Source of the DNA: Chamaesiphon sp. 336R_metabinner_41
GTDB lineage: Bacteria > Cyanobacteriota > Cyanobacteriia > Cyanobacteriales > Chamaesiphonaceae
Assembly (NCBI GenBank): GCA_025359915.1
Contig: JANYDE010000155.1
Coordinates: forward strand, 1 to 37,167
DNA length: 37,167 nt
Direction of reading: 5' to 3'
The notes below the pieces were generated by a model that was given only the letters and a program-made list of their open reading frames with translations, was not told the origin of the DNA and searched no databases. Positions 1-37,167 of this stretch are shown piece after piece. A program made the translations under genes and the position numbers. Within the stretch, counting starts at the first letter, position 1, and every line of letters starts with the position of its first letter.

Positions 1-232
1 TCAAGTAAATATCTTTTGGTTTTGATGGTTGGCTGTTGGCGATTAACTAGCTGAAGCTCTTTAAACACAGGCTTTTTAGGTTTTTAAACAAGTTTGAAAA
101 TATTTTCCAATCTTCGATCTGATTTGATGTTGTCAGATCGATGATTGGCTGGTGGGGCCAGCGCGGGTTTTGAATTGAGTTGCTGGTGCGATCTAGGAGC
201 GTAGATCTATCTACATATAGTGTGGGATGTGC

Positions 233-967
233 TTATAGTAGATCCGCTAGATAAATATCTCTTTCTAGAAGGCAAGCATGACCGCTGCGGGGCAGTAGTA
301 AGGTTTTTGAGTTGGGCAGCATTCTTGCTAGAATGTTTACCTCTGAGGATGATGGTAGTAGTCGATCGAGTGCTCCAGCAATCAGTAAGATAGGGATATC
401 GACAAGTTTGGGGACAATCGTATGTACGGGGAACTGTCGTAGTAAATTTAGTCGCCAAGCGGCAGTTTGGGGGCGAACGGAAAGGATGGCATCGATTAAA
501 CTTTGACGTTCTGGGGGGGCGACTCGATCTCCGTTAATCAAAAAATTGACTAAAATCATCGCGGACAGGGGGTATAAGGCATCTGGTAATAAGCCAGACA
601 GGGCACTTCCCGCAGCTAATAAGGGCAAACGTGCGAAGGAAGAAGCGGGGTTGATGAGGACGAGCTGAGTAATCTTAGCCTCAATCTGCTGGGCTACCTG
701 CATGACGAAGCAAGCACCAAAAGATTCTCCACATAAGTATAGTTCTTGACCTGTAGAGAGTTCGGTTAGAATCAGTTTGACAGCTTGACTGACTAAGCCT
801 GTCCAACTAGTAAGATCGTCGCTAGCGATGGCTAAACAGCGAAGGTCAAATCTAGCTAGTAAACCAGTTAGTTGTTTGTCGAACAGTTTACCAGTGCCAT
901 CCATGCCGGGGAAAAGCACAAATAATGGGAGGTGCGGCTGGACAGGATAAGGCTGTAGCAGTTTCAT
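233..967 (-). CDS. alpha/beta hydrolase family protein
   Basis: Protein of 244 residues starting at ATG 967. It has an alpha/beta-hydrolase pattern: a strand plus oxyanion-type loop near the N-terminus (LFVLFPGMDGTG, about residues 15-26), a nucleophile elbow GESFGA (Ser near residue 81), an acidic residue in a late strand (GALDRLLP), and a C-terminal SGHACLLE supplying the candidate catalytic His. No signal peptide or membrane span is evident. It resembles the hydrolase portion of the plant/cyanobacterial esterase-lipase-thioesterase group that includes phytyl ester synthase-like proteins, but no acyltransferase domain is attached, so the substrate is unknown. The 3' end lies only 9 bp from the end of the devA reading frame start side: devA (977-1738) is directly upstream on the same strand, so the two genes may be co-transcribed. 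Confidence 0.8.
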   Translation of the reverse strand: MKLLQPYPVQPHLPLFVLFPGMDGTGKLFDKQLTGLLARFDLRCLAIASDDLTSWTGLVSQAVKLILTELSTGQELYLCGESFGACFVMQVAQQIEAKITQLVLINPASSFARLPLLAAGSALSGLLPDALYPLSAMILVNFLINGDRVAPPERQSLIDAILSVRPQTAAWRLNLLRQFPVHTIVPKLVDIPILLIAGALDRLLPSSSEVNILARMLPNSKTLLLPRSGHACLLERDIYLADLL

Positions 968-976
968 GCAAATTCT

Positions 977-1738
977 TTAGCTATCGCTGACGGTGAGAAT
1001 ATCATTTTGGGCTAGACAGCCATCTTCTAAATGGACAATTCGATCGGCTACGTCGAGAATTCGGTTATCGTGAGTCACCATTAGAATGGTTGTGCCCTGC
1101 TCTTTGGCTAATTTCTGCATGATTTCGACGATTTCTCGTCCTGATTTTCCGTCTAGTGCGGCGGTGGGTTCGTCGGCGAGAACGAGTTTAGGATGGCTCA
1201 TGAGGGCACGGGCGATCGCGACGCGCTGTTTTTGACCTCCTGAGAGGTTGTCGGGGTAGTAGGACTTGCGATCGCTTAATCCGACGGCATCGAGCATTTC
1301 GATGGCACGTTCTTTGATTTCTTTGCTACTCATGTTGTCGTGGAGTTGTCCCGCCATTTGGACATTTTGCTGGGCGGTGAGGGATTTAAGCAGGTTGTGC
1401 GCTTGGAAGATATAACCAATGTTGCGCCGCACGGCGATGACTTGACGTTTGCTCGCACCAACCATTTCTACGCCTAGTACTTTCATGCTACCTTCTTGAG
1501 GCGATCTCAAGCCGCCAGAGAGGGTTAAGAGGGTGGTTTTGCCGGAGCCGGATGGCCCAGTCATGAGGACGATTTCACCTCTACCAATTTGGAGGTTAAT
1601 ATCGAAGAGGACTTGTTTTTTGAGGCTGCCTTTACCGAAGTAGTAATTGAGTTGATGGACATCAACAACGACATTATTTTTGAGGTTGCCGCTATCGATG
1701 TTTACTAGTTCTGGTGCTTTTGGTTTGAATTTCAGCAT
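977..1738 (-). CDS. devA: DevA-type ABC exporter ATP-binding protein
   Basis: ATPase of 253 residues. Visible motifs are Walker A (GPSGSGKTT, about residue 60), Q-loop region (YIFQAHNLL), the ABC signature LSGGQKQRVAIARAL, Walker B LVLADEPTAALD and the switch His (MVTHD). The sequence type (MacB/LolD/DevA class) and the presence of devB- and devC-like genes 1.5-3 kb away make it the likely ATPase of a DevBCA exporter, which in heterocystous cyanobacteria exports glycolipids through TolC. The usual gene order is devB-devC-devA on one strand. Here devA is on the opposite strand, with narM and a tetR gene in between. The hydrolase gene follows 9 bp downstream. Pairing with DevBC is inferred, not shown. 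Confidence 0.88.
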   Translation of the reverse strand: MLKFKPKAPELVNIDSGNLKNNVVVDVHQLNYYFGKGSLKKQVLFDINLQIGRGEIVLMTGPSGSGKTTLLTLSGGLRSPQEGSMKVLGVEMVGASKRQVIAVRRNIGYIFQAHNLLKSLTAQQNVQMAGQLHDNMSSKEIKERAIEMLDAVGLSDRKSYYPDNLSGGQKQRVAIARALMSHPKLVLADEPTAALDGKSGREIVEIMQKLAKEQGTTILMVTHDNRILDVADRIVHLEDGCLAQNDILTVSDS

Positions 1739-1740
1739 GG

Positions 1741-1918
1741 TGTTCTTTTAATGTCAGAGGACGCGGCTATGTCCGTAACTCCTGACGGAGAGGCTATTGC
1801 ATTTGGCGTTAGCCTGCCGTAGGCACGGGCAAACGCTCCGCTACCGCCAACGTCGGGGAACCCGACGGTTCAGGACATCAAGACAGAGGGAAGATTTAGA
1901 TATTGTAAGTCGGAACGA
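1741..1918. repeat. intergenic repeat with CGTCGGG hairpin
   Basis: The gap between narM and devA is filled with GC-rich inverted-repeat modules. The clearest is CGTCGGG-GAA-CCCGACG at 1851-1867. The same hairpin module recurs near 18142 and 32598 and in opposite orientation near 32438. A second palindromic stretch (AGCCTGCCGTAGGC type) is at 1811-1826. No coding potential is seen. These are typical of small dispersed repeats in cyanobacterial genomes. Confidence 0.6.
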
Positions 1919-2371
1919 TTAATTCAACAGCTCAAATTCTTTTAGAGCTGGGAGGAAATTGTTGTTTTCATGTTGAGATCGAGTTAATTTTATCAGTGCA
2001 AATCTCTGGAGTGGTGTTAGGTTTGCCCATTGAGCCAGAGTAATATTTACTTGCTGTTCGGTGGCTTTGGTGGTGATGCTGGGTGGAATTTCTCGATCGT
2101 TTAACCAGGGGGGATGAGGATCGATCGATAGTAAGCTAGCCTCGTTCTTGGTATGCTGGAAAATTAACTGACTCACATAGTCTTTATATGCCGTAATCTC
2201 GGTAGATTTTTCACATAGTAATTCAACTAACTGTTCACATTCAGGTTGAGTAAAATGATTCCATTCAGCTAGTTTTAATTTTACTCCACATGTATCTAGC
2301 TTCAGCCGCACAATCATCGGAATGCACCGCAACGAATCAACAAAATCAGCTTCAAAGTTAAAAAATGTCAT
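1919..2371 (-). CDS. narM: NarM-like nitrate reductase-associated protein
   Basis: Protein of 150 residues from ATG 2371. The opening FNFEADFVDSLRCIPMIVR and the following LDTCGVKLKLAEWNHF match what I recall of the Nitr_red_assoc family (NarM), as does the ending LTPLQRFALIKLTR...NNFLPALKEF. NarM is a cyanobacterial protein needed for production of active ferredoxin-dependent nitrate reductase NarB. The length is close to the family norm. No nitrate transport or reductase gene is in this window, so the gene is away from its usual partners and sits between the two halves of a dev-type ABC exporter. Heptamer repeats lie just upstream of its start. Confidence 0.82.
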   Translation of the reverse strand: MTFFNFEADFVDSLRCIPMIVRLKLDTCGVKLKLAEWNHFTQPECEQLVELLCEKSTEITAYKDYVSQLIFQHTKNEASLLSIDPHPPWLNDREIPPSITTKATEQQVNITLAQWANLTPLQRFALIKLTRSQHENNNFLPALKEFELLN

Positions 2372-2376
2372 TGGAG

Positions 2377-2397
2377 AGATGGGAGATGGGAGATGGG
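2377..2397. repeat. heptamer tandem repeat (AGATGGG x3)
   Basis: Three exact copies of the 7-mer AGATGGG lie directly upstream of narM. This is a short tandemly repeated repetitive (STRR) sequence as known from cyanobacterial genomes. Confidence 0.85.
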
Positions 2398-2418
2398 AGA
2401 CGCTACGTTCTATTCCAC

Positions 2419-2453
2419 TTACTTATTACTTATTACCTAATTCCTCACTCCTG
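2419..2453. repeat. degenerate heptamer repeat over tetR stop
   Basis: Five 7-base units run in register (TTACTTA, TTACTTA, TTACCTA, ATTCCTC, ACTCCTG). The third unit contains the stop codon of the tetR gene (TAG, 2437-2439 on the minus strand), so the array extends into the last codons of the coding region. Confidence 0.7.
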
Positions 2454-3081
2454 CCATAATCAGATCGATCGATTCTTGAGTATGACTTTGGAGTAATTCC
2501 TTACCCAGTAACCGCTTACCTGGCCAAAGATACTTGAGATTTTCTTGGGCGGTAAAATAGAACGAACAAGCACCGACAATATTTACCGCTGTGTGACGGG
2601 GTTCGAGCTGGCGAAAAACACCCGAAATCATCCCCTGTTCCAAAATTTGGACGATAGTGCCATACAGGATGTTGCCCAATTGTTTGGGATAGTACTTGCC
2701 CTTATTTTGAATTGCTTCTAGGGAAAGAATACTACCTACTCGTGGATTTTCAGACATGCAATGCAGCATTGTGGTGAGTAACTTCACCAGTGCAGCATCT
2801 GCAGGTAAACAATCAAGTTGGAGCTGCTCTGCTATCCCTAGCATACCCACCAAACAACGTTCTAACACCGCTTGATATAATTCCTCTTTGCTTTGGAAAT
2901 AATAATAGATCATTGCCTTGGTAACGCCTGTTTGGGCGGCGATAGCTTCGGTGCGGGCACCACTTAAGCCTGTCACTGCAAACTCTACTTCGGCGGCATC
3001 TAAGATTTGAGTCTTCGTCGCTTCGGGATTTCGGGCTAAATTTGTTGTTTTAGTGGTCTTTTGCTTGTTGATTACGGGCAT
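2437..3081 (-). CDS. TetR family transcriptional regulator
   Basis: Protein of 214 residues with a TetR-type helix-turn-helix near residues 20-70: TKTQILDAAEVEFAVTGLSG followed by TEAIAAQTGVTKAMIYYYF and the usual SKEELYQAVLE. The C-terminal two thirds is the variable helical ligand-binding domain. It is divergent from devB with a 178-bp intergenic region holding two similar palindromes (3110-3123 and 3209-3222). The arrangement suggests a local repressor that controls itself and the devBC exporter genes in response to an exported or toxic ligand. The ligand is unknown. The last codons overlap a heptamer repeat. Confidence 0.92.
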   Translation of the reverse strand: MPVINKQKTTKTTNLARNPEATKTQILDAAEVEFAVTGLSGARTEAIAAQTGVTKAMIYYYFQSKEELYQAVLERCLVGMLGIAEQLQLDCLPADAALVKLLTTMLHCMSENPRVGSILSLEAIQNKGKYYPKQLGNILYGTIVQILEQGMISGVFRQLEPRHTAVNIVGACSFYFTAQENLKYLWPGKRLLGKELLQSHTQESIDLIMAGVRN

Positions 3082-3109
3082 TATATAAGATGACGTAAGC
3101 AGTTATTTA

Positions 3110-3123
3110 ACTAACTGGTAAGT
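3110..3123. promoter_or_regulatory. candidate TetR operator 1
   Basis: ACTAACTGGTAAGT is an imperfect palindrome (5 of 6 half-site pairs) located 28 bp upstream of the tetR start. It differs from the second site at only two of 14 positions. The pattern ACTnACnnGTnAGT is like operators of several TetR-family repressors. Assignment is inferred from position and symmetry. Confidence 0.5.
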
Positions 3124-3208
3124 ATAAAGATGTGCTAATAAACCTATTATGCCATAGGTTTTGGGAATTGTGTCTTAATTGACACATTATTTATTTTCAG
3201 TTAAACTA

Positions 3209-3222
3209 ACTAACAGGTCAGT
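3209..3222. promoter_or_regulatory. candidate TetR operator 2
   Basis: ACTAACAGGTCAGT is an imperfect palindrome (5 of 6 half-site pairs) 37 bp upstream of the devB start and 99 bp from operator 1. It probably overlaps or lies close to the devB promoter. Confidence 0.5.
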
Positions 3223-3259
3223 AAATTTCCAGGGCGAATAGAGGAACAACTCAAAAGCT

Positions 3260-4702
3260 ATGTCAGAAGATAACTTTGTAGTCGATAAATTCAAGAGCCT
3301 CAATCCCCTCAGCCGCTGGATTGCCGTCGGTGCTTCGGTAGCAGCGATCCTAATTTTGCCAGCCGGATTGCACTATTCTGGGATGTTGGCGCAAAAGCCA
3401 TCAGCAGCGGTAACAAAGGATGGTAAACCCATCGTCGCGAAAGTGGAAACAGCTAAAGCGGTAACAGCATTGGGGCGGTTAGAGCCATTAGGGGAAGTAA
3501 TCAAAATTTCGGCACCGAGTACCCAAGGTGGAAAAGGGACTCTATCGCAATTGTTGGTGAAAGAGGGCGATAAAGTAATGCGGGGACAAGTCATCGCCGT
3601 GCTCGATAATCGTCAACGGCTAGAAGCAGCCTTTTCGAGAGCGCAGGAGGATGTAAAAGTATCCCAGGTTAATCTCGCCAAAGTTAAAGCGGGCGCGAAA
3701 CAGGGGGAAATCGGTGCTCAAAAGGCAGAAATTGCTAGATTAGCCAGTCAACTTAGAGGGAATGGGGAGACTTATGTCGCTACGAAAGCGCGGTTAGAAG
3801 CCCAACTAAAATGGGAACCTGCTGCTCAGGCTGGAAAAATTCAATCCTTGAATGCACAACTAGCAGGGGAAAAACCGACTCAAACTGCTACATTACGCCG
3901 ATTGAGATCGCAATTGGGAAATGCTGAAGTAGACTATAAACGTTATCAACAATTGTATGTCGATCGAGCGATCGAGGCGACAAAAGTCGATGCCAAGCGA
4001 CTAGAAGTTGAAACCATCCGCCAACAATTAGCCGAAGCGCAGTCAAAATATAACCAGACTGTCGCCATGCTCAACCAGCAGATTATCGAAAATCAGGCGA
4101 CTAAAAATAAACTTACCACCACAACCCAACAACAAATCGCCGAAGCTAAAGCCAACTATAACACCACTTTGGCCACCACTACCCAACAAATCGCCGCAGC
4201 TAAAGCTACCCTGAGCAAAATCTCTGAAGTACGGGGAGTCGATGTCGCAGGTGCTCAAGCTGAACTCAGCCGTGCTCAAGCCACAGCTCGTCAAGCTCAA
4301 GCTGAATTAGCTGAAGCATATGTGCGCGCACCGAGTGCGGGTGAAATCCTTAAAGTCCGTACTCGTGCGGGAGAATCTCCTAGTGATAAGGGAATTGTCG
4401 AAATGGGACAAACCAGTCAAATGGTGGCGGTTGCAGAAGTCTATGAAAGTGATGTCCGCAAGCTCCGAGTCGGACAAGCTGCGACGATTAAAAGTGATTC
4501 TGGCGCATTTAGTCAAAATCTACGCGGGACAGTTAGCTATATCGGACTCCAGATTGGCAAGCAGGATGTCTTAAATACCGATCCAGCGGCTGATTCTGAT
4601 TCTCGCGTGGTGGAAGTCAAAATTGCGATCGATCCAGCCGACAGCGGCAATGTCAAAGGACTAACTAATTCTAAGATTGCGATCTCGATTAAGACTGACT
4701 AA
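3260..4702 (+). CDS. devB: DevB-type membrane fusion protein (HlyD family)
   Basis: Protein of 480 residues: a short cytoplasmic N-terminus, one membrane span (about 19-40), then a periplasmic adaptor. The lipoyl-like half motif (GRLEPLGEVIKISAP and LVKEGDKVMRGQVIAVLDN, about residues 72-118) precedes a long alanine/glutamine-rich coiled coil (about 120-350). The second half (VRAPSAGEILKVRTRAGE) and a beta-barrel segment follow. This is the DevB architecture of cyanobacterial DevBCA exporters, which connect an inner-membrane ABC transporter to TolC. devC follows 30 bp downstream on the same strand. The start ATG has a GAGG sequence 15-18 bp upstream, so the ribosome binding site is only moderate. 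Confidence 0.92.
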   Translation: MSEDNFVVDKFKSLNPLSRWIAVGASVAAILILPAGLHYSGMLAQKPSAAVTKDGKPIVAKVETAKAVTALGRLEPLGEVIKISAPSTQGGKGTLSQLLVKEGDKVMRGQVIAVLDNRQRLEAAFSRAQEDVKVSQVNLAKVKAGAKQGEIGAQKAEIARLASQLRGNGETYVATKARLEAQLKWEPAAQAGKIQSLNAQLAGEKPTQTATLRRLRSQLGNAEVDYKRYQQLYVDRAIEATKVDAKRLEVETIRQQLAEAQSKYNQTVAMLNQQIIENQATKNKLTTTTQQQIAEAKANYNTTLATTTQQIAAAKATLSKISEVRGVDVAGAQAELSRAQATARQAQAELAEAYVRAPSAGEILKVRTRAGESPSDKGIVEMGQTSQMVAVAEVYESDVRKLRVGQAATIKSDSGAFSQNLRGTVSYIGLQIGKQDVLNTDPAADSDSRVVEVKIAIDPADSGNVKGLTNSKIAISIKTD

Positions 4703-4707
4703 GTTCA

Positions 4708-4728
4708 GTGAATAGTGAATAGTGAATA
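4708..4728. repeat. heptamer tandem repeat (GTGAATA x3)
   Basis: Three exact copies of GTGAATA occupy most of the 30-bp gap between devB and devC. It is an STRR-type array within an apparent operon and leaves no obvious Shine-Dalgarno sequence for devC. Confidence 0.9.
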
Positions 4729-4732
4729 GATA

Positions 4733-5887
4733 ATGTTTAAAAAGATTCCGCTTGCTTGGTTACAACTCAGTCATGAAAAGATCCGGTTGCTAGTGGCGAT
4801 CGCGGGAATTAGTTTTGCTGACATCCTGATGTTTATGCAGCTAGGATTTCGGGACGCTTTATTTGACAGTGCTATTCGATTTCATACTAATGTGACTGGA
4901 GATATCTTTCTTCAAAGTCCTCAGTCTACTGCATTAATTTCGATGAAATCTTTTCCGAGTCGTCGATTATATCAATCCTTGGCATTTGCCGGAGTCGATA
5001 CAGCCACCCCAATTTATATCAACCAAACGATCTGGAAAAATCCTGTCGATGGCAGTACGCGGGGGATTTTAGTCTATGGATTCAATCCCAAGGATACTAA
5101 GTTATTTCAGTTGCCTGGAATTGCCGAGAATATCGATAAGTTGAAAACGCCGGATACTTTTTTATTCGATCGTAAATCGCGTGTTCAATTTGGTCCAATC
5201 CCCGAATTATTTGAAGCAGGCAAGAAAGTCGAGACTGAAATGCGCAATCGCAGAATTAAGATTGGTGGATTATTTACACTTGGTTCTTCCTTTGGTGCTG
5301 ACGGTAATCTGATCACTAGTGATACTAATTTTATTCGGTTATTTAAGCGAGATCGAGGCTTGATCGATATCGGTGTAATCCAAACAAAACCAGGCACGAA
5401 TATACCTGCCACAATTGCGGCAATGCGGGCATATTATCCCAAGGATGTGCGAGTTTTTTCTCGTCAAGAATTTATTGATGAAGAACTCCACTACTGGCAA
5501 ACTGGTACCGCGATTGGGTTTATTTTCACACTTGGGACAGTGATGGGTTTCATTGTCGGAATTGTCATTGTTTATCAGATTCTTTACACTGATGTTGCCG
5601 ATCATCTATCTGAATATGCAACGCTGAAAGCGATGGGTTATACAGATTTCTATTTGTTAACCGTTGTCTTTCAAGAGGCAATCATTCTGTCGATCGTTGG
5701 ATTTTTCCCTGGGATGTTTGCAGCAGTGGGACTCTATACTATGACACGGAATGCGACTAGCTTACCATTATTAATGACCGTCGCGCGTGCGACTACAGTA
5801 CTTATTCTAACGATGATTATGTGTACAATTTCTGGGGCGATCGCCGTGCGAAAATTGAGATCGGCAGATCCCGCAGATATGTTTTAA
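4733..5887 (+). CDS. devC: DevC-type ABC exporter permease
   Basis: Protein of 384 residues with the MacB/FtsX-like permease plan: an N-terminal membrane span (about 18-38, LVAIAGISFADILMFMQLG), a large periplasmic domain (about 45-250) and three C-terminal spans (about 260-285, 305-330, 350-370). The motif LSEYATLKAMGY between spans 2 and 3 is typical of the coupling segment contacting the ATPase. It ends in DPADMF. It belongs with devB upstream and probably with devA on the other strand. Its last 71 bp overlap the antisense remnant at 5817-6101. Confidence 0.92.
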   Translation: MFKKIPLAWLQLSHEKIRLLVAIAGISFADILMFMQLGFRDALFDSAIRFHTNVTGDIFLQSPQSTALISMKSFPSRRLYQSLAFAGVDTATPIYINQTIWKNPVDGSTRGILVYGFNPKDTKLFQLPGIAENIDKLKTPDTFLFDRKSRVQFGPIPELFEAGKKVETEMRNRRIKIGGLFTLGSSFGADGNLITSDTNFIRLFKRDRGLIDIGVIQTKPGTNIPATIAAMRAYYPKDVRVFSRQEFIDEELHYWQTGTAIGFIFTLGTVMGFIVGIVIVYQILYTDVADHLSEYATLKAMGYTDFYLLTVVFQEAIILSIVGFFPGMFAAVGLYTMTRNATSLPLLMTVARATTVLILTMIMCTISGAIAVRKLRSADPADMF

Positions 5888-6101
5888 AATTAATCATTAT
5901 TTCAGCTTGACGTTTAGCGATAAGTTGATGATATTCTGTCCAAATGTCTGCCGAAATTCCAAGATTAATTTCTTTTAAAAGATCTGATTCTCTGTTGGGA
6001 CTTTGTTCTAGCAGCGTCAATCTAACTCGTTTACCAGAAAATTCGTTAGCATTGGTGAGAATTTCTTCCCAAGTTCCTTCTATTTCTAGTGTCGATCGCA
6101 T
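5817..6101 (-). pseudogene. truncated antitoxin-like gene remnant
   Basis: A 94-codon frame from ATG 6101 begins like a common cyanobacterial antitoxin-type protein: LEIEGTWEEILTNANEFSGK, RVRLTLLE, then LLKEINLGISADIWTEYHQL and IAKRQAE. In intact relatives as I recall them the sequence continues with a T-L-T-x-E-E-H segment and a C-terminal helix. Here after IAKRQAE (around 5895) the frame runs into the 3' end of devC and codes for unrelated residues. No toxin gene follows. I read it as a gene cut off at its 3' end; an expressed truncated protein cannot be excluded. Confidence 0.6.
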
Positions 6102-6192
6102 AAGAGATCTATCAATAGTTGTTCATTGATTTTAACTTATGTTCGACAAATCGAACAATTAGCACCAGAGTCACCCCCAAAGCTTAGACACC

Positions 6193-7563
6193 TTATTTCC
6201 CAATACAAAAACGACTGAAAATCCGATCGAGTACTGATTCTGTCACCTCTTCTCCGGTTACTTCTCCCAAGGCTCTAATCGCTTCGCGGAGATCGATCGT
6301 CCAGAAGTCGAAGGGTAATTTACCTTCGATCGTAGTTAACACCTGTTGCAAAGCAGTCTGAGACCGAATCAGGGCAGACGCTTGACGTTGATTGATAGCA
6401 ATATCGATATTGGCGGCATAGAGTTGTCCACCAGCGATAATATTGAGGATAGCTGTTTCCAATCGATCGATCCCCAGATCTTGCGCCGCCGCAGTTTCAA
6501 CGACGGCATTTATCCCTGCTGGTAAATTCAGCAGCGGGAGAGCGTCAATTAAATCGACTTTATTAATTACGACGATCGTTGTAATCGGGGCAATTTGGGC
6601 GTATATAGCTGCCTCTACATCTGTCCAACCGATCTGAGCATCGATCGTCAATAGTACCAAATCCGCTGCTTGTGCTGCCGCACGGGAACGCGCTACGCCG
6701 ATTTGCTCCACCACATCGCTAGTATCCCGAATTCCGGCTGTATCTAATACCTGCACTGGAATTCCACCCACAACTAATCGAGATTCCACAATATCTCGTG
6801 TCGTGCCTGGTAGCTCAGTAACGATCGCTCGATCGCTCCGACTCCACGCATTGAGTAAACTGGACTTGCCCACATTCGGCTGTCCGAGGATTGCCACCTT
6901 CAAACCACTGCGCAACAACTCCCCGCGATCGGCTGTCCCCACAATCTGCCCAATTTCGACCGCCAATGCCCCTAATTTTGCCGTCACATCGGGAACATCC
7001 AACGGCGGTAAATCTTCCTCAAAATCGATCCTCGCCTCAATCTCTGCGAGTAAATCTAGGGCTTGGGCGCGTAATTGTTCGATCGGTTGGCGGAGTTTCC
7101 CCTGTAGTCCAGCAATCGCAGTCTGAGCGGCGGCTGGCGACAATGCCCCCACCAGATCGCTAATACTTTCTGCCTGAGTCAGATCGATCCGCCCATTCAG
7201 AAAGGCTCTGAGCGTAAATTCCCCCGCCTCAGCGACTTTCGCGCCACACTCTACACACAATTGCAAAATCTGCTGAACTAAGATAATCCCGCCGTGACTA
7301 TGGATTTCGACCACATCTTCCCGCGTATAGGAACGGGGTGCCAGCATAATTAATAATAAAGCCTCATCGATCGTCATCCCCGTAGCTGGATGCCGCACAT
7401 ACCCATACAAAATCCGATGGCTTTCCCACTCCTGCTGCCCTGGCGTATGAAAAATTCGCCGCGCAATCTCGACAGCATCCAGCCCCGATAACCGCACGAT
7501 GCCTACGCTCCCTTGCTGGGGGACAACAGCCGTCGAGATCGCTACAATGGTTCCAGTTTGCAT
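6193..7563 (-). CDS. mnmE: tRNA modification GTPase MnmE
   Basis: Protein of 456 residues, normal full length. It has the N-terminal tetrahydrofolate-binding domain ([24 protein letters not shown] near residue 89), a central helical domain, the inserted G domain with Walker [11 protein letters not shown] (about 225-235), the G2/G3 region ([14 protein letters not shown]) and NKVD, and the characteristic C-terminal FCIGK containing the conserved Cys. With MnmG it forms the cmnm5/nm5 modification at wobble uridine 34 of certain tRNAs. It is a single gene with an 89-nt gap to the antitoxin remnant downstream. Heptamer repeats lie directly upstream of its start. Confidence 0.97.
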
Positions 7564-7571
7564 GGGATGGT

Positions 7572-7592
7572 TAAGTAATAAGTAATAAGTAC
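7572..7592. repeat. heptamer repeat (TAAGTAA type x3)
   Basis: Three 7-base units (TAAGTAA, TAAGTAA, TAAGTAC) lie 9 bp upstream of the mnmE start codon, in the expected 5' untranslated region. Confidence 0.8.
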
Positions 7593-7669
7593 AGCTAGAT
7601 TCAAAGGCTTTTTCAAAAAAGTCTTTGGATCTGTCTTCACCAAATAGCGGCTGCTATCCTTATAGTTTA

Positions 7670-10639
7670 CTAGACTTGAACCTGCTCGATTTCTTTAACC
7701 AGACCTAATATCGTCGGTGATTGAAACAGGCTGACTAATGGTAGATTGACATTAAAGGTCGATCGAATCTCATTCATCAAAGTTACTGCGACGAGGGAAT
7801 TCCCCCCTAAATTAAAGAAGTTTTCACTGGTATCTACTTCGGTAATTTGTAAGACTTTCTGCCAAATTTCCATCAGGCTTTGTTTGGTAGTTTGTTTGGG
7901 AGTGATTATTGTCGGTACTGGTGCTGCAACCTGTTTTGCCAGTAAGGGTGCAGGGAATGCTTTCCGATCTACCTTCTGATTTGGAGTCAGTGGAAATGTC
8001 TGAAGCTGAACGAAATTAGCCGGTACCATATACTCCGGCAATTGAGCGCGGAGGTGAGTGCGGAGGGTGGCTGTGGTTGGCTGCTCGCCAGGTTGAGCGA
8101 TAAAATACGCAACGATACGTTTATCGCCAGGGACATCTTCGCGCACGACGATGGCGACTTCTCGGATTGTCTCATGGCGACCTAAAATCGTCTCGATTTC
8201 ACCGAGTTCGATTCGATAGCCGCGAATTTTGACCTGAAAGTCAATCCGTCCCAGAAATTCTAGATTACCATCGGCGCGGTAGCGAACTGAGTCACCAGTT
8301 CGGTACAAACGATCGTTCGGATTGTGACTAAATGGGTTGGGAATAAACCGCTCCTGCGTCAGATCTGCGCGATTTAGATATCCCCGTGTCACACCTTTGC
8401 CACCAATAAGCAATTCGCCTGCAATGCCGATGGGGACGGGTTGTTGGAGCTTGTCGAGGATGTATAATTCGGTATTGGCGATCGGCCGCCCTAATGGCAC
8501 TACACCTTCAACCGCTTTCAGAGCATGAGTTGTAGACCAGATAGTCGTTTCGGTAGGGCCATACATATTATGGATTTGTCCCCGCACGATTTGCTGGAGT
8601 TGCAGGGCGAGAGCTTCGGTTAAGGCTTCACCCCCAACCATCATCGTTTGAATTTGACCGATCGCGATGGCAGTTTTCGGATCGGCAATGAGTAATCCCG
8701 CCATTGAGGGGGTACATTGGAGATGGGTGACTTGATGTCGATCGATCAGTCCGGCAATTGAATGATCCTGTTCTAATTGGGTGCGTTCGGTTTTGGCGTT
8801 ATAAATAACAACTTTGAATCCCCGTGTCAGTGTCCAGAATAGTTCGAGCACGGAAATATCAAAAGATAAACTCGTCACCGCCAACCATACTCCTGACTGG
8901 GCACCAATTCGCGCATCCATGCCAGTAAAGAAGTTGACAGCATTGCGATGTTCAACCATTACGCCCTTCGGTTTGCCAGTGGAACCGGACGTGTAGATGA
9001 TATAACCTAAGTTTTCGGGTTTGACATCAGTTTGCGGATTTGTGGTGGGTTGCTGGGCAATTTCGTTCCAACTGGTATCGATCGCGATCGCCTGAGCATC
9101 AGCCCCAATTGATAACTTGGAAATCAACCGCTGTTGGGTAAGAATAATTGGAGCTTGGGAATCTTCGAGCATCAGCGCGAGCCGATCTGCGGGAAAGTCC
9201 GGATCGAGGGGTAAATATGCAGCACCTGCTTTATGAATTGCCAGTAATCCGACCACCATTTCGATCGATCTTTCCATCTGAAGCCCGATGAGGGTATCGG
9301 GTTTGACTCCCTGGAGTAGCAGATAGTGGGCTAGTTGATTGGCTCGGGAGTTTAATTCACCATAAGTCAATTGTGCCGCGTCGCAGGCAATGGCGATCGA
9401 TTCTGGCGTACGCGCTACCTGCTGCTCAAATAATTGATGGATGCAAACATCTGTCGGGATGGGTGTGGCGGTTTGATTCCAGTCTATTAGCAGTTGCTGG
9501 TGTTCGGCGGTGGAAAGTAATGGTAATCGCGCCAGGGGCTGTTCTGGCTGGGTGAGACAGGCGGGGATTAAACTTTGCAGTTGATGAATGATCGCATCAC
9601 TATCGATGTGAGTGAGTGCGCCTGTGTGGATTAATTCGGGCTTGCTGCCATTTTCATAAGCAACAAAATTCAGCTCGGCAGTTAGCGGCTGCAAATTGAG
9701 TCGCTCTGGGCTAGCAGCGATTACCATTGCGATAGGTAATGATAATCGCGCCGCATCGGGATCGCTGGAACTAGTTGCGGAATTTAGGGCTGTTTCTAGT
9801 CGTGTTTGAAATTGACTGAATGATTCTCCATCCTGAGTTTCGACGCGAAGCGGCGTTGTGGGAACACTGTTCGTCGTTGCATCGATGTGCAACTCCAAGT
9901 CAAATTCTGACTCTGATGAAAGTCGAGCACAATAAGCCGCAAACATCACCAATAGGGATTTGGCTGCTATCTGGCGATCTAGATCAATCGGATGGCGTTG
10001 AGGGGCTGTCTGGGGCTGACTAGTAGACAAATAAGGATGCTGAAATGGTGCGAGTTCCAGAGTGGGTAAAACCGCCGCCGTTGAGAATTTCGCGCTGGCA
10101 AATGCTTGCTCCTGCTGACAAATCGCCGCATTTTGCTGACTGATGGCGGGAATGAGGGATCGATCGAGTACTGGTAAAATATCACCGATGCGGACACCCT
10201 CACCGCCAATTGTGCGGGCTACTTTTTGTTTGAAGATTCGCCCTGCATCACTTGCTAATACAACTTCATGCCAGGTAATCGCATGTTGAGTTTCACGGCT
10301 GAATAAAGTCCAAGCAGTTGTATTCAATCCAGGCTGTTGTGGCAATGGCGAATCGTGATAATTAATCGTTGCTTTCCGCGCTCGTGCTATTGCCGTGGCG
10401 GGAACAATCCACTGACTATTATTAATACTAAATAGATAATCGTACACACTGTTCTGGATCTGCTTTTCAAAAATTGATCGATCCGCAGTATACCCGACAC
10501 TATTTGCAGCCGCCCATGCGGCTATTGATCGATCTGCCGAATAAATCCCCTGCAAATGACAACTTTGCTCTAATAATATTTCTAAGCAACTCAGTGCTAA
10601 ATCACCTTCACCAACAACAAAACATGAAAAACTGGTCAT
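7670..10639 (-). CDS. one-module NRPS: formyltransferase-(C-like)-A-PCP
   Basis: Protein of 989 residues. Residues 1-165 form a formyltransferase-like domain with INYHDSPLPQQPG (N93, H95) and D131 in DAGRI, matching the catalytic Asn-His-Asp of methionyl-tRNA formyltransferase. Residues about 190-375 look like a degenerate C-terminal part of a condensation domain without an HHxxxDG motif. The adenylation domain spans about 395-895: LTYGELN, AGAAYLPLD, YIIYTSGSTGKPKG, FDISVLELF, NMYGPTETT, YRTGDSVRY, and NQKVDRK with Lys889. The carrier protein has LGGNSL with Ser948. Aligning by eye to GrsA gives pocket residues D-I-L-x-M-G-M-I-W, close to glycine-type codes; this is tentative. No reductase or thioesterase is present. 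Formyltransferase-A-PCP loading modules are known from linear gramicidin synthetase. A NeuD-like gene lies 87 bp upstream on the same strand. Confidence 0.93.
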   Translation of the reverse strand: MTSFSCFVVGEGDLALSCLEILLEQSCHLQGIYSADRSIAAWAAANSVGYTADRSIFEKQIQNSVYDYLFSINNSQWIVPATAIARARKATINYHDSPLPQQPGLNTTAWTLFSRETQHAITWHEVVLASDAGRIFKQKVARTIGGEGVRIGDILPVLDRSLIPAISQQNAAICQQEQAFASAKFSTAAVLPTLELAPFQHPYLSTSQPQTAPQRHPIDLDRQIAAKSLLVMFAAYCARLSSESEFDLELHIDATTNSVPTTPLRVETQDGESFSQFQTRLETALNSATSSSDPDAARLSLPIAMVIAASPERLNLQPLTAELNFVAYENGSKPELIHTGALTHIDSDAIIHQLQSLIPACLTQPEQPLARLPLLSTAEHQQLLIDWNQTATPIPTDVCIHQLFEQQVARTPESIAIACDAAQLTYGELNSRANQLAHYLLLQGVKPDTLIGLQMERSIEMVVGLLAIHKAGAAYLPLDPDFPADRLALMLEDSQAPIILTQQRLISKLSIGADAQAIAIDTSWNEIAQQPTTNPQTDVKPENLGYIIYTSGSTGKPKGVMVEHRNAVNFFTGMDARIGAQSGVWLAVTSLSFDISVLELFWTLTRGFKVVIYNAKTERTQLEQDHSIAGLIDRHQVTHLQCTPSMAGLLIADPKTAIAIGQIQTMMVGGEALTEALALQLQQIVRGQIHNMYGPTETTIWSTTHALKAVEGVVPLGRPIANTELYILDKLQQPVPIGIAGELLIGGKGVTRGYLNRADLTQERFIPNPFSHNPNDRLYRTGDSVRYRADGNLEFLGRIDFQVKIRGYRIELGEIETILGRHETIREVAIVVREDVPGDKRIVAYFIAQPGEQPTTATLRTHLRAQLPEYMVPANFVQLQTFPLTPNQKVDRKAFPAPLLAKQVAAPVPTIITPKQTTKQSLMEIWQKVLQITEVDTSENFFNLGGNSLVAVTLMNEIRSTFNVNLPLVSLFQSPTILGLVKEIEQVQV

Positions 10640-10687
10640 AATTTATTTGAACCCCTGAATCAAATCTATTTTTCAGATAAAAAATTA

Positions 10688-10729
10688 TTACCTACTATCT
10701 ATTACGTATGACCTATTACCTATTATTCA
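10688..10729. repeat. degenerate heptamer repeat (TTACCTA type x6)
   Basis: Six 7-base units in register (TTACCTA, CTATCTA, TTACGTA, TGACCTA, TTACCTA, TTATTCA) fill half of the gap between the two biosynthetic genes. The last unit contains the stop codon of the acyltransferase gene (TGA, 10727-10729 on the minus strand). Confidence 0.75.
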
Positions 10730-11383
10730 AATCCGAATCAAATTGCTAGGCACTTCAAACTTGGGAGTTCCGCCTGGAGCGTAAACTGCCCGATCTTCCG
10801 TATCGCTGATAATAATCGATCCGGCACCAATAATATTTTCTTTGCCGATCAAAATCGAGTTGCGAATCGTCGCATTCAAACCGATAAAAGTAGACTCACC
10901 GATCGTCACACCACCACCAATCGAGACATCCGCAGTGATAAAACAATGATCGTGAACGACGCTATGATGTCCGATATAATTTGGGCCAAGCAAGATACAA
11001 TTACTGCCGATTGAAACAAACGGTTGGATTAAATTTCGTTCGATAATAAAAGTATTTTCACCAACTGGTGTGTCGTGATAAAATGCCTGAGAGCTGACGT
11101 AAGAAATACATTTGTATCCCCGCTCTTTGGCATTCAAATACTTATTCTTCCGCAACTGATTGACTTTCTGATAACTAATTGCAATAAATAATTGATAGCG
11201 ATCTGGTGGATAATACTCTTCCAGTTTTTCATAGGGAACTATTGGCAATCCCTGAAAAGTATCCGCTGTAATATAAGCTCCATCAACAGTAAAAGCAACT
11301 ATTTCATGATCGGAGTCTCTTGTCAGATAGAAGTGAACTACTTCCGCAATATCACTACTCCCGAAAATAACAACTTTAGCCAT
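10727..11383 (-). CDS. NeuD/PglD-family sugar or amino-sugar O/N-acyltransferase
   Basis: Protein of 218 residues. The N-terminal 90 residues form a small Rossmann-like domain (VVIFGSSDIAEVVHFYL), as in NeuD and PglD. The rest is a left-handed parallel beta helix made of hexapeptide repeats (IGSNCILLGPNYIG, ITADVSIGGGVTIGESTFIG, SILIGKENIIGAGSII). The likely catalytic His is in the NYIGHHSVVHDHC stretch. Such enzymes transfer acetyl from acetyl-CoA to sugars or aminosugars; some hexapeptide proteins acylate other amines. The formyltransferase-A-PCP gene follows 87 bp downstream on the same strand, so the pair may act on one product. The acceptor is unknown. Confidence 0.85.
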   Translation of the reverse strand: MAKVVIFGSSDIAEVVHFYLTRDSDHEIVAFTVDGAYITADTFQGLPIVPYEKLEEYYPPDRYQLFIAISYQKVNQLRKNKYLNAKERGYKCISYVSSQAFYHDTPVGENTFIIERNLIQPFVSIGSNCILLGPNYIGHHSVVHDHCFITADVSIGGGVTIGESTFIGLNATIRNSILIGKENIIGAGSIIISDTEDRAVYAPGGTPKFEVPSNLIRI

Positions 11384-11712
11384 AGACTTTATCCATAGTC
11401 AGTAAAAATTTACGTAGTCTAATTGAGCGACAATTATACTTATGGTGATATTCTATACCATTCTGGTAACAAATGTATCATTTTGTGGCTGTTGTTACAG
11501 CACTTAATCCCTCAGTGCTTGCAAAGAAACAACTTCATCTTTTTAGATTGAAAGCTTTGCCTAGAGGGGGAACTATCTCTCAAAACCATGAACTTATTTT
11601 CTTACAGCCCCTTAGTACCGTTACACACTAAATACCCCATCCACTATTCACTATTCACCATTCACTAGCTTAAGATACTAATGTTTAGATTTAGTGCATC
11701 TAGGGGTAAGTC
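11384..11712. other. intergenic region, no gene seen
   Basis: The 329-bp gap separates divergently transcribed genes and should hold both promoters. No conserved RNA, strong hairpin or small reading frame was recognised. It contains one heptamer repeat array at 11643-11663, close to the plus-strand gene. Confidence 0.5.
11643..11663. repeat. heptamer repeat (ACTATTC x3)
   Basis: Three 7-base units (ACTATTC, ACTATTC, ACCATTC) lie 50 bp upstream of the 464-residue protein's start. It is an STRR-type array. Confidence 0.8.
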
Positions 11713-13107
11713 ATGGAATACTGGGAATTTTTGATCCAGCGGGAGGGAGATCGCGGCTGGAGGACGATTGAAACAGGCAATCTCCAGCTCATGGAAGGTA
11801 AATATCGAATTGTTGCCAATAGCGATCTCATCAATACCCAAATTCAAACTCGCGTCACCCATCAAACATCAGATCCAGTGCCGCAACGTCGATCTCAATC
11901 GCGCAACCAAACTACCAATCCGCGCGGATTATTAGCGATTCTTCCTTTTACGAACTTACAGACGGGAATTTGGCAATTTGTCTGTAATGGTACCTCCGCA
12001 AACCAAGTCTCATGGCAACGGATTCTCAAGCTGCGGGTTTTGCCCAGCACTCCGAAGCCATCGCCAGTGAATGTGCTTCAGCCACAAGTTGAGCGGGGAG
12101 ATCTGGGAGCTAGTGTTGTCACCACAGCGGATGAGTATCGCTCAAAACAACATGGCTTCTCAGCAAAGCTATCATCAATACTGCCCACTGAGGAAGATCG
12201 GTTCGAGCTTCCTGCACCGACAGCCCCAATTGTACCAATCTCGATGGTCGGCGAGCAAGAAAACTATGCTGATGGACTCGATCGATTATTGGAGCAACTA
12301 GAGCGAGAGTCCTTAAAACCTCAGCCACCCCAGCCCAAAATTCGCCAGCAAGTACTGGGTGCAATTCAACTCCACCAGATTTTTGACTCACCGTCACAAT
12401 TAATTAACTTGAATCGATCGATCTTTTCAGGGATAATCCCAGGTAATCGCTTGACGGTTAATGGTAGCTGCAATTTACAGAGATTGAATGGTAAATTAAT
12501 TAAAGCAGCAAAAATCGAAAGGTTGTCAATCTGTCTCCGTCATCCTCAAACTTCCGAATTAATTGTTTCGATCGAACAGTCCTTACCCCAATATCTCGAC
12601 ACCTTCACTTTTAGCGGCGATCTAGAACTACCCACAACAGCTCAAATTACCTTCCTCATCGGTGAAGTCAGCCTTTACGATAAACATAACATTCAACTCG
12701 GTTCTCATGGCTTTACAGTCACCCTCAGCCTCGATCCGAGTCAAGATGACCAACTCTCCTTCTTCCAACGCTCCGAGGAGCGGAAAGATATCACCGCCGA
12801 TCTCCTCGCTCAATTGACTGAAGAATTACAGTTAGAATCAGTTACAATTGGCGATCGTGGCTCGTTGATTCAACCGCAAAATCGTCATTCGACTCCATCC
12901 CCCATCCCCCAGCGAGAATCCTCATTTACCCATCCAGATATCGTCCCTGTGAATTTGGCTAGCAGCAACCAGCCATCGCCACCCAGGATCGAATCCCCTG
13001 GTGTAGATGTTACTGGCGATTTGGAGATCGATCTTGCCCTTGCTAGTTTCGTTCATCAATATGAAGCTGGCAACTATGAAAATTTGGAAATAGTTGTGGA
13101 TAGTTGA
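11713..13107 (+). CDS. conserved hypothetical cyanobacterial protein
   Basis: Protein of 464 residues, no function recognised. The N-terminal 125 residues look like a beta-rich domain (YWEFLIQREGDRGWRTIE, GKYRIVANSDL, TRVTHQ, GLLAILPFTNLQTGIWQFVC) of a type I recall from other cyanobacterial hypothetical proteins. A proline/glutamine-rich linker (about 125-215) follows. A second beta-rich domain is at about 215-355 (LTVNGSCN, LSICLRHPQTSELIVSIEQ, FTFSGDLELPTTAQITFLIG). The tail is low-complexity and acidic. No signal peptide or membrane span is visible, so it is probably cytoplasmic. It stands alone on the plus strand and is closed by a strong hairpin terminator at 13112. Confidence 0.8.
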   Translation: MEYWEFLIQREGDRGWRTIETGNLQLMEGKYRIVANSDLINTQIQTRVTHQTSDPVPQRRSQSRNQTTNPRGLLAILPFTNLQTGIWQFVCNGTSANQVSWQRILKLRVLPSTPKPSPVNVLQPQVERGDLGASVVTTADEYRSKQHGFSAKLSSILPTEEDRFELPAPTAPIVPISMVGEQENYADGLDRLLEQLERESLKPQPPQPKIRQQVLGAIQLHQIFDSPSQLINLNRSIFSGIIPGNRLTVNGSCNLQRLNGKLIKAAKIERLSICLRHPQTSELIVSIEQSLPQYLDTFTFSGDLELPTTAQITFLIGEVSLYDKHNIQLGSHGFTVTLSLDPSQDDQLSFFQRSEERKDITADLLAQLTEELQLESVTIGDRGSLIQPQNRHSTPSPIPQRESSFTHPDIVPVNLASSNQPSPPRIESPGVDVTGDLEIDLALASFVHQYEAGNYENLEIVVDS

Positions 13108-13111
13108 TACG

Positions 13112-13140
13112 TTAGATGGTGAGTACTGCTCACCATCTAA
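13112..13140 (+). terminator. hairpin terminator after 464-residue gene
   Basis: A perfect 12-bp stem TTAGATGGTGAG / CTCACCATCTAA with a 5-base loop starts 5 bp after the stop codon and is followed by GTAGATTTTA. The T run is short but the stem is strong. Confidence 0.75.
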
Positions 13141-13293
13141 GTAGATTTTAAGCCATATCTAACCGATAAGTGTTCGATCTGTTTCATTTATTAAGATTTA
13201 CAAACTTTTATCAAATTTTTGTGAGCCTTTTTGGTTGACTAATTCAGCTAAAATCTAAGGATGCAATCTAGATAAACAAAGGACTTGATTATT

Positions 13294-13401
13294 ATGGCAG
13301 CTTCTTTCTTACCTTCCATCCTCGTTCCTACTGTCGGCTTAGTATTTCCTGCTGTAGTTATGGCATTCTTGTTTCTCTACATCGAACGTGAAGCAGTTTA
13401 G
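13294..13401 (+). CDS. psaI: photosystem I subunit VIII (PsaI)
   Basis: Small protein of 35 residues: [20 protein letters not shown], then [15 protein letters not shown]. It is one membrane span with the PsaI pattern (LPSILVPxVGLVFPA and IERE ending). PsaI is a peripheral photosystem I subunit that helps bind PsaL and the trimer domain. ATG 13294 is preceded by an AAGGA sequence 11-15 bp upstream. The gene faces the psbEFLJ operon and shares a bidirectional terminator with it. Confidence 0.93.
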
Positions 13402-13403
13402 TT

Positions 13404-13438
13404 TAGGTAATAGCTAATGGGTCATAGGTAATAGGTGA
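13404..13438. repeat. degenerate heptamer repeat (TAGGTAA type x5)
   Basis: Five 7-base units (TAGGTAA, TAGCTAA, TGGGTCA, TAGGTAA, TAGGTGA) begin 2 bp after the psaI stop codon. Confidence 0.75.
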
Positions 13439-13477
13439 GAGTTTAGATCTTGCTTAATTAACTTTCTATCTGTCTTG

Positions 13478-13525
13478 AAATGTTGCTCTATGTGGGGAAA
13501 CCCTCAATTTAACGCACCTTTCGAT
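13478..13525. repeat. copy of dispersed TGGGGAAACCC repeat
   Basis: The stretch TTGCTCTATGTGGGGAAACC and the following CGCACCTTTCG are close to 32554-32590 inside the foldback element after the first kinase gene (GCTCTACTTGGGGAAACCCC ... CGCACTTTTCG). This indicates a shared short repeat module. Confidence 0.55.
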
Positions 13526-13556
13526 CCTATCTCCTACCTCCCATCCGACATCAATC

Positions 13557-13588
13557 AAAAAGCCGAACTACTAGTAGTTCGGCTTTTT
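13557..13588. terminator. bidirectional terminator between psaI and psbJ
   Basis: A perfect 15-bp inverted repeat, AAAAAGCCGAACTAC-TA-GTAGTTCGGCTTTTT, is placed between the convergent psaI and psbEFLJ transcripts. A and T runs at the two ends allow termination in both directions. Confidence 0.9.
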
Positions 13589-13625
13589 GGTATAGACAGT
13601 GGTCGTTGAACCACCAGTACCTCAT

Positions 13626-13745
13626 TTACATTGATGAGCCAATTCCAGCATAAGAGCCATAGAAGAATAAGCTCACAACGACGATTACACCCATACCAGC
13701 AACAGTCGCTACCAGCCACAAGGGAATTTTTCCTGGTTCAGACAT
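13626..13745 (-). CDS. psbJ: photosystem II protein J (PsbJ)
   Basis: Protein of 39 residues: [20 protein letters not shown], then a membrane span and the conserved [13 protein letters not shown] ending. PsbJ is a one-span photosystem II subunit near cytochrome b559 that influences QA/QB electron transfer and plastoquinone exchange. Last gene of psbEFLJ, 47 bp after psbL. Confidence 0.96.
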
Positions 13746-13792
13746 AATTTTTTCCTTTGATAAATATCCCAACACAACACAGACAGCACCAA

Positions 13793-13912
13793 TTAGTTAA
13801 AGAAGTAACTGGTAAAGAGAATTCCAAGCGTGAAAATCATTAATAAGCCTAAAAATAATGAAGCCCGATTTAGTTCTACGGGTTGATTATTCGGATTTGG
13901 AGAACGTTCCAT
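13793..13912 (-). CDS. psbL: photosystem II protein L (PsbL)
   Basis: Protein of 39 residues: [20 protein letters not shown], then [19 protein letters not shown]. The NRxSLxxGLL and LFxSYFFN pattern is highly conserved in PsbL, which is needed for normal QA function and dimer contacts in photosystem II. It lies 15 bp downstream of psbF. Confidence 0.97.
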
Positions 13913-13927
13913 AGTTTTAATTTGAAT

Positions 13928-14062
13928 CTATCTTTGAATAAATTGCATGGCTGCGATCGCGCCAATGAAAAATACAGTGGGTACGCCCAAAGTATGGACA
14001 GCTAACCATCTGACTGTAAAAATGGGATATGAAATAGGCTGATTTCCGCCACCGCTAGACAT
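13928..14062 (-). CDS. psbF: cytochrome b559 beta subunit (PsbF)
   Basis: Protein of 44 residues: [44 protein letters not shown]. The [11 protein letters not shown] segment contains the His that is one axial ligand of the b559 heme; the end AAMQFIQR is typical. It pairs with PsbE encoded 170 bp upstream. Confidence 0.97.
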
Positions 14063-14232
14063 TTGATGTGCTCCTAAAATTAAGGAAGGTTTGTTAAGGT
14101 TTGATTAGTAGTTTTTGATGATTGGTTGTTATTCGTCGATGTTCATTCTAAGCCGCTATGCCAACGGCAATTAACAGCCGACAAAATAACTTTATAGCTA
14201 CAAGAGACTATAGTTGTACCAATAAATCTCAG

Positions 14233-14484
14233 CTATTTCTTTTGAACGAATTTATCAATCTGATTTTTGGAGTCAAACCGATCTGATACGATTGGTAATT
14301 CTTGACGAGTCTGGGAATAGTACTCATCAGGACGAGGTGTACCAAAAGCATCATATGCCAAACCAGTGCTGACAAACAACCAACCAGCGACAAACAATGC
14401 TGGAATGGTTAGGCTATGAATGATCCAGTAGCGAATACTGGTGACGATATCTGAAAACGGACGTTCTCCGGTATTACCTGCCAT
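14233..14484 (-). CDS. psbE: cytochrome b559 alpha subunit (PsbE)
   Basis: Protein of 83 residues with [20 protein letters not shown] near the N-terminus; the His in [10 protein letters not shown] is the heme axial ligand. One membrane span ([20 protein letters not shown]) and a lumenal tail follow. It is the first gene of psbEFLJ and is essential for photosystem II assembly. An AGGAG ribosome binding site lies about 8 bp upstream of the start. The psbE-psbF gap (170 bp) is longer than between the other three genes and shows no gene. Confidence 0.97.
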
Positions 14485-14595
14485 GTTAAGGATCTCCTAA
14501 TTCTACATATATCTATTCAATCACACTTTAATCATAACTCTAAAGAAATGCGATCGCTAAATGAGAGAAAAGATGGGAGATTGGAGATTGGAGTT

Positions 14596-14611
14596 AAGAC
14601 GCAAGCGTCTT
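14596..14611. other. stem-loop between ycf48 and psbE
   Basis: AAGACGC-AA-GCGTCTT followed by TTT forms a 7-bp stem with a T run on the plus strand. The surrounding genes are on the minus strand, so its role as terminator is doubtful. A second small hairpin TTCGGT-TAG-ACCGAA lies at 14637-14651. Confidence 0.45.
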
Positions 14612-14702
14612 TTTCACGATCCACTCTCCTAGTACCGTTCGGTTAGACCGAAATTAGCGTATTTAACTCACGAATACTTCTGGATCTAGGCGGATCCTAT
14701 CA

Positions 14703-14730
14703 TCTCCTATCTCCCATCTCCCAACTCCTA
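14703..14730. repeat. heptamer repeat over ycf48 stop (TCTCCCA type x4)
   Basis: Four 7-base units (TCTCCTA, TCTCCCA, TCTCCCA, ACTCCTA) run in register. The last contains the ycf48 stop codon (TAG, 14728-14730 on the minus strand). Confidence 0.8.
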
Positions 14731-15726
14731 AGCTGCTTCCCCTTGATACTGTAGAATAATCCCCCGTTGACCGATGATAAAACCGCGTTCGGGAGTAAAG
14801 AACAGAATCTTGTATAGATTCGATGGCACCTCTTCTACCGCTAGATCCTTGAGCCAAGTTTTACCGCTGTCATTACTGACGAGCAAGTCACCACTACCAC
14901 CAGATACCCAAACTTCTCCAGGTGTCCGATACGCGAGATCTAGTAAGCCAGTATTAGTCTTTTGTCCAGGAAATACTTCATCTTCCCAGACATCTGGTTT
15001 ATCAAGGGTGTTAAATTGCAATTGTCCGCCACGCGCTAGCATCCAGAGTCGTCCATCTTCAGCAAATCCCATGCTGGAAACTCGACGAGAACTATTCCGA
15101 TTGTGAGGTTCCCAATTTTCCGATCCTGGTTTCCAGGTAGAATAGAAGTTACCTTTGGCAGATACCGCGACATATTGACCGTCTGTCGATCGATTAATTG
15201 TCCGAAATACGCCTACTGCTCCATTGACAAGAGCTTTCCAATTTTTACCAGCATCTTTTGTCGCATAAATCGCCCCGATGTCAGTCGTCATTTCTGCCGA
15301 ACTCGCATCCAATGCTTTAATTGTAGCCGGAGTTCCAGGTAATTTAGCACTTAAGGCTAGTCTTTCCCAAGATTTACCAGTATCCTTAGTGTGAAGCAAA
15401 ATCGCGGGTTCACCGACAATCCAGCCTTCATCGCCTGCAAAACTAATTGAGGTGAATCGGTATTTATCAGTATCTAATTCGAGTTTGCGGTTCTCCCAAG
15501 TTTTACCACCATCATTGGTTTCCAAGATAGCGGAGTCACTACCGACAACCCAACCATGTTGGGGATTTCCGGTAAATGCTAAATCCTGAATATTGGATTC
15601 GGTAGGTAACTGGATAGACTTCCAGGGACTCGTCGCGAGGGGGGTAATATGACTACAACTAACGCAGAAGATCCCGATCGCTAGTATAGTCGCTGTTTGT
15701 TTGAAAATTCGTTTCAATAAGTTCAT
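14728..15726 (-). CDS. ycf48: photosystem II assembly factor Ycf48
   Basis: Protein of 332 residues. The N-terminus is a lipoprotein signal (LAIGIFCVSC, Cys near residue 24), placing it on the lumenal side of the membrane. The rest is a seven-bladed beta-propeller of BNR-type repeats, seen as recurrent NDGGKTWE, KDTGKSWERL, KDAGKNWKAL, NDSGKTWLKD and WVVGSD/WIVGEP/WVSGGS strands. Ycf48 (HCF136 in plants) binds precursor D1 and CP47 modules early in photosystem II assembly. The order rubA-ycf48-psbEFLJ is the conserved cyanobacterial arrangement, and all are on the minus strand here. Confidence 0.96.
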   Translation of the reverse strand: MNLLKRIFKQTATILAIGIFCVSCSHITPLATSPWKSIQLPTESNIQDLAFTGNPQHGWVVGSDSAILETNDGGKTWENRKLELDTDKYRFTSISFAGDEGWIVGEPAILLHTKDTGKSWERLALSAKLPGTPATIKALDASSAEMTTDIGAIYATKDAGKNWKALVNGAVGVFRTINRSTDGQYVAVSAKGNFYSTWKPGSENWEPHNRNSSRRVSSMGFAEDGRLWMLARGGQLQFNTLDKPDVWEDEVFPGQKTNTGLLDLAYRTPGEVWVSGGSGDLLVSNDSGKTWLKDLAVEEVPSNLYKILFFTPERGFIIGQRGIILQYQGEAA

Positions 15727-15737
15727 TTTTTAGGATT

Positions 15738-15758
15738 TAGATGTTAGATGTTAGATGT
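15738..15758. repeat. heptamer tandem repeat (TAGATGT x3)
   Basis: Three exact copies of TAGATGT lie between rubA and ycf48, 11 bp upstream of the ycf48 start codon. Confidence 0.88.
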
Positions 15759-15783
15759 TAGAGTTTCGGACACTTGCGTCCTA

Positions 15784-15804
15784 CCTATTCCCTAACCCCT
15801 AATT
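15784..15804. repeat. heptamer repeat over rubA stop
   Basis: Three 7-base units (CCTATTC, CCTAACC, CCTAATT) run in register; the last contains the rubA stop codon (TAG, 15799-15801 on the minus strand). Confidence 0.65.
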
Positions 15805-16170
15805 CAATGAATATAAGCTCAGGAATAATAAAATTCCCAATCCGAGTCCACCATAGATTAATAAACTCTTTTGGGATTCTGTCATGGTATTGACCCCAAA
15901 TCCATAGCCTTGGTTTTCTTTAAACCCAGACACCGCATTAGTTCCGATGTTGTTAAATGCGCCTTTTTTTGCGGTACATACCGGACATTTCCAATCCGCA
16001 GGGAGAACACTAAAAGGTGTCCCCGCAATGATTTTATTCTTGGGATCGCCTTTATTCGGATCGTAGGTATAGCCACAGGCGCGACATGCAAACCGATCTT
16101 CATCGGCGGCTATCGCTTTTTTGGCTGTTGTCGGTTCCAGATTTTCTGGACTTTCAGTTGGATCGCTCAT
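15799..16170 (-). CDS. rubA: membrane-anchored rubredoxin RubA
   Basis: About 123 residues from ATG 16170 (MSDPTES); an in-frame ATG at 16188 would add six residues, and the inner start is preferred because family members usually begin with MSxP. The rubredoxin domain has two Cys pairs, CRACGYTY and CPVCTAKKGAF, that bind one iron. The C-terminus has one membrane span (SLLIYGGLGLGILLFLSLYS). RubA of this type is needed for photosystem II (and possibly photosystem I) biogenesis and precedes ycf48 in the same operon. Confidence 0.94.
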   Translation of the reverse strand: MSDPTESPENLEPTTAKKAIAADEDRFACRACGYTYDPNKGDPKNKIIAGTPFSVLPADWKCPVCTAKKGAFNNIGTNAVSGFKENQGYGFGVNTMTESQKSLLIYGGLGLGILLFLSLYSLN

Positions 16171-16363
16171 AATGGAATTTTTCAACATACTGTTACAAAT
16201 TTTGACATATTATGCCAAAGTTTGATACCTAGTCTTGAATATATTGGTGCCAGATGCGAGAATATAGACTCGATCGATTGACTATAAATATTGGGGTTAG
16301 CCGTATTCGCACAGCGGCTGTCAAACATCTCCAGGTTTAGTCTGCCAACGCAGACTAAGATAT

Positions 16364-17824
16364 TTATAGCAAGTTAAGTTGAGGATGTTGGACAGTTAAA
16401 AGAAGTTGTTGCAGGCGTTTTTGATAGCTTTCTGTTGGCATTTTTCCGGTTTTCACCGATTCGGTGAGTGACTTAATTTGGGCGGCATTTTCTTGTTTTT
16501 GAGCTTCGATTGTCAGTTCATGGCGATCATAAATAGCTTCAGCCGCCTTCCGATTTTGTTTGAATAATTGACGTAGGGAGATCGCATCTAATTTTACTTC
16601 TGGCTGAGAATAAGCTGCTTCAAAATAAATAACAGTAGTTTGTCCCATCGCCCAAGTCGCGGTAAATGCGTCGGCGGCTCCCAAACTAGCACCAATTTTG
16701 GGTACCAATTTCGTCAGATCCAACGCCATCAACCATGCACTAACTAATCCCAAACTTCCCACCATTTCCTCGAAAAATGGTTTAACTGCAAAGTCCGCTG
16801 TCCCATAAATATCGGCGATTTCAGCAATCAGAATCATCTGTAACCCTAATGCCGCTGACTGAGTATAGGAACCAGATAACGGTGATGGATCTGCCCCTAG
16901 CACGGCTGTAGCCATCGCGTAGCGGAGAATTTTCTCTTCAATTATGCTCGATCGTTTCACAGGATCGGAAATTGATTCTCCCTTACCAATATTTTGGAAG
17001 TTTGCAACTTTATTTACCAACCCTTGCAACTGCTCGACTTTTTCAGGTGTCAAATTAAATGTCGTGGCAATTAGATCGATCGCGTGTTGTTCAGAGGGAT
17101 GATATTTAGCATCAGTATTTGCTAACAAATAAGCCGCATAATAAGTTAATTCTTGCTGGGCTGGATCGGTTATTTTCTCTAATTCTTGAGATAAATTGAC
17201 TGGTTCTGTTAGCAATGTTTCCCAAACTATTCCCGCTGGAAAATTTGTTTGTTGGACATTTGATTCTAACCACGATCTTTCCTGTGGTTCGATCTTACCA
17301 TCGGCTTGAGCAACCCCAATTAATACCTTCAATCGGGCTAATGATTCTGGTAACATAATCGTCGGCTGGGAATCTTCTAGTTGCAGCATTTTATATGCTA
17401 ACTGGCGCGTCGTCGGTTCGGGTACAATTAGCACCGGACATGATGCCCGATGCAATACAAACTGGCTCAAACTCCCTGTCATCATTTCGAGCATTTGTCC
17501 CCGTCTGCGTCGCCCCATCACGACGAGATCGACTTTGGCGGCGTACTTGAGAATGGTATCGCCAAGTGCTTGATTGACTACGACATATTCCAATTTACAG
17601 GTGCTTGCTAATGGCTGGAAGATATGACGGAGTTCGTGTTCGCTGGTGGGTATAGCTTGCCAATTTTGAGTTGGAGCTTCTTCGGTGTAGTCTAGTTCTG
17701 GTTCGTAGACGTGGAGAATGGTTACTTCGGGGATGTCGGTGGTGTGGGGTTTGAGGTAGTTTTGCAGGAATTCACAAATCTGAACTGCGGTGGGCGAAAT
17801 GTCGGCTGCGACTAGTATTTTCAT
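16364..17824 (-). CDS. UspA-TerB-DUF697-like fusion protein
   Basis: Protein of 486 residues. Residues 1-135 are a universal stress protein domain: MKILVAADISPTA, VDLVVMGRRRRGQMLEMMTG with the nucleotide-binding G-x2-R-G-like motif, and CPVLIVPEP. Residues about 155-275 resemble a TerB-like helical domain (RLKVLIGVAQADGKIEPQER, ...LLANTDAKYHPSEQHAIDLI) with the acidic D-G and H-x2-E pattern. Residues about 285-400 resemble DUF697 (AVLGADPSPLSG, LQMILIAEIADIYG, DAFTATWAMGQ), which is usually membrane associated and attached to small GTPases. The tail is charged and helical. No GTPase domain is present. It is a single gene upstream of the rubA operon; function is unknown but a stress role is plausible. 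Confidence 0.85.
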   Translation of the reverse strand: MKILVAADISPTAVQICEFLQNYLKPHTTDIPEVTILHVYEPELDYTEEAPTQNWQAIPTSEHELRHIFQPLASTCKLEYVVVNQALGDTILKYAAKVDLVVMGRRRRGQMLEMMTGSLSQFVLHRASCPVLIVPEPTTRQLAYKMLQLEDSQPTIMLPESLARLKVLIGVAQADGKIEPQERSWLESNVQQTNFPAGIVWETLLTEPVNLSQELEKITDPAQQELTYYAAYLLANTDAKYHPSEQHAIDLIATTFNLTPEKVEQLQGLVNKVANFQNIGKGESISDPVKRSSIIEEKILRYAMATAVLGADPSPLSGSYTQSAALGLQMILIAEIADIYGTADFAVKPFFEEMVGSLGLVSAWLMALDLTKLVPKIGASLGAADAFTATWAMGQTTVIYFEAAYSQPEVKLDAISLRQLFKQNRKAAEAIYDRHELTIEAQKQENAAQIKSLTESVKTGKMPTESYQKRLQQLLLTVQHPQLNLL

Positions 17825-18221
17825 TGGGTTATAGTTGTTAATTTATTCGGATTTGTCACTGATTCATCTATCTCGTAGGGGCGGGTTTATGCTATAAATC
17901 ATCGCTTTCACTAATAAATATCAAACGAACCCGCCCAAACCCTCTAGAAATGGTTGATTAGTTGGTTGCGGAGATCTACCCACCCCCCCCTACGGGCACC
18001 CCTCCGAGGAGGGGATTTTCCGGCTCCGCTCAGTGCAACGCCCCTTTGAGGAGGGGATTTTCCGGCTCCCTCCCCTGCTTGGTGCGCTGTCTTGTCGTTT
18101 TTTTATTCGGGGGGAACCCCCGAATAAAAACGCCGCTACACTGTCGGGGAACCCGAACAGTACGCGCATCCGCGCATATTCGGGGAGGGTTGGGGTGGGG
18201 TATCGGGACTACGCAGCAACT
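17825..18221. repeat. repeat-filled intergenic region
   Basis: No gene is supported in these 397 bp. They contain: an inverted repeat GGGCGGGTT (17878-17886) / AACCCGCCC (17928-17936); two similar units, each a CCCCTxxGAGGAGGGG hairpin followed by ATTTTCCGGCTCC, at about 17999-18027 and 18041-18069; a perfect 14-bp stem with loop GAA at 18100-18130; and a module from 18075 to 18173 that shares its two ends (CTGCTTGGTGCGCTGTCTTG and GCGCATCCGC) and a GTCGGGGAACCCGA hairpin with 32528-32626. Reading frames across it on the plus strand consist of repeat sequence and are not genes. Confidence 0.75.
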
Positions 18222-18443
18222 CTAATCTTCGATATTTAACTGACGTTCGGCGATTTCTTGGGCATCCTTAAACTGACCGTTTTTAGCTGCCCAAATTAAT
18301 GATAGTAATGCTAAAATCCCGATCGGTAATAATACCCAAACTAACGACCACATCACCACAATACCGTCACCAATTCCAAACCAACTGCCCATTTGAGCAT
18401 GTGGTTCTGTCATGGCTAAATATAGTCGATCGATCTCATTCAT
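18222..18443 (-). CDS. small membrane protein of cbb3 oxidase operon
   Basis: Protein of 73 residues with one membrane span (about 25-50, IVVMWSLVWVLLPIGILALL) and a charged C-terminus. Its start overlaps the ccoO stop by 4 bp, so translation is probably coupled. Position and shape recall CcoQ/FixQ or another accessory subunit of cbb3-type oxidases, but the sequence is not diagnostic. Confidence 0.75.
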   Translation of the reverse strand: MNEIDRLYLAMTEPHAQMGSWFGIGDGIVVMWSLVWVLLPIGILALLSLIWAAKNGQFKDAQEIAERQLNIED

Positions 18444-18973
18444 AATGATGCCTCTGCTACTTTGATACTATCTTTCCATGCTCCCAAAGATTGGATATAA
18501 TCGGTTAAATCCGACAATTCTTGAGTAGATAGATAGTCGAAGGCGGGCATGATCGAATTGGGATTGTATTGACGAGGATTGATGAAATGTCCAATTAGAT
18601 AATCTCGCGCAGGTGCGCCAATTTCTCGTCGCCAAACTCGCCCCTCGTTGGATAAATCTGGCCCCTGGCGGGAGGTTCCGAGAAAGTGAGGTAAGTCGTA
18701 GAAGTAGTCTCCGGCTTTGGAAACCCCAAATGCGGCAACGAGATTTTCATCGGCTTTGACGTTTCGCACTTGCTGCGAGTGACAGTAGACGCAGCCTTCA
18801 CGGGCGTAGATCTTGCGCCCTTTTGCCTCTGTGGGCGAGTAGGCGACTAATCCGACACTGGGAGAGCGAACGATATCGGAGGCGACTCCAGGGGCGATTA
18901 CTAGTCCGGTGAAGGCAGATCCGAATAAGATTGATAAGATGACGACGATCGGAAAAACGCTAATATATCTCAT
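18440..18973 (-). CDS. ccoO: cbb3-type cytochrome c oxidase subunit II (CcoO)
   Basis: Protein of 177 residues: an N-terminal membrane anchor (about 5-30), then a monoheme cytochrome c domain with GCVYCHSQQVR (CxxCH) and a distal Met in NPNSIMPAFDYL. The motifs EGCxxCHSQxxR and LVGTxRxGPDL-type (FLGTSRQGPDLSNEG) are typical of CcoO. It would pass electrons to the CcoN catalytic subunit. The start overlaps the ccoN stop by 4 bp. It is slightly shorter than typical CcoO. No diheme CcoP gene is nearby. Confidence 0.9.
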   Translation of the reverse strand: MRYISVFPIVVILSILFGSAFTGLVIAPGVASDIVRSPSVGLVAYSPTEAKGRKIYAREGCVYCHSQQVRNVKADENLVAAFGVSKAGDYFYDLPHFLGTSRQGPDLSNEGRVWRREIGAPARDYLIGHFINPRQYNPNSIMPAFDYLSTQELSDLTDYIQSLGAWKDSIKVAEASL

Positions 18974-20391
18974 AATGTAACACCTGATTTTGCTGGAAGA
19001 TCGATCGGGTAATTCACTGTTTTATAGACATTCCCAACGAATAGAAACTGCCCCACCAATACGATTAAGCCGCTAATAGCACGAGCGACATGATAGGGAT
19101 ATTTGTCAAGCATGGTACCTTGAGGTGAACTCCCTGCTTCCCAAGCAGAACCCTCCATCCAGCCACTAATTCCCATCGAAACTACATAGCCGAAGATACC
19201 GAGCATCGTTAGCCAGAAATGCCATTCCGCCAGATTTCGGGAGTATTTGAGTTTGAGCGAGCGTTCTAGATAAAAGTAAGTAAACGCAATCACCCCAGGT
19301 ACGCCAAATCCTAGGAATCCGAGATGGACATGGGCGATCGTCATATTGGTAAAATGGAGTTTAGCATTGAGCGACATCACGGCTAAAACCGTTCCCCACA
19401 GGGATGCACCGACATAGCAAACATACGCCAGCAGACTAAATCGATAGCCAATATCGCGCTTCATAATCTCCCACGTACCCCAGGCGGTACCACCGAAATT
19501 GATCATTGTCGCACATGTCGGAATAAACATCGCGATCGAAGCCGTCACCGAAGCCGTCATCACCCACATCGGAACTGGCCCCCAGATGACGTGATGTCCG
19601 CCATTCCAGGGATAAAACGCCGCCAATGTCCAAAATCCGACAAATGAGATAATGTGGCTGTACAGGGGCTTATTTACCTGCTTAGGAACGATGTAATATA
19701 ACGTGGCTAAACCCAGAGTAGTCAGCCAAATTCCAAACAGATTGTGACTATAGAACCAATTGATAATCGCATCTTCAATCCCGCTGAATTTAGACGCATT
19801 GCCCAAAGTGTAGTAGATCGGAAAGGGAATAATCGCCAGCAGAATATACCAGAGCGACACATATACCCGCCGTTCCTGTCGTAAAGTAATTGTAGAGAAT
19901 AAGTTACCAGCGATCGCAATTACCAGAATGCCGATCGTCATATCAAACGGAAACGGAATCTCGGTATACTCCTTCCCCTTACTGAAGCCCATCATAATTC
20001 CCAGACAGCCCGCCAGTAAATTGAAGTTCCAAAACCAGGCGGTGAGCGAACCTAACCGCTCGGAAAATAGCGGTGTCTGAGTCAAACGCGGCACCATATA
20101 GAACGTCGCGCCTAAATAGCCCATGCTCATGAAGCCGAACAGACCAATGTTAATATGTACCGGACGCAGCCGCCCATAAGCCAGTGCCGGAATACCCTGC
20201 AAGAACTCAGGATAGAACAGTTTTACAGCTTCGACGACACCGATGAGCATCGTTACCGACATCCAGAAGATCCCAGAGTAGAGCCAGATCTGAGCCGCAC
20301 TATCCGGTAGATCTATGGGTAGAAGCTCAGAGCTAGGTTTAGTAGAATTGGGAATAATGACTGAATCATTGCGATCTTGGATCGAGGTCAT
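18970..20391 (-). CDS. ccoN: cbb3-type cytochrome c oxidase subunit I (CcoN)
   Basis: About 473 residues from ATG 20391 (a TTG two codons earlier is possible). It has twelve-span heme-copper oxidase character. Ligand candidates are the low-spin heme His in GRLRPVHIN, CuB His in WFYSHNLFG, the CuB His pair in PWNGGHHVIW, and the heme His pair in TIAHVHLGF. The Tyr in AAFYPWNGGHH fits the cbb3 active-site Tyr, and the Glu in GKEYTEIPFPFD is conserved in CcoN. These favour an oxygen reductase of the C (cbb3) family over nitric oxide reductase. It is the first gene of a three-gene operon, divergent from the efe iron-uptake operon. Cyanobacterial oxidases are more often aa3- or bd-type. Confidence 0.9.
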   Translation of the reverse strand: MTSIQDRNDSVIIPNSTKPSSELLPIDLPDSAAQIWLYSGIFWMSVTMLIGVVEAVKLFYPEFLQGIPALAYGRLRPVHINIGLFGFMSMGYLGATFYMVPRLTQTPLFSERLGSLTAWFWNFNLLAGCLGIMMGFSKGKEYTEIPFPFDMTIGILVIAIAGNLFSTITLRQERRVYVSLWYILLAIIPFPIYYTLGNASKFSGIEDAIINWFYSHNLFGIWLTTLGLATLYYIVPKQVNKPLYSHIISFVGFWTLAAFYPWNGGHHVIWGPVPMWVMTASVTASIAMFIPTCATMINFGGTAWGTWEIMKRDIGYRFSLLAYVCYVGASLWGTVLAVMSLNAKLHFTNMTIAHVHLGFLGFGVPGVIAFTYFYLERSLKLKYSRNLAEWHFWLTMLGIFGYVVSMGISGWMEGSAWEAGSSPQGTMLDKYPYHVARAISGLIVLVGQFLFVGNVYKTVNYPIDLPAKSGVTL

Positions 20392-20580
20392 AAACAATGT
20401 AGGTAGATAGAACTCGGCACGCGATCGATTAAGAATCTATAAGTTTTTTGATAACTCTCACCAATCTAACAATCAAATAGAACAATTAGCCAACGACAGA
20501 GCGTCGAACTTGAGACTTCTACAGAGTTTCTTCGGGATCGTCAATCGGAGAATGCTCAGTAACCTAGAAGCACGGGAGGC

Positions 20581-20613
20581 AGATCCCCGACTTCTTGGAG
20601 AAGTCGGGGATCT
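20581..20613. repeat. perfect 15-bp hairpin repeat
   Basis: AGATCCCCGACTTCT-TGG-AGAAGTCGGGGATCT. I recall the same type (GATCCCCGACTTCTT...AAGAAGTCGGGGATC) as a common intergenic palindrome in cyanobacteria. It is not followed by a T run, so it is not a standard terminator. Confidence 0.8.
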
Positions 20614-20689
20614 GATACTGATATGTCCTCAGCATCGGATTTTGTTAATTTTCGATCCTTTATTGCAATTAGATATCAATATAAGTGAT

Positions 20690-20728
20690 AATAATTCTGA
20701 TTAAGATAGTATTTTGGTCAGAATTATT
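20690..20728. promoter_or_regulatory. candidate operator or 5' hairpin upstream of efeU
   Basis: AATAATTCTGA (20690-20700) and its exact complement TCAGAATTATT (20718-20728) are separated by 17 bp and end 24 bp before the efeU start. The left part (GATAATAATTCTGATTA) is A/T-rich and weakly like a Fur box, matching about 12 of 19 positions. It could bind an iron-responsive regulator, or form a stem in the leader RNA. Confidence 0.45.
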
Positions 20729-20752
20729 AAATTCTTTTATGAGTAAGGCTCT

Positions 20753-21580
20753 ATGTTAGTTCCATTTTTGATTATGCTGCGAGAAGGGATTGAAGCTGCC
20801 CTGATCGTCGGGATTATTGGTAGCTACTTACGCCAGACTGGTCATGTGAAGTGGATGAAGGCAGTGTGGCTGGGTGTAATGTTAGCCTTTGGTCTATGCT
20901 TTGCTTTGGGAGTCTTTCTCAAAATGACTAGTGGAGAGTATCCCCAAAAAGTTCAAGAATTATTTGCATCAATAATTGCCCTAGTTGCAGTCGGGATGTT
21001 GAGTTGGATGGTACTGTGGATGAAAACTGCGGCTCGATCGATGAAAGCTAATCTACAAGCCTCGATCGATCGAGCGGTTGCTACTGGAGATCGATCTGGT
21101 ATCGCCCTCGTGGGGATGGCGTTTCTGGCTGTAGCCCGCGAGGGGATTGAGTCGGTGTTTTTCCTGTTAGCGACCTTCGAGCAAAATGTGGGGATCGAAG
21201 CCCCAATTGGTGCCATTTTAGGATTGATGGCATCTGTCGGAGTTGGGTTTGCAATTTATCAAGGCGGTGTCAGACTCAACCTGCAAAAATTCTTTCGATG
21301 GACGGGCGTATTTATTCTATTTGTAGCAGCAGGGTTATTTTCCAGTGCATTCCATAATGCCCATGAAGCTGGTGTCTGGAATCTCTTTCAAGAAGTGGTG
21401 TTCGATATTAGCAACATCCTACCCGTTCACAGCCCGATCGGCACGGTATTGGCAGGCATGTTTGGTTACAAAGACAGCCCCACCGTCACTGAAGTAGTTG
21501 CTTACTGTGGCTATCTTATCCCGATGCTCATGCTATTCTTTGCTGCGAACAAGACACCCAAGCCAACGACTCAGACCTAA
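20753..21580 (+). CDS. efeU: EfeU/FTR1-family iron permease
   Basis: Protein of 275 residues with about seven membrane spans. Two REGIE motifs (LREGIEAALIVG near residue 10 and AREGIESVFFL near residue 126) are the iron-binding signatures of FTR1/EfeU permeases. It has the usual length. It starts the plus-strand operon efeU-efeO-cupredoxin-efeB with gaps of 21, 45 and about 58 bp. In bacteria EfeUOB imports ferrous iron, often under acidic or iron-poor, oxic conditions. A GAGTAAGG sequence precedes the ATG. Confidence 0.93.
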   Translation: MLVPFLIMLREGIEAALIVGIIGSYLRQTGHVKWMKAVWLGVMLAFGLCFALGVFLKMTSGEYPQKVQELFASIIALVAVGMLSWMVLWMKTAARSMKANLQASIDRAVATGDRSGIALVGMAFLAVAREGIESVFFLLATFEQNVGIEAPIGAILGLMASVGVGFAIYQGGVRLNLQKFFRWTGVFILFVAAGLFSSAFHNAHEAGVWNLFQEVVFDISNILPVHSPIGTVLAGMFGYKDSPTVTEVVAYCGYLIPMLMLFFAANKTPKPTTQT

Positions 21581-21601
21581 CAATATTATCAATATTTAAT
21601 C

Positions 21602-22501
21602 ATGAAACTTTCACAAATTAGATCCAACCTCACCATCCTCTGTTTATTAGCCGCAACGATGACTGGCTGCGCCTCTAACCCAACAACTAGCACCAAGGAA
21701 ACCCCCCAAGCATCAGTAACTACCGCAGCCCCAGCCGAAGCTGCATCCAAAGCTCCAGTAGATCTAACTGCACCGATTGCCGAATATAAAGTTTATGTTA
21801 CCCAAGAAATCGACCAGTTGACCGCCAAGACAAAAGCTTTTACTGACGCGGTAATCGCTGGAGATCTAGCTAAATCCCAAAAACTATATGCTTCTACCCG
21901 CGTTCATTGGGAACGTGCCGAGCCAGCCGCAGACGCATTTTCCGACTTAGATGGCAGAATGGATCAACGTGCCGACAAATTTGAACTCAAAGAAAAAGAT
22001 CCTAAGTTCACAGGTTGGCATCGACTCGAAAAATTTCTATTTCAAGACAAAACCACAACTGGGGCGAAAGAAATAGCCACTCAGTTGATGAAGGACACTT
22101 TAGAGTTACAAAAGCGAATTAAAACTGTCGCGATCGAACCTAAAACAATGGTAGGTGGTGCCGCATCGCTCATTGAAGAAGTCGCAGCTAATAAAATTAG
22201 TGGTGAAGAAGATCGTTATAGTCGAACCGATCTATGGGATTTTGCCGCAAATGTTGAAGGCTCCCAAAAAATTGTCGAATTATTGCGCCCACATCTCGAA
22301 AAGGCTAATCCTGAATTAATTAAGCGGGTGGATAGCAATTTTGCCAAAGTAAATACGGGATTAGGTAAGTACAAAACGCCAGATGGTGGTTATCAAGCTT
22401 ATGACAAACTCAAAGATCCTGATCGCAAAGATTTAAAAGCGGCAATTACTTTATTAGCTGAAGATCTCTCCAAGCTGCGCGGAACTTTGGGCATAGATTA
22501 A
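21602..22501 (+). CDS. efeO: EfeO iron-binding lipoprotein (M75 domain)
   Basis: Protein of 299 residues. The N-terminus is a lipoprotein signal (LLAATMTGC, Cys near residue 23) followed by an S/T/A-rich linker. The M75/imelysin-like EfeO domain starts near residue 55 (IAEYKVYVTQEIDQLTAKTK) and contains the metal motif GWHRLEKFLF (HxxE). The N-terminal cupredoxin domain found in the E. coli protein is absent and seems to be encoded by the next gene. It is expected on the periplasmic side, delivering iron to EfeU. Confidence 0.9.
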   Translation: MKLSQIRSNLTILCLLAATMTGCASNPTTSTKETPQASVTTAAPAEAASKAPVDLTAPIAEYKVYVTQEIDQLTAKTKAFTDAVIAGDLAKSQKLYASTRVHWERAEPAADAFSDLDGRMDQRADKFELKEKDPKFTGWHRLEKFLFQDKTTTGAKEIATQLMKDTLELQKRIKTVAIEPKTMVGGAASLIEEVAANKISGEEDRYSRTDLWDFAANVEGSQKIVELLRPHLEKANPELIKRVDSNFAKVNTGLGKYKTPDGGYQAYDKLKDPDRKDLKAAITLLAEDLSKLRGTLGID

Positions 22502-22546
22502 TACTTACACTAATTTTAAGTTTAGCTTAATTAACAGAAACAGATT

Positions 22547-22909
22547 ATGAAGGTTTTCAGCATTCTAATTTTATCAGCGATCGTCTTGTCCAGTTGTTCG
22601 AGTAGTGAATCTGGGGGCAAGACGGCTCAAGCAGATACACTTCCGCAAATAGCGATCGCAGTTACCGAAAAAAACTGTGACAAAATGGATCTGACTGTGA
22701 ATAGTGGTAAAAATCTATTTGTCATTACCAATAAAAGCACTCAAAATCTAGTGGAGTGGGAAATTATTGAGGGTGTAAAAGTTGTCGAAGAAGCTGAAAA
22801 TCTCGCACCTGGATTTGTCAAAAAGGTAAAAGCCAACCTCAAACCTGGTGAATACGGGATGATTTGTGGTCGCAAAAGTAGTCCCAGAGGTAAATTAACC
22901 GTCAAATAA
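22547..22909 (+). CDS. EfeO-type cupredoxin domain lipoprotein
   Basis: Protein of 120 residues with a lipoprotein signal (LILSAIVLSSC, Cys near residue 17) and a single cupredoxin-like domain: VTEKNCDKMDLTVNSGKNLF, VITNKSTQNLVEWEI, ENLAPGFVKKVKANLKPGEY, GMICGRKSSPRGKLTV. The first Cys and the C in GMICG, with the Met and acidic residues, may bind copper or iron. It is equivalent to the N-terminal domain of E. coli EfeO, separated here into its own gene 45 bp after efeO. Confidence 0.85.
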   Translation: MKVFSILILSAIVLSSCSSSESGGKTAQADTLPQIAIAVTEKNCDKMDLTVNSGKNLFVITNKSTQNLVEWEIIEGVKVVEEAENLAPGFVKKVKANLKPGEYGMICGRKSSPRGKLTVK

Positions 22910-22967
22910 GATTCCCTTGAAAAAGTTGGGGAACTGTCCTCACTCACGATTAAATTTATTAAAAATA

Positions 22968-24227
22968 ATGCAAAACACATCAAAAAAATCAGGACTAATT
23001 ATCACCCCACGCATCACTCGCCGCGACTTATTAATCGGCATGGCAGCAGCGGGGGGAGTTGCTGCTTTAACTAGTCTTGGTTATAAAACCATCTCAGCGA
23101 AAGATGAGGACACCACCAAAGATACCGTGTCTTTCTATGGCATTCATCAGGCAGGTATTATTACTCCTGCACCCGCAACAGCATTAATTGTATCTTTCGA
23201 TATTTTAGCTAAAAACAAACAAGATCTCACCCGTTTATTTCAAGGACTAACTACACGGATTGAGGTTTTAACTAAAGGCGGCAAAGTCCCACATATCGAT
23301 CCCAAATTGCCACCAGTAAATTCTGGCGTGATGGGCGACCAAATTTTCCCTGATAACTTAACTGTGACTGCTGCGGTTGGGGCATCACTATTTGACGACA
23401 GGTTTGGACTAAGCAAACTTAAACCTGTCCATTTAGTTAATATGCCAGCTTTTCCTAATGATGCCCTAGATGCCGATCGATGTCATGGCGATTTACTATT
23501 ACAATTCTGTTCCAACACTGCCGAAACAAATATTCATGCACTGCGGGATATCATCAAAAATCTCCCCGATCTAATTTCTTTGCGTTGGCAACTCGATGGT
23601 TTTTTACCACCTCATACCATCAAAAAACCAGGTGAAAGCGTTCGCAATTTACTCGGCTTCAAAGATGGTACGGCAAATGTCAATGCCACTGATGATAAAC
23701 TCATGGATAAACTAACTTGGGTACAGCCAAAATCCGCCGAGCCAGCATGGGCAGCAGGTGGCACTTATCAAGTAGTCAGAATTATTCGGAATAAAGTTGA
23801 ATTCTGGGATCGCACTCCACTCAAAGAACAGCAAGAAATCATTGGAAGGGATAAATATACAGGTGCGCCGCTGGGGATGAAAAAAGAGAAAGATATTCCT
23901 AAGTACGAGCAAGATCCTGAAGGTAAAACTATTTTTAAGACTGCTCATATTCGACTGGCTAATCCCCGCAATTCTGACTCAGGGTTGATTCTACGGCGAG
24001 GATTTAACTATTCTCGTGGCTATAGTAAGGCAGGACAATTGGATATGGGACTGCTATTTGTCTGCTTTCAAGCAGATCTCGAACGCGGTTTTATTGCTGT
24101 CCAAACTCGTTTGAATGGCGAACCATTAGAAGAATATATTAAACCAGTCGGGGGCGGATATTTCTTTGCTCTACCAGGTGTTAAAGATGCTGGTAGCTAC
24201 TTGGGGAAAACTTTGATTGAAGCATAG
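22968..24227 (+). CDS. efeB: EfeB Dyp-type heme peroxidase
   Basis: About 419 residues from ATG 22968; an upstream in-frame TTG at 22917 would place extra residues before the export signal and is not favoured. The Tat signal ITRRDLLIGMAAAGGVAALT begins about 16 residues from this ATG. The Dyp peroxidase signature GFKDGTANVN (GxxDG, catalytic Asp) and FKTAHIRLANP (candidate proximal heme His) are present. EfeB is exported folded with heme and oxidises ferrous iron or takes part in heme iron use in EfeUOB systems. Last gene of the operon; about 70 bp separate it from the BlaI-type regulator. Confidence 0.93.
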   Translation: MQNTSKKSGLIITPRITRRDLLIGMAAAGGVAALTSLGYKTISAKDEDTTKDTVSFYGIHQAGIITPAPATALIVSFDILAKNKQDLTRLFQGLTTRIEVLTKGGKVPHIDPKLPPVNSGVMGDQIFPDNLTVTAAVGASLFDDRFGLSKLKPVHLVNMPAFPNDALDADRCHGDLLLQFCSNTAETNIHALRDIIKNLPDLISLRWQLDGFLPPHTIKKPGESVRNLLGFKDGTANVNATDDKLMDKLTWVQPKSAEPAWAAGGTYQVVRIIRNKVEFWDRTPLKEQQEIIGRDKYTGAPLGMKKEKDIPKYEQDPEGKTIFKTAHIRLANPRNSDSGLILRRGFNYSRGYSKAGQLDMGLLFVCFQADLERGFIAVQTRLNGEPLEEYIKPVGGGYFFALPGVKDAGSYLGKTLIEA

Positions 24228-24297
24228 GTTAATGGAAATATCGAAGTGATGAGACTGGTTCTTGCGGTAATCTAAGAGAAAGATACACGTAAATGTT

Positions 24298-24717
24298 ATG
24301 GTTCCTCTGCCCAATTATCGCCCCAAGAACCTCTCATTGGGACCGTTAGAGACGGAAATTCTTCATATTGTGTGGGAATTAGAATCAGCCACAGTTAAAG
24401 ATATTCACGACAAGATTCTGAGTAATCCCGATCGAGAATTAGCCTATACTTCGGTGACAACGGTATTAACTCGCCTGACTCAAAAAGGTTGGCTCAGATG
24501 TGATAAACAAGAACGCAGCTTTATCTGGTACCCGCTCGTATCAGCAGCCGAAGCTCAAGCAATCCAGGCTTACGAACAGTTGCAGCAATTTCTCGCAATC
24601 GGCAATCCCGATATTGTTGCAGCATTTGCCGATAGTCTCGATCGAGCCAGTATAGAGCAAATCGAATCGATCGCGCAAAGATTAAAAGCTATTCGCACAG
24701 CTCGTGAGGAACAGTAA
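24298..24717 (+). CDS. petR: BlaI/CopY-family repressor, PetR-like
   Basis: Protein of 139 residues with the BlaI/MecI winged helix: LGPLETEILHIVWELESATV, then KDIHDKIL, YTSVTTVLTRLTQKGWLRCD and FIWYPLVSAAEAQA. The stop codon is directly followed by the ATG of an M56-type membrane protease gene. This pair has the size and order of PetR-PetP of Synechocystis, in which copper makes the protease cleave the repressor and switches plastocyanin for cytochrome c6. The assignment to PetR is by architecture; it could instead control the neighbouring efe genes. Confidence 0.85.
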   Translation: MVPLPNYRPKNLSLGPLETEILHIVWELESATVKDIHDKILSNPDRELAYTSVTTVLTRLTQKGWLRCDKQERSFIWYPLVSAAEAQAIQAYEQLQQFLAIGNPDIVAAFADSLDRASIEQIESIAQRLKAIRTAREEQ

Positions 24718-25587
24718 ATGCACCTAATCGTACTGGTTGCTATTTTCGGGCTAGCGTGGGGATTGCGGTACACTTGGACTGAAAACGAGCAACCCAATTG
24801 GATCTCGCGGTGGCATCTAACTCGATCGAGACTGATCTTACCACCCCTGTTACTATTTACCACTTCCATCTCGATCGTTTGGATGGGGCCACATGGCAGA
24901 ATGGTATGGGTGGGAAATGACTGGTTAAGCTATAATTTAGCGATCAGCTGGTTGGGAATTGCTGGACTTTACTTGCTCAAACTCACCGTCACAGGTTGGC
25001 AAATGCTCCAACAGGTGCGGACTTATCCCACAACTCAACTCGGCGGTAAAACAGTTCGGATTCTCGATCTACCGACTCCCTATATCGCTCAAATCGGCTT
25101 CTGGCAGCCCGAATTAATAATTACCACAGGAATCCTCGATCGCCTAAGTACAGAGCATCTAGCGGCGGTTCTAGCCCACGAACAAGCGCATTATCGTTAT
25201 CGAGATACTTGGTGTTTCTTTTGGTTGGGATGGATGCGCGGAATTACCGCTTGGCTCCCTCAAACCGAAGTAATGTGGCAAGAACTGCTAGTATTGAGAG
25301 AACTTCGCGCCGATCGATGGGCATCCAGACAAACAGATCCATTATTAGTCGCCGAAGCCTTGCTATTAGTCGTCCAAAATACACCAGTTTTTACCGAAGA
25401 TTTTTGTACAGCCTTCAGCCAGAGCTTACCAGTAGACCGACTTAACCAGAGAATTGAGGCACTGTTAGAAATCGATCGAACTAACGATCCTCAGCCTAAA
25501 AAACTACCACAATTGCTCGATCTGCGATCGTGGATATATTTACTAATCGGATTTTCACCATTACTGGTAGTCTTTTTTCACAATTGA
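24718..25587 (+). CDS. petP: M56-family membrane metalloprotease, PetP-like
   Basis: Protein of 289 residues with the zinc motif LAHEQAHYRYRD (HExxH) near residue 153 and a downstream LRELRADRWAS, the third zinc-ligand region. Membrane spans are near the N-terminus (1-18), 35-55, 65-90 and at the C-terminus (270-287). It belongs to the BlaR1/MecR1 protease class without the penicillin sensor domain. With the repressor gene directly before it, it likely forms a signal-activated protease-repressor switch like copper-responsive PetP-PetR. This PetP is not the cytochrome b6f subunit of the same name. It is convergent with the sigma factor gene, only 1 bp between the stop codons. Confidence 0.85.
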   Translation: MHLIVLVAIFGLAWGLRYTWTENEQPNWISRWHLTRSRLILPPLLLFTTSISIVWMGPHGRMVWVGNDWLSYNLAISWLGIAGLYLLKLTVTGWQMLQQVRTYPTTQLGGKTVRILDLPTPYIAQIGFWQPELIITTGILDRLSTEHLAAVLAHEQAHYRYRDTWCFFWLGWMRGITAWLPQTEVMWQELLVLRELRADRWASRQTDPLLVAEALLLVVQNTPVFTEDFCTAFSQSLPVDRLNQRIEALLEIDRTNDPQPKKLPQLLDLRSWIYLLIGFSPLLVVFFHN

Positions 25588-25588
25588 T

Positions 25589-26593
25589 TTAACTCGCTAC
25601 ATAATCGCGAAAACTGCTGTGACGGCGGAAATGGGATAGAGCTTGATGCTCTAATTGCCTAACTCGTTCGCGACTGAGATTGAGAATTTCACCTACCTTA
25701 GCCAGAGATAGCTCCTTCCCACCTTCCAAACCAAACCGCAATTTAATCACATTCCGTTGTTGAAGGGTGAGTTCGTCGAGAGTAGATTGGAGTTCTTGGT
25801 GGAGGGATTCTTGAACTGTGTATTTCTCAGGGGAAATCCCCTCATCTTCTAGCAGCTCCGAGAGTTCGGTATCCTGACGATCTCCGACTCGTGCATCGAG
25901 GGAGACTGGTTGACGCGCAATGCTCAGATAGTCGAGAATCTGTGCGGGTTCGAGTTCGAGTGCGGTGGCGATTTCGATGGATGTGGGATTGCGTCCGAGT
26001 TGTTGGGATAATTCCCGTTGAGTTTTTTTGATTTTGTTGAGTTTTTCGGTAATATGGATCGGCAATCGGATCGATCGACCTTGTTGAGCAATGGCGCGGG
26101 TGATGGCTTGGCGAATCCACCAGTAAGCATAGGTGGAGAATTTATAACCACGGGTAGGATCGAATTTTTCGACTCCCCGCTCCAATCCCAGCGAACCTTC
26201 TTGAATCAAGTCCAAAAATTCCAGGTTGCGCTTTTGATATTTTTTAGCAATCGCTACTACTAGCCGTAGATTGGCTTCGATCATTTTATGTTTTGCTTGA
26301 TGTCCGCGCTGCAAAACTCGATCGAGTTCCGCCTCTGACAGGGTTGATTCACCTGCCCATTCCATTTTGGTCGGTGGACGATTTAAGGTCTGTTCTAGGG
26401 CTTGTTTGACCCCTTGGAGCCGCATCATTTGCTGCACTTGTTTGCCGTAGCAAATCTCCTGCTCATGGGAGAGCAGTGGTACGCGACCGATTTCGTGGAG
26501 ATAGGTACGTACCGTATCGCTGGTATACTGAGGTTTATCGACCGCAGCTAGGCGGCGCGCTTGCGTGTTCGGTTGAGTTTTTACACTAGGCAT
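25589..26593 (-). CDS. group 2 sigma-70 family RNA polymerase sigma factor
   Basis: Protein of 334 residues. Region 1.2 is SDTVRTYLHEIGRVPLLSHE; region 2 contains NLRLVVAIAKKYQ, FLDLIQEGSLGLERGVEKFD and KFSTYAYWWIRQAITRAI; region 3 follows RSIRLPIHITEKLNKIKK; region 4 has the helix-turn-helix LSLAKVGEILNLSRERVRQL. The absence of a long N-terminal region 1.1 and the -10 recognition residues identical to housekeeping sigma place it in the cyanobacterial group 2 (SigB/C/D/E type), which respond to stress, carbon, nitrogen or darkness. Which member it is cannot be decided here. Confidence 0.93.
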   Translation of the reverse strand: MPSVKTQPNTQARRLAAVDKPQYTSDTVRTYLHEIGRVPLLSHEQEICYGKQVQQMMRLQGVKQALEQTLNRPPTKMEWAGESTLSEAELDRVLQRGHQAKHKMIEANLRLVVAIAKKYQKRNLEFLDLIQEGSLGLERGVEKFDPTRGYKFSTYAYWWIRQAITRAIAQQGRSIRLPIHITEKLNKIKKTQRELSQQLGRNPTSIEIATALELEPAQILDYLSIARQPVSLDARVGDRQDTELSELLEDEGISPEKYTVQESLHQELQSTLDELTLQQRNVIKLRFGLEGGKELSLAKVGEILNLSRERVRQLEHQALSHFRRHSSFRDYVAS

Positions 26594-26892
26594 GAGTTTG
26601 ATTTAACTCCTCTTACAAGTGGCTGGCAGAAAATTTCCCACCCTCATTTTGGTGGATGGATAGTAGATGCGTAGATTTTGAATTATGTTGCGCGGTAGGG
26701 CTAATTCATTAATGACCCTGACTGCGGTGCTTTGAAAATCTAGACGTAAATAAGTAGATTAATGTTCTCCAGTATCTAAAACATAACAGTCTTTCTGTAG
26801 TGGAAAACTTAATTAATCCTTAAGTTGCTGATTGGGATGAGTTTTCTAAATTATGCAGCTAATCGCTGTGCGGACTAAAGATTGGGCAATAC
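26594..26892. other. intergenic region upstream of sigma factor gene
   Basis: About 300 bp between the sigma factor start and the DUF445 gene. No gene, RNA or strong hairpin was recognised. It should contain the sigma factor promoter and the end of the DUF445 transcript is on the other side (both minus strand). Confidence 0.5.
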
Positions 26893-28125
26893 TTAAGGCT
26901 GAAACCACAGAAAGCCTGTTTGCATCAAACCGACAATAAAACCTAATACCCCACCCAGATTGACAATACCTTGGAGTTCGCTTTTGACAATGCCTTGAAT
27001 TCCCGCTTCGAGATCGGCTGGGGATGTGGCTTTCACCCTGTCGATAATCACTTGATCGATACTCAAAATCGGAATTACTTGAGTCACAATTTGTTCGAGA
27101 TCGCGCTCTAGATATCGATCGATAATAATCGCTAATTCCTCACTAACCACGTCCAAAGATGATGTCAAAATCGTCGAACTGCGGAGCCGACTAATTACCA
27201 CATTAGCAATTCCATCCCAATCGACTGAATCGGTTAAACCTTGAATAAACTCGATTCCTTTGGTTTGCATATAGCTACGCACACTATCGCTCACCGTTTT
27301 TTTGAGTTGTTTAACTGTAGAAACAGGTAAATTTTGGAGCGTCAGATCGCGGAGTAATTCCTGTACCCGATTGCGAATATTCAGCGCGACAATCAGTTCA
27401 GCAATAATTTTATTCGCTTTTTCGCGATCGTCTAAACAGAAAGTCCGAAACCGATTTAGGGCATTTTTAACGCCAAATAAATTAGCAACTACCCAATATG
27501 TGCCGCTACTTTTTTCGCGTAAACCTTCATCGATCACTTGAATATTGCGATCGGTCAAAAAATCAATTAGACCCAATCGGAGTGTTTCCGGTGGTAAAAT
27601 AACATTAATTAACCAGTCCGATAATTGAGTAGCTTGAGCATCAGTTAATTGAAATTCGAGCATCAATCGATCGAAGATCTGATTTAACTGAGGTTCCAGA
27701 AAATCCGGCTTCCGTGCTAATACCCGCAACCAGCGGGGAAAAGACTCGCCGAGTAAATCCTTGAGAATATTTGATAATACCTTAACAGTTTTCTGTTCCT
27801 TGTCAGCTTGGATTCGATCGAGAGCCAATTGCAACAGCCACGTAATCGCCGCCTGTACTCGTTCCACTTGCAGCAACCGCTTGGCAATCTTTTGCAGCTC
27901 CACCGGAGTCAGCAATGAACCCATAATCGTATCCGAAATCCTTGTAGCCAAACGTTCCTGATTACTCGGAATCAATCCAGGCGTAAACGGAAGTTGATAT
28001 TTGCCGATATATTTCGCCGTATAGGGGCGAAACAACATCTTGATGGCGACATCATTGGTAAAATAACCAACGACAGCACCAGCCAGCGGGGGAGTTAAGT
28101 AGAGCCACAGTTGGAATGAGGACAA
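26893..28125 (-). CDS. DUF445 family membrane protein
   Basis: Protein of 410 residues starting at TTG 28125 with a GAG sequence upstream; no in-frame ATG is near and the first residues [20 protein letters not shown] are the conserved opening. The following [20 protein letters not shown] and [16 protein letters not shown] are typical of DUF445 (YheB-like) proteins. Membrane spans lie at both ends (about 6-24 and 388-406, [20 protein letters not shown]); between them is a long helical region. Function is not established. It is a single gene, divergent from the first kinase gene. Confidence 0.9.
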
Positions 28126-28367
28126 GGTATTCTCAGGGGAGCAATCTGGGTTTATCCCTTTAATTATACAAGGTTCGCAAATTCATAAGTCGATCGAGTT
28201 CTCAAATCTGTGTGGGCTACTTTTATCATTCGACTTATCCGCGTCCAGCACCCCTAGATATCTCGACTGGTGTCTAGTCACAGGTATAATTTAATACAGC
28301 AGATATCATAGATTTTCTACTGCAATGACAATGTTCATGGCAGAATTAGTCGATAGAACTAGCCATC

Positions 28368-31300
28368 ATGACTATAAAAAGTGCCGAATTCCATCTCGCT
28401 GGCTATCGTGTAATTGAGGAGATAGCCCGAAATCCAACAACTGTGGTGTATCGCGCTCTAGTTGATGGATTGGAGTTGGGGGCAGAAAATAGTACTGTAA
28501 TTATTAAACTATTGTCATCGGTAGATCCCACTGCTCAAGAGTTGGTTAATTTTTGTAATCAGTATACGATCTCTAAAAATCTAGAGTTACCAGGAGTAGT
28601 GCGGGTATACAGTCTAGAAGAATTCGGTACTGCGCTCTCCCACCGTGGTTACGCGCTCATGATGGAGGATTTTGGGGGTGTATCCTTAGATTTGTATAGT
28701 CAAGAGTTTGACCTAGCCTTACCTGATGTGTTGAAGATTGCGATTCAACTTGCGGATACTCTACAGGCGATCGGACAGCAGCGAATTGTTCATAAGGATA
28801 TCAAGCCGTCGAACATCTTAATTAATCCTACCACTAAACAGGTGAAGTTAATTGACTTTGGGATTGCGTCACTATTACCCCGCGAAAGTGCCGAAATTCT
28901 ACATCCCAATCAGTTAGAGGGAACCCTCGCCTATATCTCGCCAGAGCAGACAGGGCGGATGAATCGGGGGATTGATTATCGGACTGATTTTTATGCGTTG
29001 GGAGTGACTTTATACCAACTGCTGACTGGTAGATTGCCGTTTGAGACGGAAAACTCGATCGAACTAGTTCATTGTCATCTAGCACAGATGGCAATCCCAG
29101 TACATCGCGTCAAGCCAGATCTGCCTGTAATCATCTCCCAAATTGTCGCTAAACTGATGGCGAAAAATGCCGAGGATCGCTATCAAAGTGCTTTGGGCAT
29201 TAAATATGACCTGAATGAGTGTTTGCGGCAGTTGCAGCAGACAGAATCTATCTGTGAATTCACAATTGGACAGCGGGATCTTAGTAAGCAATTTGTGATT
29301 CCCGAACGACTTTATGGGCGAGAAATGGAGGTAAAAATCTTGATTGAAGCCTTCAATCGAGTTGCCACAGGGAGGAGTGAATTGATGTTGGTGACTGGAT
29401 CTTCAGGGATTGGCAAAACTGCGGTAATTAATGAAATTCACAAACCGATTGTCAAACAACGTGGTTATTTTATTAAAGGTAAATATGACCAATTCAATCG
29501 CAACATTCCGTTTAGTGCTTTGGCTCAAGCCTTCCAAGATTTAATCGGACAACTCTTGAGTGAAAGCGATGTCGAATTAGCTGATTGGAAGAAGCAAATT
29601 CTGGCGGCTGTGGGGGAAAATGGTCAAATTTTATTGGAAGTAATTCCTGAATTAGCCCAAATTATTGGTGTTCAATCACCTACCGCTGAACTATTGGGGA
29701 TGGCTGCACAGAATCGGTTTAATTTGTTATTTCAAAAGTTTGTCGGGGTATTTACGACGGCGGAGCATCCTTTAACAATTTTTCTTGATGATTTGCAGTG
29801 GGCGGATTCTGCTTCGTTGAAATCGATCGAACTATTGCTCTCAGGTACGGGATATTTATTACTATTGGGAGCCTATCGAGATAACGAAGTGTCTCAAGTT
29901 CATCCATTAATATTGACACTCCAACAGTTAGCAAAAACAGATGCAATTTTCAAGAAGATCCTCTTAACACCATTGGCGATTGAAGATACCAATCAATTGA
30001 CTGCTGATACATTAAATTGCGATTTGGATACAGCAAAACCGCTGACAAAATTGATCGATCTTAAAACTAAAGGTAATCCCTTTTTTACGGCTCAGTTTCT
30101 GAAATCATTGCACACAGATGGTGAGATTACATTTAATCCTGATGGCTATTGGGAATGCGATCTCGCCAGGATCCAATCTTTGTCAATCACTGATGATGTC
30201 GTAAAATTTATGGCAGAACAGTTGGAGAAATTGCCGAGCAAAACTAAACAAATAATCAAACTAGCTGCTTGTATTGGTGACAGATTCGATCTAGATACGA
30301 TCAAGACTGTCTCAGAACAATCTCATCTCAATACTGCTACCGCACTATGGCAAGGATTGCAATCAGGGTTGATTTTACCGACTAGTCAATTATACAAGTT
30401 TAATCAGGATTTACCGGATTTGGAGGATTTAGAGGATTATGTTGATGGTGTGAATCGGATGCCCCACAAGTCATTATTATCTTTTTCGCTTTCTTCCAAC
30501 TCATCTTACCGTTTCCTGCACGATCGAGTGCAGCAAGCGGCATACTCTTTGATTCCTGAGCAGCAGAAACGGAGTACTCATTTACAAATAGCCCGATTAT
30601 TGTCTGCAAATACGCCCAATCTTTACCAGTCAGATCGACTGCTGGAAATCGTCAATCACTACAATCTGGTGATGGATTTACAGCCAGAGATGAAGATTGA
30701 TTTAATTGATGAACTCGCAGAACGTCAACAGCTAGCGAAACTAAACTTACTAGCTGCTCAGAAAGCCAGAGCTTCAACTGCTTACGCTGCTGCCTTTAAC
30801 TATGCACAGACGGGTGCAAAAATTCTCGGATCGATCGGTTGGAAAACAGCATATCAGCTTACTCTCAACCTGCATGAAATTCTCGCTGAAGCCGCCTTTC
30901 TCAATGGGGACTTAGCCACAGTCTCGATCTGGACTCAAGCAGTCTTAGATCGTGCTCAGACCCCCTTAGATCGCGTTAAAACTTATCAGACGATCGTCCA
31001 ATTTCATCTGCTCCAAAAACAGTATCAAGAGGCGATCGATCGAGGCGTAGAAATTCTCCGTCAATTGGGGATTAAATTATCGCCCCAGCCGAGTAAATTA
31101 GTCGTAATTAGCGAATTAGCCAAAACGAAGATCGGGATTTGGGGTAAGTCCAACGCCGATTTATTAGCGATACCAGAAACAGTCGATCCTGCTCACACCG
31201 CGCCATTGCAGATTTTAGAATCGTTGATGACTCCAGCGTTCTTTGTATCCGAAGAACTGATGGTAGTTTTGGCAACAACGGGTATTCATCTGACCTTGCG

Positions 31301-32360
31301 GCATGGGAATACACCATGGGCAGGGAGTTTTTATCAAACTTATTCGATCGTCCTGGCAAGTTTAGAAGAATTAAACCAAAGTTATCAGATGGGACAAATG
31401 GCAAATGTGTTGAGCGATCGCTTTGGTAATTTGGCAATGACAGCTAAAATCAAAGCTGCTGGGCCGTGGTTTTCCCAACTATGGCAAGAAGATTTTCGGG
31501 CGGGGATTCCGATCGTCGATGAGAGTATTGGGATGGCGATGGAAAGTGGTAATATTACCTTTGTGGGAATGTGTGCTTATACTTCGATCTTGCTCAGATT
31601 TCATGCAGGTCTTCCCTTAGATGAAATCGCGGATCGAATCCTAGAGATCGAGCAAATTATCGTTCAATCTAAAGATGAATCCAGTTTGCAATTATTTAAG
31701 ATCGAACACCAACGAATAGTCAATTTACAGCAAGCCTCCAGGACACCTTATCAAGTGTTTGACAGCGAACTGGATGAGCAGATGGAGATTGCCAAATGGC
31801 AACAGAATAATGAAGTCAATCCGTTATCAGCACTATATGGTGTAAAAATAGTATTGGCTTATATCTTTGACGATATGCCTGCGGCGTTAAGCTATACAGA
31901 TACTGCATTAGCCTACCCGAGAACTGGCATTGCCAGGGCTTGTATTTTTGATGCGCTCATCCGATTAGCAGTCTATCCTCACCATAGCGATCGAGTCAAA
32001 ACCCAACTACTCAAACAAGTCTCTGATACTCAAGCTAAATTGGCGAAACGGGCGAAATTAATGCCCGGAAATTTTCAGCATAAATACGATTTAGTTACCG
32101 CCGAAAAATGTCGAGTGTTGGGCGATTTTACCACTGCAATCGAACTATACGATCGATCGATTGCTGGAGCCAAAGCGAATAAGTATCTCCAAGAAGAAGC
32201 CATCGCTAATGAATGTGCGGCTAAGTTTTACCGCGCTTGGGGTAAGGAAAATATGGCAGCTACTTATATGCAATCTGCCTACTATTGCTATGCGCGATGG
32301 GGAGCCAAAGCTAAAACTGACGATTTGGAACGACGCTATCCCGAATTGCTGAGGGGATAG
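28368..32360 (+). CDS. Ser/Thr kinase-AAA ATPase signalling protein, paralogue 1 (no histidine kinase)
   Basis: Protein of 1330 residues. Residues 10-290 are a Hanks-type kinase domain with a degenerate Gly loop (EEIARNPTTVVYRA), Lys47 in VIIKLL, HKDIKPSN (Asp144) and LIDFGIAS (DFG 163-165), GTLAYISPEQTGRMNR. From about 312 (ERLYGREME) an AAA/STAND-like ATPase has Walker A GSSGIGKT (344-351) and Walker B IFLDDLQWAD (471-480). The rest to 1330 is helical repeat, TPR-like (ECAAKFYRAWGKENMA, DDLERRYPELLRG at the end). Large cyanobacterial kinases of this family usually continue into GAF and histidine kinase domains; this one stops at the end of the repeat region. A tandem paralogue follows, and a foldback element starts 10 bp after the stop. 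Confidence 0.92.
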   Translation: MTIKSAEFHLAGYRVIEEIARNPTTVVYRALVDGLELGAENSTVIIKLLSSVDPTAQELVNFCNQYTISKNLELPGVVRVYSLEEFGTALSHRGYALMMEDFGGVSLDLYSQEFDLALPDVLKIAIQLADTLQAIGQQRIVHKDIKPSNILINPTTKQVKLIDFGIASLLPRESAEILHPNQLEGTLAYISPEQTGRMNRGIDYRTDFYALGVTLYQLLTGRLPFETENSIELVHCHLAQMAIPVHRVKPDLPVIISQIVAKLMAKNAEDRYQSALGIKYDLNECLRQLQQTESICEFTIGQRDLSKQFVIPERLYGREMEVKILIEAFNRVATGRSELMLVTGSSGIGKTAVINEIHKPIVKQRGYFIKGKYDQFNRNIPFSALAQAFQDLIGQLLSESDVELADWKKQILAAVGENGQILLEVIPELAQIIGVQSPTAELLGMAAQNRFNLLFQKFVGVFTTAEHPLTIFLDDLQWADSASLKSIELLLSGTGYLLLLGAYRDNEVSQVHPLILTLQQLAKTDAIFKKILLTPLAIEDTNQLTADTLNCDLDTAKPLTKLIDLKTKGNPFFTAQFLKSLHTDGEITFNPDGYWECDLARIQSLSITDDVVKFMAEQLEKLPSKTKQIIKLAACIGDRFDLDTIKTVSEQSHLNTATALWQGLQSGLILPTSQLYKFNQDLPDLEDLEDYVDGVNRMPHKSLLSFSLSSNSSYRFLHDRVQQAAYSLIPEQQKRSTHLQIARLLSANTPNLYQSDRLLEIVNHYNLVMDLQPEMKIDLIDELAERQQLAKLNLLAAQKARASTAYAAAFNYAQTGAKILGSIGWKTAYQLTLNLHEILAEAAFLNGDLATVSIWTQAVLDRAQTPLDRVKTYQTIVQFHLLQKQYQEAIDRGVEILRQLGIKLSPQPSKLVVISELAKTKIGIWGKSNADLLAIPETVDPAHTAPLQILESLMTPAFFVSEELMVVLATTGIHLTLRHGNTPWAGSFYQTYSIVLASLEELNQSYQMGQMANVLSDRFGNLAMTAKIKAAGPWFSQLWQEDFRAGIPIVDESIGMAMESGNITFVGMCAYTSILLRFHAGLPLDEIADRILEIEQIIVQSKDESSLQLFKIEHQRIVNLQQASRTPYQVFDSELDEQMEIAKWQQNNEVNPLSALYGVKIVLAYIFDDMPAALSYTDTALAYPRTGIARACIFDALIRLAVYPHHSDRVKTQLLKQVSDTQAKLAKRAKLMPGNFQHKYDLVTAEKCRVLGDFTTAIELYDRSIAGAKANKYLQEEAIANECAAKFYRAWGKENMAATYMQSAYYCYARWGAKAKTDDLERRYPELLRG

Positions 32361-32361
32361 A

Positions 32362-32673
32362 GTATTTGGGCTGATTGACGGACAAAACTCCTGAAACCTC
32401 CAAAACTGGTAGGTTGGGTAGCGGATGCGCTCCGGTCGGGTTCCCCGACCATGGAAGCGCACCAAGCAGAGCGATAGCGAAACCCAACATCCGCACAAAC
32501 ACCCTAGAAATGTTGGGTTTCATTCTTCTGCTTGGTGCGCTGTCTTGAAAAGGTGCTCTACTTGGGGAAACCCCAAGACCGCACTTTTCGCTAAACCGTC
32601 GGGAAACCCGACGAGCGCGCATCCGCAACCCAACCTACCGAAAAAAGATTTGTCCGTCAATCAGGTATTTGGG
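32362..32673. mobile_element. foldback MITE-like element, copy 1 (294 bp plus 9-bp target repeats)
   Basis: The element runs from 32371 to 32664 and has perfect 16-bp terminal inverted repeats, CTGATTGACGGACAAA at the left and its complement at the right. It is flanked by the direct repeat GTATTTGGG at 32362-32370 and 32665-32673, a probable target-site duplication. Inner arms also pair: GGTAGGTTGGGT (32409-32420) with ACCCAACCTACC (32628-32639), GCGGATGCGC (32421-32430) with GCGCATCCGC (32617-32626), and GCGCACCAAGCAG (32457-32469) with CTGCTTGGTGCGC (32528-32540). It has no transposase gene, so it would be non-autonomous. Copy 2 lacks the paired extra segments 32421-32469 and 32528-32626. 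Confidence 0.85.
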
Positions 32674-32760
32674 TGGTCTCATTCAAGAAAATAAAAATGC
32701 AACAATTCTTGTACTTTGTCATCAACTACTCTACAAAACCAGGAGATAAAATTATCAGCA

Positions 32761-35700
32761 ATGATCGCAACAAAATTTAAATTTAATCTCTCTAACTATT
32801 GGATAACTGAGCAACTTTATTGTGACGATAAAACGGTAGTATATCGAGCAAAGCAAACAGGATTAAAGTTGAATGGAAATCCTCGGACTATCGCGATCAA
32901 GCTATTCTCATCTACAGCCCCTACTTATCAAGATTTGGTCAATTTTCGCCATCAATATACGATTCTCCAGGGGAGAGGCTCCGCCAACGCTAAAAATATA
33001 AATTTACCAGGTGTTGTCCGTGTATACAGCATAGAAGAGTTCGACTGTAATTATGCTCTAGTGATGGAAGATTTTGGGGGGATATCTCTAGCCACCTATA
33101 CCAACAATTGTCTGTTGCCTATCCCTGATCTGCTAAGTATTGCTATCCAAATTACGGACACTCTACACGCACTGGGACAACAGCAAATTGTCCACAAAGA
33201 CATTAAACCAGCCAATATTTTAATTAATTCTACCACCAAACAGGTGAAGCTAATTGACTTTTCGATCGCATCCAGATTGCCGATCGAAACGCAAGATATC
33301 CTCAATCCCAATCAGTTAGAAGGAACCCTTGCTTATATCTCTCCAGAGCAAACAGGGCGGATGAATCGGGGGATTGATTATCGGACTGATTTTTATGCTT
33401 TGGGAGTCACCTTATATCAACTCTTGACTGGCAAATTGCCGTTTGAGCCTAAAGATCCACTCGAATTAATTTATTGTCATTTAGCGCAGATCGCCGTGTC
33501 AGCAGATCTAGTCAATCCAGATGTCCCCGTAGTTGTCGCGCAGATTGTCGCTAAACTAATGGCAAAAAATGCCGAAGATCGCTATCAAAGTGCCTTGGGT
33601 ATCAAATTTGACCTAGAGGAGTGTTTGAGGCAGTGGCAGCAGCTAGGAGCGATGACTGAGTGGCAGATCGGACAGCGAGATTTGAGCGATAGATTTATTA
33701 TTCCCGAACAACTCTACGGGCGAGAATCTGAGGTACAAACTTTGCTAAATGCTTTTGCTCGTGTTAGTCAAGGGCAAACTGAACTAATCCTAATTGCTGG
33801 ATCTTCGGGGATTGGCAAAACCGCCGTCATCAATCAAATTCACAAACCGATCGTCAAACAACATGGATACTTTATCACAGGTAAATACGATCAATTCAAT
33901 CGGAATATTCCCTTTAGTGGTTTGATTCAAGCTTTCCGAGATTTAATCAGACAACTTCTGAGCGAAAGTGATGCCAAATTAGCTGATTTGAAGAGCCAAC
34001 TTATCGCAGCCGTAGGGAAAAATGGTCGAGTTTTGCTAGAAGTGATTCCCGAATTAGAGCAGATCGTTGGCTCTCAACCACCCGTCGTCGAACTGGTGGG
34101 AACGGCGGCAAAAAATCGGTTCAACATGTTATTTGAAAAGTTTGTGCAGGTATTTACGACGGCGGAGCATCCCTTAACTATCTTTTTGGATGATTTACAG
34201 TGGGCGGATTCTGCTTCGCTCAAATCAATCGAACTATTACTCTCCGGTACGAGATATCTATTGCTATTGGGAGCATATCGAGATAATGAAGTTTCCCAAT
34301 TTCACCCATTAATATTGACACTGGGGCAATTGCAAAAAACAGAGCCGACGATCCAAACAATTACTCTCGCCCCCTTGAAGTTAGACGATACGAATCGATT
34401 AGTTGCTGACACATTGCACTGTGCCAGCGACAGAGCTAAACCGCTAACGGAATTAATCAATATCAAAACCCAAGGTAATCCCTTTTTTATCACTCAGTTT
34501 CTCCAAGCTTTATATACCGACGATGCAATTTGGTTTAATACCGAAGGCTATTGGGAATGCGATCTGGTGCGGGTTCAAGCCTCATCAACTACCGATGATG
34601 TGGTGGAATTTATGGCAGAGCAGTTGCAGAAATTGCCTGCGAAAACCCAACAAGTGCTTAAATTAGCTGCCTGTATCGGTGATAGATTCGATCTGGAGAC
34701 TCTCGCGATCGTTTCCGAGCAATCGCCACTCAGTACCGCTACCGCATTATGGCAAGGATTGCAGGCGGGGTTAATTTTGCCAACGAGCCAAATTTATCAG
34801 CTCTATTCGCAAAATGCGACGCTACGCGAACAGGATTTACCGGATGTGGAGGATTACGTCGATCGGGTGGATCGCTTTCCCCACGCTTCATTATTATCTT
34901 TTGCGCTTTCTGCCAGCTCATCTTACCGCTTCCTGCACGATCGAGTCCAGCAAGCCGCCTACTCGCTGATTCCTCAAAGTCACAAGCAGAGTACTCACTT
35001 ACAAATTGGCAAATTACTGTTAGCCAATACCCCCGCAGCAAAACAATCAGCAAGACTGTTTGAGATCGTCAATCATTTTAATATCGCAACAGAGCTACTG
35101 CCAGGATCGATCGATCTACAAATGCTGGCTCAACTTAATCTCGATGCCGCCCAAAAAGCTAGAGCCTCAACTGCTTATGTTGCTGCCTTTAGCTATGCTC
35201 AGATTGGTACTAAACTGCTGGGAGAGTTGGGATGGAAACAGCAATATCGGCTAACTTTAAACCTTCACGAAACTCTCGCTGAAGCTGCCTTGCTTAATGG
35301 CGACCTTGAAATAGTCCCGAAGCTAGCCCAAGTAGTCTTAGATCGCGTCCAGCACCCCTTAGATCGAGTTAAAACCTATGAGACGATCGTGCAATGTCAC
35401 TCACTCCAGAAACAGTATCAACAGGCGATCGATCGGGGTGTAGAAATCCTCCGCCAGTTAGGTGTTAGATTATCACTCCAAACCAATAAATTTATTCTGC
35501 TTCAAGAATTGACTAAAACTCAAATTGCCTTGTGGGGTAAATCAACCGAACAATTATTAGCATTACCAGAGATCTTTCATCCAGCAAAAAGATCCCCATT
35601 GCGGATTTTGGATCTGTTGTTGATGCCAGCTTTCTTTTCTTCGCGAGAATTGATGGTGGTTTTGGCGACAACGGGTATCCGCCTAACTTTGCGGGATGGG

Positions 35701-36753
35701 AATACTCCTTGGGCTGCTAGTTTTTATGGAACTTATGCGATCGTTTTGTCGGAGCTAGACAAATTGCAACAGAGTTATCAGCTTGGGCAACTGGCAATGG
35801 TATTAGCCGATCGATTTGGCGATTTGGCGATCGTAGCAAAGGGTAAAGCTACCTTACCTTGGTTTTCGCAATTATGGCAACAGAATTTTCATAGTGTGAT
35901 TGCGACGGCGGATGAATGTATCCCAGCGGCGATCGATAGTGGTAATCTGACTTTTCTAGGGATCGGTGCCTATACTTCAATGCTGATCAGGTTTTATGCT
36001 GGTATTCCCTTGAATGAAATCGCCGCTAAAATTCCCGAAATCGCCCAAGTTATTGCCCAATCAAAAGATGAATCTAGCCAGCAATTATTCGATCTCTATC
36101 AGCAAAGAATCGCCGATCTACAAGCAACTACCACTACGCCAGCGGATCTATTATGCGATGATCGAGATGAGCTATTGTTAATCGACAGGCGACAAGATGG
36201 CGAAATCAGTCCATTGTTAGCTACAATTTGCGGCGGAAAAATGATGTTAGCTTATTTATTTGAAGATATTCCGGCTGCTTTAAACTATGCCGATAACTTA
36301 CGGTTATACAAAATTACTGGTATTGCCCAAGCTTCGATCATCGATGCCCTGATCCGATTGGCTGCTTATCCCGACAGTGACAAGCGATTCCAGCAACAAC
36401 TAATCAAGCAAGTTAACTTGATTCAACGCCAGTTATTAAAACGCGCGAACTTGATGCCAGGAAATTTTCAGCATAAATACGATCTAGTTACTGCCGAAAA
36501 ATGTCGAGTACTCGGCGATTTCACCACCGCAGTCGAATTGTACGATCGATCGATTGCTGGAGCCAAAGCGAATAAGTATCTCCAAGAAGAAGCCGTCGCG
36601 AATGAATGTGCGGCTAAGTTTTACCGCGCTTGGGGTAAAGAAAACATTGCGGCTACTTATATGCAGTCAGCCTACTATTGCTATGCTCGATGGGGAGCTA
36701 AAGCTAAAACCGACGATTTGGAGCGTCGCTATCCTGACTTGTTGAGGGGGTAG
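32761..36753 (+). CDS. Ser/Thr kinase-AAA ATPase signalling protein, paralogue 2 (no histidine kinase)
   Basis: Protein of 1330 residues from ATG 32761; an upstream in-frame TTG (32716) is rejected because ATG 32761 aligns with the start of paralogue 1 and gives the same length. Domain order is as in paralogue 1: kinase domain with Lys47, HKDIKPAN (Asp147) and LIDFSIAS, where the DFG Gly is Ser168; AAA part with GSSGIGKT and IFLDDLQWAD; TPR-like helical region ending DDLERRYPDLLRG. An extra eight residues near 70-78 (QGRGSANA) are absent from paralogue 1. Parts of the DNA are nearly identical to paralogue 1, others quite diverged. The protein again ends before any GAF/histidine kinase part, and a second foldback element starts 9 bp after the stop. 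Confidence 0.92.
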   Translation: MIATKFKFNLSNYWITEQLYCDDKTVVYRAKQTGLKLNGNPRTIAIKLFSSTAPTYQDLVNFRHQYTILQGRGSANAKNINLPGVVRVYSIEEFDCNYALVMEDFGGISLATYTNNCLLPIPDLLSIAIQITDTLHALGQQQIVHKDIKPANILINSTTKQVKLIDFSIASRLPIETQDILNPNQLEGTLAYISPEQTGRMNRGIDYRTDFYALGVTLYQLLTGKLPFEPKDPLELIYCHLAQIAVSADLVNPDVPVVVAQIVAKLMAKNAEDRYQSALGIKFDLEECLRQWQQLGAMTEWQIGQRDLSDRFIIPEQLYGRESEVQTLLNAFARVSQGQTELILIAGSSGIGKTAVINQIHKPIVKQHGYFITGKYDQFNRNIPFSGLIQAFRDLIRQLLSESDAKLADLKSQLIAAVGKNGRVLLEVIPELEQIVGSQPPVVELVGTAAKNRFNMLFEKFVQVFTTAEHPLTIFLDDLQWADSASLKSIELLLSGTRYLLLLGAYRDNEVSQFHPLILTLGQLQKTEPTIQTITLAPLKLDDTNRLVADTLHCASDRAKPLTELINIKTQGNPFFITQFLQALYTDDAIWFNTEGYWECDLVRVQASSTTDDVVEFMAEQLQKLPAKTQQVLKLAACIGDRFDLETLAIVSEQSPLSTATALWQGLQAGLILPTSQIYQLYSQNATLREQDLPDVEDYVDRVDRFPHASLLSFALSASSSYRFLHDRVQQAAYSLIPQSHKQSTHLQIGKLLLANTPAAKQSARLFEIVNHFNIATELLPGSIDLQMLAQLNLDAAQKARASTAYVAAFSYAQIGTKLLGELGWKQQYRLTLNLHETLAEAALLNGDLEIVPKLAQVVLDRVQHPLDRVKTYETIVQCHSLQKQYQQAIDRGVEILRQLGVRLSLQTNKFILLQELTKTQIALWGKSTEQLLALPEIFHPAKRSPLRILDLLLMPAFFSSRELMVVLATTGIRLTLRDGNTPWAASFYGTYAIVLSELDKLQQSYQLGQLAMVLADRFGDLAIVAKGKATLPWFSQLWQQNFHSVIATADECIPAAIDSGNLTFLGIGAYTSMLIRFYAGIPLNEIAAKIPEIAQVIAQSKDESSQQLFDLYQQRIADLQATTTTPADLLCDDRDELLLIDRRQDGEISPLLATICGGKMMLAYLFEDIPAALNYADNLRLYKITGIAQASIIDALIRLAAYPDSDKRFQQQLIKQVNLIQRQLLKRANLMPGNFQHKYDLVTAEKCRVLGDFTTAVELYDRSIAGAKANKYLQEEAVANECAAKFYRAWGKENIAATYMQSAYYCYARWGAKAKTDDLERRYPDLLRG

Positions 36754-36915
36754 GGTTTGGGGCTGATTGACGGACAAAACTCCTAGAACAACCAAAATTG
36801 GTAGGTTGGGTTGCGCGTAGCAAAACCCAACAAACATACAAATACTAGAAATGTTGGGTTTCATTCTTCAACCCAACCTACCCGAAAAGATTTGTCCGTC
36901 AATCAGGGTTTGGGG
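36754..36915. mobile_element. foldback MITE-like element, copy 2 (144 bp plus 9-bp target repeats)
   Basis: The element runs from 36763 to 36906 with the same 16-bp terminal inverted repeats as copy 1 (CTGATTGACGGACAAA / complement) and is flanked by the direct repeat GGTTTGGGG at 36754-36762 and 36907-36915. The left repeat begins at the base after the stop codon of paralogue 2. Inner arms GGTAGGTTGGGTT and AACCCAACCTACC, and AACCCAACA / TGTTGGGTT, make it a long hairpin. It is the compact form of copy 1. The inner part is like a repeat I recall as very common between cyanobacterial genes. Confidence 0.85.
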
Positions 36916-37045
36916 TTTGGGCTACTACCGTTTACACAAGTCTGTTTGAGATGATGCGGAGATCTTTACCCCACCTCATTCCTCCCCTTAGAAAGGGGAG
37001 GAGGTAAAGCCCCCCCCTTATAAAGGGGGGGTTGGCAGGGTGGTT
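36916..37045. repeat. intergenic hairpin repeats
   Basis: Two hairpins are adjacent: CCTCCCCTT-AGA-AAGGGGAGG at 36981-37001 and CCCCCCCTT-ATA-AAGGGGGGG at 37011-37031. They form an inserted stretch relative to the region after copy 1, since TGGTTTCATACAAGAAAA at 37041 resembles TGGTCTCATTCAAGAAAA at 32674. No gene is seen. Confidence 0.65.
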
Positions 37046-37076
37046 TCATACAAGAAAAGAATAATGTCAAAACCCT

Positions 37077-37167
37077 AGTTCTTAGTCTTCAAACGCCCTC
37101 TGCGAAGGCAGACGCTACGCGAACAAATGAATTTGGGGCTAAGAGCGAAAGTCCACTGAAGTGGACT
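37077..37167. repeat. window-end repeats
   Basis: CTCTGCGAAGGCAGACGCTACGC (37090 onward) is a GC-rich dispersed repeat of the type seen near 1811. The last 18 bases, AGTCCACT-GA-AGTGGACT (37150-37167), form a perfect 8-bp hairpin that may continue past the window edge. No coding sequence is supported between 36754 and 37167. Confidence 0.5.

Follow-up and report, generated by a model that had tools for sequence, protein, structure and literature searches.

The contig end analyzed here raises the question of how two foldback elements with the same ends came to lie directly behind the stop codons of two paralogous genes. The window, which is the whole stretch of DNA that was analyzed, is one contig of 37,167 nucleotides from Chamaesiphon sp. 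336R_metabinner_41, whose genome comprises 4.23 Mb in 169 contigs. The features discussed below are listed in Table 1.

Table 1. Features at the end of the window.
Feature	Positions	Strand	Details
Gene A	28368-32360	+	1330 aa; Pkinase and AAA_16; TAG stop 32358-32360
Left target-site repeat of c1	32362-32370	no strand	GTATTTGGG
c1	32371-32664	no strand	294-bp MITE; ends 32371-32386 and 32649-32664; extra nested hairpins, mostly common to C11
Right target-site repeat of c1	32665-32673	no strand	GTATTTGGG
Decayed end of an unrelated multicopy IS	32671-32685	+	GGGTGGTCTCATTCA; overlaps right target repeat of c1
Gene B	32716-36753	+	1345 aa from TTG 32716 (ATG 32761 also possible); TAG stop 36751-36753; paralog of gene A
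Left target-site repeat of c2	36754-36762	no strand	GGTTTGGGG
c2	36763-36906	no strand	144-bp MITE; ends 36763-36778 and 36891-36906
Left GTAG-tagged REP in c2	36801-36831	+	GTAG + GTTGGGTT ... AACCCAAC; read from sequence
Right GTAG-tagged REP in c2	36853-36881	-	exact match to 29-mer
Right target-site repeat of c2	36907-36915	no strand	GGTTTGGGG
End of another multicopy IS	37038-37167	+	GGGTGGTTTCATACA...; contig breaks off there

The elements, their genomic family and its target sites

Both elements carry exact 16-bp inverted CTGATTGACGGACAAA ends. A search of the window for this end, allowing up to three mismatches, gave four matches against 0.38 expected, a number reached by none of 100 shuffles. 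Copy 1 (c1) and copy 2 (c2) have these ends in common and differ in their interiors. The 9-bp direct repeats that flank them are identical at nine of nine positions within each copy, and differ between the copies at three of nine. They begin 1 bp (c1) and 0 bp (c2) past the two stops. The preliminary description had reported two foldback elements with shared ends and differing perfect repeats, placed behind paralogous genes. All of these features are present, and the coordinates and the protein alignment bear out the placement. Both elements are too short to encode a transposase, and in the ORF list only mechanical ORFs of 89-117 aa overlap c1. An Rfam search of the window at the gathering threshold gave no matches. 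Judged by sequence, c1 and c2 are MITEs.

The family is larger than these two copies. The source genome contains 22 family ends, 20 of them exact, one with a single mismatch (C71) and one with two (C155). Sixteen ends pair into eight complete insertions and six are lone right ends. Four of the eight insertions (c1, c2, C11 and C117) are contiguous in the assembly. For the other four, contigs break off inside near-complete copies, and the insertions were put together again from these contig ends, each left flank being equal to one right flank over 9 bp. All eight copies have 9-bp target repeats, perfect in seven and matching at 8/9 positions in C11. Perfect repeats also flank the three complete copies of a congener (G005). 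The genome-wide check for such repeats that the preliminary description had proposed finds them at 11 of 11 complete insertions in the two genomes (ten perfect, one 8/9); they vary from copy to copy and so are not part of the element consensus. Empty sites were observed as well.

Several other ends were kept apart from these sets. The family count does not include five own-genome ends with two mismatches (C57, C89, C111, C147 and C165), of which C89 is similar to an IS-like end of G005 (77% over 81 positions) and the other four look unrelated. G005 has 12 ends at one mismatch or fewer, of which six belong to its three complete copies and six were excluded from the target test. Two-ended elements of other genera with no clear 9-bp repeats (L034, L036 and L165, for example) also lie outside the 11 sites.

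The exact full-MITE pattern (132-162 bp), which misses variants such as those of G005, occurs in three of 388 genomes of the order, namely the source genome, G014 and G021. A plasmid search with c2 returned two Nostoc records that match in the core only, neither covering 80% of c2. Carriage on viral contigs was considered and rejected: 19 viral stretches contain an exact 16-mer (G or T form) with no second end nearby at up to two mismatches, and they were judged chance matches because the only second end lies 7.8 kb away (L181).

Some copies have unusual arrangements. Between c1 and C11 (L002 1501-1746), parts of the hairpins are flipped, namely a loop (GAAAC / GTTTC) and an inner segment that is inverted; inversion at hairpins would be expected to give such differences. 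At one copy with a lone right end (L004 1458-1688), the flanking direct repeat measures 43 bp with one mismatch, well in excess of 9 bp. In G014, one T-type element (L159 1391-1745, contig C66) holds three units of about 112 bp, each opening with CTGATTGACTGACAA(A/G). A second kind of element with an exact CTGATTGACGGACAAA end is found at two contig ends of G005 (L051 1501-1641 and L137 1-141), and is possibly an autonomous partner or another MITE.

Analysis of the 11 target sites did not support the TTTGGG preference suggested earlier. This motif is found at c1 and c2 and at none of the nine remaining sites, and was rejected as a general target. GNTYWRANC is the Tn5 target consensus. The mean score against it is 6.2 at the 11 sites compared to 4.5 for random 9-mers of the window (z 4.4 for the mean), and the outer positions are G or C in 11/11 sites at position 1 and 10/11 at position 9 (chance of at least 21/22 about 1e-6, assuming 46% G+C), with both the motif and the G/C test picked after the sites were known and 11 sites in all. 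A weaker, Tn5-like target preference thus appears to be present.

A source for the transposase

The ends led to candidate partners in other genomes. The query was the transposase from a 1401-bp IS of G034, an element with ends that differ by one or two bases from those of the MITEs. This query matches 20 of 40 relatives at E<=0.001, a count that includes G034 and the source genome and many distant matches. A plasmid of Pseudanabaena ABRG5-3 (NZ_AP017561) carries a 1310-bp IS bounded on both sides by CTGATTGACTGACAAAAG, with a repeat that matches at 8/9 positions. The IS of Acaryochloris marina MBIC10699 (A. marina; NZ_AP026079) is 1361 bp long, and its 10-bp repeat is perfect. More distant complete IS are found in G025, G029 and G030. 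Nine loci were tested, six of them transposase loci already known to have such ends and three of four plasmid loci. Ends and repeats are found in six of the nine (L191, L193, L075, L077, L079 and L080), both ends and no scored repeat in two (L192 and L076), and one end in L078. The repeats of the complete IS are 9-10 bp, and measure 10 bp instead of 9 in four of the six with a scored repeat. Target repeats in the MITEs and in the complete IS are both about one helical turn in length.

The encoded proteins point to the IS4 family. PF01609 scores above its cut-off in the transposases of the relatives, and Pfam reported no other transposase domain. The IS4 model NF033591 is the best match and stays below its cut-off of 152, with 90.6 (a G034 fragment), 138.9 and 128.4 bits. 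The Y(2)R(3)E(6)K signature is described as an IS4-family hallmark in PMC2266710. Among the two proteins read, it is complete in that of Pseudanabaena, and has Q at its last position in that of A. marina. No solved structure matched the transposase from Pseudanabaena with an E value of 1 or below. The same source tabulates CW------Y---CA-A--W- as the end signature of the IS50 subgroup (PMC2266710). Compared by eye, both MITE ends fit it at seven of seven fixed positions; the looser IS10 signature (CT, 9 bp) also fits them.

Closer to home, the congener G006 has an exact end CTGATTGACGGACAAAAG located 21 bp from a C-terminal transposase remnant, which is 55% identical over 87 aa to the Pseudanabaena protein and has one internal stop. 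The assembly of the source genome yielded five transposase fragments only, 30-35% identical, and no intact transposase gene with G-type ends. No such ends were found at up to three mismatches near four of the five fragments, several of which reach contig ends. Since repeats break assembly, the partner could be missing from it. The preliminary description had suggested that an IS with the same ends supplies the transposase. This is supported at the level of the family, whose complete IS have ends that differ by a base or two, and the search of this assembly gave no intact partner. Because nearly the same ends are found on complete IS with an IS4-family transposase, such an enzyme probably mobilizes the MITEs in trans, and c1 and c2 would have been moved by a transposase of this type.

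Placement behind paralogous stop codons

Genes A and B both encode a kinase and an AAA_16 domain, and their proteins share 907 of 1347 residues (67%). Nucleotide identity in 40-codon windows is 0.53-0.85 over most of the length, and rises to 0.93 and 0.89 across the final 73 aligned codons. The last 306 bp (32055-32360 and 36448-36753), a boundary picked by eye, are identical at 276/306 positions, compared to 213/351 in the preceding stretch. This suggests that the tail was homogenised by gene conversion. Among the relatives of gene B is a Chamaesiphon MAG with 57% identity. Both genes end earlier than most relatives: among 12 of 20 relative loci read, nine run on for 486-779 codons, and the exceptions stop after 12 codons (L056), stop after 32 (L062) or are cut by a contig end (L057).

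A single insertion, either inherited from the ancestral gene or spread by gene conversion of the 3' end, with divergence afterwards, would place both elements at one position. Their insertion points do fall in the same aligned column behind the paralogous stops, and the genes appear homogenised over their last ~300 bp. However, inheritance would need matched changes on both sides of the elements, given that the 9-bp repeats differ between copies and not within them. Each copy is also nearer to copies elsewhere than to the other. The identities are 236/246 for c1 and C11 and 127/137 for c2 and C24/C41, compared to 124/144 for c1 and c2, and c1 shares most of its extra hairpins with C11. The sequences next to the two right repeats are unrelated, and the protein divergence suggests that the genes are much older than the near-identical element ends. 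We therefore regard a single insertion as quite unlikely. Two separate insertions, as the preliminary description had proposed, are favoured because the copies belong to different sublineages, their repeats differ and are internally perfect, and their right flanks are unrelated.

Further out, the right flanks of c1 and c2 have a similarity score of 28, which none of 300 shuffles reached. Common ancestry of the two copies was dropped as its explanation, since the block that matches belongs to the end of a different multicopy IS. The IS end that is decayed beside c1 starts in an intact version 122 bp past the right repeat of c2, and at many other places. The end 15-mer of the IS at the contig break has 33 genome matches at up to one mismatch, compared to one for the reversed control.

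By rough judgement, without computation, it would be very unlikely for two insertions placed uniformly at random to fall at homologous spots of this kind. This improbability would be reduced by the combination of similar 3' ends, a preference for certain targets and tolerance of insertion after stops. Counting neighboring ORFs of at least 90 aa on either side, as called mechanically, three of the 11 sites lie 0-2 bp past a stop, and six lie within 24 bp of one. The gap to the preceding stop is 1 bp for c1, 0 bp for c2, 2 bp for C79/C5 and 24 bp for G005:C57, and for two further sites the nearby stop belongs to an ORF on the opposite side, at distances of 23 and 24 bp. Such ORFs are absent from nine of the 11 sites. 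Of the others, C69/C139 lies close to the 5' end of an ORF with a called start that is perhaps set too far upstream, and the opening 3 bp of an ORF fall within the target of C41/C28.

The same placement could mean that the elements are kept as 3'-end hairpins, either terminators or mRNA stabilisers, and that this role explains the paired positions. The RNA folds of c1 and c2 are far more stable than those of shuffles (z -14.05 and -5.12, respectively). But the inverted repeats alone account for the fold, and selection against insertions in genes also predicts placement behind stops. A terminator scan gave one match only, on the minus strand inside gene B (36711-36728), compared to 0.6 in shuffles, and no terminator tail was found at c1 or c2. 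As the scan located no terminator-like site at the two elements despite their strong folding, the 3'-end role put forward earlier is unsupported by the sequence, and we consider it unlikely. An effect of c1 on gene B is possible given its position between the two genes, 96 bp ahead of ATG 32761. Separate insertion remains the preferred reading, with near-coincident sites that would reflect target preference and tolerance behind stop codons.

The REP core and comparison with known systems

Between the ends, c2 contains two GTAG-tagged REP sequences that are inverted relative to each other. For the 29-mer taken from the right REP, the genome has 47 matches at up to three mismatches, compared to none for the reversed control. 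A family end lies no more than 130 bp from 16 of the 47, and the remaining 31 have none so close. Of the 30 loci read, 11 are end-linked and 19 are not; an inverted partner no more than 120 bp away is found in 10 of the former and 12 of the latter, some of the end-linked loci being two sides of one copy type and so not independent. Some free REP copies appear by eye to have decayed ends adjoining, which makes the count of truly free copies uncertain. In other genera, similar REP pairs lie inside CTGATTGACTGACAAA-type ends in G038 (L044) and, less regularly, in G021 (L048). An element of G009 (L034) has nearly the same ends and lacks the REP, and several G014 elements contain other inner repeats.

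The large number of REPs beyond 130 bp of any end, with inverted partners at most such loci read, would fit a REP pair that is itself the mobile unit, moved by a RAYT (Y1) transposase, with the CTGATTGAC ends as passive flanks. A RAYT-like gene is present in C15 (44.1 bits, cut-off 80). Yet the target repeats abut the CTGATTGAC ends and not the REPs in all 11 complete copies. Nor are 9-bp target repeats expected of Y1 enzymes. Moreover, the GTAG palindromes near the Y1-type genes differ from the core REP: one is located about 0.6 kb upstream of the C15 gene, and C155 has others near a broken Y1 gene, with about 60 bp or less between the gene and one of them. No RAYT gene flanked by the core REP was found at the seven Y1_Tnp loci of the genome, searched with a 12-mer at up to one mismatch as far as 1.5 kb or the contig end; one of them holds the REP, 1.3 kb off. 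Movement of the pair by a RAYT enzyme is thus very unlikely. The palindromes GTAGGGGCAATTCATGAATTGCCCCTAC and a variant near the Y1-type genes (L240 693-720 in C15; L241 878-1114 in C155) perhaps represent a second GTAG REP family in this genome.

We tentatively suggest, as a possibility short of an even chance, that a GTAG REP family with no adjacent RAYT gene spreads inside IS4-type (DDE) ends, its doublet having been repackaged as a MITE. Repackaging would have occurred repeatedly, since ends of this type enclose similar pairs in two or more further genera (G038 and G021). If true, this is a second dispersal route for REP sequences, independent of Y1 transposases. The portions of open PMC papers available to us contained no description of a REP pair within IS4-type ends.

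For the locus as a whole, it is quite probable that c1 and c2 are non-autonomous MITEs with IS50-like ends of the IS4-family type, moved in trans and inserted separately, with a REP pair as payload. An IS4-family DDE transposase, acting in trans, would recognize the 16-bp inverted ends. It would cut the element out, presumably in a cut-and-paste mode, and join it to a staggered 9-bp cut, which would produce the 9-bp repeats. Two copies would have inserted in this way at nearly the same place, behind paralogs with a present-day 3'-end identity of ~90%. The inverted pair of GTAG-tagged REPs would be their payload, enclosed by the ends of the element. This interpretation would tie an orphan cyanobacterial MITE to a transposase family, and provide a clear case in which an IS4-type MITE entered homologous sites on two occasions. 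It would also make a single mobile unit out of two classes of repeats, IS4-type MITEs and REP pairs. Should that unit be mobile, some REPs may spread without depending on RAYT enzymes.

The elements resemble the IS4 family and IS50 (Tn5) in their end signature, 9-bp target repeats and Tn5-like target preference. Their complete relatives have PF01609, and one of two read has the full YREK signature. Unlike IS4-family elements, c1 and c2 have no transposase, and the repeats of complete relatives are mostly 10 bp. They also resemble the cyanobacterial MITEs Nezha and those of Anabaena sp. 90, which are short, multicopy and mostly intergenic, with inverted ends and strong hairpins; the likeness to Nezha is one of description and not of compared sequences. 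For the MITEs of Anabaena sp. 90, PMC3542288 reports no IS with similar ends in that genome. In contrast, the ends described here match an IS4-family group in other genera.

The core is like GTAG REP dimers, or REPINs, in that two GTAG-tagged palindromes face each other with their tails outward. GTAG REPs are known in cyanobacteria, and many GTAG-15 dimers of A. variabilis are described as lying inside long palindromes of another sequence (PMC3733652). These dimers are a precedent for the layout. Unlike REP dimers and REPINs, the pair here is enclosed by ends of the DDE-transposon type. Among these known systems, the case is mostly ordinary in mechanism, and its REP-pair cargo is the unusual part.
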